From contig NZ_RHOD01000018.1 in assembly GCF_003946095.1 (NCBI RefSeq), forward strand, positions 1-57,655: DNA of 57,655 bases, in the 5' to 3' direction. Every line of letters begins with the position of its first letter. Positions within the stretch are counted from its first letter, which is position 1. The position numbers and the translations under genes were made by a program. Origin of the DNA: Levilactobacillus lindianensis. Lineage in GTDB: Bacteria > Bacillota > Bacilli > Lactobacillales > Lactobacillaceae. Below, in pieces: positions 1-57,655 of this stretch. The notes under the pieces were generated by a model that saw only the letters and a program-made list of their open reading frames with translations, was not told the origin of the DNA and did not search any database.

Positions 1-36
1 GTGCTAGTGCGCCACGTTGAAAACGTGATAAAGTAG
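1..36 (+). CDS. 3' end of an upstream reading frame (partial)
   Basis: The first frame is open from base 1 to a TAG at 34-36 and encodes the tail VLVRHVENVIK. The other two frames stop within 20 bases. A hairpin terminator follows at 42, which fits the end of a real gene. Eleven residues are too few to identify the family. Confidence 0.4.
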   Translation: MLVRHVENVIK

Positions 37-41
37 ATGTA

Positions 42-112
42 CCCAAAGTAATCACTCCCTATATTGGTTGGAATTAGCTACTACCATTGTAAGTGATTGC
101 TTTGGGCTTTTT
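42..112 (+). terminator. Rho-independent terminator, long loop
   Basis: The arms CCCAAAGTAATCACT (42-56) and AGTGATTGCTTTGGG (92-106) pair over 15 bp with one G-T, and are followed by CTTTTT. The 35-base loop is unusually long. It would end transcription of the gene entering from the left edge. Confidence 0.75.
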
Positions 113-204
113 AATTTCTGTTCGGATTAATTATAGAATTTGCCATAAATATAAATAAACTTGACTAAGAACTCACATTTTTGGGTGTTTGGTAAAGGGC
201 TTTC

Positions 205-239
205 AGCCACGGTGAACAAGTGTTCGCCGTGGCTTTTTT
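205..239 (+). terminator. Rho-independent terminator or attenuator before mraZ
   Basis: The arms AGCCACGGTGAA (205-216) and TTCGCCGTGGCT (223-234) form a 12-bp stem with one G-T, and run into six T residues. No gene is visible between this and the terminator at 42-112. It may end a short RNA, insulate the dcw cluster, or attenuate transcription entering mraZ. The 92 bases between the two terminators show nothing else I can support. Confidence 0.75.
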
Positions 240-277
240 GGTGCAAGTGGGGAAATTTATAAAAATTCGGAAACGTT

Positions 278-301
278 GTGGTAGAAAGTGGGGGGGTGTG
301 G
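278..301 (+). promoter_or_regulatory. Predicted MraZ operator: three GTGG direct repeats, 10-bp period
   Basis: GTGG occurs at 278-281, 288-291 and 298-301, exactly one helical turn apart. E. coli MraZ is known to bind direct TGGGN repeats separated by 5-bp spacers in front of its own operon. The spacing here matches that arrangement. The last repeat overlaps the extended -10 of the presumed mraZ promoter, which suits autorepression. A fourth GTGG lies at 247-250, out of register by one base. Confidence 0.7.
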
Positions 302-307
302 TAAACT
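299..307 (+). promoter_or_regulatory. Extended -10 promoter for the dcw cluster (mraZ)
   Basis: TGgTAAACT is an extended -10 element with no good -35 at the expected distance. The 11-mer TGTGGTAAACT that contains it is found again in front of ftsA. It sits about 30 bases upstream of the mraZ start and overlaps the third GTGG repeat. Confidence 0.55.
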
Positions 308-338
308 TGACAATAGTTACAAATAGGGGGTAATGGCC

Positions 339-770
339 ATGTTCATGGGTGAATTCGAGCATTCAATTGATACCAAGGGCAGACTCATTATTCCCGCCAA
401 ATTTCGGGAGCAACTCGGGGGACAATTCGTGGTTACCCGGGGGATGGATGGCTGTTTATTCGGCTACCCCATGACCGAGTGGTCGGCATTACAAGAGAAA
501 TTGAAAGCCTTGCCAGTGAACCGTAAGGATGCCCGGGCTTTTGTCCGGTTCTTCTATTCCGCGGCGACCGAATGTGAGCTCGATAAGCAAGGTCGAATCA
601 ACTTACCAAAATCGCTACGAGATCATGCCGCACTGGCTAAACAGTGTGTCATTGTTGGCGTTGCAAATCGATTTGAAATTTGGAGTCAAGAACGGTGGGA
701 TAAGTTCTCCACCGCGGCCGAAGAAGACTTCGATGATATCGCCGAAAATCTCATTGATTTCGGCATGTAG
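339..770 (+). CDS. mraZ: Transcriptional regulator MraZ
   Basis: MraZ is an AbrB-fold DNA-binding protein that heads the dcw cluster and represses it in E. coli. The protein opens [15 protein letters not shown] and carries the two family repeats (first [13 protein letters not shown], second [13 protein letters not shown]). I chose ATG 339 over ATG 333 because AGGGGG at 325-330 is then 8 bases away and the product is 143 residues, the usual length. It lies 21 bases upstream of rsmH with no terminator between them. The GTGG triplet repeat upstream suggests autoregulation. Confidence 0.97.
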
Positions 771-791
771 ATAAAGGAGAGGAGAGTGTTT

Positions 792-1736
792 ATGGAAGAC
801 TTTCATCATGTGACGGTACTGCTTAAGGAAGCGGTGGCTGGCTTAGCCATTAAGCCAACAGGAATTTATGTTGACTGCACTCTCGGCGGTGGTGGTCATA
901 GCCAACGTATTCTGGAGCAACTGACGACGGGGCATTTATACGCGTTCGATCAGGACCAGACCGCAATTACATACAATCAAGAACATCTTAAAAAATATTT
1001 GGACAGTGGCAACCTAACCTTCATCAAGAGTAATTTTCGGGATATTAAGACCGAGTTGAATGCTCGGGGGGTGACCGAGGTTGATGGCATTCTTTATGAT
1101 CTCGGGGTATCTTCACCACAGTTCGACGAGGCCGACCGGGGTTTCAGTTACCAACATGATGCGCCACTAGACATGCGCATGGACCAGAGCGCCGACCTCA
1201 CCGCATGGATCGTGGTCAATGAATGGAAGTTCAATGACTTAATGCGAATCTTCCACCGATACGGGGAAGAGAAGTTCGCTAAGCCAATTGCCCGAGCCAT
1301 TGAACGTCACCGAGCCGAAGCACCAATCGACACCACTGGCCAACTGGTTGACATCATCAAGGAAGGGATTCCCGCTGCCGCACGACGGCATGGTGGTCAT
1401 CCCGCTAAGAAGGTCTTCCAAGCCATTCGGATCGCCGTCAACGACGAATTAGGAGCCTTAGAGGATTCTCTTGAACAAGCTGTTGGATTGTTAGCCCTGC
1501 ATGGTCGCATCAGTGCCATTACCTTCCAGTCGCTCGAAGACCGGTTGGTTAAGACCATGTTTCGCGAACAGTCTTCGTTGCCAGAACTCCCCCACGGAAT
1601 TCCGGTGATTCCCGACAATTTACAACCAGATTATAAGCTGGTTAATCGCAAACCAATTCTCCCTTCCGAGGAAGAATTAGCGGCTAACCATCGTGCCCAC
1701 AGTGCAAAATTACGAATTTTAGAAAAAATTAAGTAG
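792..1736 (+). CDS. rsmH: 16S rRNA (cytosine1402-N4)-methyltransferase RsmH
   Basis: RsmH (MraW) uses S-adenosylmethionine to methylate N4 of C1402 in the 30S P site. The N-terminus [14 protein letters not shown] and the SAM-binding segment [11 protein letters not shown] are diagnostic. [21 protein letters not shown] and the C-terminal [25 protein letters not shown] region also match the family. ATG 792 follows AGGAG (780-784) by 7 bases. A GTG at 786 would add two residues and is the alternative. The length of 314 residues is normal. It is the second gene of the dcw transcription unit. Confidence 0.97.
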
Positions 1737-1778
1737 TTTAGACAATCACTAAATATTGACATAGGAAGATGATCAATT

Positions 1779-2174
1779 ATGGCGCAAAATAATTTAGCTG
1801 AAGCAGTTCCCCTAACACCGGAACCCCAACAACGCCCAAACATAGAACAACCGCAACGACAGACCCAACCCCTCAGTGATCCCACACCGTCAGGCAAACG
1901 TCTGCCATTCTCCAAATTTGAAAAGTGCTTAATGACCGTTTGTGGGTTGGTTTTGGCCTTACTAATGGTAAGTGTTGTGTCCACGAAAATCGCGATGTCC
2001 AATACGGTTCACGACTTACAAAGTCTCAATAATTCTGTCACGACGTATCAAAATCGCAACACCAATGCGCAACAAGAAATAAATGAGTTGCAGAGTCGTA
2101 GCCGGCTTGATAAAATTGCCAAAAAGCAGGGCTTGACCTTGGAAAATGACAGAATAAGGAATGTTAACAAATAA
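1779..2174 (+). CDS. ftsL: Cell division protein FtsL
   Basis: FtsL is a bitopic divisome protein that partners with DivIB/DivIC and the septal PBP-FtsW pair. The protein has a proline/glutamine-rich cytoplasmic tail of about 48 residues, one membrane segment near residues 50-69 and an extracytoplasmic coiled-coil rich in N, Q and L. Sequence identity in this family is low, so the call rests on this architecture, the 131-residue length and the position between rsmH and the PBP. Its stop codon overlaps the next start by one base, suggesting translational coupling. Confidence 0.9.
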   Translation: MAQNNLAEAVPLTPEPQQRPNIEQPQRQTQPLSDPTPSGKRLPFSKFEKCLMTVCGLVLALLMVSVVSTKIAMSNTVHDLQSLNNSVTTYQNRNTNAQQEINELQSRSRLDKIAKKQGLTLENDRIRNVNK

Positions 2175-4336
2175 TGAATGATTCTCAGAAGCGACAAATG
2201 ACAAATAAGCATCCTCGCAGAAATCGGAAGAAATTCGGCCAGTTTCTGTTTTTCCTTTTCATTGGTGTGTTTATCTTGATCGTTGGTCGCTTTTCGTATA
2301 TCTCGATTGGCAAAAAGGTTCAGAACGTGAATCTCAGTGCCTCGGCCCAGAAGCTGTATACGGCTAATGAGACGCTGAAAGCCAGACGAGGAACGATTTA
2401 CGATGCCAATGGCCAAGCGATTGCGGAGGACACCAGTGTCTATTCCCTTTACGTGGTGTTGGATAAGCGTCAGAAAAGTGTTGATGGCCGAAAACTCTAC
2501 GTGACCAACAAGGAAAAAGTTGCCGACGTTCTGGCTAAATACCTGCCGATCAGTCGCAAGAAAGCCTTGGCGACGTTGAATCCTAGCTCGGGACATCCAT
2601 TCCAAGTTGAATTTGGGACGGCGGGACAGAATATCTCGCTAACTACTAAGCAGAAGATCCAGGCGGAACATCTCAGTGGGGTGAACTTTATTCAACAGGA
2701 ATCCCGTTTGTATCCGAACGGGGTCTTTGCTTCTCATTTGATTGGTTTGGCTCAGGCTCAGACGAATAAGGCCGGCCAAACAGCTCTTACTGGGTCAATG
2801 GGTCTGGAACAAGCTTTCAATAAAGAATTAACGGGGACGAATGGGTCCCAAAAGATTAAAAAAGATATGTATGGTTATCAGCTGCCGGGAACTAAGCAGA
2901 AGGCCAAGAAGGCCAAGAATGGGGACAACGTCTATACGACGTTAGATACTCGTTTGCAGACGCTCTTGGAAACGGAAATGAGTCAAGTTCAGGGCCAGGT
3001 CAAGGCCAACTCGATGAACGCCGTGCTTATGAATGCCAAGACAGGAGCCATTCTAGCCGCCACGCAACGGCCAACGTTTAACGCGACGACGAAGAAGGGA
3101 CTCGACAAGGTCTGGCGGAACACGCTGGTTCAAGACGCCTATGAGCCCGGGTCCACCATGAAGATTTTCACGTTGGCTTCATCCATCGACAGTGGCCACT
3201 ACAATGGGAATGCCACCTACCAATCTGGTAAATACACCATTGGTAATCAAGTGGTTCCCGATTGGAACACCTCTGGCTGGGGGACCATTACCTATGACAA
3301 GGGGTTTGCCGTTTCCAGTAACGTGGCCATGGCCCATTTGGAACAACAAATGGGTCACAAGACGTGGAAAAAATACATCGACCGGTTCCTTTTCCTGAAG
3401 AGTACCAAGTCGGGACTGCCGGGTGAATTAACCGGGAGCATCGCCTTTCAACGACCGATCGAACAGGCCGATACCGCGTTCGGCCAAGGGATTCAGGTCA
3501 CCGTCTTCCAGATGATGCAGGCCCTTAGTGCGGTCAGCAATGATGGGAAGATGATGAAGCCTTATGTGATCAGTAAGGTGGTCAATCCCAATAGCAACAA
3601 GACTGTTAAGGCCTATGGGCCACAGAACGTGGCCAATCCAATCTCCGAATCGACGGCAAAGGCCGTGCGGAAACACATGGAAGATGTTGTTTATAAGAAG
3701 TACGGTATTGGGTCCGACTACAAAATGAGTGGGGAACGGGTTGCGGTGAAGACCGGGACCGCCCAAGTCAGTTCCGGGAAGTCCGGGTATCTCTCTGGTG
3801 ACGATAACTACCTGTACTCCGTAGCCGCCATGGTTCCGGCGAGTCATCCGAAGTACGTCATGTACATCACGATGAAGCAACCACACTTGGGGAGTAAGAC
3901 GGCCTCACAGCTGTTGGCGTCCATCATGAAACCTGTGATGGCGCGGGCCCTCCAAGAGGACACCGAAACCATCAATACCAAAGAAAGTAAGATGCCAACG
4001 GTTACCGGAATGTCGGTAGCGAGCGCAACCCAGGCCCTAACCAAGGCTGGAGCGACCGTCACAACCCTAGGCACCGGACAAAAAGTTCAAAAACAGTCGG
4101 TTACGGCTGGAACCACGTTATACCGGGATCAACGAGTCTTTATCAAGACGGGTGGGACCGTCGCTCTGCCAAGTTTGACCGGCTGGTCTAAGGGTGATGT
4201 GGTAAAATTAGCACAGATTGAAGGCTTAAAGCTGAACGTGAGTGGTGATGGCTATGTCACGAAGCAGAGTATCAAGGCCGGCACGACAGTGGGGTCTGGT
4301 GCCACATTAACGGTCACTTTACGCCAAAATAAATGA
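2174..4336 (+). CDS. pbp2X: Septal penicillin-binding protein (PBP2x/FtsI type) with two PASTA domains
   Basis: This is the septal peptidoglycan transpeptidase, acting outside the membrane with FtsW. A basic N-terminus and one membrane anchor (about 21-40) are followed by the PBP dimerisation domain. The transpeptidase domain has all three signature motifs: S327-T-M-K330, S381-S-N383 and K526-T-G-T529. Two PASTA repeats fill roughly the last 120 residues, beginning MPTVTGM and VALPSLTG. At 720 residues it fits PBP2x-like proteins of lactic acid bacteria. It overlaps ftsL by one base and precedes mraY, the standard dcw order. Confidence 0.96.
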   Translation: MNDSQKRQMTNKHPRRNRKKFGQFLFFLFIGVFILIVGRFSYISIGKKVQNVNLSASAQKLYTANETLKARRGTIYDANGQAIAEDTSVYSLYVVLDKRQKSVDGRKLYVTNKEKVADVLAKYLPISRKKALATLNPSSGHPFQVEFGTAGQNISLTTKQKIQAEHLSGVNFIQQESRLYPNGVFASHLIGLAQAQTNKAGQTALTGSMGLEQAFNKELTGTNGSQKIKKDMYGYQLPGTKQKAKKAKNGDNVYTTLDTRLQTLLETEMSQVQGQVKANSMNAVLMNAKTGAILAATQRPTFNATTKKGLDKVWRNTLVQDAYEPGSTMKIFTLASSIDSGHYNGNATYQSGKYTIGNQVVPDWNTSGWGTITYDKGFAVSSNVAMAHLEQQMGHKTWKKYIDRFLFLKSTKSGLPGELTGSIAFQRPIEQADTAFGQGIQVTVFQMMQALSAVSNDGKMMKPYVISKVVNPNSNKTVKAYGPQNVANPISESTAKAVRKHMEDVVYKKYGIGSDYKMSGERVAVKTGTAQVSSGKSGYLSGDDNYLYSVAAMVPASHPKYVMYITMKQPHLGSKTASQLLASIMKPVMARALQEDTETINTKESKMPTVTGMSVASATQALTKAGATVTTLGTGQKVQKQSVTAGTTLYRDQRVFIKTGGTVALPSLTGWSKGDVVKLAQIEGLKLNVSGDGYVTKQSIKAGTTVGSGATLTVTLRQNK

Positions 4337-4357
4337 GAATGAGGATTGATTGGAACA

Positions 4358-5329
4358 ATGATGACTATTTTGTTACCCCTGGTGGGTAGTTTTCTAATTA
4401 CCGTGGCATTTATGCCCGCTTTAATTCGTTACTTCCGTGCCCGGCACGAAGGCCAAATGATTCGTGAAGAGGGCCCGAGTTGGCACGAAAAGAAGTCCGG
4501 AACACCGACCATGGGTGGGTTGCTCTACATGATTGCGATCGTCGTCATGACCTTAGCAACCAGCTGGATTGTCCAGCCGCACCACGTCTTACCTACTACG
4601 TGGATTTTATTATTTATTCTCGTGTTGTATGGGGGCTTGGGTGCCTGGGATGACAGCATCAAGTTGTTCCATCGCCAAAATGAAGGCCTGAAGGCTTGGC
4701 AGAAAATGCTGGGCCAAATTGTCGGGGCACTCATCTTATTCTGGGTTTACACCCATGAACAATTGCCTATGGCCTTGCACATTCCCGGAATTGGGGATTG
4801 GCACATGGGCGGTTGGTACGCGCTCTTTATTATCGTGTGGTTGGTGGGCTTCTCTAATGCCGTGAATCTTTCCGATGGCCTGGATGGCCTGGTGAGTGGT
4901 TTAGCTAGCATTTCTTTTGCGGCTTACGGTGTCGTTGCCTTCCAACAACATCAATTAAACATTGCGATTTTTTGTTTCGCCGTAGTCGGCGGTCTTCTCG
5001 GTTTTCTCATTTTTAATCACAAACCAGCAAAGATATTTATGGGGGATACGGGATCCTTGGCTTTAGGCGGCGCCCTAGCGGCGGTTGCCATCCTGTTACA
5101 CCACGAATTATCTCTATTGTGGATCGGGTTGGTCTTTGTGATTGAGACGGCGAGTGTTATTTTGCAAGTGGCTTCATTCAAACTAACGGGTAAGCGGATT
5201 TTCCTCATGAGTCCCATTCATCACCACTTTGAAATGCTGGGGTGGAGCGAATGGAAGATTGATTTTACTTTCTGGGGAATCGGGTTAATCACCGCAGTTA
5301 GTGGTGTTTGGGTCATGCTAGCGAACTAA
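4358..5329 (+). CDS. mraY: Phospho-N-acetylmuramoyl-pentapeptide-transferase MraY
   Basis: MraY transfers phospho-MurNAc-pentapeptide from UDP to undecaprenyl phosphate, making lipid I at the inner face of the membrane. About ten hydrophobic segments are visible. Family motifs include SGTPTMGG near residue 50, NLSDGLDGL and [11 protein letters not shown], and [10 protein letters not shown] near the end. The start is uncertain: ATG 4358 and ATG 4361 are preceded only by GAGG at 4341-4344, while a TTG at 4346 would add four residues. It is followed directly by a strong terminator. Confidence 0.96.
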
Positions 5330-5345
5330 CGACTGAAGACTAATG

Positions 5346-5381
5346 GGCTAGCTTGCTCGTTAGAGTCAAGCTAGCCTTTTT
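5346..5381 (+). terminator. Rho-independent terminator inside the dcw cluster
   Basis: The arms GGCTAGCTTG (5346-5355) and CAAGCTAGCC (5367-5376) are perfectly complementary over 10 bp and run into TTTTT. It lies 17 bases after the mraY stop and 40 bases before murD, splitting the cluster into two transcription units unless readthrough occurs. Confidence 0.85.
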
Positions 5382-5420
5382 ATATCAGGTATAAGAAAGA
5401 AATGGAGAGCGAACGGAGTT

Positions 5421-6800
5421 ATGAAGCAGATTAAGCGATATGCGGGTAAAAAGGTTTTGGTTTTAGGACTCGCCAAGAGTGGAACGAATGCCGCCAAGTT
5501 ATTAAAACGGCTGGGTGCCGTAGTCACGGTGAGTGATGTTCAGCCGCTGAACGAGAATAAAGACGCCCAGGAGCTCGAACAAGCAGGGTTTAAGGTCATC
5601 TTAGGGTTACAGACCCCAGATCTCCTAGACGCCGGCTACGACCTTATGGTGAAGAATCCTGGTATCCCCTATGATGTGCCGATCGTCAAGAAGGCCTTAG
5701 AGCTGAAGCTGCCGATTATTACCGAAATGGAGTTAACGGGTGAAGTCGCAGATGCCGAGTTAGTGGCGGTCACTGGGAGTAACGGGAAAACGACGACGAC
5801 CACGATGATTCAAAAGATGTTGGATCATGATCGGCAGGCTGGTCATGCCCGATACGCCGGAAACATTGGTGTGCCAGCCAGCATGGTGGCTCAAGAGGTG
5901 ACGGCTGAAGATACCTTAGTTCTGGAGGTTTCCAGTTTCATGCTAGTGGGGACCACCGAATTTCACCCACATATCGCGGTCTTAACGAACATCTTCTCTA
6001 ACCATTTGGATTATCACAAAACGCGCGCCAACTACGTTGCGGCCAAGATGAAGATTACGGCTAACCAGACAGCTGACGATTACTTTGTCGTCAACTTTGA
6101 CAATCCAGAATGGCGAGAACTCAGTACCCATTCTGCGGCCAAAGTGGTGCCATTCTCACGGCAGGGCCAATCCGAAGATGGGGCTTACGAACGTGACAGT
6201 TTCCTGTACTTCCGTGGTGAAAGAATCATGGCGGCAGCCGATATCAAGGTTCCTGGTGACCACAACATCGAGAACGCCTTGGCAGCGATCGCCGTTGCCA
6301 AGATTAAGGGCGTTAGTACCGCGGCTATTGTCGGAGTGCTCAAGAGCTTCGGTGGGGTTCGTCATCGGACACAGTACGTGTTAGAGGCTGAGGGTCGGCA
6401 GTATTACAATGACTCCAAGGCGACCGACATGGAAGCCACAGAGATGGCTTTGAAGGGCTTTAAGGCGCCAGTTGTGCTCTTAGCCGGCGGTCTTGACCGT
6501 GGCTATACCTTTGAGAAGATGGTGCCAGCCTTCAAGGATCATGTGAAGGCCATCATTCTCTTTGGTCAGACGGCCAAGTTACTGGAAGATACAGCCAAGC
6601 AGGCGGGAATTCCGACGATTCGCTTAACTGAGAACGTTGAAACGGCCGTCCCACTGGCCTATGAACTTAGCGAACCGGGCGACATTATTTTGCTCTCACC
6701 GGCGAACGCAAGCTGGGATCAATACCCGAACTTTGAAGTTCGAGGAGACCGGTTTATCAAAGCCGTTGAACAGTTGACGGGTAAGCAGGAGGAAAAATAA
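5421..6800 (+). CDS. murD: UDP-N-acetylmuramoyl-L-alanine:D-glutamate ligase MurD
   Basis: MurD adds D-glutamate to UDP-MurNAc-L-Ala with ATP, in the cytoplasm. The N-terminal Rossmann-like domain begins [17 protein letters not shown]. The central ATPase has the P-loop [11 protein letters not shown] (117-127). The segment [16 protein letters not shown], the phosphate-binding NDSKATD and the C-terminal [12 protein letters not shown] motif all match the family. The length of 459 residues is standard. CGGAG sits 5-7 bases before the ATG. MurG follows after one base, so the two are co-translated. Confidence 0.97.
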
Positions 6801-6801
6801 T

Positions 6802-7896
6802 ATGCGATTAATTGTATCTGGTGGGGGAACCGGGGGTCACATTTATCCGGCACTGGCCCTAATCAAAGCCTTAAAGAAGCGCGACCCCGATGCCGAGGTG
6901 CTCTACGTTGGGTCCGAACGGGGACTGGAAAGTTCCATCGTGCCAGCTAAGGGAATTCCGTTCAAGTCGACGAAGATTCAAGGGTTCAAACGATCCTTGT
7001 CGCTTGAAAATTTCAAGACGATTTACTTATTCTTGAAGAGTGTTCACGAGACCAAGAAGATGATTCGGGAATTCAAGCCCGACGTCGTGGTCGGCACCGG
7101 TGGTTACGTTTCTGGTGCGGTGGTTTACGCCGCCAGCCGTCTACATATTCCGACAATGATTCACGAACAAAACAGTGTGGTTGGGATTACGAATCGTTTT
7201 CTGAGCCGTTACGTTGACCGGATCGCTTACGTTTTTGACGCCGCGGTTGATCAGTTGCCAGCCAACAAAATGGTCAAGACCGGGAATCCACGGGCCCAGG
7301 AAGCCGCCGAAGTGGTCAGTCACTTCAGTTGGTCGGAATACCACCTGCAGGACAATCGCCCAACGTTACTAATCTTCGGGGGGTCTCAAGGCGCCTTGAA
7401 GATCAACGCCGCAACGGTTGAAGCCATTCCGGAATTTAATCAACGCGACTACCAAGTGGTCTTCGTCACGGGGCAGAAGCGCTACGACGGGGTCATGGAC
7501 CAATTAAAAGGTGTGACCCTCAACGACAACGTGGTCGTGAAGCCTTACATTCCTAACATGCCAGAAGTTTTGCCTAAGGTGGCGGCCATTGTTGGGCGTG
7601 CCGGAGCGACCAGCCTGGCTGAAATCACGGCGGATGGAATTCCATCAATCCTGATTCCCAGTCCTTACGTAACAGCGGATCACCAGACTAAGAATGCGCA
7701 GTCTCTAGTTAATGTGGGAGCTGCCGAAATCATTAAGGAAGCCGATCTGACCGGAGACACGTTGGTTACTAAGGCTGACCAGTTGATGAATGACGATGGT
7801 CTGCGCCAGGATATGGCACAGGCGTCGAAACAATTAGGCGTACCAGATGCGGCGGACCGTGTCTTAGACGTCGTCTTAGCGCTCAAGCGAGATTAG
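6802..7896 (+). CDS. murG: Undecaprenyldiphospho-muramoylpentapeptide beta-N-acetylglucosaminyltransferase MurG
   Basis: MurG adds GlcNAc to lipid I to give lipid II on the cytoplasmic face of the membrane. The N-terminal glycine-rich loop [15 protein letters not shown], the [10 protein letters not shown] segment, [17 protein letters not shown] and the C-terminal domain motif [12 protein letters not shown] identify the GT28 family. [23 protein letters not shown] is the donor-binding region. The 364-residue length is typical. AGGAGG lies 8 bases upstream, inside the 3' end of murD. Confidence 0.97.
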
Positions 7897-7928
7897 CGCA
7901 AAATTTACAAAGCGGGAGGTGACCAGCC

Positions 7929-8786
7929 ATGAAGTTTCGCCTTAACCGGCACGATGAGAAGCAGCAACAGTCGTTGACGCCCTGGGAAGATTATCAGCGC
8001 CAGGCAGCAGCCAAGAAGAAGCAACGCCGTACGCCGAACTGGATTCACCAGGCCAAGCGCATCGGGGATAAACTGCCGCGGTTAAAGCATCAGCGAAACC
8101 GGAAGTTAGTTCGTCGATTGATCATTCTCCTGTCTAGCTTTACGGCGGTCATCTTGGTCATGGTTTATCTGCTCTGTCCGCTAAGTCATTTTCAAACAGT
8201 CAAGGTGACCGGCGCCCATGCGTTAACTGCCGCAGAGGTTCAAGACGCCGTTCAAGTTCGTTCGGGTGAGTCGATTTATTCACTGTTCGGGCACACGGCG
8301 CAGTTTGAAAGCCAGGCACCAAAACGAAACTCAAGGATTAAGCAAGCTAAGATTACGTTCCGTCAACCGAATCAGGCAACCATCGCCATTGTCGAATACG
8401 ACACGGCGGGGTACGTGATGCGGGGAAGTAAGTACGATGAAATCTTGGAGAATGGTGTGGTGAGCGAACAATCTGTCTCACAGCCGAAGAGTGGAACGCC
8501 GGTTTACAGTAAGTTTAAGCAAGCGAAAACCTTGCACCGGATGATTCTGCAGTACGCCCAGCTAGATGCTGAGATTAAACGCAGCATCAGTGAAATCCAG
8601 GCGTCACCAACGAAAGATAATCCGAACCGGGTTCATTTATTCATGAATGACGGGAATGAAGTTTACGCAAGCATCCCGTCCTTTGCGAAAAAAATGGCGT
8701 ATTATCCAGGAATTGCGGCGAAGATGAAACAAAAAGGTGTCGTCAATTTGGAAGTCGGGGCGTACTCATATCCCTTCAAGAAATAA
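7929..8786 (+). CDS. divIB: Cell division protein DivIB/FtsQ
   Basis: DivIB is a bitopic divisome protein that forms a complex with FtsL and DivIC. A long, basic cytoplasmic tail (about 63 residues, with WEDYQRQ) is followed by a membrane segment near 64-82. A POTRA-type domain starting FQTVKVTGAHALTAAEVQ and a beta domain come next. The gamma tail is short, ending YSYPFKK. The length of 285 residues fits lactobacilli. GGGAGGTGA lies 8-12 bases upstream. It is the last gene before the second promoter at ftsA. Confidence 0.94.
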   Translation: MKFRLNRHDEKQQQSLTPWEDYQRQAAAKKKQRRTPNWIHQAKRIGDKLPRLKHQRNRKLVRRLIILLSSFTAVILVMVYLLCPLSHFQTVKVTGAHALTAAEVQDAVQVRSGESIYSLFGHTAQFESQAPKRNSRIKQAKITFRQPNQATIAIVEYDTAGYVMRGSKYDEILENGVVSEQSVSQPKSGTPVYSKFKQAKTLHRMILQYAQLDAEIKRSISEIQASPTKDNPNRVHLFMNDGNEVYASIPSFAKKMAYYPGIAAKMKQKGVVNLEVGAYSYPFKK

Positions 8787-8823
8787 ATCATTTTGATTGC
8801 AGTGACGAAAAAGCGTCAATAAG

Positions 8824-8878
8824 GCTTTTTCAACCCCTAGTAAATGTGGTAAACTGAAAAATAATTAGGGGAAAAAGC
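8824..8878 (+). promoter_or_regulatory. ftsA promoter bracketed by an inverted repeat
   Basis: GCTTTTTCaaCCCCTA (8824-8839) and TAGGGGAAAAAGC (8866-8878) are complementary apart from a 2-base bulge. They enclose TGTGGTAAACT, whose extended -10 (TGgTAAACT) covers 8847-8855, with a weak TTTTCA -35 at 8827-8832. The 11-mer is identical to the mraZ promoter core. The repeat could be an operator or an RNA hairpin in read-through transcripts. The sequence shows the repeat and promoter core; the regulator is unknown. Confidence 0.6.
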
Positions 8879-8927
8879 GAATTCATGCAGTGTTGATAGT
8901 AGATTAACTTAGGAGGTTCCTTTTTCT

Positions 8928-10256
8928 ATGGATAATTCAGGGATGTACGTTGGTCTCGATATAGGAACCACCTCAATAAAAGTCATTGTTGCTGAGAATG
9001 TTAAAGGGCAAATGAACGTTATTGGTGTGGGAAATGAACGTTCGAATGGTGTCAGTCGCGGCGTTATCGTCGATATTGACAAGGCTGCTGAAGCAATTCA
9101 GCGCGCCGTTCGGCAAGCCGAAGAGAAGGCCAGCATCGAAATTCACGATGTGATTGTGGGAATTCCCGCAAATATGTTAAAAATTGAACCATGTAGCGGG
9201 ATGATCGCCATTGACGATCAATCCCGTGAGATTACCGGACGGGACGTTCGGAGTGTGGCGGGGGCCGCACTCATCCAGAGTCTCCCACCGGAACGTGAAG
9301 TGGTTGAAGTTCTGGCCGACGAGTTTGTGGTCGACGGCTTCGATGGCATCAAGGATCCTCGTGGGATGGTGGGGGTTCGTCTGGAACTCCACGGCACCCT
9401 GTTTACCGGTCCCAAGACAATCATGCACAACACGCGTAAGGCAGTCGAACAGGCTGGGTTACACGTTCGGGGCACCGTTATCAATCCGATGGCCCAAGGC
9501 ATGATGGTCATGAACGATGGTGAACAAGACTTCGGGACCGTCCTGATTGATTTGGGTGGTGGCCAAGCGACTGCTGCCGTCATTCACGATCACCAATTAA
9601 AGTACATTGATGTTGACCAAGAGGGGGGCCAGTTCATTACCAAGGATATCTCCGTGGTCTTGAACACCTCGATCGACAGTGCCGAAAAGTTAAAGCGCGA
9701 TTACGGCTATGCCGATTCAAGTCAGGCTAGCGATGAAGATGAATTTCCTGTCGACGTCGTGGGTCAGAGTCAACCAACCCCAATCTCTGAGAAATATTTA
9801 GCAGAGATTATCGAAGCCCGGTTGGACCAGGTCTTCCAGCGTCTACGCACGAACCTTGATAAGGTTCAGGCGTTAGAGTTGCCTGGGGGGATCATTCTGA
9901 CCGGTGGGGTTGCCGCACTGCCTGGGATTACCGATTTAGCCACGGCTGAATTTGGGACCAACGTGCGGGTCTACATCCCAGATCAAATGGGATTGCGTCA
10001 CCCATCATTTACCTTAGCTTTGGCATTAGTGAAATACTTTGGGGGTCTCAGTGAGATTGACTTGCTTATTAAGAGCGCTTTAACGGGCTCGACCCAACTC
10101 GCTGACGAGACCGATGAGATTCGGCAACTTGAGGCGGCAGAGGATTCTGCCAACGACGTTTCGACCCAATCGGCATCGCGTCCAAAGGCAAAACCGAAAG
10201 TGAAGAAAAAAAGGGGCGAAGGGTTCCGGAAGTTCTTCAGCGACTTCTTTGACTAA
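8928..10256 (+). CDS. ftsA: Cell division protein FtsA
   Basis: FtsA is the actin-like ATPase that tethers FtsZ to the membrane. The first phosphate loop [17 protein letters not shown], the SHS2/1C subdomain, the second phosphate motif [14 protein letters not shown] and the adenosine motif [14 protein letters not shown] are all present. The C-terminus has a basic linker and the amphipathic helix [13 protein letters not shown] that binds membrane. AGGAGG at 8911-8916 supports the ATG. The length of 442 residues is usual. FtsZ follows after 23 bases. Confidence 0.97.
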
Positions 10257-10279
10257 CGCGAGATGGAGGAAAGATAAAC

Positions 10280-11533
10280 ATGGAATACTCACTAGATTCT
10301 GCTCAAAATCATGGCGCTAACATTAAAGTTATCGGGGTCGGTGGCGGTGGTAACAACGCCGTTAACCGAATGATCACCGAAGATGTTAAAGGTGTCGAAT
10401 TTATCGTTGCGAACACTGATGTTCAAGCTTTGGAAGCTTCCAAGGCTGAAACTAAAATCCAACTCGGGCCGAAATTAACCAAAGGTCTGGGTGCCGGTGC
10501 CAACCCCGAAGTTGGGGCCAAGGCCGCCGAAGAAAGTGAAGAAGCCATTACGGAAGCCTTGCAAGGCGCCGACATGGTCTTCGTCACGGCCGGAATGGGT
10601 GGGGGTACCGGTAACGGTGCCGCCCCAATCGTGGCTAAGATTGCCAAGGACAGCGGGGCCTTAACGGTCGGTGTTGTGACGCGGCCATTTAGCTTCGAAG
10701 GTCCACGTCGGGCTCGTTTTGCGGCCGAAGGGGTCGCAGCCATGAAGGAAAACGTTGACACGTTAATCATTCTGGCTAACAACCGTCTGTTAGAAATTGT
10801 CGACAAGAAGACACCAATGATGGAAGCCTTCCAAGAAGCCGACAACGTCTTACGTCAAGGGGTTCAAGGGATTTCCGATCTGATCACGAGTCCTGGTTAT
10901 GTGAACTTGGACTTTGCCGATGTGAAGACGGTTATGAAAGATCAAGGGTCTGCCTTAATGGGTATCGGTTCCGCTAGCGGTGAAAACCGGACGGAAGATG
11001 CCACGAAGAAGGCTATCTCGTCACCATTACTGGAAGTTTCCATCGATGGTGCCGAACAAGTTCTGTTGAACATCACGGGTGGTCCCGACCTGTCTCTGTT
11101 TGAAGCCCAAGCCGCTTCACAGATCGTGTCGGATGCCGCTACCAGTGACGTGAACATCATCTTCGGGACGTCAATTGACGAAGAGCTCGGCGACGAGGTT
11201 CGTGTTACGGTGATTGCGACTGGGATCGACAAGAAGCGTGAGGAACGCGAAGCTTCTCACAGCCGAGTTGCCCATCGTAGTGAACAAAAAGCTGCTAGCG
11301 ACCAACAGAGCCAACCAACTAAAGAAAATGATCAGGATCCATTCGGTAACTGGGACATTCGTGAACCAGCCCACCGTCCAGAACCAAAGAGTTCTACCCA
11401 GGGTCATGATGAATTTGCTGGGGTCGACAAACCTGACTTCAACATCTTCAATCCAAGCTCTGACGATGCCAACAGCGATGATGGTAATCGGGGAGAGGAC
11501 ACACCGCCATTCTTCAAGCGTCGGCGGAAGTAG
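10280..11533 (+). CDS. ftsZ: Cell division GTPase FtsZ
   Basis: FtsZ is the tubulin-like GTPase that polymerises into the Z ring. The N-terminus has [17 protein letters not shown], and the tubulin signature GGGTGNG occupies residues 107-113. The T7 loop region [11 protein letters not shown] is intact. A variable acidic/polar linker runs from about residue 320 to 400, and the C-terminal tip (PPFFKRRRK) contains the conserved PxFxxR peptide that binds FtsA and SepF. GGAGG precedes the ATG at normal spacing. The length of 417 residues is typical. Confidence 0.98.
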
Positions 11534-11568
11534 TCATTAGAAATTCGTTGTGAGAGGAGTGGCCAACC

Positions 11569-12000
11569 ATGGCGGAAAAGTTTAGTCTTAGTAAGTTTTT
11601 CGGAATGGACGATGATTATGACGAAGACTATCAGGAATCGACAAGTCCTGTAGTTAAGCCGCAACCAACTGCCCAAACACGGCCGGTCGATAATCGAAAG
11701 GTGGTCGCTATGCGGTCTGCGAAACCCAATTCGAGTCATATTGCGATCTGCGAGCCACGAATTTATTCCGATGCCAAATCGATTGCCAAACAAATCACGG
11801 CTGGCGACGCGGTCATCGTCAATTTTGCAAGGGTGGATGAAGCCCAAGCACAGCGGATCGTTGACTTTCTAAACGGGACTGCCTATGCCGTCGGCGGTGA
11901 AATCAAGCGGGTTGGTGAACAGATTTTTCTGTGCACCCCGCATAATTTCGAAGTCAGTGGTGACGTGGCAGCGAACCTTGGTAATCAGTTCAAACCATAA
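11569..12000 (+). CDS. sepF: Cell division protein SepF
   Basis: SepF binds the FtsZ C-terminus and anchors it to the membrane through an N-terminal amphipathic helix. Here the helix is [21 protein letters not shown]. The DUF552 core includes [37 protein letters not shown] and [18 protein letters not shown]. The length of 143 residues fits. GAGAGGAG is upstream, and yggT starts 12 bases after the stop. Confidence 0.96.
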
Positions 12001-12012
12001 AGGAGCGATGTT

Positions 12013-12294
12013 GTGCTGTCGATCGTAAGCTTAATCTTTACGGCGTTGGACTGGCTGGTGCGGGCGTACATACTCCTAATCGTGGTGTATGCGCTACTCA
12101 GCTGGTTGCCTGGTGCCTACCAATCTAAATTGGGCCAGGTTATTACGCGCTTAGTAGAACCATTTTTGAACTATTTTAACTTTGCCTCGGTGGGGCCCTT
12201 GGGCTTTGGCCCAGTTGTGGGAATCATCGTGTTAACCTTAGTTCAGTACGGGTTACGTGCACTTGAAATCATGTTATTCAGATTGATGTTGTAA
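12013..12294 (+). CDS. YggT family membrane protein
   Basis: This is a small integral membrane protein of the YggT/YlmG family, with two hydrophobic segments around residues 5-27 and 60-90 separated by a loop containing SWLPGAYQSKLGQVITRLVEPFL. That loop is the family signature (Y..LSW.P....... I....EP.L). The role is not firmly established. The family is linked by gene position to division in Gram-positives. The start is GTG with AAGGAG (AAAGGAGCG) 7-9 bases upstream. It sits in the usual sepF-yggT-ylmH order. Confidence 0.92.
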   Translation: MLSIVSLIFTALDWLVRAYILLIVVYALLSWLPGAYQSKLGQVITRLVEPFLNYFNFASVGPLGFGPVVGIIVLTLVQYGLRALEIMLFRLML

Positions 12295-12319
12295 GGCCAA
12301 TGCGTTAGGAGGAGAAGCT

Positions 12320-13099
12320 GTGGATGAGAATATAACGCAACACTTTCGGCCGGACGAGGCGCCGTTTATTGACGCCATTGGCGAATGGTTACAACAGGTT
12401 GCGGACGAGTATCGCCCAGTTCTCACCCATTTCTTGAATCCGCGTCAGGTGTACATTGCCACCACCTTAGCCCGCCGAGCGGATGTTAAGGTTCAGTTCC
12501 GTGGTGGCCATGAGCATGCGGAAATGCAACGGGCCCTGTTCTTCCCCGACTATTTCGAACCCACAGAGGCCGACTTCGAGTTGCGCCTGTTGCGAGTCGA
12601 TTATCCGGTTAAGTTCGCCACGCTTCACCACAGTCAAATCCTAGGGACTCTGTTAGGAGCGGGAATTGAACGTGAGATTCTAGGTGACATCTTAACGGAT
12701 GGTCAGGTTTGGCAAGTGGTGACGGAGAAGTCTATGATGGACTATCTCGTCGGCCAGGTGGACCATATCGGTCGGGTGAAGGCACGCCTAGCGCCAGCTG
12801 ATTTTAGTGAGTTGATTGCGCCATTGAACGAGTGGGAAGCGGAGTCCGCGACCTTATCCTCCTTGCGGTTGGATAACATTGTTGGTACCGGGTTCCATCT
12901 CTCCCGTCATCGGGCAAAGGAATTAATCGAGGCGGACCATGTTCGGGTAAATTGGACGGAAACGACCAAACCGGATTATGAGCTCGACGTTGCAGACATT
13001 GTGTCCGTGCGGGGCTTTGGTCGGGTTCGCCTGGATGAAGTTGCCGGGAAAACCAAGAAAGAAAAGATTCGGGTCACCCTAGCGGTGCTGAAGAAATAG
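12320..13099 (+). CDS. ylmH: YlmH family S4-domain RNA-binding protein
   Basis: YlmH homologues bind RNA and act in ribosome quality control in B. subtilis. The C-terminal S4 domain is clear (LRLDNIVGTGFHLSRHRAKE, then VRVNWTETTKPDYELDVADIVSVRGFGRVRL). The N-terminal part contains PRQVYIATTLARRADVKVQFRGG, typical of the family. The start is GTG 12320, with AGGAGGAG at 12307-12314. Its place between yggT and divIVA is the conserved order. Confidence 0.93.
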   Translation: MDENITQHFRPDEAPFIDAIGEWLQQVADEYRPVLTHFLNPRQVYIATTLARRADVKVQFRGGHEHAEMQRALFFPDYFEPTEADFELRLLRVDYPVKFATLHHSQILGTLLGAGIEREILGDILTDGQVWQVVTEKSMMDYLVGQVDHIGRVKARLAPADFSELIAPLNEWEAESATLSSLRLDNIVGTGFHLSRHRAKELIEADHVRVNWTETTKPDYELDVADIVSVRGFGRVRLDEVAGKTKKEKIRVTLAVLKK

Positions 13100-13118
13100 A
13101 TGCGGAGGGAACAATAAG

Positions 13119-13820
13119 ATGGTATTAAGTCCATTAGACATTCATAATAAAGAATTCGGTACGAAGATGCGTGGTTATAACGTTGATGAGGTCAATGATT
13201 TCTTGGACCAAGTGATCAAGGATTACCAAATTACGTTGAACCACAACAAGGAATTAGAGGAACAACTCGACTCTGCCAATGGCAAACTCAAGTACTTTAA
13301 CGACTTGAAAGATTCCTTGAATCAATCCATTCTGGTTGCGCAGGAGGCCGCCGACAAGGTTAAGGCTAACTCACAAAAAGAATCCGAGATTATTATTCGC
13401 GAAGCCCAGAAGCAAAGCTCCGACATCGTTTCAGAAGCCACTAACAAGGGTAATCAGATCATGACCGAAGCCTCCAAACGTGCTAAGAAGTTAGCCGTGG
13501 AGACCGATGATTTGAAGAAGAGCACCCGGGTCTTCCGTCAACGGTTGCAAGTCATGCTGGAAAGTCAGTTGGAAGTTGTGAAGTCCAACGATTGGGACAG
13601 CTTGCTTAAAGAAGGTTCGATGTCCAGTTACGAGGAAATCAAGAAGGTCGTCGGCGATCGACTTGACAACGGGGCAGCCCAGGGCGTACACTCAACTGCA
13701 CCGCAAGCAACGGAAGAAGCTCCCGTTCAGGAAGCTCCCGTTACCGATACGGACAGTGATCAAGGGGAAACCGTTGTGATTTTCCCAGACAATGATCAGG
13801 AACATTACGACCAAAAGTAA
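13119..13820 (+). CDS. divIVA: Cell division/polarity protein DivIVA
   Basis: DivIVA is a coiled-coil protein that recognises negatively curved membrane at poles and septa. The N-terminal lipid-binding domain has SPLDIHNKEFGTKMRGYNVDEVNDFLDQV, quoted here as SPLDIHNKEFGTKMRGYNVD then EVNDFLDQV. A long coiled coil follows to about residue 160. The last 50 residues are an acidic, low-complexity tail rich in E, A, P and D. The 233-residue length is normal for lactobacilli. GGAGGG precedes the ATG. It is the last division gene before the ileS leader. Confidence 0.96.
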   Translation: MVLSPLDIHNKEFGTKMRGYNVDEVNDFLDQVIKDYQITLNHNKELEEQLDSANGKLKYFNDLKDSLNQSILVAQEAADKVKANSQKESEIIIREAQKQSSDIVSEATNKGNQIMTEASKRAKKLAVETDDLKKSTRVFRQRLQVMLESQLEVVKSNDWDSLLKEGSMSSYEEIKKVVGDRLDNGAAQGVHSTAPQATEEAPVQEAPVTDTDSDQGETVVIFPDNDQEHYDQK

Positions 13821-13831
13821 ATATAAAATGA

Positions 13832-14058
13832 CAGAGAAATAAGCAGTCTAAACAGATGGTTTTAGCGAGTCGACGATGGTGCGAGGTCGACACCCACTCT
13901 TTTAGACGGTATCATTCTCCAAGTTCCGTGGCTGAATTTTGAGTAAGCAACGGCGGTTTGCCCCGATACGGCACGCTGAGGGAAGACGACGAGAGTTGTC
14001 TTCTGAAATTTGGGTGGTACCACGAACGATCTCGTCCCTTTGGGCGGGGTCGTTTTTT
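13832..14058 (+). ncRNA. T-box leader (isoleucine specifier) of ileS
   Basis: T-box riboswitches sense uncharged tRNA and control readthrough into synthetase genes. The T-box core GGGTGGTACCACG is at 14012-14024. Stem I can be drawn: GAGAA/TTCTC at its base (13834-13838 with 13915-13919), then an internal loop with the specifier ATC at 13911-13913, then GTCTAAA/TTTAGAC (13846-13852 with 13901-13907), and GTCGAC arms near the top. The terminator hairpin is ACGATCTCGTCCC (14026-14038) with GGGCGGGGTCG and TTTTTT to 14058. ATC is an isoleucine codon, matching the gene downstream. Confidence 0.93.
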
Positions 14059-14080
14059 GTTGTCATGAGAAGTTGCGTTT

Positions 14081-14149
14081 CACGGTGATCGGGTTGACCG
14101 GTGAGCTGAGGCCAGTTGCTGGCTTGAGCTCACCGGTTCACCAACCGTG
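14081..14149 (+). repeat. Long stable hairpin between the T-box terminator and ileS
   Basis: ACCGGTGAGCT (14097-14107) pairs perfectly with AGCTCACCGGT (14127-14137). GCCAG/CTGGC pairs inside it, and CACGGT (14081-14086) with ACCGTG (14144-14149) pairs outside it. No T run follows, so it is not an intrinsic terminator. It may be an mRNA-stabilising or processing structure. No function is proven. Confidence 0.6.
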
Positions 14150-14178
14150 AGAAATGATTTGAAGGAGGAAAAGACGGT

Positions 14179-16989
14179 ATGCGAGTGAAAGACACGTTGA
14201 ACCTGGGTAAGACCAAGTTCAAAATGCGCGGTAATTTACCAGTCAAAGAAGTTGACCGGCAAAAAGCCTGGGCCGAAAACAAGATTTATGAAGCCCGCCA
14301 GAAATTAAACGAGGGGAAGCCAACGTTTATTCTGCACGATGGCCCCCCATACGCCAACGGCCCAATCCATATGGGTCATGCGATGAACAAGATTTCTAAG
14401 GATATCATTGTTCGTTACAAGTCCATGAGTGGCTTCCGGGCCCCTTACGTTCCCGGTTGGGATACCCATGGGTTACCAATTGAACAACAGTTGACGAAGG
14501 CCGGTTACGACCGGAAGAAGATGTCGACTGCTGAATTCCGCGATCTTTGTCGCGAATACGCCTTGAAGCAAGTGGACTTACAACGCGATGGATTTAAGCG
14601 TTTAGGGGTTGCTGCCGAATGGGATAATCCATACTTGACGTTAGATCCAGAATTTGAAGCCGCTGAAGTGCGGGTCTTTGGTGAGTTCGCCAAGCGCGGT
14701 CTGATCTACAAGGGTAAGAAGCCCGTGTACTGGTCATGGTCATCAGAATCAGCCATGGCGGAAGCCGAAGTTGAATACCACGACGTGACGTCACCTTCTG
14801 CCTTTTACGGCGAAAAGGTTGTCGACGGCAAGGGCGTCTTAGATGACGATACTTACTTGGTCGTTTGGACGACGACCCCTTGGACGATTCCCGGTTCCGA
14901 AGGGATCACCATCGACGCCGGCATCGAATACGCTGTGGTCCAACCCGCTGGTGAAGATCGCAAGTTCGTTCTGGCCAGTGACCTAGTTGCTGAAAACGCC
15001 GAACGTTTTGGTTGGGAAGACGTCAAGGTCTTAAAGACTGTCATGGGTCAAGACATGGACAACATCATTGCCCAACACCCATTCATTGCTGACCGCAAGT
15101 TAGTGGTGATGTTAGGGGACTTCGTGACGACGGACTCCGGGACTGGTTTGGTTCATACGGCTCCAGGTTTAGGGGAAGATGACTTTAACGTGGGTAAGCT
15201 GTACAACTTACCGGTACTCGTTCCCGTTAACGATCAGGGGTATATGACTGCTGAAGCCGGTGAGGACTTCGATGGCGTCTTCTACGAAGATGCTAACCAG
15301 ATTGCTCTCGACAAGTTAAAGGAAAACAATGCCTTACTGAAGTACATGCCTTACGAGCACAGTTACCCATTTGATTGGCGGACGAAGAAGCCCGTCATCT
15401 TCCGGGCAACGCCTCAGTGGTTCGCTTCCGTCGACAAGATTCGTGATGAAATCTTGGACAGTCTAAAGGATGTTAATTTCCAACCTGATTGGGGTAAGCG
15501 TCGTTTGGAAAACATGATCAAGGACCGTGGCGACTGGGTCATCTCCCGTCAACGGGTCTGGGGTGTGCCACTGCCAATCTTCTACGGTGAAGATGGTGAG
15601 GCGATCATTACACCAGAGACGGTCAACCACGTGGCAGATCTCTTCGGCAAATACGGTTCGAACATTTGGTTCAAGCGGGAGGCCAAGGATCTTCTGCCAG
15701 AAGGCTTCACGAGTGAACACTCACCAAATGGTGAATTCACCAAGGAAACCGACATCATGGACGTCTGGTTCGACTCTGGTTCCTCACACCAAGGAGTACT
15801 GGCCGAACGGGATTATCTGAAGTTCCCCGCCGATCTGTATCTGGAAGGTTCTGATCAATACCGTGGGTGGTTCAACTCTAGTCTGATTGCTAGTGTTGCT
15901 GCGACCGGCAAGGCACCGTACAAGCAAGTCGTTTCCCAAGGGTTCACCTTGGACAAGGATGGTCACAAGATGTCCAAGTCTATCGGGAACACGATTGCAC
16001 CAGATGAAATTATCAAGAAGATGGGGGCCGACATCGTGCGTCTCTGGGTTACCTCCGTGGATACCTCAGCCGACGTCCGGGTCTCAACGGAATCCTTCGT
16101 AAAGATTTCCGACAGCTACAAGAAGTTGCGGAACACGATGCGTTACCTGTTGGCCAACACCAGTGACTTTGATCCCGAAACGAACGCCGTGGCCTTCGAC
16201 CAATTGACGGCGGTTGACCGCCACATGCTGTACCGGTTGAACGCCTTTACCAAGAGTGTTCGGGATCACTACGAAAGTTATGACTTCCTGAACATTTACA
16301 AGGAACTTATCAACTTCGTGGTCAGTGACCTGTCGGCCTTCTACCTGGACTTCGCTAAGGATATCCTGTATATCGAAGCCGAAGACAGTGCCGCTCGTCG
16401 CTCAATGCAAACGGTCTTCTACCAGATTGCTGTGACGTTAACGAAGCTGATCACGCCAATTCTGCCACACACGGCTGAAGAAATCTGGGGCTTCTTAAAG
16501 GAACCCGAAGAATTCGTTCAGTTAGCTGAGATGCCAGTTGTGATGGACATGGCTGATGCCAACGAGCACAAGGTAGATGGTGTTTCTGCTTGGGACACCT
16601 TCATGACGTTGCGGAGCCACGTTCTGAAGGCTTTGGAAGAAGCCCGCGATGCCAAACTGATCGGGAAGGCTGCCGAAGCGCACCTGGATCTCTACCTCGA
16701 TGACGAGACGCAGAACACGTTGAATAAGTTAAACATTAATGTTCAACAGATTCTTTTGGTTTCAGGCTTAGACGTTGCTCAGTTGGACCAAGCCCCAGCC
16801 GACGCCTTAACCTTCGACCACATGGCCGTTAAGGTGACAGCCGCTGCCGGTGAGGTCTGCGACCGTTGTCGTCTGACCAAGGAAGATGTCGGCAGTGATT
16901 CTGACTACCCACACTTCTGTGCACGGTGTGCCGCTATCGTTCGGGCAAATTACCCAGAAACGGCAACTGAAGGTTTTGAAGAAAAGTAA
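14179..16989 (+). CDS. ileS: Isoleucyl-tRNA synthetase
   Basis: IleRS charges tRNA-Ile and edits misactivated valine. The class I motifs are HMGH (residues 64-67, in [11 protein letters not shown]) and KMSKS (597-601). The CP1 editing domain contains [12 protein letters not shown]. The C-terminal zinc finger has Cys at 894, 897, 914 and 917. At 936 residues it is the bacterial type with a zinc tail. AAGGAGG is 8-10 bases before the ATG. It is controlled by the upstream T-box. Confidence 0.98.
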
Positions 16990-17002
16990 GTTTTGAATTT
17001 TG

Positions 17003-17041
17003 AACTCCCAGTTTCGACTTCGGTCGTTGCTGGGAGTTTTT
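17003..17041 (+). terminator. Rho-independent terminator of ileS
   Basis: AACTCCCAG (17003-17011) pairs with CTGGGAGTT (17030-17038), followed by T residues. It begins 14 bases after the ileS stop. Confidence 0.88.
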
Positions 17042-17069
17042 GGGATCATGGCCGGCCAGGAACCATTGT

Positions 17070-17098
17070 TTGCGGTGGAGCGGGCAAGCGAGTATAAT
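17070..17098 (+). promoter_or_regulatory. Promoter of the csp-like/nudF unit
   Basis: A consensus TATAAT -10 (17093-17098) lies 17 bp after a weak TTGCGG (17070-17075). The mRNA would have a short leader of about 20 bases. Confidence 0.6.
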
Positions 17099-17123
17099 TT
17101 GTGCTATGTATGGGAGGGATACC

Positions 17124-17348
17124 ATGTTAACCGGAAAAGTAAAAAGTTATAGTGAACAACGCGGCTTTGGCTTCATTACCACGCCTGCCGATGGTGACAT
17201 CTTTGTTTACTACACGGCGATTATTGGCGAAGGCTTCCGTAAATTGGAAGAAGGCCAAACCGTTCAATTTGTCATCGTTCAAGGGAGTCGTGGCCCACAA
17301 GCAGCCAAAGTGACCCCCGTGGTTACGGGGAGCGCTGAGGAGGCTTAA
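17124..17348 (+). CDS. Cold-shock-domain protein, divergent
   Basis: This is a 74-residue single cold-shock domain, a small OB-fold that binds single-stranded RNA or DNA. RNP1 reads RGFGFI and RNP2 reads DIFVYY where the usual forms are KGFGFI and DVFVHF. The N-terminal WFN is replaced by SYS, so some stacking residues differ. The C-terminal half, ending GPQAAKV, is conserved. GGGAGGG is 5-8 bases before ATG 17124. The next gene begins one base after the stop. Whether it is cold-induced cannot be read from the sequence. Confidence 0.85.
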   Translation: MLTGKVKSYSEQRGFGFITTPADGDIFVYYTAIIGEGFRKLEEGQTVQFVIVQGSRGPQAAKVTPVVTGSAEEA

Positions 17349-17349
17349 C

Positions 17350-17892
17350 ATGGACTTAGAAGAACACGTTGAATCCACCGAGGACTTATATGACGGTGTG
17401 ATCGTGAAGTTAGAACGCCAACAGGTCCGCCTACCCAATGGTGACATGGCGACCAGAGAAATTGTACGTCATGCCGGTGCTGTGGGCATTCTGGCCCTGA
17501 CGGCGGATAACAAGATGATTTTAGAACGGCAATGGCGGGCACCGATCGCGGCGGTCACGCTGGAAATTCCGGCGGGAAAGCTTGATAGCCGAGACGCCGA
17601 TAACGTCGAACACGCGGTCATCCGCGAACTAAACGAAGAGATTCGTTATCAACCGGGCCATCTCGAAAAGATCACTGGATTTTACTCCAGTGTGGGCTTC
17701 TCTGACGAATATATGACCCTCTTTTTAGCGACTGATCTCAAGCCCGTTACGACTGAGTTACCTCGCGACCAAGGGGAAAATTTGGAACTGTTGACCGTAT
17801 CGAAGAAAGAAGCCCAGGCCATGGTTGCCAGTGGCGAAATTAACGATGCGAAAACAATTACGGCCATTTACTACTGGCTGCTACAAAAGTAG
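17350..17892 (+). CDS. nudF: Nudix hydrolase, ADP-ribose pyrophosphatase family
   Basis: The enzyme is expected to hydrolyse ADP-ribose to AMP and ribose 5-phosphate. The Nudix box region is EIPAGKLDSRDADNVEHAVI followed by RELNEEIR. The REL.EE core is intact, but there are two extra residues before it and the usual Gly of EExG is Arg. Hydrophobic flanks and the GFYSSVGFSDEYMTLFLA segment fit NudF. The length of 180 residues is typical. GAGGAGG in the end of the csp-like gene is the ribosome site. Confidence 0.88.
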   Translation: MDLEEHVESTEDLYDGVIVKLERQQVRLPNGDMATREIVRHAGAVGILALTADNKMILERQWRAPIAAVTLEIPAGKLDSRDADNVEHAVIRELNEEIRYQPGHLEKITGFYSSVGFSDEYMTLFLATDLKPVTTELPRDQGENLELLTVSKKEAQAMVASGEINDAKTITAIYYWLLQK

Positions 17893-17901
17893 GTGACAGC
17901 A

Positions 17902-18204
17902 GTGCATTCAGATGACTGGCAAGACTCTGATGACCGTCCGAAAACGCGGGCGGACTACCGTAAAGAACAGGAACAAGCCGAACGGGACTTTCAGGAGCGA
18001 GATCGCAAGCGGGTTCAGGTGGAGCGTGATTACGCGCGCCAACACGGAAATCCCAGTGATCATGATCCAGAAGAACCGGATATGGTCCAGCGAGTCAACC
18101 CGGTCGACAGCAAGCAGAAACGCTTGGGTCGGCGCTTGAACTGGGCAATTTTTTGGCTGGTACTGTTAATCTTAGCGGTCTACGGAATTTTATTCTTTTT
18201 GTAA
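17902..18204 (+). CDS. Small tail-anchored membrane protein, unknown function
   Basis: This 100-residue protein is highly charged for about 75 residues (many D, E, K, R and Q, with RKEQEQAERDFQERDRKRVQ-type heptads suggesting a helix). It ends in one hydrophobic segment, WAIFWLVLLILAVYGILFFL, so it is probably anchored by its C-terminus. GTG 17902 follows AGGTG by 6 bases. GTG 17893 is less likely. The gene lies between nudF and mtnN and is probably co-transcribed with them. I recognise no functional domain. Confidence 0.75.
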   Translation: MHSDDWQDSDDRPKTRADYRKEQEQAERDFQERDRKRVQVERDYARQHGNPSDHDPEEPDMVQRVNPVDSKQKRLGRRLNWAIFWLVLLILAVYGILFFL

Positions 18205-18231
18205 ATTAGATTAAGGAGTGGAGAACACGAC

Positions 18232-18924
18232 ATGACATTCGGAATTATTTGCGCCATGGAAGAAGAAATTAAGGAACTACACGAGGCCCTGACTGATGCC
18301 AAGACGACTGATATTCACGGCTTGGAATTCTACGAAGGCCAAATCAGTGGGCAGTCCGTGGTCTTGGTTCGTTCCGGGATTGGTAAAGTTGAGGCGGGTT
18401 TAACGACAGCTTTACTGATCACCCAGTTCAACGTTGATCTCGTGATCAACTCGGGTTCCGCTGGGGCCTTGGCACCAGACTTGAACATTGGAGACGTGGT
18501 GGTTTCCACCGAAACGGCCTATCACGATGCCGATGCCCGAGCTTTTGGCTATGAATATGGCCAATTGCCCCAACAGCCAGCCCGGTTTGAAGCTTCCAAA
18601 GAGTGGGGCAAAAAGATTGTGGCGGCTGCTGCGGACACTGGCTTGAAGACCAAGCTGGGGCTGATCGTTTCCGGCGACCAATTCTTAAACAGTCCCGAGA
18701 CCATTAAGGCCATCATGGGCCACTTCCCAGACGCCTTATCCGGTGAAATGGAAGGTGCCGCCGTGGGTCAAGTGGCTCACCAATTTGACGTGCCTTACGT
18801 TGTGGTTCGAGCCATGTCCGACAATGCCGATAATGATTCCGGTGTTAACTTTGATGACTTTATTATTGATGCGGGCCATCGTTCCGCACAAATGCTATTG
18901 GCCTTGTTAGCTGCACAGAACTAA
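18232..18924 (+). CDS. mtnN: 5'-methylthioadenosine/S-adenosylhomocysteine nucleosidase
   Basis: MtnN (Pfs) splits adenine from methylthioadenosine and S-adenosylhomocysteine, in methionine salvage and S-ribosylhomocysteine formation. The catalytic residues keep the E. coli numbering: E12 (in CAMEEEIKEL), E174 (in SGEMEGAAV) and D197 (in AMSDNAD). The length of 230 residues is normal. TAAGGAG lies upstream of the ATG. The next gene is the cysteine desulfurase. Confidence 0.96.
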   Translation: MTFGIICAMEEEIKELHEALTDAKTTDIHGLEFYEGQISGQSVVLVRSGIGKVEAGLTTALLITQFNVDLVINSGSAGALAPDLNIGDVVVSTETAYHDADARAFGYEYGQLPQQPARFEASKEWGKKIVAAAADTGLKTKLGLIVSGDQFLNSPETIKAIMGHFPDALSGEMEGAAVGQVAHQFDVPYVVVRAMSDNADNDSGVNFDDFIIDAGHRSAQMLLALLAAQN

Positions 18925-18950
18925 CTGGGCCCCTTCAGGAGGTTTTTAGG

Positions 18951-20147
18951 GTGCAAGAGATTCACATTGATAATAGTAATGCCGTCCGGGAAATCTACCT
19001 GGACAATGCCGCCACCACACCGATGGCGCCAGAAGTTTTAAATGAGATGGTTGATAAGATGGCAAATGTTTACGGAAACGCGTCGACTCTGTACGGTTTA
19101 GGTCGGCAGGCGCACACCGTGATGGAAAACAGCCGGCAGGTCATTGCGAACAGCATTAACGCTGCCAGTGATGAAGAGATCATCTTTACCAGTGGTGGGA
19201 GCGAGAGTGACAACACCGCTGTGACCCAAACGGCCATTGCCCGTCAGAGCCTGGGAAAGCACATTATCACCACGGCTATCGAACATGAAGCCATTTTAAA
19301 GCCCCTGCACGCGTTGGAGGAGCAGGGGTTTGACGTGACCTATCTGCCCGTCGATGAGCACGGTCGGATCAGCCTGGATGACTTCAAGGCGGCCTTGCGT
19401 GATGACACGATTCTCGTGACCATCATGATGGGAAACAATGAGGTCGGAAGCCGGATGCCGATTCATGAGATTGGTGAGATCTTAAAGGATCACCAAGCCT
19501 GGTTCCACACCGATGCGGTGCAGGCCTACGGGTCACTCGACATCGACGTGCAACGTGATCACATTGACCTGTTGTCGACGTCGGCTCACAAGATTAATGG
19601 GCCTAAAATGATTGGCTTTCTTTACAAACGTGAAGGGGTCAATTTCCCTAGTCTGATCAAGGGTGGGGACCAAGAAGAGAAGCGTCGGGCTGGTACCGAA
19701 AATGTTCCAGCTATTGCAGGAATGGCAACGGCAGCGAAGCTGTTAACGGCGGACGTTAAGGCCGAGAAGCGGGCACGTTTCCATGGCTTCAAGGAGCAAG
19801 TCGTGGCCGGGTTAACTGCCAACGGCGTGGACTTTGCGATCAATGGCTCTCTCGAAGGTGACAACCTAGAGCACGTCTTAAACATTTGGATTAAGGGTGT
19901 CTCTACCTATGTCATGCAGACCAATCTAGACTTGGCCGGTATTGCCGTTTCTGGGGGATCAGCCTGCACGGCGGGGTCGATCGAACCCTCACATGTGCTG
20001 ACCGCCATGTTTGGCGCGGACAGCCCACGGATTGCTGAGTCCATTCGGTTATCCTTTGGGGCCCAAACGACGAGTGCCGATATTGACGCCTTTATCAAGA
20101 ACGTCAGTGCCATCGTCAAAAGACTTTCAAAGAATGAGGTGAAGTAG
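18951..20147 (+). CDS. iscS: Cysteine desulfurase (IscS/NifS family)
   Basis: This PLP enzyme removes sulfur from cysteine as a persulfide. EIYLDNAATTPMAPEVL opens the fold, K214 in SAHKINGPK is the PLP lysine, and C339 in SGGSACTAGS is the catalytic cysteine. The start is GTG 18951, with AGGAGG 8 bases upstream. It is followed by a DUF1831 gene and mnmA. In Firmicutes, desulfurases beside mnmA supply sulfur for tRNA 2-thiouridine, and that is the likely main role here. The length of 398 residues is slightly long at the N-terminus. Confidence 0.95.
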   Translation: MQEIHIDNSNAVREIYLDNAATTPMAPEVLNEMVDKMANVYGNASTLYGLGRQAHTVMENSRQVIANSINAASDEEIIFTSGGSESDNTAVTQTAIARQSLGKHIITTAIEHEAILKPLHALEEQGFDVTYLPVDEHGRISLDDFKAALRDDTILVTIMMGNNEVGSRMPIHEIGEILKDHQAWFHTDAVQAYGSLDIDVQRDHIDLLSTSAHKINGPKMIGFLYKREGVNFPSLIKGGDQEEKRRAGTENVPAIAGMATAAKLLTADVKAEKRARFHGFKEQVVAGLTANGVDFAINGSLEGDNLEHVLNIWIKGVSTYVMQTNLDLAGIAVSGGSACTAGSIEPSHVLTAMFGADSPRIAESIRLSFGAQTTSADIDAFIKNVSAIVKRLSKNEVK

Positions 20148-20148
20148 C

Positions 20149-20493
20149 ATGTTATTTAAGAAAGAAATGCAAGTTGATGGGGATACGGACGTTTACGAAT
20201 TACATCCCAACATCAAGGCCTATGCCTTAAAGGATGTGGGCTTCCAGGTTTCCAACGCGGGTAACTACACGTTGGAACGTTCGGTGGATCCGACCTCACC
20301 CTACAACAAAAATCAGATGCTCAAGGTCGTTGTTTCTAAGGACCTGAGTGGGTTTAAGATGTCGACGACGAACGCTTCCGGTAATGCCCGCGTTAACATC
20401 TTCAAGGGTCTCCATGCCGAGGGTAATGTGGAACAGTATCACTTCATCATCCAGAACCTCCTGGATCGTGAGATTTTACAAAAAAAGGCGTAG
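20149..20493 (+). CDS. DUF1831 family protein
   Basis: This 114-residue soluble protein matches the small DUF1831 family of lactobacilli by its opening (MLFKKEMQVDGD), ALKDVGFQVSNAGNYTLERS and YHFIIQNLLDREIL. The function is not established. The gene starts one base after the iscS stop and ends before mnmA, an arrangement seen in relatives. That hints at a part in tRNA thiolation, but this is inference from position only. Confidence 0.85.
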   Translation: MLFKKEMQVDGDTDVYELHPNIKAYALKDVGFQVSNAGNYTLERSVDPTSPYNKNQMLKVVVSKDLSGFKMSTTNASGNARVNIFKGLHAEGNVEQYHFIIQNLLDREILQKKA

Positions 20494-20499
20494 AGCCAA

Positions 20500-20538
20500 A
20501 AAAATTGGCGTTCTCAATCACTGGGGACGTCAATTTTT
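20500..20538 (+). terminator. Rho-independent terminator after DUF1831
   Basis: AAAAATTGGCG (20500-20510) can pair with CGTCAATTTTT (20528-20538) with one mismatch or wobble, and the right arm ends in T5. It separates iscS-DUF1831 from mnmA. Confidence 0.6.
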
Positions 20539-20590
20539 ATGTCGGATGGGTCGGCTAAAATGGCGGCTGGCGTGAAAAGATACGCCAGGC

Positions 20591-20619
20591 TTGCAATCAC
20601 CGGGTAAAATAGGTAAACT
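20591..20619 (+). promoter_or_regulatory. mnmA promoter
   Basis: TTGCAA (20591-20596), a 17-bp spacer and TAAACT (20614-20619). A CTGGCGT/ACGCCAG hairpin (20567-20588) lies immediately upstream. Confidence 0.6.
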
Positions 20620-20621
20620 AG

Positions 20622-21818
<1,197 letters not shown>

Positions 21819-21826
21819 GCATAACT

Positions 21827-21862
21827 GGGATCTCTGTCATCACTGATGATGGGGGTCCTTTT
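21827..21862 (+). terminator. Rho-independent terminator of mnmA
   Basis: GGAtC..GTCATCA (from 21828) pairs imperfectly with TGATGgGGGTCC (to 21858), followed by TTTT. Confidence 0.55.
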
Positions 21863-21893
21863 GATTTACTGAGATTTTCGGGGAGTTGAGTCT

Positions 21894-21921
21894 TTGAAAA
21901 TCACGTGAAAACTGGCATAAT
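21894..21921 (+). promoter_or_regulatory. Promoter for the phosphatase-TPR-recD2 unit
   Basis: TTGAAA (21894-21899), a 16-bp spacer and CATAAT (21916-21921). It is the only good promoter in the gap after mnmA. Confidence 0.55.
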
Positions 21922-21958
21922 AGAACCTGTGTGTGCAGGTGATCGGAGGAGAGTCTGA

Positions 21959-22039
21959 TTGCCAGTACAGAATAGCGGTGCGGTTAGGGTCGCCAGGGAT
22001 TACGGATCGACCAACCGCCACGAGTTAACGTTTTTTTAA
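21959..22039 (+). CDS. Possible 26-codon leader peptide
   Basis: A TTG at 21959 is preceded by the strong ribosome site GGAGGAGAG (AGGAG 21947-21951, 7-base spacing). It opens a frame of 26 codons, beginning MPVQNSGAVRV and ending RHELTFF, with its stop at 22037-22039. Within it, GCGGTTagGGTCG (21980-21992) pairs with CGACCAACCGC (22008-22018). The frame sits in the leader of the phosphatase gene. It could be a regulatory leader peptide or a chance frame under a stray SD. Confidence 0.35.
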   Translation: MPVQNSGAVRVARDYGSTNRHELTFF

Positions 22040-22082
22040 TCAAAATTCAATTGTGGCATCAGAGAAAGTGAGGCACCAAGTT

Positions 22083-22742
22083 TTGAAATTATACTTTGTT
22101 CGGCATGGTAAGACGCAGTGGAATCTAGAGGGGCGGTTTCAGGGTGCTGGTGGCGATTCTGAGCTACTAACGGCAAGTTACCAGCAAATGATTCAGGTGG
22201 GGCGCTACCTGCGTCCTGTTGCCTTTCAGCACGCTTACGCTAGTCCCATCAAACGTGCTCGGGTGACTGCCCAACGCATCATTAAGGCCGCCCATCAACG
22301 GGTGCCATTGACTTTACTGAGCCAATTGGAGGAATTTCATCTGGGGAAGCTTGAAGGGATGGCCTTTGCGGACGCCCAACAACAATTTCCAGAGGAACTC
22401 GCGGCCTTTCGCGAGCATCCCGACCAGTATCGGACGGATCGGATTGGTGGCGAGACCTTTGAAGAGGTCATTGCCCGGATGACCCCGGCGATTCGGCGGA
22501 TTGTGGCAGCCAACGATGATCCTCAGGCTAACGTCTTAATCGTCAGCCACGGGGCGGCACTGAATGCAGAAATCAATGCCTTATTAGGCACGCCGATCGC
22601 GGATCTGAGAAAACGTGGTGGGTTACGAAATACCAGTTTGACGGTGTTGGAGACCACGGATGGTGGGCAAACCTTTAACCTGTTAGACTGGAACAATACA
22701 AGTTTTCTGACGGCGCAAGCGACGCCGACGGATACAATTTAG
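22083..22742 (+). CDS. Histidine phosphatase (phosphoglycerate mutase-like) family protein
   Basis: The enzyme belongs to the histidine phosphatase superfamily, with the phosphohistidine motif YFVRHGKTQWN, ASPIKRARVTAQ and the second catalytic histidine in VLIVSHGAALN. The substrate is not predictable. It is not a glycolytic mutase by length or motif context. I prefer TTG 22083 (MKLYFVRHGK), which matches relatives and has GAGG 9 bases upstream. GTG 22053 or 22068 would add an unconserved tail. It starts the run into the TPR gene and recD2. Confidence 0.85.
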   Translation: MKLYFVRHGKTQWNLEGRFQGAGGDSELLTASYQQMIQVGRYLRPVAFQHAYASPIKRARVTAQRIIKAAHQRVPLTLLSQLEEFHLGKLEGMAFADAQQQFPEELAAFREHPDQYRTDRIGGETFEEVIARMTPAIRRIVAANDDPQANVLIVSHGAALNAEINALLGTPIADLRKRGGLRNTSLTVLETTDGGQTFNLLDWNNTSFLTAQATPTDTI

Positions 22743-22750
22743 GTGGCACA

Positions 22751-23446
22751 ATGACTGAAAAAAAGCAGGGCCGAGAACGGGACCGTAAAAAAGAACGTTC
22801 AGAACAGATGGTTCATAAATTAGTGCAACATATTGATAGTCATCCCGGGGATGCCGACGCCTACTATGAGTTGGCCACGGTCCTGGTTGACTTGAATTCG
22901 TTTGACCAAGCCGAGGAGCTCCTGATGAAGGCGCTGGGGTTATTTGCGACGCAACCAGAAACCGTCGAGAAATTACACTATGGGTTAGGGAACGTCTACT
23001 ACGCGGCCCAGGAATATCCCAAGGCAATCGCGCAGTTCGACCAGTTGAGTCAACATCTCAAGGGAGCCGGATATCTGATGGTGGCGCAGAGCTACATGGC
23101 AAGTGGAGACCACAAGCGGGCTCTGGTCTTTGCCTTAACGGCTTTGGCGAGTCAGCCCCAAGATACGGCGACCCTCCAACTCGTGGCGGAGAACTTGTTA
23201 GCGTTGGGAAACATGGCCCAGGCGGCGACATACTACGACCAGTTGTTAGCGCTTGTTCCCGACAGTGGCCGGGCCAACTTTGACCGGGGGTTAGTGGCGA
23301 TGGTCCAGGGAGAACCCTATCAGGCCTACTTTGATCAGGCCAAACGAGAAGATCCAGCTTATTATGAAAAGGGTCAGCAGCGGCTGGCCGACATCGAACG
23401 ATTCGTCCAAACCCAACGGGGAGCGGACCAGGACAAAGACAAGTAG
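22751..23446 (+). CDS. Tetratricopeptide repeat protein
   Basis: After a short charged N-terminus (KKQGRERDRKKERSEQ), TPR-like helical pairs cover the rest of the protein: DADAYYELATVLVDLNSFDQ, KLHYGLGNVYYAAQEYPKAI, YLMVAQSYMASGDHKRALVF and LVAENLLALGNMAQAATYYD. Such repeats mediate protein contacts. The partner is unknown. There is no signal peptide or membrane segment, so it is cytoplasmic. It is conserved directly upstream of recD2 in lactobacilli and begins 8 bases after the phosphatase stop. Confidence 0.88.
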   Translation: MTEKKQGRERDRKKERSEQMVHKLVQHIDSHPGDADAYYELATVLVDLNSFDQAEELLMKALGLFATQPETVEKLHYGLGNVYYAAQEYPKAIAQFDQLSQHLKGAGYLMVAQSYMASGDHKRALVFALTALASQPQDTATLQLVAENLLALGNMAQAATYYDQLLALVPDSGRANFDRGLVAMVQGEPYQAYFDQAKREDPAYYEKGQQRLADIERFVQTQRGADQDKDK

Positions 23447-23464
23447 CGCAAGGAGGCTGACAGC

Positions 23465-25984
23465 ATGACCACCGAATCAATGGATTTACTAGCGGGCGAC
23501 CAGGGATCGCAGGCCGACTATGTGGTGGGCACCGTCAGCGCCATTTTCTTCACGAGTCAGGATAGTTTTTACAAGGTCATGTTGGTGAAGGTTTCGGAGA
23601 CCAGTCTGGACTGGCACGAGGATGAAATCGTGGTGACGGGGAATTTTGCCGACATCAAGGACGATGTGACCTATCGCTTCACTGGTAAGCGCGTCGAACA
23701 TCCCAAGTATGGGGTCCAGTTTCAAGCGGATAATTATCAGAATGAAACGCCAACTTCGCGTAGCGGGGTGATCGCCTATCTCAGTGGTCCGGATTTTCCG
23801 GGATTAGGGAAGAAGACTGCCGAGAAGATCGTCGACGCCTTAGGAACCAACGCAATTGAACTTATTTTAGACGATAGTAACGTGTTGGCCCCCTTGGGAC
23901 TGTCACCGAAGATTGTGGCGACCCTAGTGAGTCAATTGCAAACGAATAATGGAATGGAACAGATCATTATCGGCCTCAATAGCTATGGCTTCGGGAGTAC
24001 CTTGGCGGCGGCAATCTATAACCGTTACCAGGAAAAGACCCTGGACGTCATTCACGAGAACCCGTACCAGTTGGCCGAGGAGATTACCGGGGTGAGCTTC
24101 AAGCGAGCCGATCAGATCGCCACCCAATTAGGTTATGCTGCCGATCGCCCGGAGCGCTTGCAAGCCGGGTTGCTTCAGACACTGACGGACCTGTCCGTGG
24201 CCAACGGCGATACCTTTACGACGGCAAAGCCCCTGTTGAATCAGGCGTTGAGTCTGTTGGAAAATTCCCGCAACGTGCGGTTGAATCCGCAGGCCTTGGC
24301 GGACCAGCTTCTGGAGTTGGCTAAACAACAGAAGGTTGTGGGCGATGACCAGCGGATCTACCTCAAAGCCTTGTATGATGCAGAATGGCAGGTGGCCGAA
24401 CACCTTCAACGACTTCTGCAGGCGGATACGTCGCAACATGATTACGATGAACAGAGCATTGCCAAGCAGATTCGACTCGTTGAAAAGCAATTAGACATTG
24501 TCTACGACGAGTCACAAACGGCAGCTCTGGCGGCGGCTGTACAGGCCAAAATTCTGCTATTAACCGGGGGACCTGGGACCGGGAAAACGACAATCATCCG
24601 GGGCCTGGTCCAACTGTATGCCCGGCTCAATGATTATTCTTTAGATATTAACGACTACAAGGATCAACCGTTTCCTATTCTGTTGGCGGCACCAACTGGT
24701 CGAGCGGCCAAACGGATGAGTGAAGCCACCGGGTTACCGGCCAGTACGATTCACCGGCTGCTCGGTCTGACGGGTCGTGAGGCCGATCTGGACGCCGCGG
24801 CGACCAAGGATCTTGAGGGCGGGCTCTTAATTGTCGACGAGGTATCAATGGTTGACGTCTATCTGATGAAGACGCTACTACGGGCAGTGCCCGTGGGAAT
24901 GCAGGTCATCTTGGTCGGGGATAAGGATCAACTGCCGTCGGTGGGGCCGGGGCAGGTCTTTCATGACCTCTTAGCCAGTCAACAATTGAAAAAAATTCAG
25001 TTAGATACCATTTATCGGCAAGGGGATGGGTCGTCGATTATTCCTTTGGCCCATGCGATTAAGGACGGTCGGTTGCCTGCTGACTTTACCCAGAATCAAA
25101 AGGACCGGTCGTTCATCGCTTGTCGCACCAACCAGGTTGAGAGTGTCATCGATCAAGTCGTTGCCAAGGCCCATGCCAAGGGCTTCACGGCCAGTGATAT
25201 TCAAGTCTTGGCGCCCATGTATCGGGGGGCGGCTGGGATCGATCGCTTGAACGTGGTTCTGCAAGATATCTTGAATCCCCGCAAATCGGAACGGCAGAAG
25301 CAGGTGGAATTTCGCCAGCAGCAGTTCCGTATCGGAGACAAGGTGTTACATCTGGTGAATAGCCCCGAAAACAACGTCTTCAATGGTGACATCGGGACGA
25401 TTACGGGGATTGACCTGGCGAGTGACAAGCACAGTAAGGTCAAGTCCGACCAACTCACGATCGCCTTTGAACAGACCGAGGTCACCTATGCGCGCAACGA
25501 CTGGAACCGGTTGACCTTGGCCTATTGCATGTCGATCCATAAGGCGCAAGGGTCCGAGTTCAAAATGGTGATTTTACCCATGGTGGCCCAGTACAATCGG
25601 ATGCTCCAGCGAAACCTACTGTATACGGCGATTACCCGGGCCGCGGATATGTTGATTCTACTGGGAGAGCCACAGGCCTTTGAGACCTGTGTTAAGAATC
25701 TTTCGGTGAACCGGCATACCACGTTGAGTGAACGGATTGCGACGGTCTTGGATCCGGACGGGGAACACACGCCAACACCGGTATCCAGCGCGGCGACGGA
25801 GCCTGCGAAGGCTGATGAATCAATGACGACAGCCGCACCAACGGCGGTACCCGCCGACTCACCAAAAGCAGAAGATCAGCCGGTGTCCAACCGCTTAACT
25901 CTGGCCATGATTACGGGTCGCCAGGTCGATCCCATGATAGGGATGACCGGTGTGACCCCGCAACAATTTATGGCAAAGCCCTAA
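23465..25984 (+). CDS. recD2: ATP-dependent RecD2-like DNA helicase
   Basis: RecD2 is an SF1B 5'-3' helicase that works without RecBC in Gram-positives, in repair and replication fork processing. An N-terminal OB-like domain and helix-hairpin-helix region (PGLGKKTAEKIVDALG) precede the helicase core. Walker A is GGPGTGKTT (368-376), Walker B is LLIVDEVSMVD, and motif VI is the C-terminal YCMSIHKAQGSEF and NLLYTAITRAADML. The last 80 residues are a low-complexity tail rich in A, P and T. AAGGAGG is upstream. Confidence 0.96.
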   Translation: MTTESMDLLAGDQGSQADYVVGTVSAIFFTSQDSFYKVMLVKVSETSLDWHEDEIVVTGNFADIKDDVTYRFTGKRVEHPKYGVQFQADNYQNETPTSRSGVIAYLSGPDFPGLGKKTAEKIVDALGTNAIELILDDSNVLAPLGLSPKIVATLVSQLQTNNGMEQIIIGLNSYGFGSTLAAAIYNRYQEKTLDVIHENPYQLAEEITGVSFKRADQIATQLGYAADRPERLQAGLLQTLTDLSVANGDTFTTAKPLLNQALSLLENSRNVRLNPQALADQLLELAKQQKVVGDDQRIYLKALYDAEWQVAEHLQRLLQADTSQHDYDEQSIAKQIRLVEKQLDIVYDESQTAALAAAVQAKILLLTGGPGTGKTTIIRGLVQLYARLNDYSLDINDYKDQPFPILLAAPTGRAAKRMSEATGLPASTIHRLLGLTGREADLDAAATKDLEGGLLIVDEVSMVDVYLMKTLLRAVPVGMQVILVGDKDQLPSVGPGQVFHDLLASQQLKKIQLDTIYRQGDGSSIIPLAHAIKDGRLPADFTQNQKDRSFIACRTNQVESVIDQVVAKAHAKGFTASDIQVLAPMYRGAAGIDRLNVVLQDILNPRKSERQKQVEFRQQQFRIGDKVLHLVNSPENNVFNGDIGTITGIDLASDKHSKVKSDQLTIAFEQTEVTYARNDWNRLTLAYCMSIHKAQGSEFKMVILPMVAQYNRMLQRNLLYTAITRAADMLILLGEPQAFETCVKNLSVNRHTTLSERIATVLDPDGEHTPTPVSSAATEPAKADESMTTAAPTAVPADSPKAEDQPVSNRLTLAMITGRQVDPMIGMTGVTPQQFMAKP

Positions 25985-26000
25985 AAGTCTGGCTTAAGCG

Positions 26001-26029
26001 TTGCGTTTACGGAAAAAGATTGCGATAAT
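26001..26029 (+). promoter_or_regulatory. Promoter of the prs paralogue
   Basis: TTGCGT (26001-26006), 17 bp, then TGcGATAAT with the extended -10 at 26021-26029. Confidence 0.55.
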
Positions 26030-26079
26030 ATAGGCAGTAAAATATAAACGAATTGTGGTGAACCCACTGGGAGGCTGTT

Positions 26080-27051
26080 ATGGCAGAACATGTCGAAGCT
26101 GGTAAAATGAAAGTCTTTGCGCTGAACTCTAACCGGCCACTTGCTGAAAAGATTGCGAAAGCCGCTGGTGTCACGCTCGGTAAGGCAACGATCAAACACT
26201 TTAGCGATGGCGAAATCCAGATTAGTATCGACGAAAGCATTCGAGGCGACAAACTCTTTATTATTCAATCCGTCTCGGATCCGGTGAACACCAATCTGAT
26301 GGAACTCTTAATCATGGTGGATGCTGCTCGACGGGCAAGTGCCGCTAAGATTAACGTCGTAATCCCGTATTACGGCTATTCACGTGCCGATCGCAAGGCC
26401 CGTTCACGTGAACCAATTACCGCAAAATTAATTGCATCATTGCTCCAAATGGATGGGGTTGATCGGGTGATTGCCCTGGATCTCCATGCCGCGCAATTAC
26501 AAGGTTTCTTCGATATTCCAGTTGACCATTTACAGAGTGATCACTTATTGACGAGTTACTTTGAAAAGAGTCCAGATCTCGTTGATGAAGACATCGTAGT
26601 CGTGGCTCCTGACCACGCGGGTGTCAGTCGAGCTCGGCGGTTAGCGGAATTATTAGGTGCCCCGATTGCCATTATTGACAACCGGACGGATACCGAGAAT
26701 GCGGCCCATCCGGATGCCGTGATTGGGGATGTCCGTGGCAAGCACGCCATCCTGGTTGATGATATTATTGACACGGCGTTACGGATTACGGTTTCGGCGG
26801 AGGCACTGATGGCAGCGGGTGCGGCAGATGTATATGCTTGTGCCACCCATGCCGTATTGTCCGGCGATGCGACGAAACGAATCAATGAGTCCTCATTGAA
26901 GAAAGTGGTCTTCACCGATTCGATTCAGTTGCCCGCAGAGAAGCAAAGTGATAAATTTGTGATCTTGTCGGTTGGCGACCTATTCGGCCAGGCCATCGAC
27001 TTGATTTACCATCAGGAACCGGTAGATTCATTGTTTCACCGGGTTCCCTAG
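26080..27051 (+). CDS. prs2: Divergent ribose-phosphate pyrophosphokinase paralogue
   Basis: The overall fold is PRPP synthetase, which makes PRPP from ribose 5-phosphate and [39 protein letters not shown] and [20 protein letters not shown] match. Two active-site elements do not. The catalytic flexible loop, IIDKRR in ordinary Prs, is [10 protein letters not shown] (198-207). The ribose 5-phosphate loop DDIIDTAGTI is [10 protein letters not shown] (228-236). DHAGVSR replaces DHGGVTR. A second, divergent prs copy is common in lactic acid bacteria. Whether this one is catalytic, altered in substrate use or regulatory cannot be told from sequence. GGGAGG is 7 bases before the ATG. Confidence 0.9.
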
Positions 27052-27077
27052 GCCTTAAACAATAGTGAGTTAGGACG

Positions 27078-27109
27078 AGAACCGTCACTCAGGTGATGGT
27101 TCTTGTTTT
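27078..27109 (+). terminator. Rho-independent terminator of prs2
   Basis: AGAACCGTCAC (27078-27088) pairs with GTGATGGTTCT (27093-27103) with one mismatch, then TGTTTT. The T run overlaps the oppA -35. Confidence 0.8.
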
Positions 27110-27132
27110 GTGATGATCTGGGATTTTATAGT
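27103..27132 (+). promoter_or_regulatory. oppA promoter
   Basis: TTGTTT (27103-27108), 18 bp, TATAGT (27127-27132). The -35 lies in the T run of the preceding terminator. Confidence 0.5.
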
Positions 27133-27163
27133 GACAATAAATGATTGAGGAGTGACTAAAATT

Positions 27164-28810
27164 TTGAAGGGTAAAAGAATTGTGGCCTTAATGGGCTTGA
27201 CGATGGTGGTTATTGGGGCGCTCAGCGCTTGTGGCCAGTCATCGTCATCTAAATCGACGGGGAAGTTAGCGAGCAAGCAAATCGTTAAGCTGGCAACGAA
27301 GTCAGAAGTGACGACGTTGGATGTGTCCAAGGCGTCGGACTCCACAAGTTTGACGCAGTTGTACCATACGCAAGAAGGGTTGTATCGCCTCGGCAAGAAT
27401 GAAAAGGTCATTAATGCCATGGCAACGAAGACCACGGTCAGCAAGGATGGGACGCAGTATACCTTTGACTTGCGGCACAATAACCGTTGGAACGATGGGA
27501 GCCGTGTGACTGCCAAGGACTATGTCTATTCATGGCAACGGACGGTTAACCCCAAAACGGCGGCGGAATATGCCTACCTCATGGCTGGAATTAAGAACTA
27601 TGATGAGATTCAGAGTGGTAAGCTCGCTCCCAGCCAATTGGGAGTAAAAGCCACTGGTAAGTATCAGTTACAGGTCACTTTGAGCAAGCCCGTGGCTTAC
27701 TTCAAGCTGTTATTGGCCTTCCCAACCTTCTTCCCGCAGGAACAAAGTATGGTTGAAAAGTATGGTAAGGACTACGGGCATGGGAGCGAGAAGACTGCCT
27801 ACGATGGGCCATTTACGATGACTAAGTGGCAGGGAACCGACCAAAGTTGGACCTTGGTTAAGAACCGTCATTTCTGGGACAAGAAGCAAATTACCCTGCA
27901 GCAGATGAAATTCCAAGTTGTGGCCGATCCTTCAACGGGACTGAGTCTCTACCAGAAGCACGAGCTGGACGCGACAACACTGGATGGCACGCAGGTGGCC
28001 AACTTAAAGAACAATCCAGCCATGAAGACTTATGTTGGTGGAACCATGTACTACATGCAGATGAACCAGAAGCATGTGAAGGCCTTAAAGAACGTTAAGG
28101 TGCGACGGGCGCTATCCTTAGCCATCAACAAGCAGCAGTTGGCGAAGAAGGTTCTACGGGATGGCTCACAGGCGCCCCAAGGGTTTGTCTCGAATAATCT
28201 GAGTCGTAACCCCAAGACCGATGTGGACTTTGCTAAGGATGCCTACGTGAAGGCTGGTGTGGCCTTTGATTTGAAGCAAGCCAAGAGCCTGATGAAAGCT
28301 GGCTTAAAGGAGAGCAAGACGGCCACGCTGGATCTTAGTCTGATGACCGACGATACTTCGGTAAGTAAGACGGTGGCCCAGTACATTCAGGCCGAATTGC
28401 AGAAGGTGCCTAACGTGAAGATTAGCATCCGCACGTTGCCTTACAAGACGCGGTTGAGCCGTTCAGCTGCCGGTGATTTCGATCTGGTGCTGACGAACTG
28501 GGGGGCCGACTTTGCGGACCCGATTAACTTCCTGTCACTGATGCAAACGGGGAATACCAACAACAATGGTGGGTTCTCGGATGCGACGTATGACAATGAC
28601 TTGAAACGTTCCGAAAATCAGGATGCCAACCAGCCAGCCGCACGTTACCAAGATTTGGTGCACGCTGAGAAGCGACTGATGACGCAGCAAGGGGTCATTC
28701 CATTGTATCAACCCGCAACTGTTGAAATGTGGAACACGAAGGTTTCCGGTTACGTTTGGAATCCAGCGGGGATGAGTCGTGGTTATCAATGGATGAAAGT
28801 TGAACAATAA
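27164..28810 (+). CDS. oppA: Oligopeptide ABC transporter substrate-binding lipoprotein
   Basis: An OppA-family solute-binding lipoprotein, held on the outer face of the membrane by a lipidated cysteine. The signal peptide KRIVALMGLTMVVIGALSAC ends in the lipobox LSAC. The SBP family 5 core follows (LRHNNRWNDGSRVTAKDYVYSW, here LRHNNRWNDG then VTAKDYVYSW). The start is unusual: GAGGAG (27147-27152) overlaps a GTG at 27152, so TTG 27164 (11-base spacing) is preferred, while an ATT at 27161 has better spacing. No permease or ATPase genes adjoin, so it must use a transporter encoded elsewhere. It has its own promoter and terminator. Confidence 0.93.
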   Translation: MKGKRIVALMGLTMVVIGALSACGQSSSSKSTGKLASKQIVKLATKSEVTTLDVSKASDSTSLTQLYHTQEGLYRLGKNEKVINAMATKTTVSKDGTQYTFDLRHNNRWNDGSRVTAKDYVYSWQRTVNPKTAAEYAYLMAGIKNYDEIQSGKLAPSQLGVKATGKYQLQVTLSKPVAYFKLLLAFPTFFPQEQSMVEKYGKDYGHGSEKTAYDGPFTMTKWQGTDQSWTLVKNRHFWDKKQITLQQMKFQVVADPSTGLSLYQKHELDATTLDGTQVANLKNNPAMKTYVGGTMYYMQMNQKHVKALKNVKVRRALSLAINKQQLAKKVLRDGSQAPQGFVSNNLSRNPKTDVDFAKDAYVKAGVAFDLKQAKSLMKAGLKESKTATLDLSLMTDDTSVSKTVAQYIQAELQKVPNVKISIRTLPYKTRLSRSAAGDFDLVLTNWGADFADPINFLSLMQTGNTNNNGGFSDATYDNDLKRSENQDANQPAARYQDLVHAEKRLMTQQGVIPLYQPATVEMWNTKVSGYVWNPAGMSRGYQWMKVEQ

Positions 28811-28843
28811 AAACGACTGACATGAAAGAAAGTTGAATGATTG

Positions 28844-28875
28844 AAAGTCCGGGTGAATTTGCCCGGACTTTTTTT
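28844..28875 (+). terminator. Rho-independent terminator of oppA
   Basis: AAAGTCCGGG (28844-28853) and CCCGGACTTT (28862-28871) pair perfectly, followed by T residues to 28875. Confidence 0.92.
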
Positions 28876-28914
28876 GTAAAATCAGCTTAGACCGGGCGCA
28901 AATTGAAATGGTCG

Positions 28915-28943
28915 TTGAAATTATCGGGAAAACATGTTATACC
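28915..28943 (+). promoter_or_regulatory. murQ promoter
   Basis: TTGAAA (28915-28920), 17 bp, TATACC (28938-28943). A CRE site follows 13 bases downstream. Confidence 0.5.
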
Positions 28944-28956
28944 TAACATAGTAATC

Positions 28957-28971
28957 ATGAAAGCGAATACA
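28957..28971 (+). promoter_or_regulatory. Catabolite response element (CRE) in the murQ leader
   Basis: ATGAAAGCGAATACA matches the CcpA consensus WTGNAANCGNWNNCW at every fixed position. It lies downstream of the presumed -10, a position where CcpA-HPr would block transcription. An overlapping inverted repeat GCGAAT/ATTCGC spans 28963-28979. Confidence 0.7.
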
Positions 28972-29009
28972 TTATTCGCCATACATAGTGAAAGTTGGAG
29001 GTCTACACG

Positions 29010-29921
29010 ATGCATTTTGATGACTTGCTCACGGAACAACGAAATCACCGCTCGACGCACATTGATCGGGAATCGACTTTGGAAATGGTGGCAACCATTA
29101 ATCGCGAGGACCATCGCGTGGCACGCGCGGTGCAAAAACAATTACCAGAAATCGCTGCTGCGATCGATGCAGCTTTTCCCAAATTCGACGATGGCGGCCG
29201 GCTAATTTATGTCGGTGCCGGGACTTCCGGCCGGTTAGGGGTCATTGATGCCACGGAGCTACAACCGACCTACGGGCTAACCGCGGAGCAAACCTTTGGC
29301 TTAATTGCCGGGGGAACCGAGGCGTTGACGCATACCATTCAAGCAGTTGAAGATTCGCCAGAATTGGCACAGGATGATCTGGCAGCCGTTAATTTAGGCC
29401 CTAAGGATGTCGTTATTGCTAGTGCGGCATCTGGCCAGACGCCTTACACGGTCAGTGCCTTACAGTTTGCCCAGGACCAGGGTGCCCTGGGGATTGGGTT
29501 CTCCTGTATCGAGGATAGCCCGTTAGCTAAGTTGGCCGATTATCCTATCACCCCCGTCGTTGGCCCCGAAGTCATTACGGGGGCGACCCTGTTGAAGGCT
29601 GGGACTGCGGAAAAAATGGTCTTGAACATGTTGTCGACGGGCATTATGATTAAATCTGGGAAGGTTTATCAGAACCTAATGATTAACGTGGTCCCTTCAA
29701 ACGGGAAGACCTTTGAACGGGCCAAGAAGATCATTGCCGAGGCCACCCAGACCTCAACATTAGCCGCAGAACGGGCTTTAGACCGGGCAGGTAACAACGT
29801 GCCATTGGCGATTGTCTTAATTGAAACCAAGGGAACGATTGCCGAAGCGAAGGCCCTGTTAGGTGCGACGAATGGCCACGTTTCTCAGGCCGTTAAGTTA
29901 AACGATAGTCATCAAGATTGA
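29010..29921 (+). CDS. murQ: N-acetylmuramic acid 6-phosphate etherase MurQ
   Basis: MurQ splits the lactyl ether of MurNAc 6-phosphate to give GlcNAc 6-phosphate and D-lactate, in cell wall recycling. It is a SIS-domain enzyme: the sugar-phosphate loop YVGAGTSGRLGVIDATELQP begins near residue 67, and IASAASGQTPYTVSAL and TGATLLKAGTAEKMVLNML follow. ATG 29010 has GGAGG 8 bases upstream, giving 303 residues. There is no murP transporter or kinase beside it. The CRE site suggests glucose repression. Confidence 0.95.
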   Translation: MHFDDLLTEQRNHRSTHIDRESTLEMVATINREDHRVARAVQKQLPEIAAAIDAAFPKFDDGGRLIYVGAGTSGRLGVIDATELQPTYGLTAEQTFGLIAGGTEALTHTIQAVEDSPELAQDDLAAVNLGPKDVVIASAASGQTPYTVSALQFAQDQGALGIGFSCIEDSPLAKLADYPITPVVGPEVITGATLLKAGTAEKMVLNMLSTGIMIKSGKVYQNLMINVVPSNGKTFERAKKIIAEATQTSTLAAERALDRAGNNVPLAIVLIETKGTIAEAKALLGATNGHVSQAVKLNDSHQD

Positions 29922-29931
29922 CCATCATCTC

Positions 29932-29981
29932 AGCCATTAGGGGCTACCGTGCGACAAGTACGGTTAGTTCCTAGTGGCTTT
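29932..29981 (+). terminator. Hairpin after murQ, weak terminator
   Basis: AGCCATTAGG (29932-29941) pairs with CCTAGTGGCT (29970-29979) with one wobble, and the inner ACCGT/ACGGT extends the stem. Only two or three T residues follow, so termination may be partial and read into the lacI-family gene. Confidence 0.5.
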
Positions 29982-30049
29982 AGGGTTAAGCATGAATTGA
30001 AACTGGAAAAGGGAAACCTTGAGGATACCTAAACGGTGTGGAGGGTGCT

Positions 30050-31060
30050 ATGACACGGAAAGTAACGATTCGAGACCTCGCGGAAGCCGCTGGGGTGTCA
30101 GTCACAACAGTTTCACAAATCTTAAACGGTAAGGGCGAGCGTTTCAGCCTCGAGACTCGGCGCCGGGTGCATCACCTACAAGAAGAATTGGGTTACGTGC
30201 CTGATTTCAATGCGCGCAACCTCATTATGAAGTCGGCGCAGACCATTGGTGTTCTGGTCCCTAACTTGGGAAACCCCTTCTTTAGTATGTTCATCCGGGG
30301 GGTTCAATCGGCCAGCCGCGAACGACGGTTCATTCCTTTAATTTTCGGGGCGGACCACGACGAGGATCTGGAAAGCTACTACCTGCAGGAACTGATTAAG
30401 CGGGCGGTGGATGGGTTAATCATTGCCAGTGCGTCCATTACGGCGGAAGCCATTGATAATATTTTGAAAAAGAATGGGATTCCGTATCTCCTGATTGATC
30501 AAAACGGAGGACCAAGTATGGACCGAGTCCGGATCGATGAGGACCACGGCGGCCGATTGGCGGCGGAACATCTGCTATCATTAGGGCACCGCAAGATTGC
30601 GGTAGTTATGCCGGAAAATGCCACGGAAAACTTGCAAATTCGTTTGGCTGGCTTCAAAGACCGTTTGGCTCAGGATGGTGTGGACCTACCGGATGACGCA
30701 ATTATCCTATCGCCAATGTCCAAGCTCGGTGGTTACCAAGCGTCAGCCGATGTGCTGGCCCTTTCAGCCACGGCAGTCTTCGCCATTAACGATGAAACAG
30801 CCATGGGGCTGATTCGGGGGCTTCACGAAGAAGGCAAACGAGTTCCCGAGGATGTCTCGGTGATGGGGTACGATGATATCGACTTTGACGAGTATATTGT
30901 CCCGAAGCTCAGCACCGTGCATCAACCGGTAGTGACAATGGGGCGGCAGGCGACCATGCTTCTGATCAATCGCATTCAAAACACCCGGCAGGCCCCACAG
31001 GCCGTGGAGTTACCGGTGGACTTGAAGCAACGTGAGAGTACCGGGCCAGCCTCGTCCTAA
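30050..31060 (+). CDS. rbsR: LacI-family transcriptional regulator, probable RbsR
   Basis: The N-terminal helix-turn-helix is VTIRDLAEAAGVSVTTVSQI, followed by the hinge region and a periplasmic-binding-protein-like sensor domain (IGVLVPNLGNPFFSMFIRGV, VRIDEDHGGRLAAEHLLSLG, STVHQPVVTMGRQA). ATG 30050 follows GGAGG by 5 bases and gives 336 residues. A ribokinase gene lies immediately downstream behind a 14-bp palindrome, which suggests ribose control. Because murQ lies upstream, a MurNAc-related effector is an alternative. The sequence alone does not decide between them. Confidence 0.88.
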   Translation: MTRKVTIRDLAEAAGVSVTTVSQILNGKGERFSLETRRRVHHLQEELGYVPDFNARNLIMKSAQTIGVLVPNLGNPFFSMFIRGVQSASRERRFIPLIFGADHDEDLESYYLQELIKRAVDGLIIASASITAEAIDNILKKNGIPYLLIDQNGGPSMDRVRIDEDHGGRLAAEHLLSLGHRKIAVVMPENATENLQIRLAGFKDRLAQDGVDLPDDAIILSPMSKLGGYQASADVLALSATAVFAINDETAMGLIRGLHEEGKRVPEDVSVMGYDDIDFDEYIVPKLSTVHQPVVTMGRQATMLLINRIQNTRQAPQAVELPVDLKQRESTGPASS

Positions 31061-31078
31061 TTTTTTATCAATTGGGAC

Positions 31079-31107
31079 TTGTAAGCCCTTTCGAAAAATG
31101 ATACGCT
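31079..31107 (+). promoter_or_regulatory. rbsK promoter
   Basis: TTGTAA (31079-31084), 17 bp, and TGaTACGCT with the extended -10 at 31099-31107. The palindromic operator lies 40 bases downstream. Confidence 0.55.
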
Positions 31108-31146
31108 AGTGACAAGAAAGCGAATTGCCGCGCGTGTCGGTAGTGA

Positions 31147-31160
31147 GTAAAACGTTTTAC
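31147..31160 (+). promoter_or_regulatory. LacI-type operator palindrome before rbsK
   Basis: GTAAAACGTTTTAC is a perfect 14-bp palindrome with the central CG typical of LacI/GalR family operators. It lies between the promoter and the rbsK ribosome site, so bound repressor would block elongation. The adjacent LacI-family protein is the obvious candidate to bind it. Confidence 0.75.
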
Positions 31161-31193
31161 GAACGGAATATGGTTAAGGAGTGGAATTTATTT

Positions 31194-32111
31194 ATGGCAA
31201 ACAAAGTAACTGTTCTTGGAAGTCTCAACGTGGATACAACTTTACGGGTACCTCGCATGCCGTTACCCGGTGAAACTTTGTCAACTGAAAACAAAAGTAG
31301 TGCCGCTGGTGGTAAAGGTGCCAACCAAGCCGTCGCAGCCGCACGTGCCGGTGCCGAAACACGTTTTATCGGTAAGGTAGGGAACGATGACGCAGGGCGC
31401 TTCATGGTAGAATCTCTGCAAAATGATGGTATTGATACCAGTGCTATTGTCACGGACCAAACCGTTGGGACTGGTTCTGCTTTCATCCTCTTGGATGAAG
31501 CAGGTCAAAACAGTATCTTGGTTTATGGGGGGTCCAACCAACAGATCGAAGAAAAAGAAGTGTTGGCCGATGAAGATGACATCGCCAACGAAGACTTCTT
31601 GATCACGCAGTTTGAAACGCCACAAGCTGCCGCTTTAACTGCCTTTAAGGTGGCTAAGAAGCATGGTGTGACGACGATCTTGAACCCAGCTCCAGCTGCC
31701 GAGATCAGTCCTGAACTGTTGACCTTCACCGATTTAGTTGTGCCTAACGAAACTGAAAGTGCTGATTTGACGGGTATTGAAGTGACCGACGTGGCTTCAA
31801 TGGATGCCAATGCTAAGAAGTTCCGTGAAATGGGTGTTAAGAACCTGATCATCACGGTTGGTAGTAAGGGTGCTTACTACGCTACCGAAAAGGCATCTGG
31901 CTTCGTGCCAGCCTTCAAGGTTAAGGCCGTTGACACGACCGCTGCCGGTGATACTTTCATTGGTGCCTTGAGTTCACAATTGAAACCTGACCTGAGCAAC
32001 ATTGAAACGGCCTTGGTCTTTGCCCAACGTGCCAGTTCATTGACGGTTCAAGGATTAGGGGCTATGCCTTCAATTCCAACCTACGACCAAGTGGTTGAAG
32101 CAAGTAAATAA
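31194..32111 (+). CDS. rbsK: Ribokinase
   Basis: Ribokinase phosphorylates D-ribose to ribose 5-phosphate. The PfkB-family motifs are present: the N-terminal GSLNVDTTLRVPRMPLPGET, AAGGKGANQAVAAARAG, and the C-terminal ATP/anion-hole motif DTTAAGDTF with catalytic D253. ATG 31194 (MANKVTVLGSLN) follows AAGGAG by 12 bases. An ATG at 31170 lacks a ribosome site. Length is 305 residues. No ribose transporter or rbsD is adjacent. Transketolase, which also uses ribose 5-phosphate, is the next gene. Confidence 0.96.
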   Translation: MANKVTVLGSLNVDTTLRVPRMPLPGETLSTENKSSAAGGKGANQAVAAARAGAETRFIGKVGNDDAGRFMVESLQNDGIDTSAIVTDQTVGTGSAFILLDEAGQNSILVYGGSNQQIEEKEVLADEDDIANEDFLITQFETPQAAALTAFKVAKKHGVTTILNPAPAAEISPELLTFTDLVVPNETESADLTGIEVTDVASMDANAKKFREMGVKNLIITVGSKGAYYATEKASGFVPAFKVKAVDTTAAGDTFIGALSSQLKPDLSNIETALVFAQRASSLTVQGLGAMPSIPTYDQVVEASK

Positions 32112-32137
32112 GTTTTTCTGAAAATGATTCGTAAATT

Positions 32138-32180
32138 AAACGATCCTTTCCAAGACTTTTGGAAATGGGTCGTTTTTTTT
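32138..32180 (+). terminator. Rho-independent terminator of rbsK
   Basis: AAACGATCCTTTCCAA (32138-32153) pairs with TTGGAAATGGGTCGTTT (from 32158) with minor mismatches, ending in T8. Confidence 0.88.
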
Positions 32181-32285
32181 GCGGTCAGGAAAGACAACCG
32201 GTTGCAATATTATCAAAGCGGTCTATCTGAATATTAAAGATTATCTTAATTATAAACCGCGTCAATTTAACTTTCTGCAAGATGG

Positions 32286-32314
32286 TTGCATTATTTGTGA
32301 TGAATTGGTATAGT
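32286..32314 (+). promoter_or_regulatory. Transketolase promoter
   Basis: TTGCAT (32286-32291), 17 bp, TATAGT (32309-32314). The 100-base leader contains GGGGAGG with no obvious start after it. Upstream, GCGGT (32218-32222) and ACCGC (32256-32260) bracket an AT-rich dyad. Confidence 0.65.
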
Positions 32315-32416
32315 TATGAAAGTCGGGGAGGAATTCCCTGAGATTATTGGCACCTAATCTATAAATTTCCGTTGACCGTGAGCTGTCCGGCCAACCAAAG
32401 TGAGGTTAATGAACAA

Positions 32417-34435
32417 ATGTTGAATGAACAATCGGCACCAATCAAATTTGATGAAGTGGACAATCAAGCAGTAACGGCCGTACGGATGTTAAGCATGGAT
32501 ATGATTTCTCGGGCCCATTCCGGGCACCCTGGATTACCATTAGGAGCGGCTCCCATGGCTTATGTGCTGTTTTCACGGCATCTGCGCGTTGATCCATCTT
32601 TCCCACAATGGTTTAATCGCGACCGGTTTGTCTTATCGGCGGGTCACGGATCGGCCATGCTCTACAGCTTGCTACATCTGAGTGGCTTTGCCATTACCCG
32701 AGAAGACCTGATGAGCTTTCGGCAATTGGGGAGTAAGACACCGGGTCATCCCGAATATGGCGTGACGCCTGGTGTTGATGCCACGACCGGCCCGCTGGGT
32801 CAGGGGATTGGAATGGCTGTGGGAATGGCCATTGCTGAAAGTCACTTGCGGGGTGTTTACAATCGTCCCGATTACGACGTGGTTGATCACTATACTTATG
32901 CACTGTGTGGCGATGGGGATTTACTTGAAGGGGTTGCGGCTGAGTCTGCGAGTTTAGCCGGGCAACTGCAATTAAACCGCCTGATCGTCTTATATGATTC
33001 AAATGACATTTCACTAGATGGCCCGCTGACCAATGCCAGTCATGATAACGTCGGTGAACGTTTCCAGAGTTACGGGTGGAACTACGCACGGGTTGCGGAC
33101 GGTAATGACCTTGAAGCAATCGATGCGGCTATTCGGTCCGCAAAGCAAAACACGGGCGGCCCAACCTTGATTGAAGTGAAGACACAGATTGGGGCCGGGA
33201 GCCCTAAGGCCGGCACAAACAAGGTTCACGGTGCGCCATTGAATGACGAAGATCTTGCCGCTACTCGCGACTTCTATCACTGGAATGAAGATCCTTTCAC
33301 AGTACCCGATGCCGTTACTGAACGCTTTATGAGTACCATTAAGGCACGTGGTTGGGCAAACCACCAATCATGGTCTAGCCTGATTGCCCGGTACTCTAAG
33401 GCAGAACCCGAGCTGGCTAAGCAATTTGCCCAAGGTGTTAGCCAAACGCTTCCAGCCGGCTACACAGACAATGTGCCAACATATTATAAGAAGGATGCCT
33501 TGGCTACGCGGGCTAGTGGTTCTCAAGTCTTACAAGAATTGAGCAAGTCGTGCCCGAACCTGTGGGGTGGATCCGCTGACCTGTTTAGTTCAAACAAGAC
33601 AGCCATTGCTGGTGCCGATCGGTTCAGTCCTACGAACCGGCAAGGCCGCAACCTCTGGTTTGGGGTACGGGAGTTTGCTGAAGCTGCTGCCATGAACGGG
33701 ATTGCATTGCATGGTGGGACCCGCGTTTATGGATCGACGTTCTTCGTTTTCTCCGATTACATGAAGCCAGCCATGCGGTTAGCTGCACTGCAACAATTGC
33801 CAGTGATTTACGTCTTAACGCATGATTCTCTGGCAGTTGGGGAAGATGGGCCAACTCACGAACCGGTAGAACAGTTGGCCGCGCTGCGTTCCATTCCTAA
33901 CCTGACCGTTTTCCGGCCAGCCGATGGTAATGAAACGGCTGCTGCTTGGGAGGCCGCATTGGAAACAACGGACCATCCCGTGGCCTTGGTTCTGACACGG
34001 CAGGCTCTGCCAACCTTACCACTTCCGGCAGCCAAGGTTCACACCGGGGTTACGCGTGGAGGCTATGTCGTTCGGGATGCTAAGGATGATGCCGAGGGGA
34101 TTCTGATGGCTTCCGGGTCTGAAGTTCAATTGGCGTTACAGGCTCAGGAACGGTTAGCCGAATTGGGACACGACGTTCGTGTCGTTTCCATTCCTAGTTT
34201 TGAGACCTTCAACGACCAGAGCAAGGACTACCAAGAAGCTGTCTTGCCAATGAAGCTTCGTCGCCGTGTGGCGGTCGAAATGGCAAGTGGATCAAGCTGG
34301 TATCAATTCGTTGGTCTGGATGGGGTCGCCTTGACTCAGAATGACTTTGGGGCCAGTGGTAAGGGCGAAGAAGTCATTGCCATGGCCGGCTTTACAACTG
34401 ACAAGGTCGTTCAAGCCTACTTGCAACTTAAATAA
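32417..34435 (+). CDS. tkt: Transketolase
   Basis: Transketolase moves two-carbon units between pentose-pathway sugars with thiamine diphosphate. The TPP-binding segment is ALCGDGDLLEGVAAESASLA followed by LYDSNDISLDG. The N-terminal SGHPGLPLGAAPMAYVL and the central HDSLAVGEDGPTHEPVEQLA are family signatures. ATG 32417 (MLNEQSAPIKFDE) has GTGAGG 11 bases upstream and gives 672 residues. A TTG at 32372 would add 15 residues. With rbsK upstream, it links ribose uptake to central carbon and aromatic precursor supply. Confidence 0.96.
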   Translation: MLNEQSAPIKFDEVDNQAVTAVRMLSMDMISRAHSGHPGLPLGAAPMAYVLFSRHLRVDPSFPQWFNRDRFVLSAGHGSAMLYSLLHLSGFAITREDLMSFRQLGSKTPGHPEYGVTPGVDATTGPLGQGIGMAVGMAIAESHLRGVYNRPDYDVVDHYTYALCGDGDLLEGVAAESASLAGQLQLNRLIVLYDSNDISLDGPLTNASHDNVGERFQSYGWNYARVADGNDLEAIDAAIRSAKQNTGGPTLIEVKTQIGAGSPKAGTNKVHGAPLNDEDLAATRDFYHWNEDPFTVPDAVTERFMSTIKARGWANHQSWSSLIARYSKAEPELAKQFAQGVSQTLPAGYTDNVPTYYKKDALATRASGSQVLQELSKSCPNLWGGSADLFSSNKTAIAGADRFSPTNRQGRNLWFGVREFAEAAAMNGIALHGGTRVYGSTFFVFSDYMKPAMRLAALQQLPVIYVLTHDSLAVGEDGPTHEPVEQLAALRSIPNLTVFRPADGNETAAAWEAALETTDHPVALVLTRQALPTLPLPAAKVHTGVTRGGYVVRDAKDDAEGILMASGSEVQLALQAQERLAELGHDVRVVSIPSFETFNDQSKDYQEAVLPMKLRRRVAVEMASGSSWYQFVGLDGVALTQNDFGASGKGEEVIAMAGFTTDKVVQAYLQLK

Positions 34436-34455
34436 TTTCACGTTATGTCCTCTGG

Positions 34456-34490
34456 ACCGGGTTGGCCTTCCGCAGCTAGCCCGGTTTTTT
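34456..34490 (+). terminator. Rho-independent terminator of tkt
   Basis: ACCGGGTTGGC (34456-34466) pairs with CTAGCCCGGT (to 34485), followed by TTTTTT. Confidence 0.85.
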
Positions 34491-34562
34491 CGTGGGGGCG
34501 GGCCTAGTAAGTTGACTGATTTATTGGTATATTGGGGGTAAAGAAACTGGAGGCGGTTTTTA

Positions 34563-35456
34563 ATGGAAATTAGACGGATCAAGGTGCCGACGGCGTTGGT
34601 ATGGTCAACGCCCAAGGCTGTTGGCAAGAGTGATCAGGCGTATCTCAAGTCAGGGGACCTCACGACTTGGTTGGCCACCCGCAAACCGGCGGACTTGCAG
34701 CGTTTGTCAGATGACGAGGCGCTAGTAACCGAAGCCCTGTTTAATGACCGCGTTGTCCTCGATCGGCAGGCTGATGGCTGGGCCAAGGTCTTTGTGACGC
34801 GCCAGCCTAACCGACTGGAACGTCGCGGTTATCCTGGTTGGATTCCGCTCTCACAGTTGACTGAAAGCGATGCTGAATTGGATTACCCGACCACGACGGT
34901 GCGGTTGGTTCAACCGACCACGACGCTGTTGGGGCCTGATGAACAACCCCGTTTAGAGTTACCGATGGGAACAATTCTCACGACAACCGGTCAAGATGAT
35001 CACTGGATTGATGTCGTGACGCCGCTAGGTGCCGGCAAGATTGCCGCCAGTGCGGCCAAGATTGGGGTCAGTGGCGTGAACGATGGTAGCCGGATCCTCG
35101 CGCTAGCCGAACAGTTTCTGGGAACGCCTTACCTGTGGGGAGGCATTACGCCAACCGGATTTGATTGTTCTGGTCTGATTTACAGTTTGCACCGGGTTTT
35201 GGGCTACACTATTCCTCGTGACGCTAGTGATCAGTTTGCGAATGGTTATCCAGTGCCGCCGGAAGAATTGACGGCCGGTGACTTAGTTTTCTTTGCCAAA
35301 GATCATGGGACTGGTGACATTCACCATGTTGGCTTGTACGCCGGCTCAGGATGCCTCTTACATGCCCCGAAGCCTGGTGAACCCGTCCAGAAGATTAAAA
35401 TGGCGGCTTCCAAGTTAGCTCCGGAATATGCGGGATCACGGCGTTTCTGGCAATAA
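34563..35456 (+). CDS. Cytoplasmic NlpC/P60 peptidase with SH3-like domains (YkfC type)
   Basis: The C-terminal 125 residues are an NlpC/P60 cysteine peptidase with C202 (FDCSGL), H255 (HHVGLY) and H267 (HAPKPGE). The first 165 residues look like two SH3b domains (ADGWAKVFVTRQ..., DDHWIDVVTPLG). There is no signal peptide or membrane anchor, so it acts inside the cell. This matches YkfC-type gamma-D-glutamyl-L-diamino acid endopeptidases, which trim recycled muropeptides. ACTGGAGG lies 9 bases before the ATG. A TATATT at 34528-34533 may be its -10. Confidence 0.85.
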   Translation: MEIRRIKVPTALVWSTPKAVGKSDQAYLKSGDLTTWLATRKPADLQRLSDDEALVTEALFNDRVVLDRQADGWAKVFVTRQPNRLERRGYPGWIPLSQLTESDAELDYPTTTVRLVQPTTTLLGPDEQPRLELPMGTILTTTGQDDHWIDVVTPLGAGKIAASAAKIGVSGVNDGSRILALAEQFLGTPYLWGGITPTGFDCSGLIYSLHRVLGYTIPRDASDQFANGYPVPPEELTAGDLVFFAKDHGTGDIHHVGLYAGSGCLLHAPKPGEPVQKIKMAASKLAPEYAGSRRFWQ

Positions 35457-35516
35457 ACCAGAGTTTTGAAGAATTCTCTAAGCTCACCGCTGATTCAACT
35501 AGACCGTTTGACGCCG

Positions 35517-35525
35517 TGCTATACT
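35517..35525 (+). promoter_or_regulatory. Extended -10 promoter of the DUF1002 gene
   Basis: TGcTATACT is a near-consensus extended -10. The TTGACG at 35508-35513 is too close to be its -35. Confidence 0.5.
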
Positions 35526-35568
35526 GGGCTTACAGGGAAGTCAATCAAGTGAGAAGAGAGGCAAACTA

Positions 35569-36585
35569 ATGAAGTTAAAACATTTATTAATTGGTCTGAC
35601 GGTGGCAACGCTGGGACTGGGAATTGGGTTCGGTGGTCGGACGCTCGCAGTTCACGCGGACACGACGGACGCCAGCAGTTCTTCAGCTTCGAGTGGCAGT
35701 TCCGTTCAGACAAAGGCTTTATCGAAGGCCTACGTCGTTTATGGCGCTGGCTTAGCCAGTGAAGATAAGAGTAAGGTGGGTGACGCCCTAGGGGCCAAGT
35801 CCAATTATACTGAACTCACGGTTAATGGGAGCGACTACGCACAGTATCTCAACTCTGCTGGGACCTCGGATGCCAGCATGATTAGTTCCGTTTCATTGGC
35901 ACCCGCCGATCCAGGGACTGGGGTTAAGGTGAATATCGCTAACTACGACGGTCAGAACAATATTACCGAAGTGACCTCGCAACAATATGCCATGGTTGCC
36001 ACCATGGCTGGGGTGAAGGATGTTATTATCACCGTGACCGCCGATAAGACGGTTTCCGGTGAATCTGCGCTGACCGGGGTCTATAAGGCGTTGGCAGCCG
36101 ATGGCCTGACATTGAACGCTGAGAATACGCAGGCGGCCAATGGTGTGCTGGATGCCACCCAACCCGCCATCGATAGCAACAGCAAGGATAATAAATATCC
36201 GGGTAAGTTGATGTCGGCGGTTGGGGATGTTTCGTCCGACCTGGCCAAACAACGACAAAATGGCAACGACTTGGCGACCAAGGCAGATATTGAAGCCATG
36301 CTCCAAAAGGCGTTAGCTAATAAGGGGATTGCGGATCAGACCAGTTCAACGCAGATTACCAATATTGCGGTTGCACTGAGCAAGGTTCAAGCAGCCCCAG
36401 TTTCAACCAGTAAGACCTATATTAAAAATGTGACGAATGTTGCCGACAACCTGGCCAACAGTATCGGGAACAAGATGGCTAGTGTGAAGGACTTTGCCAA
36501 CAGTGCGGACGCGCAGAAGGCGGAAAATTTCCTTGTCCAGATCTGGCATAAAGTGGTTTCGTTCTTCAGTAGCATCTTTGGCTAG
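35569..36585 (+). CDS. Secreted DUF1002 domain protein
   Basis: A Sec signal peptide (KLKHLLIGLTVATLGLGIGF, cleaved near VHA-DT at about residue 30) and a serine-rich spacer precede a DUF1002 domain beginning KAYVVYGAGLASEDKSKVGD. The family is exported in Firmicutes and has no known activity. A C-terminal segment (residues about 310-338) ends in a hydrophobic amphipathic helix, FLVQIWHKVVSFFSSIFG, which may touch the membrane. AGAGAGGC precedes the ATG. It stands alone between an extended -10 promoter and a strong terminator. Confidence 0.85.
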   Translation: MKLKHLLIGLTVATLGLGIGFGGRTLAVHADTTDASSSSASSGSSVQTKALSKAYVVYGAGLASEDKSKVGDALGAKSNYTELTVNGSDYAQYLNSAGTSDASMISSVSLAPADPGTGVKVNIANYDGQNNITEVTSQQYAMVATMAGVKDVIITVTADKTVSGESALTGVYKALAADGLTLNAENTQAANGVLDATQPAIDSNSKDNKYPGKLMSAVGDVSSDLAKQRQNGNDLATKADIEAMLQKALANKGIADQTSSTQITNIAVALSKVQAAPVSTSKTYIKNVTNVADNLANSIGNKMASVKDFANSADAQKAENFLVQIWHKVVSFFSSIFG

Positions 36586-36615
36586 AACGGGTAAGATTAG
36601 TGAGATAACAAATTA

Positions 36616-36640
36616 ACGGGAGAATTTCTCCCGTTTTTTT
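36616..36640 (+). terminator. Rho-independent terminator of the DUF1002 gene
   Basis: ACGGGAGAA (36616-36624) and TTCTCCCGT (36626-36634) form a tight hairpin followed by T7. Confidence 0.92.
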
Positions 36641-36816
36641 GTGCGTAAATTTAAATTTCACAATCTTTAGGCAAATCGGGACGATTGTAACTTACAGAAA
36701 GCGTCTTCAACGGGAACTTGTAGGCTGCAACTGAAATTGAATGACGAAAGTTTATGCATTACCAATCATTTTAGCCAAGATAGTTCGTTAATGAAAATGA
36801 ACGTGAGTTCGATAAA

Positions 36817-36831
36817 TGAAAACGCTTTTCA
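36817..36831 (+). promoter_or_regulatory. CRE-like palindrome upstream of the LysM hydrolase
   Basis: TGAAAACGCTTTTCA has perfect 6-bp arms around CGC. It resembles a CcpA or other LacI-family operator but is one base longer than the 14-bp CRE consensus. It lies about 120 bases upstream of the promoter at 36953. The rest of the 36641-37064 gap shows no gene. A 16-codon ATG frame there has no ribosome site. Confidence 0.45.
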
Positions 36832-36952
36832 CCATGGTATCAAGGCTTTCAGCGATCTGTGAATGAGTGATTAGTAGATTAGGGAACGTCAGTTCAATGA
36901 GTAAAACTAGTTATGAAATTCTTAATTATTCACAAGGAACTGGGAAAACGTG

Positions 36953-36961
36953 TGGTAATAT
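36953..36961 (+). promoter_or_regulatory. Extended -10 promoter of the LysM-NlpC/P60 gene
   Basis: TGgTAATAT within GTGTGGTAATAT. The GTGTGGTAA core is shared with the mraZ promoter. No clear -35 is seen. The leader is about 100 bases. Confidence 0.5.
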
Positions 36962-37064
36962 TAATTTGTGATTCGTATTTACTATGAACGAACACCACCT
37001 GCTTCAATTTTGGCGGGTTGGGTTCACAAGCTTTGAAAATCTAAAGTCATAAAAGGACGTGTTG

Positions 37065-38423
37065 GTGAAGATGAGTACAGGACAACGAAAAACCAAAGCA
37101 GTTGTTGGGGTCGTTAGTGCCATTGGGGCATTAGCAGCAGGTGCCACCATTACTGCAAATGCGGATACCGTTCAAGTTAAGGCCGGAGACACCGTTTGGG
37201 CTCTTTCACAGAAGCTAGGGGTTTCCATTCAGGATCTCGAAAAGCAGAATTCAATTGACAGTTCAACAGACATGATTTTTGTCGGTCAGAAATTACAAGT
37301 CAAGTCATCACAGAGCAAGCAAACAATTACGGTGAAGTCCGGGGATACGTTATGGGATCTTGCCCAGGCCTACCATGTTTCCGTGGCACAGCTACAAGCT
37401 GCCAACCACTTGTCAGGGGACATGTTGAGTGTCGGTCAGCAATTATCACTGCCTACCGGGGCTTCCAAGGCTGCTGATACCACGACGTCATCCACGTCGA
37501 CCACGCAACAGAGTCAGAGTACTGCCAAAGCCAATGCGGTTCAGGCTCAGATTGTAGCCGAACAACAAGCCGCTGCAGCCAAGCAACAGAAGCAACAAGC
37601 TGCCAGTGTCAGCGAGTCATCATCAAGTACAGCCACGACGAGTTCTTCGTCTACTGCTAGTACCGAGAAACACACACGCGCAGCTGTCGCCGAAACCACA
37701 CCCGTTTCGCAAGCCTCACAATCGTCTGCTAGCCAAAGCAGTCAGTCACAACCTAGCCAGTCAACGTCTAGTGTTGCTAGCCAATCTAGTGTGAGCCAAT
37801 CAAGTTCTAGTCAAGCGCAACCGGCTCAATCCAGCCAACAGAGTCAGACTAGTCAACAGACCAGTGTTAGCCAACCAGCTAGCTCTAGTCAAGCCCAGCA
37901 GACCACGCAAACTGGCAGCCAGAATGCGACAGCAACCAGCCAGACGAAGCGAATTAAGACGACCACGCAAGCAGCCGTTAAGAAGCAGGCACGTGTCCGT
38001 CAATCGACAACCACGACGACAACGAGTTCGTCATCAAGTGCTAAGACCAATACGAACTTATCCAGTGGTTCTGTGACTGGTTTGGCCTTGAAGCTGGCCT
38101 CAGCTAACATTCCTTACGTTTGGGGCGGATCTTCGCTCAGTGGGATGGACTGTTCTGGATTAGTGGCTTACGTTTACAAGAATGCATTAGGCGTGAACTT
38201 GCCACATAACACGGTTTCTCAAGAAGCCTTCGTGTCGAAGCACTCCGTGGGAACTGCTAAGCCTGGGGATATCCTCTTCTGGGGTAATTCTGGGGCAACG
38301 TATCACGATGCGATCTACTTAGGGAATAACCAATTCGTTGCTGCACCTGAACCAGGGGACAACGTGAAGGTTCAACAGATTAGCAAGTACTTTATGCCAT
38401 CATTTGCTGGGACATTGAAGTAG
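37065..38423 (+). CDS. Secreted LysM-NlpC/P60 peptidoglycan hydrolase (p60-like)
   Basis: A signal peptide (VVGVVSAIGALAAGATITAN, cleaved near ANA-D) is followed by two LysM domains (about residues 35-80 and 88-130) that bind peptidoglycan. A 200-residue linker, almost only S, Q, T and A, leads to a C-terminal NlpC/P60 domain. The catalytic residues are C363 (MDCSGL) and H414 (YHDAIYLG). The third site reads VAAPEPGD, with Ala where many relatives have His. It likely cleaves D-Glu to diamino acid bonds during cell separation. GTG 37065 has AAGGA 7 bases upstream. ATG 37071 is the alternative. Confidence 0.92.
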   Translation: MKMSTGQRKTKAVVGVVSAIGALAAGATITANADTVQVKAGDTVWALSQKLGVSIQDLEKQNSIDSSTDMIFVGQKLQVKSSQSKQTITVKSGDTLWDLAQAYHVSVAQLQAANHLSGDMLSVGQQLSLPTGASKAADTTTSSTSTTQQSQSTAKANAVQAQIVAEQQAAAAKQQKQQAASVSESSSSTATTSSSSTASTEKHTRAAVAETTPVSQASQSSASQSSQSQPSQSTSSVASQSSVSQSSSSQAQPAQSSQQSQTSQQTSVSQPASSSQAQQTTQTGSQNATATSQTKRIKTTTQAAVKKQARVRQSTTTTTTSSSSSAKTNTNLSSGSVTGLALKLASANIPYVWGGSSLSGMDCSGLVAYVYKNALGVNLPHNTVSQEAFVSKHSVGTAKPGDILFWGNSGATYHDAIYLGNNQFVAAPEPGDNVKVQQISKYFMPSFAGTLK

Positions 38424-38491
38424 ACTGTTGCGACCAGTTGCCGGTCATTTAGCCAGTTTTATTATTTCGTGAACAAAAGTTAAGAAAATCG

Positions 38492-38520
38492 TTAACAAAT
38501 CGACAGGCAAGTGGTATGAT
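38492..38520 (+). promoter_or_regulatory. Strong promoter of the small gene at 38584
   Basis: TTAACA (38492-38497), a 17-bp spacer and TGgTATGAT (38512-38520) give near-consensus -35 and extended -10 elements. It is one of the best promoters in the window. Confidence 0.75.
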
Positions 38521-38583
38521 TCCTTTTAGTCATTTATAGACGTGTTAAAAAATTCTATAGTTGGTTAAAGGAGTTGTTGAAGG

Positions 38584-38790
38584 ATGAGTAATCGAGTAGA
38601 GATTCTGGAAGAATATCGGCAAGCTAACAACCAGTTGGCGACATTAAAACGGAAGGAATCGGAGAGCATTCGTCCCACTGAGGACACTGTGCGGATTGAA
38701 CCCCATTACGGTGAAGAAATGACCTCACTGACGGATAAATGTGCTCAGCTGGACATGATTCTGGAAGCAATGGCTGCTTCGGAAGATTAA
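38584..38790 (+). CDS. Small soluble protein of unknown function
   Basis: A 68-residue protein, highly charged and probably helical, with hydrophobic spacing in VEILEEYRQANNQLATLKRK and LTDKCAQLDMILEAMAASED that could form a coiled coil. There is no signal peptide or membrane segment. AAAGGAG lies 9 bases before the ATG. It has a strong promoter of its own and a bidirectional terminator, so it is probably well expressed. I do not recognise a family. Confidence 0.75.
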   Translation: MSNRVEILEEYRQANNQLATLKRKESESIRPTEDTVRIEPHYGEEMTSLTDKCAQLDMILEAMAASED

Positions 38791-38815
38791 ACAAACAAAT
38801 ATTGGTTAAGATAGC

Positions 38816-38856
38816 CACGAAAAAGGTCAGGACCTAGTGTCCTGACCTTTTTCGTG
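38816..38856. terminator. Bidirectional terminator between convergent genes
   Basis: CACGAAAAAGGTCAGGAC (38816-38833) and GTCCTGACCTTTTTCGTG (38839-38856) are perfectly complementary over 18 bp with a 5-base loop. The T/A tracts in the stem serve both strands. It separates the 68-residue gene from the lipid kinase on the minus strand. Confidence 0.92.
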
Positions 38857-38862
38857 TTTTCG

Positions 38863-39831
38863 TTAAATTGTGATGTCGAACCAGAAGGGATATTGGGTAA
38901 CGCCGACGTAAACGTCGAAGAAGCGTCCACCCATCTCCTCGCCGTCTAATTGGCCGTATTCAATGGCCGGAACGGTGAGGTGGACATTCGATGCCTTCGA
39001 TGCCTGATAGTAGTGAACGGCCTTAGACGTCAAATGACGCTTAAATACGAGGCGTAAGGCCAACCAGAGTAGTTTGAAGAAATTAGGTTTTTCGATGACG
39101 ACCAAATGGAGCTGATGGTCGTGAACCGTGGCCCCCGGGGCAATACCCACACCACCTCCGAAGTAGGGATGGTTGGTGGTGGTCACTAGAAAGGCGTTGG
39201 GATAGATATCTCGCTGATTGCCGACGTGAACCGTCAGAGTAAAGCCGGTCTGATTGTAGTAAACACTCAGTGCTGAAGCCAGATAGGAAAGGGAGCCCAG
39301 GTGATGCTTATTCAACCAGACCTTGGCTTTGGATTGATTGGCTTGGGAGATGATGGCGGCGTCAAAGCCAATCCCAAGATTGTTCGTAAAGACGCCACGT
39401 TCCTGCTTGATGGTTTCGTCATAGCTGCCGATGTCGATATCGGTTGCATGAGTGCATTGGGTGACTTGCTTTAGAGCCGTTTGCCAATCCATGGCCATAC
39501 CCACGCCTCTGGCGAAATCGTTTCCCGAACCGATCGGGATATAGGCCACCGGAATTCGGTAATGGCGGGGGAAACGTGTGAGCCCGTTGATGGCTTGGTG
39601 TAGGGTGCCATCACCGCCTACTGCCAGGACCACCCAATCTTGATGCGGGGTATCTGGCAATTGCTTCGCGAATTGTTCACTCAAGAGTACGGCGTGATTT
39701 GGGTACTCCGAAACAGCCACTTCGTAGGAGACCGCAGCGGCGTCAAGCTGTTGTTTGATAGCGGGCCAGACCTCTTTGGCGTGGCCACTACCCGCGTGTT
39801 CATTTAGGATGATATAGAACTGGACACTCAC
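38863..39831 (-). CDS. Diacylglycerol kinase family lipid kinase
   Basis: The N-terminal DAGK catalytic domain has the nucleotide motif VGGDGTLHQAINGL (GGDGT at 72-76) and IPIGSGNDFARGVG, both diagnostic of the DgkB/YegS/BmrU family. FFDVYVGVTQYPF closes the C-terminal domain. The family phosphorylates diacylglycerol or related lipids at the membrane. The exact substrate is not clear, since DgkB and YegS/BmrU-type members differ. The length of 322 residues is usual. AGGAGAAG lies just before the ATG on the minus strand. Its downstream side ends at the 18-bp bidirectional terminator. Confidence 0.9.
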   Translation of the reverse strand: MSVQFYIILNEHAGSGHAKEVWPAIKQQLDAAAVSYEVAVSEYPNHAVLLSEQFAKQLPDTPHQDWVVLAVGGDGTLHQAINGLTRFPRHYRIPVAYIPIGSGNDFARGVGMAMDWQTALKQVTQCTHATDIDIGSYDETIKQERGVFTNNLGIGFDAAIISQANQSKAKVWLNKHHLGSLSYLASALSVYYNQTGFTLTVHVGNQRDIYPNAFLVTTTNHPYFGGGVGIAPGATVHDHQLHLVVIEKPNFFKLLWLALRLVFKRHLTSKAVHYYQASKASNVHLTVPAIEYGQLDGEEMGGRFFDVYVGVTQYPFWFDITI

Positions 39832-39942
39832 CGTACTTCTCCTCTCAATGATTAATCTTAACCATTATAAACGAAAACCGTTTGACTGCCTAGTCATTCT
39901 CCTGGAACTTTCCATTGTCGTAAGAAACGGGGCAAATTGGGC

Positions 39943-40350
39943 GACGAATTTACAATTGAAGTACAACACTAATTGAATAAAAAGACCCATAGCTTGACCA
40001 AATCGGCGAGCCTGTTCTAGTGACAACGGTAGAGCGACTAACGCGATACACTTTGGTTCAAAAGGCCAAACGAAAGGACGGTTGATCAGCGAATGAAGCC
40101 CTTACAGCAATTTCTAAAGAATGTGTTCTTTCACTGACTCCGGACCATGGCACAGAATTTTTGGACTTAGCGAAAATCCTTGAAAACTTGGTGTGACGGT
40201 CTACTGGCCGAATACTTTCCTAAAAATAAAAACCTAAAACCGCGGACGGACGAGAATATTAGGAACTGTAAATAGTAGCTAAACCACCGTACCTCTGAAG
40301 AGGTTTTATTTGATAAAGTGTTGCGCTTGGTTTGACAATTTGTCAGTTCA
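39943..40350 (+). mobile_element. Decayed IS30-family insertion sequence
   Basis: The left end GACGAATTTACAATTGAAG (39945-39963) and the right end, read on the other strand as GACAAATTGTCAAACCAAG, are related terminal repeats. Between them the plus strand encodes scattered pieces of an IS30 transposase in order: TTVERLTRYTLVQKAKRKDG, LTPDHGTEFLDLAKI, GVTVYWPN, YFPKNKNLKPRTDENIR and TSEEVLFDKVLRLV. The N-terminal half, the segment between VYWPN and YFPKN, and codons near LNH are missing. Stops and frame changes separate the pieces. The copy is about 0.4 kb against about 1 kb for a full element. The gap 39832-39942 shows nothing else I can support. Confidence 0.9.
39998..40335 (+). pseudogene. 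IS30-family transposase remnant (DDE domain fragments)
   Basis: Reading starts near GEPVLVTTVERLTRY and meets a TGA after KRKDG. It continues through SANEALTAISKECVLSLTPD and HGTEFLDLAKILEN, then shifts frame into GVTVYWPN, shifts again into YFPKNK, and meets two TAG codons before LNHRTSEEVLFDKVLRLV and the natural TGA at 40333-40335. The TPDHGTEF segment carries the second catalytic Asp of the DDE triad. The pattern is of internal deletions plus point stops. It cannot make an active enzyme. Confidence 0.88.
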
Positions 40351-40360
40351 AAATTAAACT
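40332..40360 (+). promoter_or_regulatory. Hybrid promoter: outward IS30-end -35 with TAAACT -10
   Basis: A consensus TTGACA (40332-40337) lies in the right terminal repeat of the IS remnant. Exactly 17 bp away is TAAACT (40355-40360), a -10 shared with the mraZ, ftsA and mnmA promoters here. It points at the 142-residue gene with a leader of about 105 bases. That leader holds GGTATCCCTGA (40376-40386), which pairs with TCAGGGAATCC (40427-40437). Confidence 0.65.
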
Positions 40361-40470
40361 TTTATTATGTGTAAAGGTATCCCTGATTATAAGGCTAGAT
40401 TGCTTGCCCCATATTCTAATGTATTGTCAGGGAATCCTAGAAATATCATTTTAGTGAGTTAGGAGAAATT

Positions 40471-40899
40471 ATGACGAAAGCACCCATTTTCATTGTTGAA
40501 GTAGAACCAGACATGCAAGTTAAGGTCAAAAAGCAACCGGTGCAAGACGACGTTTCACTGGCTATGCTAGGAATGTCATATTGCAACTTTCTGACTATGA
40601 CTCAAGCAAAAGTTAGTACCATTGGTAGTGCGCTTGAAAAGACACATGCCGACGGTCCCAATGTCGAGCCGTTCGAGCATACAAGAACTCTTGAAGTTGG
40701 TGTCGACACAGGAAGTGGAGAGGTTTACGCTAAGGGCAAAGACATGACAACCGATGAAATCCTTTCTTTAATCGGCATGTTCTTAGTCAAGGAGTTCTAT
40801 GGCAGTCTTGTGTCCAGTACAACTGACTTACAGAGCTATATGGAAAGCACGATTAAAATTTATCAGGGCATGAATTCAGAAGCTCAATTCAACTGGTAG
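40471..40899 (+). CDS. Orphan 142-residue protein of unknown function
   Basis: TTAGGAG is 6-7 bases before the ATG, so the gene is probably translated. The protein is mixed alpha/beta in appearance, with an opening strand-like stretch APIFIVEVEPDMQVKVKKQP, a charged middle (EPFEHTRTLEVGVDTGSG) and a C-terminal helical part (TTDEILSLIGMFLVKEFYG). There is no signal peptide, no clear membrane segment and no motif I recognise. The gene is more AT-rich than its neighbours and is flanked by IS30-derived ends in opposite orientation, which suggests acquisition. It has its own likely promoter and a strong terminator. Confidence 0.8.
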   Translation: MTKAPIFIVEVEPDMQVKVKKQPVQDDVSLAMLGMSYCNFLTMTQAKVSTIGSALEKTHADGPNVEPFEHTRTLEVGVDTGSGEVYAKGKDMTTDEILSLIGMFLVKEFYGSLVSSTTDLQSYMESTIKIYQGMNSEAQFNW

Positions 40900-40909
40900 A
40901 AAAAATACT

Positions 40910-40976
40910 AAACTTAGAGGCATAAGAGTTATCCGCTGGGATGCCCTTATGCCTCTAAGCTTAGCATTTTTATTTT
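40910..40976 (+). terminator. Rho-independent terminator of the orphan gene
   Basis: CTTAGAGGCATAAG (40913-40926) and CTTATGCCTCTAAG (40946-40959) pair perfectly over 14 bp, and CTAA/TTAG extends the stem. TTTTTATTTT follows. An IS30-type end begins a few bases further on. Confidence 0.88.
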
Positions 40977-40977
40977 G

Positions 40978-41031
40978 TGGCGAATTGTAAAACCAAGTAC
41001 AAGAGTTTATCAAATAAAACCTCTTTTAAAA
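40978..41031 (-). mobile_element. IS30-family terminal fragment, inverted
   Basis: Read on the minus strand, this encodes EVLFDKLLYLV and then the terminal repeat GTTTTACAATTCGCC. It matches the 3' end of the remnant at 40300-40347 (EVLFDKVLRLV, then TTTGACAATTTGTC) in the opposite orientation. No more of the element is recognisable. The remaining bases to 41123 show no gene I can support. Confidence 0.8.
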
Positions 41032-41123
41032 TGCACTGGTCTAGAATCGTTGTCATACGATGATTTGATCGCCGCTGACAGTTTTTAGTCCACTCATTTG
41101 TCCGCAATTAAGAGTAGGGGATG

Positions 41124-41157
41124 AAAAAAAGCACCTGAGAACGAGTCTCAGATGCCT
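41124..41157 (-). terminator. Rho-independent terminator of rnjA
   Basis: On the minus strand, GGCATCTGAGA pairs with CTCAGGTGC around a short loop and runs into T7. It begins 9 bases after the rnjA stop. Confidence 0.9.
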
Positions 41158-41165
41158 TTCGTAAA

Positions 41166-42845
41166 TTACTTGGTCATAATAAACATTGGTAAAATCATTG
41201 GGTGACGTTCAGTCTTCGCAAAGAGGAAGTTCTGAAGGTCATCAATGACCGCGTTACGAATGGAAGCCTCGGTAGCCTTCGGATTACGCATGGCTCTGCG
41301 AATCGTCTGGAAGACCCGCCGACGACCTTCATTGAGTAACTCGCCAGACTCTCGCATGTAAACAAAGCCACGAGAGAGAAGGTCAGGACCGGCCTTGATT
41401 TCTTGGTTCTTCAGGTCGATAGTGGCCACAACGACCACGAGTCCTTCTTCGGAAAGTAATTGACGGTCGCGTAAGACGACGTTACCAATATCACCGATTC
41501 CGGAACCGTCGATGTAGACGTCACCGGCACTGAAATGACCCGCAACACGGGCGGAATCCTTGGTCAGAGCTAAGACATCCCCATTTTGGAGGATGAAGCT
41601 ATGGTCGAGAGGGACACCACATTGTTCGGCCAATTCGGTATGAATCTTTAACATCCGGTATTCCCCGTGAATTGGCATGAAGAATTTCGGTTGCATCAGC
41701 CGGAGCATCAGCTTCTGTTCTTCTTGACCACCATGTCCAGAGGTATGGATGTTGTTAACCTTCCCGTGAATGACGTTGGCGCCGGCTTCTTCCAGTTCGT
41801 TAATGACCCGGTTTACGGAAATCGTGTTACCAGGGATTGGGTTACTGGAGAAGACCACGGTGTCACCAGGTTGAATTGAAATCTGACGGTGAGTACCGTT
41901 AGCGATCCGTGAAAGGGCCGCCATGGGTTCACCTTGAGAACCGGTACAAAGAATCATAACCTTGTTGGCTGGCAGGGAGCGAATGGCATTGGCATCGACT
42001 AACGCTTCGTCAGGGATGTTCAAGTAGCCTAGTTCACGACCGTTTACGATCGCTGCTTCCATGGAGCGACCGAACACCGCGATCTTACGACCATGGGCGA
42101 GGGCAGTTTCACAGGCCGTTTCAATCCGTGAGATGTTTGACGCGAAGGTGGCAAAGATAACCCGACCTTCAACTTGATCAAAGATCTTACGAATTGACTT
42201 GCCAACCCATTTTTCAGACTTGGTCCAGATTGGACGCTCGGCGTTCGTGCTATCAGACATCAAGCACAAAACACCGTCGGCTCCCAACTTGGCCATCTTT
42301 TGAAGATCAGGCGGCTGATTGGTAACGGGCGTCAGATCGAACTTATAGTCCCCAGTTTCCACGATGGTTCCGACCGGGGTGTGCACGGCAATTCCTAAAG
42401 TATCGGGAATGGAGTGGGTCGTCCGGAAGAAGGTCACACTCATCTTCCGAAACTTCAGCACAGTATCATCGTCAATTGTGTGTAACTCAGTCGATTTAAG
42501 TAATCCGTGTTCTTCAAGCTTGTTCTTAATCAACGCTAAGGCTAACGGACCGGCATAAACCGGAACGTTAAGGGCCTTGAGTAGATACGGGATACCGCCA
42601 ATATGGTCTTCGTGGCCGTGGGTGATCACTAGCGCCTTGATCTTGGATTGGTTTTCAACGAGGTATTGATAATCGGGGATGACATAATCGATCCCTAATA
42701 GTTCGTCTTCAGGAAACTTGATTCCGGCATCGATCAGAATAATTTCATCCTGAAATTGGATACCGTAAGTGTTTTTCCCGATTTCACCAAGTCCACCCAC
42801 GCCAAAGATAGCGGTCTCGTTATTTTTGACGTTTAACTTGTTCAT
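41166..42845 (-). CDS. rnjA: Ribonuclease J (RNase J1 type)
   Basis: RNase J is the 5'-3' exonuclease and endonuclease central to mRNA decay and rRNA maturation in Gram-positives. The metallo-beta-lactamase motif [10 protein letters not shown] gives zinc ligands H76, H78, D80 and H81. The beta-CASP region contains [20 protein letters not shown] and [15 protein letters not shown]. The length of 559 residues matches RNase J1. The ATG overlaps the rpoY stop (ATGA), so the two are translationally coupled. This rpoY-rnjA order is the Firmicute norm. Confidence 0.96.
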
Positions 42846-43060
42846 TCACTGAACTCCGTTAATTTGTAATTCGGATTCTGTTGTTCGTAAGCCAAGGTCT
42901 TACCTTCCATGGCTTCAATGAATTCGATGTTATGGTCCGTGTGGGCCTCAACTTGGGCGCGGGCTTCAACTTCGGTGTCCGCTTCCAAATAGAGAGAATG
43001 GGTTTCCTCGCGCTTAGGATTCCGTTTTTTATCGTTTTGATAATAAACTTTATAAATCAC
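42842..43060 (-). CDS. rpoY: RNA polymerase epsilon subunit RpoY
   Basis: RpoY (DUF1447) is a small subunit of Firmicute RNA polymerase. The protein starts [20 protein letters not shown] and continues [20 protein letters not shown], the family pattern. GTG 43060 follows AAAGGAG by 8-9 bases and gives 72 residues, the normal size. An in-frame ATG at 43114 with its own AAGGA site would add 18 residues that cover a leader hairpin. It overlaps rnjA by 4 bases. Confidence 0.93.
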
Positions 43061-43159
43061 TGACAAAACTCCTTTAAAAAAATAATTTAATTCACCATTA
43101 GAGAGGTGAATCATTTATGTCCTTCCGAACTGCGGGTTGCTTACACAACAATTAGCACA

Positions 43160-43168
43160 ATTTTAGCA
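43160..43168 (-). promoter_or_regulatory. rpoY-rnjA promoter
   Basis: On the minus strand, TGcTAAAAT is an extended -10. No strong -35 is visible. It is divergent from the promoter at 43213. The transcript leader contains ATTCACC/GGTGAAT (43092-43113 region) and then a T-rich stretch before the rpoY ribosome site. Confidence 0.5.
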
Positions 43169-43212
43169 TAGTTTCAGGTGATTGTATAGAATTACCCCTA
43201 GACCGAAAAACA

Positions 43213-43221
43213 TGCTATGAT
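43213..43221 (+). promoter_or_regulatory. Extended -10 promoter of the 164-residue membrane protein gene
   Basis: TGcTATGAT, with no good -35. It lies 20 bases before the ribosome site GGAGGAG. Confidence 0.5.
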
Positions 43222-43253
43222 TAAGCTAACGCGAAGTGAACGGAGGAGACGCC

Positions 43254-43748
43254 ATGGCATTAATAATAGAAATAATCATTGGGATTATCATTGCCATTGT
43301 AGTTTACGAAATGATTCACCGGATGATTGTCCAACGAGCCACGCGAATTGTCCGGCGATCGGCTCAATATGATACCGATATGGCGGTTAAGGCCGCGCTA
43401 CAACGGTTGGTTAATGACCAGGTGCTGAGTGAGTCCGAGGCCCAGATTCGACAGGCGGAGACCGTGGCGGATGTTTGGGGCCGCGGTGTCATGGCCTTCG
43501 AGTACAGCTTGCCGGCTGCAATGGATACTGAGCGGCGGCTCCCCGAATTGGAACGAGCCTTGAATACCGCGTTGGCCAGCTATAGTGCCGACCATCAGAT
43601 CAAGTCAATGGGGACCGGTTCGGCCTTCATCGTCAGCGATATCTGGGAGTATGAGAGTCAACTCCATTTAGACGTTGCCTATTTAATGAATGAATCGACA
43701 GTTGAGTACTTAAAGGATTTAAAAAAATTAAATGATCCGGCTGTGTAA
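43254..43748 (+). CDS. N-terminally anchored membrane protein, unknown function
   Basis: ATG 43254 is 6 bases after GGAGGAG (43241-43247). A GTG at 43236 lies ahead of that site and is rejected. One membrane segment (ALIIEIIIGIIIAIVVYEMI, residues 2-21) is followed by a basic stretch and about 135 residues of mixed, mainly helical sequence with no motif I know. The cytoplasmic side is likely to hold the soluble domain, because the basic residues follow the segment. It is transcribed divergently from rpoY and converges on def across a bidirectional terminator. Confidence 0.8.
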   Translation: MALIIEIIIGIIIAIVVYEMIHRMIVQRATRIVRRSAQYDTDMAVKAALQRLVNDQVLSESEAQIRQAETVADVWGRGVMAFEYSLPAAMDTERRLPELERALNTALASYSADHQIKSMGTGSAFIVSDIWEYESQLHLDVAYLMNESTVEYLKDLKKLNDPAV

Positions 43749-43756
43749 TTAGCCAC

Positions 43757-43794
43757 AAAAAAACTCTGAGGATTTGATGCCTCAGAGTTTTTTT
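43757..43794. terminator. Bidirectional terminator between convergent genes
   Basis: AAAAAAACTCTGAGG (43757-43771) and CCTCAGAGTTTTTTT (43780-43794) are perfectly complementary, giving T7 on both strands. Confidence 0.93.
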
Positions 43795-43796
43795 AA

Positions 43797-44357
43797 TTAA
43801 TCAATCATAATGGTATCTTCATCGCGACTGAATGGTTGGTCTTTATTGATGTGATCGTAGAAGAGCATCCCGTGGAGATGGTCAATCTCGTGTTGGCAAA
43901 CGATAGCGGGATAGTTTTTCAAGCGAACTTGGTGTTTCTCACCATTGACGTCATAGTAACGCAAGGTGATCCGATCATGACGGGGAACGAATCCAGGGAC
44001 GTCCTTGTCCACGGAGAGACAGCCTTCACCCTCGGTTAAGGCACCTTGTTGAACGGATTCCGACACGATGACGGGGTTGATAATCACGTCCGTGAAAGGC
44101 GACTTGCCGTTTTCTTCTGGAGCGGGTACCAGGACAGAAGCCATTTTCTTAGAAACCCCAACTTGCGGGGCAGCTAGACCAACGCCAGCCCGTAGGCCGA
44201 ATTTCTTACATTGTTCGGGATCTTGGGAAACCACGAGGTATTCCATGAGGTCTTTAGCGAGTTGTTGGTCTTCTTCAGAGAGCGGGAACACGACGTCTGC
44301 GGCTTCTTGACGTAGAACGGGGTCACCATCTCTAACAATATCTTTCATGAGAAACAC
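43797..44357 (-). CDS. def: Peptide deformylase
   Basis: Def removes the N-formyl group from new proteins. All three metal-enzyme motifs are present: [16 protein letters not shown] and HEIDHLHG. The insert between motifs 1 and 2 marks a Gram-positive type II enzyme. I chose GTG 44357 because GGAGG is then 8 bases upstream. The ATG at 44363 is only 2 bases from that site. This gives 186 residues ([16 protein letters not shown]...). It ends at the bidirectional terminator. Confidence 0.95.
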
Positions 44358-44394
44358 GAGCATTACCTCCGAAATTTAATCATAATTACTTTGT

Positions 44395-44403
44395 ATTTTA
44401 ACA
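44395..44403 (-). promoter_or_regulatory. def promoter
   Basis: On the minus strand, TGtTAAAAT is an extended -10. It is embedded in a short dyad, TTGTAT...ATACAA. No strong -35 is seen. Confidence 0.45.
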
Positions 44404-44482
44404 TACAACCAGTGGAAAATGAAACGGTTAGAAAATGGTTTCTTAACTAAAAAAATCAAGAAAAAGGGTGATCACAAGCAGA

Positions 44483-44500
44483 ATGTGAAAAGTAGCACAA
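44483..44500 (+). promoter_or_regulatory. Rex-like operator upstream of pdhA
   Basis: ATGTGAAAAGTAGCACAA keeps 10 of the 12 arm positions of the Rex consensus TTGTGA-N6-TCACAA. Rex is the NADH/NAD sensor of Gram-positives and controls fermentation genes, so a site in front of pyruvate dehydrogenase makes sense. A hairpin CCCTTT...AAAGGG follows. The match is partial. Confidence 0.4.
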
Positions 44501-44527
44501 ACCCTTTATTCACATGAATGAAAGGGC

Positions 44528-44556
44528 TTGCAAGAGGTGTGAAAAAATGGTACTTT
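44528..44556 (+). promoter_or_regulatory. pdh operon promoter
   Basis: TTGCAA (44528-44533), a 17-bp spacer and TACTTT (44551-44556) preceded by TGg. TGTGAAAA occurs both in the Rex-like site and again at 44539, inside the spacer. Confidence 0.5.
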
Positions 44557-44633
44557 ATAACTGTAGTCAGGAAACGCACAGTTAACTCACTCTTGTTAAC
44601 AATTTCATATCAAGTGAAAGGAAAGTGTTACTT

Positions 44634-45749
44634 ATGGCTAATGGAAGCAAACAGATTGTAGACTTTGCCAAAATCAAAGCTACGATGGCCGATCCGTATA
44701 AGCACCCGGTACAAGTCATTGACCGGGAGGGTACGGTGGTTGATCCAGACATTCTTGCAAAATATTCAGACGATCAACTGGTAGACTTTATGAAGAAAAT
44801 GGTTTGGGAACGGACATTACACGAACAAACCATGAACTTTTCTCGTCAGGGTCGCCTCGGTTTCTATGCGCCAACCGCTGGTGAAGAAGCCAGTGAGATG
44901 GGTAGTGTAACTGCCTTTAAGGAACAAGACTTCCTGTTACCTGCCTACCGGGATTTGCCACAGATGATTCAGCACGGAACGACCGTTGCTAAAGGGTTCC
45001 TGTGGTCCAAGGGTCATGTTGAAGGAAGTCAACATCCAAATCCAAATATGATTTTCCCACAGATCATCATCGGTGCACAATACGTTGAAACCGCCGGTGT
45101 TGCTCTGGGAATCAAGAAGAATAAAGACGAAGACCGCGTGGCCTTTGCCTACACCGGTGACGGTGGGACTTCCCAAGGGGACTGGTACGAAGGGGTTAAC
45201 TTCGCCAGTGCCTTCCAGGCACCCGCAGTCTTCTTCGTGCAAAACAACGGCTGGGCAATCTCAGTTCCTCGTTACAAACAAACTGCGGCGGAAACGCTGG
45301 CTCAAAAAGCGGTTGCCATGGGTGTTCCTTCTGTCCAAGTGGATGGGATGGATATCGTGGCGGTTCACGAAGTGGCAAAGGCTGCTAGAGACTTTGCGGT
45401 TGCTGGTAATGGTCCCGTTGTGATTGAAACCTTAACTTACCGTTACGGTGCGCACTCCTCCGCTGGGGACGATCCTTCGCGTTACCGGACTAAAGAAGAA
45501 GAAAAGCCTTGGTTTGATGCCGACCCATTGATTCGGTTACGGAAAGTGTTAACCGACAAGGGTGTTTGGTCACAAGACCAAGAAGATAAATTAGTTGCCG
45601 ATTATAAAGATGACTTCAAGCAAGCGATGAAGGAAGCAGAAGCTGCACCTGCACAGAAGGTCTCCGATTTCTTAAAGTGGACGTACAATGTACCAACGCC
45701 GGCGGTTAAGAAGCAAATTGCAGAATTCGAAGCAAAGGAGTCGAAGTAA
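44634..45749 (+). CDS. pdhA: Pyruvate dehydrogenase E1 component, alpha subunit
   Basis: E1 decarboxylates pyruvate with thiamine diphosphate. The alpha subunit carries the TPP motif GDG...NN, here YTGDGGTSQGDWYEGVNFAS followed by VQNNGW. The regulatory-loop region YRYGAHSSAGDDPSRYR is also conserved. ATG 44634 follows AAGGA by 11 bases and gives 371 residues. The GTG at 44625 overlaps the ribosome site. It is the first of four genes for the complete complex. Confidence 0.96.
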   Translation: MANGSKQIVDFAKIKATMADPYKHPVQVIDREGTVVDPDILAKYSDDQLVDFMKKMVWERTLHEQTMNFSRQGRLGFYAPTAGEEASEMGSVTAFKEQDFLLPAYRDLPQMIQHGTTVAKGFLWSKGHVEGSQHPNPNMIFPQIIIGAQYVETAGVALGIKKNKDEDRVAFAYTGDGGTSQGDWYEGVNFASAFQAPAVFFVQNNGWAISVPRYKQTAAETLAQKAVAMGVPSVQVDGMDIVAVHEVAKAARDFAVAGNGPVVIETLTYRYGAHSSAGDDPSRYRTKEEEKPWFDADPLIRLRKVLTDKGVWSQDQEDKLVADYKDDFKQAMKEAEAAPAQKVSDFLKWTYNVPTPAVKKQIAEFEAKESK

Positions 45750-45751
45750 TC

Positions 45752-46729
45752 ATGGCTAAAATGACATATATTAAAGCGATCACTTCCGGTTTGGATCAAG
45801 TGTTGAACGACGATCCAAAGACTTTGATTTTTGGTGAAGACGTGGGTAAAAACGGTGGGGTCTTCCGGACTACCGTTGGCCTGCAAGATAAGTATGGTGA
45901 AGACCGAGTCTTCGATACGCCATTGGCTGAATCTGGGATTCTTGGATTAGCAATTGGGTTATCGTTGACCGGTTGGCGGCCAATCCCTGAAATTCAGTTC
46001 ATGGGCTTTACGTTCGAAGCCATGGATGGCATTGTTGGGCAATTAGCGCGTGACCACTATCGGTTTGGGGGCCAAAAGAACTTCCCTGTAACGGTGCGGA
46101 CGCCATTTGGTGGGGGAACTCATACCGCTGAAATGCATGCCGATAACTTGGAAAACTACTTTACGAGTACCCCAGGGCTACGGGTGGTGACACCTGCCAA
46201 CCCATACGATGCTAAAGGGATGATTATCTCGGCTGTTGAAAGTGACGATCCGGTGCTCTTTATGGAAAACCTGAAGCTTTATCGTTCCATGAAGGCTGAA
46301 GTCCCAGATGAGAAGTACACCGTTCCGTTAGACTCCGCTAAGGTGGTTCGTGAGGGGACCGACATCACGATCGTGGCTTACAGTGCCGAAGTTAATGAAT
46401 CCTTGAAGGCGGCCGATGCTTTGGCTAAGGATAATATCTCTGCTGAAGTCATTGACCTACGTTCCTTGTCACCAATCGACACGGACACCATCTTCGCTTC
46501 CATCGACAAGACCCACAAGGTCGTGATTGTCCAAGAAGCACAACGGATGGCCGGAGTTGGTGCGACGGTTGCGGCTGACATCGCTGAAGAGAAGATTATG
46601 TCTCTGGATGCCCCAATCGGTCGGGTAGCAGCGCCAGATAGCGTCTACCCATTTGCCCAAGCTGAAAATGACTGGATTCCTAATGCGGATGACGTCGAAG
46701 CTAAGGCGCGTGAAATCTTTAACTATTAA
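45752..46729 (+). CDS. pdhB: Pyruvate dehydrogenase E1 component, beta subunit
   Basis: This is the partner of PdhA in the E1 heterotetramer, which passes the hydroxyethyl group to the lipoyl arm of E2. The transketolase-like Pyr domain has FGEDVGKNGGVFRTTVGLQ, FDTPLAESGILGLAIGLSL and the C-terminal domain EVIDLRSLSPIDTDTI. The length of 325 residues is standard. GGAG in the end of pdhA serves as the ribosome site, with 2 bases between the genes. Confidence 0.97.
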   Translation: MAKMTYIKAITSGLDQVLNDDPKTLIFGEDVGKNGGVFRTTVGLQDKYGEDRVFDTPLAESGILGLAIGLSLTGWRPIPEIQFMGFTFEAMDGIVGQLARDHYRFGGQKNFPVTVRTPFGGGTHTAEMHADNLENYFTSTPGLRVVTPANPYDAKGMIISAVESDDPVLFMENLKLYRSMKAEVPDEKYTVPLDSAKVVREGTDITIVAYSAEVNESLKAADALAKDNISAEVIDLRSLSPIDTDTIFASIDKTHKVVIVQEAQRMAGVGATVAADIAEEKIMSLDAPIGRVAAPDSVYPFAQAENDWIPNADDVEAKAREIFNY

Positions 46730-46796
46730 AATTCCCGTTTAAAAAGAAATTAATGTGGGATTATTCGTATTCTAATGAAAGAAAGGAAGTTTTCCC

Positions 46797-48110
46797 ATGG
46801 CTTATACGTTCAAACTCCCTGAGCTTGGTGAAGGAATGGCCGAAGGCGAGATTTCTTCATGGCTTGTTAAAGAAGGAGATACCGTTAAGGAAGACGACAC
46901 ATTAGTCGAAATCCAAAACGATAAGTCGGTTTCAGAATTACCATCCCCAGTTGACGGGAAGGTTGCTCAAATCGTGGCCCAAGAAGGGGACACCGTTGAA
47001 ATTGGTGACCCACTCATCGTGATCGACGATGGGTCTGACACCCCACCTGACTTAGGTAAGGGCGATGCCGCACCAGCTGCGGATGCTGCGCCAGCAGAAT
47101 CGGCACCCGCAGCACCGGCTGCGAGTCCCGCACCGGTTGCTGCGGCCCCAACAGGTGTGCCAGCCGCTTCCGATCCTAATAAGTTAGTCATGGCAATGCC
47201 TTCTGTTCGGCAATATGCCCGCGACAAGGGTGTTGACATCACTATGGTTGCCCCAACTGGGAACCATGGCCAAGTGTTGAAGGTTGATATCGACAACTTT
47301 AATGGTGCCGCCGCACCCGCAGCTACCCCTAAGGCCGCTGCCAGTGCACCAGCCGCTACTAAGGCTACGGGCCAGGCTATCAAGCCTTGGAACGCTGACC
47401 GTCCGGAATTAGAAACCCGAGAACCAATGTCACCAATGCGCAAGATTATTGCCAAGAGTATGCGGGCTTCTAAGGATATTGCACCACATGTCACGTCATT
47501 TGATGAAGTCGAAGTTTCCAAGCTGATGGCTAACCGGAAGAAGTACAAGCAGGCTGCTGCCGACCGCGACATTCACTTAACCTTCTTGCCATACATCGTA
47601 AAGGCTTTAGTTGCTGTCATGAAGGACTTCCCAGAACTGAACGCTTCGATTGATGACACCACCCAAGAAATTGTGACGAAACACTACTACAACATTGGGA
47701 TTGCCACGAACACCGAACATGGGTTGTACGTGCCAAACATCAAGAACGCGGACTCTAAAGGGATGTTCCAGATTGCCAAGGAAATCTCTGAGAATAGTCA
47801 AGCGGCTTACGATAACAAATTGTCACCAGCATCAATGGCCGGTGGGTCGATTACCATCAGTAACGTCGGCTCAATCGGTGGGGGCTGGTTCACACCAGTT
47901 ATCAACCAACCTGAAGTTGCAATTTTAGGGGTTGGCCGAATTGAAAAAGCACCATACGTCAATGAAGATGATCAGATCGTAATTGGTCGTATGTTGAAGT
48001 TATCATTGAGTTACGACCACCGGTTGATCGACGGGGCCTTAGCTCAGAACATCTTAAATGAATTGAAAGCCTTGCTTCATGATCCAGAAATGCTCTTAAT
48101 GGAAGGATGA
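46797..48110 (+). CDS. pdhC: Dihydrolipoamide acetyltransferase (E2) of pyruvate dehydrogenase
   Basis: E2 forms the core of the complex and carries the acetyl group. One lipoyl domain contains K43 ([14 protein letters not shown]). An Ala/Pro linker, a peripheral subunit-binding domain ([20 protein letters not shown]), a second Ala-rich linker and the catalytic domain follow. The active site is SYDHRLIDG with H408 and D412. A single lipoyl domain is usual for lactobacilli. Length is 437 residues. AAAGGAAG lies before the ATG. Confidence 0.97.
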
Positions 48111-48117
48111 CAGGAAT

Positions 48118-49545
48118 ATGGCAGATGTTGAAAAAAAGGATACCGTCATTGTTGGTGCCGGCCCCGGCGGTTACGTTGCTGCGATTCGCGCGTCTGAATT
48201 AGGCCAAAAAGTGACGCTGATTGAAAAGTCTGATACGCTGGGCGGTGTCTGCCTCAACGTTGGTTGTGTGCCTTCTAAGGCGCTGATTCAAGCGGGTCAC
48301 CGTTTGGAACAAGCTAAGGATGCCTCGACCTATGGGATTTCAACCCAATCAGCGACAATTGATTTCAAGCAAACACAACAGTGGAAACAAACCAAGGTTG
48401 TCGACCGGATGACCAGTGGGGTTAAGATGCTGATGAAGAAGCACCACGTCGACGTGGTTAACGGCGAAGCAGTCTTTCTCAGTGACACCCAGCTCCGGGT
48501 TATGCCAACCGGTGAAAAGCAATTCATGTCGACCGATACAGGTCAGACGTTTGAATTTAATAACATCATCATTGCAACTGGGAGTCATCCGATTGAAATT
48601 CCTGGATTCAAGTTTGAGGGTCGCGTGGTGGATTCCACGGGTGGCCTGAACCTGCCAGAAGTTCCTAAGGAATTCGTTGTGATTGGTGGGGGTTACGTCG
48701 GAACCGAGTTAGCCGGTGCTTATGCCAGCTTAGGGGCTCACGTGACCATCATTGAAGGAACGGGTTCGATTCTGCCTAACTTTGAAAAGGACATGGTTGC
48801 CGTGGTCCTTAAGAAGTTAAAGAAGAAGGGTGTCGAGGTCATTACTAATGCGATGGCCAAGAGCTCTAGTCAAGATGATCAAGGCGTTACGGTCACTTAT
48901 GCAGTTGACGGTAAGGAAACCACGATCAAGGCAGACTACTGTATGGTTACTGTTGGTCGTCGGCCAAACACGGACACGTTAGGTCTGGAATACACGAAGG
49001 TTAAATTAGACAAGCGTGGTTTGATCGAAGTTGACCAACAAGGTCGTACGGCTTCAGAACACATTTGGGCGGTTGGTGACGTCGTTCCCGGTGCCGCATT
49101 GGCTCACAAGGCCTTTGCTGAAGGGAAGACGGCTGCCGGTGCCATCTCCGGCAAGAAGACAGCCAATGACTGGACCAGTGTGCCAGCTGTTTGTTTCGCC
49201 GACCCAGAATTGGCAACCGTCGGCTACACGCAGGCGGAAGCTAAGGACAAGGGGTTGAAGGTGAAGACGTCGAAGTTCCCATTTGCTGGGAATGCACGGG
49301 CCGTCTCACTGGATGCACCGGATGGCTTCGTTCGGTTCGTCTACACCGATGACGAGAATCAAAACGTCGTTGGGGCCCAAGTTGTTGGACCAGAAGCCAG
49401 CACCTTAGCTGGTGAATTATCCTTAACCGTTAACGGGGGGATGAATGTCGAGGATGTTGCCTTGACGATTCACCCACACCCAACGTTAAATGAACCGATT
49501 CAAGAAGCTGCCGATATTGCGTTAGGCTTCCCAACCCACATTTAG
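48118..49545 (+). CDS. pdhD: Dihydrolipoyl dehydrogenase (E3)
   Basis: E3 reoxidises dihydrolipoamide and reduces NAD. The N-terminal FAD motif VIVGAGPGGYVAAIRASELG, the redox disulfide C45/C50 in GGVCLNVGCVPSK, the NAD motif VIGGGYVGTELAGAYASLGA and the C-terminal catalytic His in TIHPHPTLNE are all present. The length of 475 residues is normal. It follows pdhC by 7 bases and closes the operon. Confidence 0.97.
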   Translation: MADVEKKDTVIVGAGPGGYVAAIRASELGQKVTLIEKSDTLGGVCLNVGCVPSKALIQAGHRLEQAKDASTYGISTQSATIDFKQTQQWKQTKVVDRMTSGVKMLMKKHHVDVVNGEAVFLSDTQLRVMPTGEKQFMSTDTGQTFEFNNIIIATGSHPIEIPGFKFEGRVVDSTGGLNLPEVPKEFVVIGGGYVGTELAGAYASLGAHVTIIEGTGSILPNFEKDMVAVVLKKLKKKGVEVITNAMAKSSSQDDQGVTVTYAVDGKETTIKADYCMVTVGRRPNTDTLGLEYTKVKLDKRGLIEVDQQGRTASEHIWAVGDVVPGAALAHKAFAEGKTAAGAISGKKTANDWTSVPAVCFADPELATVGYTQAEAKDKGLKVKTSKFPFAGNARAVSLDAPDGFVRFVYTDDENQNVVGAQVVGPEASTLAGELSLTVNGGMNVEDVALTIHPHPTLNEPIQEAADIALGFPTHI

Positions 49546-49572
49546 TGGGCGAGCGACAACTCTATTTTTCAA

Positions 49573-49609
49573 AAGAAGGGTCTGAGACTTTTGCCTCAGA
49601 CCTTTCTTG
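49573..49609 (+). terminator. Rho-independent terminator of the pdh operon
   Basis: AAGAAGGGTCTGAG (49575-49588) pairs with CTCAGACCTTTCTT (49595-49608) with one bulge or wobble. The T tract is short. From there to 49758 I see no gene. Confidence 0.7.
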
Positions 49610-49758
49610 CGATCTGAACGCCTATAGTCAAAACGTGCGACAACTGACAAGTAGCTGCGCCTATCGTTGTTAACGCGCAGTGATTGGCCACCTTTGACAT
49701 ACGCTCTTTTTGGCATTGGCCGGGAGTTGTGAGGACTCAAATCATAAAGTGGTTGCGC

Positions 49759-49786
49759 TTGCTATCCAGGACCCATTACTTATAAT
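49759..49786 (+). promoter_or_regulatory. Promoter of the LDH-like gene
   Basis: TTGCTA (49759-49764), 16 bp, consensus TATAAT (49781-49786). Confidence 0.6.
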
Positions 49787-49829
49787 GGAACTATGTAGTT
49801 TAATTTTGACGTTTAAAAGGAGGGTCACC

Positions 49830-50735
49830 ATGAACCCAACATTACTGATTCAAGGGAATTTTGATCAAGCCAGTCAGCTGCTACAGCAGCTCCTGATCAC
49901 TGACCTGCCGCTTGATTGTGTGGTTATGCCCAACACAACCACAGATACACCACGGTATCAGTCGTTGGTGGTGGCCAGTGCCTTGTGTCCCCATCTGAGT
50001 ATTCGAGTGGGGACGGCCAGCGATTACGGGCAGGCAGCCTGGATGGTCGTTCTCGACCGTAATGTGAAGGACGCTACCCTGCAATCGCGAGTTGACGAAT
50101 TACGATTGCTCATTAAACGGATTGTTGAAAATGGCTTTGCGGGGCAACTCATCTTCTCAGGTGAGCAGGACGAACTCTTGGCCTATTTTGCCTGGAAGTT
50201 CTCCGGCTTACCAGCCAGTCAAATTTGGGGACTCGGGACCTACCCGTTAACGCGGCTACTGACCTATCGATTGGCCGAACGATTAGGCGTGGGAGCCGCA
50301 GTGATTCAAGCCGCTGTGGTTGGTACGGCTAGTCAACCCATTGCAGCCTGGAGTCGAACATACGTTGGACCGGCACCTATTCTGATGTACCTGGCCAATG
50401 CCGATGCCAACTTTGATGCCGATGATTTGGGCAAGATGAGTAGCTGGTTGGAACGTGAGGCCGCCGGCGATCAGGCCATCTTACGTGACATGGCGTTGAT
50501 CCGCCTCTTGCAGGCCAATTTTGCGGATCAACCACTGATTGCGTCTGTCACCAATGTTCACCAGGAAGACCCTGTTTTTGCGGCGGCCACACCGGTATTG
50601 GTGGGAAAGAAAGGGGTCAAGCACTTGACCAATTTAGTTCTTTCCGAAGACGAAGAGCAGGCGTTTGCAGCACAGATTAAGGCAATCCGAACCGAAATAG
50701 AAACCATTGAAGGGCAACAAACGGAGGGGAAATAA
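49830..50735 (+). CDS. Lactate dehydrogenase-like protein lacking catalytic residues
   Basis: The segment LLAYFAWKFSGLPASQIWGL followed by GTYPLTRLLTYRLAERLGV aligns with L-LDH (YATWKFSGFP..., GTSLDTARFRYALSEKFGV). In that alignment Asp168 becomes Leu140, Arg171 becomes Leu143, and the His195 motif GEHGD becomes VVGTASQP (about 163-170). The N-terminal NAD-binding GxGxxG loop is also absent (LLIQGNFDQASQLL). It is therefore probably not an active dehydrogenase. ATG 49830 follows AGGAGGG by 7-8 bases, giving 301 residues. It is in an operon with UPF0223 and an inositol monophosphatase family gene. Confidence 0.75.
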   Translation: MNPTLLIQGNFDQASQLLQQLLITDLPLDCVVMPNTTTDTPRYQSLVVASALCPHLSIRVGTASDYGQAAWMVVLDRNVKDATLQSRVDELRLLIKRIVENGFAGQLIFSGEQDELLAYFAWKFSGLPASQIWGLGTYPLTRLLTYRLAERLGVGAAVIQAAVVGTASQPIAAWSRTYVGPAPILMYLANADANFDADDLGKMSSWLEREAAGDQAILRDMALIRLLQANFADQPLIASVTNVHQEDPVFAAATPVLVGKKGVKHLTNLVLSEDEEQAFAAQIKAIRTEIETIEGQQTEGK

Positions 50736-50738
50736 CTG

Positions 50739-51035
50739 GTGAAGTCGAATAGTAATTATGAATACCCATTGCAAACAGATTGGTCCACGACGGATATCGT
50801 GGCGGTCACAACCCTCTACCAGCGGGTAGAAGACGCCTACGAGTTGGCTCAGGGTGTCCCCGCAGCGGACATCATCGCGGCCTATCGGGCATTTCAAACG
50901 GTCGTACCGCAAAAGTTCGAGGAGAAACAACTCGGTAGAGACTTTGAAAAGGTGTCTGGCTACAGTATCTACCGGACCGTTAAGCAAGCTAGAGAACAGG
51001 GTGGTAAGGTCAAGATGCAGGAGGCCCGGGGTTAA
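50739..51035 (+). CDS. UPF0223 family protein (YktA-like)
   Basis: A 98-residue soluble protein with the family pattern YEYPLQTDWSTTDIVAVTTL and VSGYSIYRTVKQARE, as in B. subtilis YktA. The function is not established. The start is GTG, with GGAGGGG about 10 bases upstream inside the previous gene, and the stop overlaps the next start by one base. This tight packing shows co-translation with both neighbours. Confidence 0.88.
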   Translation: MKSNSNYEYPLQTDWSTTDIVAVTTLYQRVEDAYELAQGVPAADIIAAYRAFQTVVPQKFEEKQLGRDFEKVSGYSIYRTVKQAREQGGKVKMQEARG

Positions 51036-51826
51036 TGATGCAGGATTGGCAACAACTGAATCGTGACGTAATGGCTGTGCTTCAAGCCGCCCGGAAACGC
51101 GTGCTCGACCGGATGGCTTCCCCATTAACCGTGGCCGAGAAGACCAACCGCAAGGATCTTGTAACCAATGTGGATCGTGAAAACGAGCGCTTCCTGGTCC
51201 GTGAGATTCGGCGAATTGACCCTGAGGCCCATATCTTGGGAGAAGAGGGCTTTGGTGATCATCTGAGTAGCCTGAAGGGTCGGGTGTGGATCGTTGATCC
51301 CATCGACGGTACCATGAATTTTGTGAAGCAGCATGACAATTTTGCCATGATGATTGGCATTTATCAGGACGGTGTCGGCCAACTTGGTTTTATCTATGAT
51401 GTCATGAAGGACGTCCTGTATCATGGTGGGACAGCCGTAGACGGCGTTTGGGCTAATCAAGACCAGTTGACGGCACCAAAGGATTTGCCGTTGGCTGAAG
51501 GCCTCATGGGGGCCAGCTCGCCCATCGTGATCCATGACATTGCCCATATGCAGGCCATTGTTCACGCCAGTTCGGGGATGCGGGTCTATGGAAGCGCCGG
51601 GATTGAAATCATCAATTGTCTGTTAGGGAAGACGGTGGGGTATATTTCATACCTAAAGCCTTGGGATATTGCAGCCGGTCAAATTCTCCTGAATAGTTTA
51701 GGCGTTCAGGTCTCAACTATTGACGGGCGGCCGCTCGATATGCTATCATCTAACCTTGTACTAGTAGCGACGAAAAAAGCGCAACGTGATATTCTCCAAA
51801 TTGAAGAAGATGACGTCTCACTGTGA
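51035..51826 (+). CDS. Inositol monophosphatase family protein
   Basis: This is a metal-dependent sugar-phosphatase fold. The motifs are GEEGFGD (metal), WIVDPIDGTMNFV (metal and catalytic) and PWDIAAGQ. The true substrate may be a sugar phosphate or a nucleotide such as pAp rather than inositol phosphate. It is 263 residues long. The terminator hairpin begins within the stop codon region. Confidence 0.92.
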   Translation: MMQDWQQLNRDVMAVLQAARKRVLDRMASPLTVAEKTNRKDLVTNVDRENERFLVREIRRIDPEAHILGEEGFGDHLSSLKGRVWIVDPIDGTMNFVKQHDNFAMMIGIYQDGVGQLGFIYDVMKDVLYHGGTAVDGVWANQDQLTAPKDLPLAEGLMGASSPIVIHDIAHMQAIVHASSGMRVYGSAGIEIINCLLGKTVGYISYLKPWDIAAGQILLNSLGVQVSTIDGRPLDMLSSNLVLVATKKAQRDILQIEEDDVSL

Positions 51827-51844
51827 CACTGTCACAGTTTTTTT
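51821..51844 (+). terminator. Rho-independent terminator overlapping a stop codon
   Basis: CTGTGAC (51821-51827) and GTCACAG (51831-51837) form a tight hairpin with a 3-base loop and T7. Its left arm contains the TGA stop of the inositol monophosphatase family gene. Confidence 0.88.
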
Positions 51845-51864
51845 ATGCGGCCGGCCGGTATGGA

Positions 51865-51893
51865 TGGACTTTGCCGACCATTGACGCTACAAT
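51865..51893 (+). promoter_or_regulatory. typA promoter
   Basis: TGGACT (51865-51870), 17 bp, TACAAT (51888-51893). The leader to the start codon is about 64 bases. Confidence 0.55.
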
Positions 51894-51963
51894 AAAGCGT
51901 ACTTACTGATGTAAGCATGCCGTGATCCATCTAATTCACCAAGCACGAAAGGAAGAAATACAC

Positions 51964-53808
51964 TTGAAAATCAGAGATGATATCCGCAACATTGCCATCA
52001 TTGCCCACGTTGACCACGGGAAGACGACCCTGGTTAACGAAATGCTGAAACAATCCGATACGTTGGACGAACACGCGTCAATCGAGGACCGTGCTCTTGA
52101 TACCAATGCAATCGAAAAGGAACGGGGAATCACGATCCTGTCCAAGAACACTGCCGTCCGTTATGGCGACAAGCAAATTAACATCTTGGATACCCCAGGA
52201 CATGCCGATTTCGGTGGTGAAGTTGAACGGATCATGCGCATGGTTGACGGCGTTTTGTTAGTCGTTGACGCTTACGAAGGCACGATGCCCCAAACGCGTT
52301 TCGTTTTGAAGAAGGCTTTGGACCAACACTTGACGCCAATCGTTGTTATCAACAAGGTTGACCGTCCAGGTGCCCGTCCTTCCGAAGTTGTGGACGAAGT
52401 TTTGGATCTCTTTATTGAATTAGGGGCCGATGAAGACCAACTGGACTTCCCAGTGGTTTACGCCTCAGCAATGAACGGGACTTCCAGCTACGACCCAGAA
52501 CTGGACACGCAAGAACACACGATGAAGCCTATCTTTGACACTATCGTTAAGCACATTCCAGCCCCAATCGACAACACCGACGAACCTTTACAGTTCCAAG
52601 TTGCCATGCTGGATTACAACGACTTCGTTGGTCGTATCGGGATTGGCCGGATCTTCCGTGGGAAGATCAAGGTCGGCGATAGCGTTTCTGTTATGAAGTT
52701 GGACGGTTCCAAGCAAAACTTCCGAGTTACTAAATTATTTGGTTACTTCGGTTTGAAGCGTTTGGAAATCAAGGAAGCCCAAGCGGGTGACTTGATTGCC
52801 GTTTCTGGGATGGATGAAATCAACGTTGGTGAAACGGTGGTTGATCCTAATACGCCAGAACCACTTCCAATCTTACGGATTGACGAACCAACGCTGCAAA
52901 TGACTTTCCGGACGAACGACTCTCCATTTGCCGGTCGCGAAGGTAAGTTTGTGACGTCTCGTCAAATCGAAGAACGTCTGAAGCGTGAATTGCATACCGA
53001 TGTTTCCTTACGTGTCGATGACACCGACAACCCCGGTGCCTGGGTCGTTTCCGGTCGTGGTGAACTTCACTTGTCCATCTTGATCGAAACGATGCGTCGC
53101 GAAGGTTACGAATTGCAAGCTTCTCGTCCAGAAGTTATCTACAGAACAGTCGACAACGTTCGTTGCGAACCATTCGAATCTGTTCAGATCGATACGCCTG
53201 ACGAATACACCGGTTCAATCATCGATACTCTGTCACAACGTAAGGGTGAAATGAAGAACATGGAAGCCGTTGGTAACGGTCAAACACGTTTGACTTTCTT
53301 AGCCCCATCTCGTGGGTTAATCGGTTACTCAACTGAATTCCTGTCCTTGACTCGTGGATACGGGATCATGAACCACACCTTCTCCAAGTACTTGCCAGTT
53401 ATTAAGAACTGGAACCCAGGTCGTCACAACGGGACTCTGGTTTCCATCAACTCTGGTAAGGTGACGACTTACGCCATCATGGCCGTCCAAGACCGTGGGA
53501 CGATCTTTACCGATGCCGGTACTGAAGTCTACGAAGGGATGATTATTGGTCAAAACAGCCGTGACAATGACATTTCTGTCAACATCACGCGTGGCCGTAA
53601 CCAAACCAACGTCCGGGCTGCCGGTTCTGAAGATATCGCCAAGGTTAAGTCACCATTGAAGATGTCTCTGGAAGAATCACTGGAATTCATCAACGAAGAT
53701 GAATACTGTGAAATCACCCCAGACCACGTTCGTTTACGGAAGCAAATTCTGAACACGAGCGAACGTGAAAAGGCTGCCAAGAAGCGGAAGACTGCTTCAC
53801 GGAAGTAA
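51964..53808 (+). CDS. typA: Translational GTPase TypA/BipA
   Basis: TypA is a ribosome-binding GTPase of the EF-G family involved in 50S assembly and stress or cold growth. G1 is AHVDHGKT (residues 14-21), followed by [17 protein letters not shown] and NKVDRPGAR. Domains II, III, V and the specific C-terminal domain follow, ending in a basic tail. TTG 51964 ([12 protein letters not shown]) is 8 bases after AAAGGAAG. The upstream in-frame start at 51922 has no site. The length of 614 residues matches the family. Confidence 0.97.
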
Positions 53809-53830
53809 TTTCTAAAACAAAATTTTAATA

Positions 53831-53873
53831 ACGGTAAGGATCGTGGTTTAACCGCGGTTCTTACCGTTTTTTT
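53831..53873 (+). terminator. Rho-independent terminator of typA
   Basis: ACGGTAAG (53831-53838) pairs with CTTACCGT (53860-53867), with a second inner stem GGTT/ACC, followed by T7. Confidence 0.9.
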
Positions 53874-53896
53874 ATCGAAAAATTTCGAGTGAGCTA

Positions 53897-53905
53897 TGCT
53901 ATAAT
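53897..53905 (+). promoter_or_regulatory. Extended -10 promoter of ftsW
   Basis: TGcTATAAT is a perfect extended -10. No -35 is evident. Confidence 0.65.
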
Positions 53906-53920
53906 GTAAACATTCGATTG

Positions 53921-53934
53921 CCGTTTTAAAACGG
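53921..53934 (+). promoter_or_regulatory. Perfect palindrome between the ftsW promoter and gene
   Basis: CCGTTTTAAAACGG is a perfect 14-bp palindrome 16 bases after the -10, in the position of an operator. In RNA it would have almost no loop, so a protein site is more likely than a hairpin. The binder is unknown. Confidence 0.45.
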
Positions 53935-53957
53935 TGGACTTGGAGCGAACAAAAGGT

Positions 53958-55106
53958 ATGCGAAAGTTAAAATATTTGGATTATATTATCGCGGTACCCT
54001 ATCTCATTCTCAGTTTGTTTGGGATTGTGATGGTGTACTCAGCCAGTGCGGACATTGGTTCGCAAAACGGGGGGAGCCCCGCCAGCTACCTGATTAAACA
54101 GGCTATCTATGTGTTTATGGGAATCTTGATCGTGACGTTTATGCTGTCATTAAATATCAATAAGCTCCGAAATCGATCGATCCTCCGGTTGGCCGGCTGG
54201 CTGGCATTCGGGGCACTCTTTCTCCTGATTGCGATGGGCCAGACTATTAATGGGGCGGCTGGTTGGTTCCACTTGGGACCCATCAGTATCCAACCGGCAG
54301 AATTTGTGAAGTTCTACGTGATTATCTGGCTGGCTAATGCCATTGACCATCGCCAGGACGAACTCCAGGTGGAGAACTGGTGGGTGCCCATGTGGCGGCC
54401 AGTGCTGATCTGTTTCATCATCGTGATTTTAATCTTGGTGCAACCCGATATGGGTGGGGCTGCGATTAATGCGGCTATCATATTGGTTATGTGTTTGGCA
54501 AGTGGGTTTAATTATCGGCGGGCCATCGTGTATTTTTCGGGCCTCTTTCTCTTTATTGTTGGAATTATTTTCCCAATAGCGGTTAAGTTTACTGAGAGTG
54601 GACATGTTCATAATTATAAATTGTTGCGGTTGGTAGCGTTTATCAATCCATTTGAGCATGCCCAGACCGTTGGACAACAGCTAGTTAATTCTTATTATGC
54701 GCTAAGTAATGGGGGTATTTTCGGTGTTGGGTGGGGAAACAGTATCCAGAAGACGGGGTATCTCCCTGAACCCAACACCGACTTTATCATGGCGATTGTC
54801 GCCGAAGAGTTGGGGTTAGTGACGGCACTTATTGTGATTGCGCTATTGTTCACGATTATTGTTCGGACAGTATTGGTTGGTATCCGGAGTCATTCGACTT
54901 ATCAGGCGCTCGTCTGTTACGGCTCGGCAACCTATCTAACGATTCAGACCCTTTTTAATTTAGGTGGGGTGCTGGGGATGTTACCAATTACCGGGGTGAC
55001 CTTTCCCTTTGTCAGTTATGGGGGATCGAGTACCTGGACACTGGCATTAGTGATGGGCGTTGTCCTGAATATTAGTGCTCGACAGAACCGAGAACGACAG
55101 GCCTAG
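53958..55106 (+). CDS. ftsW: SEDS glycosyltransferase FtsW
   Basis: SEDS proteins polymerise lipid II into glycan strands. FtsW works with the septal PBP. About ten membrane segments are present, and the family motifs are GAAGWFHLGPISIQPAEFVK, LVQPDMGGAA, GGIFGVGWGNSIQKTGYLPE and PNTDFIMAIVAEELG. I chose ATG 53958 (MRKLKYLDY), which has GGAG 12 bases upstream. A GTG at 53934 would lie inside the palindrome. FtsW is favoured over RodA because the sequence resembles the FtsW that adjoins ylbG/rsmD in other lactobacilli, but RodA is possible. Length is 382 residues. Confidence 0.9.
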   Translation: MRKLKYLDYIIAVPYLILSLFGIVMVYSASADIGSQNGGSPASYLIKQAIYVFMGILIVTFMLSLNINKLRNRSILRLAGWLAFGALFLLIAMGQTINGAAGWFHLGPISIQPAEFVKFYVIIWLANAIDHRQDELQVENWWVPMWRPVLICFIIVILILVQPDMGGAAINAAIILVMCLASGFNYRRAIVYFSGLFLFIVGIIFPIAVKFTESGHVHNYKLLRLVAFINPFEHAQTVGQQLVNSYYALSNGGIFGVGWGNSIQKTGYLPEPNTDFIMAIVAEELGLVTALIVIALLFTIIVRTVLVGIRSHSTYQALVCYGSATYLTIQTLFNLGGVLGMLPITGVTFPFVSYGGSSTWTLALVMGVVLNISARQNRERQA

Positions 55107-55127
55107 TCACGCAAAGGAGGATTAATC

Positions 55128-55412
55128 ATGGCATTTGAAATTCAGCCACGACAGAGTTTAATTGTTTATACGTATAGTTTAAAACAAACGCGTCAATTAA
55201 AGCGTTACGGCACTGTGATGTATGTCTCCAAGAAGATGCGTTACGTCGTGCTGTACGTCAATCAAGACCAAGTGGCGTCCTTAACCGATCAGCTCAGCCA
55301 CTTGCGGTTTGTCAAACGGGTGGTGGCCTCCCACCGACCAGAAATTAGTGAAACGTTTAATGGTGTTGCCGAAGAAGTGGCAACACCTGAAGCAAAGGAT
55401 GATGACCAATGA
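55128..55412 (+). CDS. ylbG: YlbG family protein (DUF2129)
   Basis: A small cytoplasmic protein with the family pattern RQSLIVYTYSLKQTRQLKRY GTVMYVSKKMRYVVLYVN (shown as two parts) and FVKRVVASHRPEI. The function is not known. AAAGGAGG precedes the ATG. It overlaps rsmD by 4 bases, as in other Firmicutes where ylbG precedes the rsmD homologue. The last 20 residues are an acidic tail. Confidence 0.9.
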   Translation: MAFEIQPRQSLIVYTYSLKQTRQLKRYGTVMYVSKKMRYVVLYVNQDQVASLTDQLSHLRFVKRVVASHRPEISETFNGVAEEVATPEAKDDDQ

Positions 55413-55969
55413 GAATCGTAGCAGGTGAATTTGGTGGCCGACGATTGAAGGCTGTCCCCGGGATGGCAACGCGTCCCACCACAGATAAGGTGAAGGAAGC
55501 CTTGTTTAATATTATCGGACCGTATTTCGATGGTGGCCGGAGCCTCGATCTGTTTGCCGGGTCCGGTGGACTGAGTATCGAAGGTGTCTCACGGGGTATC
55601 GACGAGGCCGTGTTGATTGATCGCCAGTATGCAGCGATCCAAACCATTCGGGATAACGTCGAGGTAACGAAAGCCCCCGAAAAATTTGATATCATCAAGC
55701 GAGATGCCAATCGGGCACTGAAGGAGCTGGCCACCCGAGGCGATCAGTTTAATCTGGTCTATTTTGATCCGCCATATGCGCAGCAGAAGATCGTCGACCA
55801 AATGGCCACGTTGCGCGCCTTGAATTTGTTAAAGCCTCATGCACGGATCGTTTGTGAAACCGATCAGAAGGCGAAGTTACCGGAGACTGTTCCGGGCTAT
55901 GATTTTATTGAACGTCGAGACTATGGCATTACGGAACTAACAATTTATGCCTTAGGAAGTGAAGACTAA
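55409..55969 (+). CDS. rsmD: 16S rRNA (guanine966-N2)-methyltransferase RsmD
   Basis: RsmD methylates N2 of G966 in 16S rRNA. The N-terminus MRIVAGEFGGRRLKAVPG and TRPTTDKVKEALFNII are family signatures. The SAM motif is LDLFAGSGGLSIEGVSRG, and the catalytic motif DPPY is in LVYFDPPYAQQ. The 186-residue length is standard. The stop shares a base with the coaD start, so translation is coupled. Confidence 0.96.
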   Translation: MRIVAGEFGGRRLKAVPGMATRPTTDKVKEALFNIIGPYFDGGRSLDLFAGSGGLSIEGVSRGIDEAVLIDRQYAAIQTIRDNVEVTKAPEKFDIIKRDANRALKELATRGDQFNLVYFDPPYAQQKIVDQMATLRALNLLKPHARIVCETDQKAKLPETVPGYDFIERRDYGITELTIYALGSED

Positions 55970-56451
55970 TGACAACCGCTGTTTTTCCGGGAAGTTTTGA
56001 TCCACTGACGAATGGTCACCTGGATCTGATCACCCGGGCTAGCAAGATTTTTGACCAGGTTATCGTTGCCGTCGGGCAGAATACCGCCAAGCGTGGGGTG
56101 TTCACCCAGGCAGAACGGGTGGCCTTTATCAAGACGAGTACGCAAAACTTAGATAATGTCAGTGTGCAAATTGAGCATGGGTTAACTGTGGACTTTTTGC
56201 GTGCCAATGAGGCCACGGTTTTGATCCGTGGTTTGCGAAACAGCACGGACTTTGAATTCGAACAGGGGATTGCGGGGATGAACCGTTCGTTGGCACCGGA
56301 GATTGAAACGGTCTTCTTGAATGCCGATCCGCAGTACCAGTTTGTTTCCTCCAGCCTCTTAAAGGAGGTTGCCCAATTTGGGGGTGACCTGTCTGCACTG
56401 GTGCCACCGGCTGTGGCGCAAGGGTTACGCGATCGATTGGAGCGTGACTGA
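55969..56451 (+). CDS. coaD: Phosphopantetheine adenylyltransferase CoaD
   Basis: CoaD makes dephospho-CoA from 4'-phosphopantetheine and ATP. The nucleotidyltransferase motif is FPGSFDPLTNGHLDLI, and VSSSLLKEVAQFGGD is the second ATP-binding element. The length of 160 residues matches. The arrangement rsmD-coaD-sepM with overlaps or 2-base gaps is the usual operon in Firmicutes. Confidence 0.97.
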   Translation: MTTAVFPGSFDPLTNGHLDLITRASKIFDQVIVAVGQNTAKRGVFTQAERVAFIKTSTQNLDNVSVQIEHGLTVDFLRANEATVLIRGLRNSTDFEFEQGIAGMNRSLAPEIETVFLNADPQYQFVSSSLLKEVAQFGGDLSALVPPAVAQGLRDRLERD

Positions 56452-56453
56452 GC

Positions 56454-57503
56454 ATGTTCAAGTTGACAGGTAAACAATGGCGTCAGGTGATTTTGACCGC
56501 CGTCATTGCCATCTTGGTACTGGCCTTCTTCTTCCTGCCCCTGCCAAAATATATCGAAGGGCCTGGCGAAGCCGATGACCTCAAGACCTTTGTGAAGATG
56601 CCGGGTCATCCGGACAAAAATAACGGAAAGTATATGATTACCGCCGTGGCGGTTGCGCAAGCCCGGCCGGTTTCCTATATTTATGCCAAGTTCAATCCCT
56701 ATTACAGCATTGAAGATGTGGCCGACGTGACTGGTGGGCAGGACAATGCCACCTACGATCGCGTGCAGGATTTTTACATGCAAAGTGCGATTAATGAGTC
56801 GATTTATACGGCCTACCGGGCCGCTAAGAAACCCGTGACACGTCAGTACTTGGGGATTTACGTACTCAGTATTGCCAAGAATTCGCCATTTGCGGGGAAG
56901 ATCAAGGTCGGCGATACCGTCACCAAGGTTAACGGGCGTCACTTCGATTCGATGACGGGCTATCAGCATTACATTCAGAAGCAACGGGTTGGCCAGCGTG
57001 CGACGATTACTTATGAACGTCAGGGTAAGGCACATGCGGCAACCGCTAAGCTGATGGCGTTGCCGACCAAGAAGGCCGGAATTGGGATTACACTGACGGA
57101 TAACGTCAAGGTAAAACCCAATCCAAAGGTTACGGTTGATCCCGGAAATATCGGGGGACCGTCCGGTGGCTTAATGTTTAGTCTGCAGATCTATACCCAA
57201 TTGATGGGGCAGAACCTGCGTCATGGCCAAAACATTGCGGGGACCGGGACGATTGATGCCGACGGTAATGTTGGTGAGATTGGTGGGATTGATAAGAAGA
57301 TTGTAACGGCCAAACGAGCCGGGGCAACAGTCTTCTTCGCGCCATACGTCAAACCTTCTAAGCTACTCCTGAAGTATGAGGAACAGCACATGACGAATTA
57401 TCAGTTGGCTAAGGCAACCGCCAAGAAGTACGCACCAAACATGAAAGTTGTTCCAGTTCAGACTTTCGATGATGCTTTGAAGTATCTTAAAACGCATCAG
57501 TAG
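56454..57503 (+). CDS. sepM: SepM family PDZ-Lon protease (YlbL)
   Basis: A membrane-anchored serine protease with an N-terminal membrane segment (about residues 11-29), a PDZ domain (YVLSIAKNSPFAGKIKVGDT, residues about 138-200) and a C-terminal Lon-type catalytic domain. The Ser-Lys dyad is S237 (GGPSGGL) and K281 (GGIDKKIV), 44 residues apart as in Lon. Relatives process peptide pheromones in streptococci and substrates linked to division or sporulation in Bacillus. The substrate here is unknown. Length is 349 residues. Confidence 0.95.
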   Translation: MFKLTGKQWRQVILTAVIAILVLAFFFLPLPKYIEGPGEADDLKTFVKMPGHPDKNNGKYMITAVAVAQARPVSYIYAKFNPYYSIEDVADVTGGQDNATYDRVQDFYMQSAINESIYTAYRAAKKPVTRQYLGIYVLSIAKNSPFAGKIKVGDTVTKVNGRHFDSMTGYQHYIQKQRVGQRATITYERQGKAHAATAKLMALPTKKAGIGITLTDNVKVKPNPKVTVDPGNIGGPSGGLMFSLQIYTQLMGQNLRHGQNIAGTGTIDADGNVGEIGGIDKKIVTAKRAGATVFFAPYVKPSKLLLKYEEQHMTNYQLAKATAKKYAPNMKVVPVQTFDDALKYLKTHQ

Positions 57504-57512
57504 AATTGATTG

Positions 57513-57546
57513 AGGTTTCACTCAAAACGAGTGGAACTTTTTTTTT
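57513..57546 (+). terminator. Rho-independent terminator of the ylbG-sepM operon
   Basis: AGGTTTCACTC (57513-57523) pairs with GAGTGGAACT (57529-57538) with wobble, followed by a T9 tract. An IS30-type end begins at its end. Confidence 0.85.
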
Positions 57547-57655
57547 GTGACGAATTGTCAAATCAAGTGCAACGTTTTCCATAGAACACTTCAGATGGAG
57601 TTTTCCAGCCTAAGACCTTGCGTGGACGATTATTCAACTCTTTAACAAAGTTGCT
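57547..57655 (-). mobile_element. IS30-family insertion sequence, right end (continues past the window)
   Basis: The terminal repeat GTGACGAATTGTCAAATCAA starts at 57547 and is followed inward by the 3' end of a transposase on the minus strand. The repeat resembles the ends of the remnants at 39943-40350 and 40978-41031. The window cuts the element, so its full length and state cannot be seen. Confidence 0.88.
57563..57655 (-). CDS. IS30-family transposase, C-terminal 30 residues (partial)
   Basis: The minus strand is open from the window edge to a TGA at 57565-57563. It reads LNNRPRKVLGWKTPSEVFYG, the hallmark C-terminus of IS30-family transposases, then KRCT. The frame is undamaged here, unlike the copy at 40 kb, so this element may be more recent. 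It is truncated only by the window edge as far as can be seen. Confidence 0.9.
   Translation of the reverse strand, partial: SNFVKELNNRPRKVLGWKTPSEVFYGKRCT

Follow-up and report, generated by a model that had tools for sequence, protein, structure and literature searches.

The gap between dagK and rnjA of Levilactobacillus lindianensis contains a real gene under purifying selection, ORF142, as judged from one species pair. The protein encoded by ORF142 matches no described family in the libraries searched; otherwise ORF142 is an ordinary lineage-restricted accessory gene, and it is known from two Levilactobacillus species. Unless another sequence is named, positions given here refer to the window, that is, the whole stretch of 57,655 nucleotides that was analyzed. 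As the joint best explanation, held with somewhat better than even confidence, we propose that ORF142 is a genuine accessory gene under constraint, rich in AT and probably of foreign origin, in a variable slot, with a promoter donated in part by an insertion sequence (IS) and a terminator of the IS110 type.

Layout of the locus

The gap of about 1.3 kb lies between dagK (38863-39831, minus strand) and rnjA (41166-42845, minus strand), for which we keep the names used in the initial annotation. From left to right, it holds a decayed IS30-family element that has retained its outer left end (39943-40344, plus strand, delimited by alignment to an intact 1092-bp IS30), a leader of about 125 bp, ORF142 (40471-40899, plus strand, 142 aa), a terminator-like palindrome (40900-40971, no strand assigned) and what is left of another IS30-family element in inverted orientation, its 3' end without the outer part (40981-41107, minus strand, identified by DNA and protein matches). 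Apart from ORF142 and its leader, the gap is chiefly mobile-element debris. The IS30 motifs listed in the initial annotation are present, namely TPDHGTEF at 40137-40160 and EVLFDKVLRLV at 40300-40332 on the plus strand, and EVLFDKLLYLV at 40991-41023 on the minus strand; following that annotation, we take the transposase pieces to belong to the IS30 family. The 142-residue frame described there was likewise recovered, with its own AGGAG ribosome-binding site (40461-40465, plus strand, by sequence reading) positioned 5 nt upstream of the ATG.

Across 29 species, the length of the dagK-rnjA gap ranges from 129 to 1337 bp, which marks it as a variable slot. In three other species, the gap is occupied by a 120-aa gene (L028 in genome G027, L029 in G009 and L033 in G028), with a match to SnoaL_2 (PF12680) in the one case tested.

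The GC content of ORF142 is 43.1%, compared with 52.3% for dagK and 49.2% for rnjA, and it is below that of all 42 open reading frames of at least 150 aa with which it was compared in the window (lowest 46.3%; 5 overlapping frames of a total of 47 were excluded). The description of ORF142 as AT-richer than its neighbors thus holds for these genes, but not for a 90-aa frame adjoining rnjA (42842-43114, minus strand), which has a GC content of only 39.6%. Because this neighboring frame is lower still, the low GC content of ORF142 is weaker as a sign of foreign origin.

ORF142 is a constrained gene

The sole credible relative of ORF142 is found in Levilactobacillus humaensis 213-9(3) (NZ_BROB01000014.1, locus L011, on contig C14 of genome G007), where it adjoins the same dagK and encodes a protein 93% identical across all 142 residues. 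The two genes differ at 30 nucleotides, distributed 5/5/20 over the three codon positions, an excess at third positions with p = 0.0002. For this one species pair, dN is 0.030 and dS is 0.265, giving a dN/dS of 0.114. Purifying selection of this strength identifies ORF142 as a real gene. A short frame without a family could in principle be open by chance in IS debris, but the third-position excess, the low dN/dS and the presence of both a ribosome-binding site and a terminator make this extremely improbable.

The predicted product is small and acidic, with a pI of 4.6 and a GRAVY of -0.14, and no signal or membrane segment is apparent by eye. The two halves of the protein were also compared as a possible internal repeat, which was rejected (p about 0.11).

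Searches for families, folds, and homologs

The initial annotation had found no recognizable family, and profile and structure checks agree with it in giving neither a family nor a fold. There was no match to ORF142 in Pfam, NCBIfam, or PADLOC, and the best PHROGs matches (E 0.065 and 0.11-0.13) are not credible. Phage and plasmid records gave no match even at E 10, and viral contigs gave no confirmed match. Sequence searches of the PDB returned best E values of 0.78 and 0.058, which we do not credit. Two AlphaFold models built on the two-sequence alignment reached a mean pLDDT of 50.8 and 46.4. Both models show strands, a helix or helices, strands, and two helices, and their quality is too low for a role to be deduced. 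A Foldseek search of the PDB with the first model yielded nothing at E <= 0.001, the best hit having an E of 0.2.

With the genome of origin counted throughout, ORF142 is present in 2 of 98 relatives and 2 of 35 genus genomes, and credible matches numbered two in a family sample of 397 genomes, one in an order sample of 395, and one in a phylum sample of 398. The single order-level match is the genome of origin; L. humaensis was not among the matches at this level and may not have been drawn. When 84,980 species genomes were scanned with a pattern, only close relatives were returned. In these genome samples and pattern scans, ORF142 therefore has no homologs outside a narrow lineage. A literature search on "Levilactobacillus humaensis" returned no papers.

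Several weaker matches were judged to be due to chance. A stretch from Blautia lies within a 1241-aa frame that resembles a glycoside hydrolase. Four weak family-level hits (L043, L044, L045, and L046; E 0.006-0.047) were dismissed, two after reading their contexts: the L044 hit lies in a 165-aa frame reading like a membrane protein and the L045 hit in a region that reads as phage-like. Four order-level hits were similarly weak (E 0.007-0.01). One phylum-level hit, in a single genome of the 398 (G784, E 6.6e-4), falls in a 341-aa frame whose sequence looks beta-rich. Short DNA matches of 20-48 bases in 17 other family genomes were also discarded.

The lack of credible homologs outside two species in the searched sets would be expected if ORF142 had arisen de novo and become expressed once an upstream IS30 insertion lent it a -35 box. 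Half of the candidate promoter indeed lies inside the IS end, and an experiment with coli can be cited in favor of such an origin (PMC11101190). None of the 32 gene-less gaps described below matches the passenger DNA of about 630 bp, however, which means that local sequence did not give rise to it, and a dN/dS of 0.11 fits an established protein. We consider a de novo origin to be quite improbable.

Distribution and phylogeny

Among the 35 genomes of the genus set, dagK was found strongly in 34. In the exception, G032, what remained was a weak match to another gene, and its dagK region is missing from the assembly. In G032, dagK and most of the adjoining LysM-type gene are missing between two contig ends (C73 and C145), which reflects either an assembly gap or a deletion. 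The dagK-rnjA gap could be scored in 34 genomes, comprising 29 that include the window, four more, and L. humaensis. Both ORF142 and the left IS30 piece are present in 2 of these 34 genomes, and neither is present in the other 32. Intervals L027 and L017 contain 19- and 24-base matches to IS30 (E 0.15), which were regarded as chance. The expectation that the gene and the IS30 remnants come and go together is thereby borne out, and ORF142 is not a core gene of the lineage. Because related species are not independent, the count of 2 versus 32 represents one or two events rather than 34.

In a concatenated 18-gene tree, in which G032 and the outgroups have missing parts, the window genome (G000) branches first, followed by G031 and then by L. 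humaensis together with G032, with a bootstrap of 100 throughout. The two carriers are thus not sisters, and between them lies a close relative, G031, with an empty gap of 159 bp. This arrangement implies either a clean loss in G031 or an exchange between lineages. Non-sister carriers would also be expected if ORF142 were an old gene of the genus that was lost in nearly all species. Given that 32 of the 34 scorable gaps carry no trace of it and that its GC content is low, we regard such a history as very improbable.

Variants shared near the gap are only suggestive of an exchange between lineages. At 39680-39945, the window and L. humaensis share 14 variants, compared with 4 shared by L. humaensis and G031, whereas 38863-39500 leans in the reverse direction (29 versus 48); the contrast between the two stretches has a Fisher p of 0.003, with borders that were set once the data had been seen. 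Farther from the gap, 36590-37350 (38 versus 29) and 38150-38800 (20 versus 11) likewise favor the pair of the window and L. humaensis, so that the region is a mosaic. On the rnjA side there is no clear signal of exchange (9 versus 6 beside the gap). Synonymous divergence between the carriers is 0.27 for ORF142 versus 0.93 for dagK. Of 331 overlapping 142-codon windows from neighboring genes, 15.7% are as similar at third positions as ORF142, and an exchange of ORF142 is therefore not proven.

The left IS30 piece

The intact reference used for the left piece was a 1092-bp IS30 copy of G032 with both ends present. The left piece matches positions 1-51, 656-875, and 934-1092 of this copy, with 86.8% identity over 402 aligned bases and internal deletions of 595, 58, 24, 12, and 1 bases in the window. 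Its features are those of the IS30 family, with a DDE (rve) transposase carrying a TPDHGTEF-type motif and matching terminal repeats. In a related intact transposase, L047, HTH_38 scores above its curated cut-off and rve below it. In L. humaensis, 877 bases of the left IS30 are deleted and the remainder is 86.5% identical to the intact G032 copy over 215 bases. Since the outer and inner junctions are identical in both carriers and the internal losses differ, the alignments point to one ancestral insertion that decayed separately in the two carriers. Three changes relative to the intact IS30 are common to both left pieces. Two of them recur in the right piece and could represent an IS30 subtype trait.

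The right IS30 piece and the question of a composite element

The right remnant is longer than it had been described initially. It contains an in-frame 38-residue match to the C terminus of an IS30 transposase, with a score of 85 compared with a maximum of 49 in 2000 shuffles, and it shows right-end homology; the 3' part of the element is what remains. Taken alone, this piece has no Pfam match. Its DNA identity to the intact G032 IS30 is 66.7% over 132 bases. None of the IS30 copies fetched was clearly closer (best 71% over 107 bases), and two IS30 fragments at contig ends reach 77% over 74 bases. Over 67 nt, the left and right arms pair as inverted sequences with 76% complementarity.

In L. 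humaensis, no right IS30 end was seen on either side of an IS3-family element present there. A different rnjA terminator comes after the hairpin region and is seemingly interrupted by the IS3-family element, in a right flank assembled from two contigs joined by inference only. The IS3-like element (L011 5500-6395, and L069) appears to lie inside the rnjA terminator hairpin, and both contigs end there. IS30 matches of 10-19 bases in the right flanks of L. humaensis and G032 (E >= 0.24) were dropped as chance.

The layout had been likened to an old composite insertion, and this comparison stands in part. Two inward-facing IS30 3' ends do enclose the gene in inverted orientation, the 159-bp gap of G031 represents an empty site without a trace of IS30 or gene, and the other 32 scorable intervals have neither the gene nor IS30. 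A composite IS30-ORF142-IS30 transposon could thus have inserted as one unit and then decayed, with the unequal decay of its copies reflecting IS30 subtypes and with the right end lost in L. humaensis. Such a loss is plausible, as the L. humaensis sequence to the right of the hairpin, including the rnjA terminator, looks replaced, and the two changes common to all three pieces give the impression of one IS30 type. However, the two copies do not look to be of the same kind and age, judging by their identity to the same intact IS30 (86.8% versus 66.7%), and the second carrier has the left piece only, in a locus with a rearranged right flank. The right copy no longer has its outer end, and no target duplication is readable. 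Tn6330 (ISApl1-mcr-1-ISApl1) is described as carrying its passenger between IS30-family copies that disappear once it has inserted (PMC5821093). The same source describes those copies as direct repeats, whereas the copies at the ORF142 locus are inverted, are unequally decayed, are not both present in the second carrier, and flank a passenger without a known family. Overall, a composite origin appears unlikely. The unequal identity and the missing right end in L. humaensis leave either separate insertions or a composite of mixed type; based on these comparisons, we prefer separate insertions, which the two IS30 ends look like, to a composite whose right end of another type was lost in L. humaensis.

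A candidate promoter and a terminator hairpin

The right end of the left IS30 piece contains a TTGACA hexamer directed toward ORF142 and followed, 17 nt on, by TAAACT in the passenger DNA (40332-40360, plus strand; 10 of 12 consensus bases). This is the layout of a fusion promoter, with a -35 box in the IS end and a -10 box outside it at a distance of 16-18 nt, and both hexamers and their spacing are retained in L. humaensis. A promoter scan found 6 sites compared with 2.9 +/- 2.0 expected, so that the candidate site is not significant by the scan alone. According to a review, right ends of ISs, including IS30, can supply outward -35 boxes that form fusion (hybrid) promoters, with the -35 box in the right inverted repeat (PMC9330008). 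The ORF142 locus resembles these in its outward TTGACA in the IS30 end and its -10-like box in the adjoining DNA. Unlike the elements described there, the IS copy upstream of ORF142 is broken, and the promoter is predicted from sequence. The -35 half of the ORF142 promoter probably derives from the left IS30. A structure in the 5' leader was rejected (z 0.14 and -1.38).

Downstream of ORF142, the segment 40896-40980 folds at -35.2 kcal/mol (z -5.9) and includes the 14 uninterrupted perfect pairs that had been noted as a terminator. The first 58 bp of the palindrome match copies in other Levilactobacillus genomes. At six loci of G022, this 58-bp hairpin forms the left edge of an IS110-family element (with Pfam checked on one), and on the Lactiplantibacillus carotarum plasmid NZ_OX443571.1 it immediately precedes an annotated IS110 transposase. 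The hairpin loci examined include L071-L075, L083, L080, and L125. Many other copies are located at contig ends, where the downstream sequence is not visible, and in G014 and G010 the hairpin copy has no frame of IS110 size after it. Unlike the left edges of IS110-family elements, the palindrome in the window has both outer arms and no IS110 after it. Both arms were present in 1 of 17 other copies compared, in G033, and an exact-pattern search of the 35 genus genomes found the palindrome in the window alone. From these matches, the palindrome looks like mobile-element debris too. Matches of the hairpin to Rfam microRNA models fell far below their thresholds. As a separate observation, the right end of the IS110 element of G022 abuts stems resembling the intrinsic terminators of neighboring genes (L072, L074, L075, and L083), which suggests a target preference.

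Discussion

The reading that we favor would explain the locus as follows. ORF142 would have entered, or been exchanged into, the variable dagK-rnjA gap, which would also have gathered IS30-family elements on separate occasions. The promoter of ORF142 probably takes its -35 half from the left IS30 and would have its -10 half in passenger DNA, and the strong IS110-type hairpin would terminate transcription. With an IS-derived -35 box, a passenger -10 box, and a hairpin terminator, we infer that ORF142 forms a self-contained one-gene unit. A bolder version of this reading holds that ORF142 founds a new family that was switched on and kept via the IS30-donated promoter, and that the gene, the donated promoter, and the IS110-type terminator then spread between species by recombination as a cassette pieced together from scraps of mobile elements; we consider this version improbable.

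Bacterial ORFans, or taxonomically restricted genes, are short, AT-rich, and constrained, and have no credible homologs outside a narrow lineage. ORF142 shares these general traits, but differs in that two species that are not sisters share it, together with an IS30 remnant at an identical junction. Our best guess for its role, held with low confidence, is that of a cytosolic protein that derives from a mobile element and is dispensable. It is distinctly doubtful that this role can be narrowed further to that of a small immunity, defense, or regulatory protein.

If the favored reading is correct, the dagK-rnjA gap would provide a small natural example of dead insertion sequences leaving usable promoter and terminator parts, and would show how a gene without a known family persists in an IS-rich slot.
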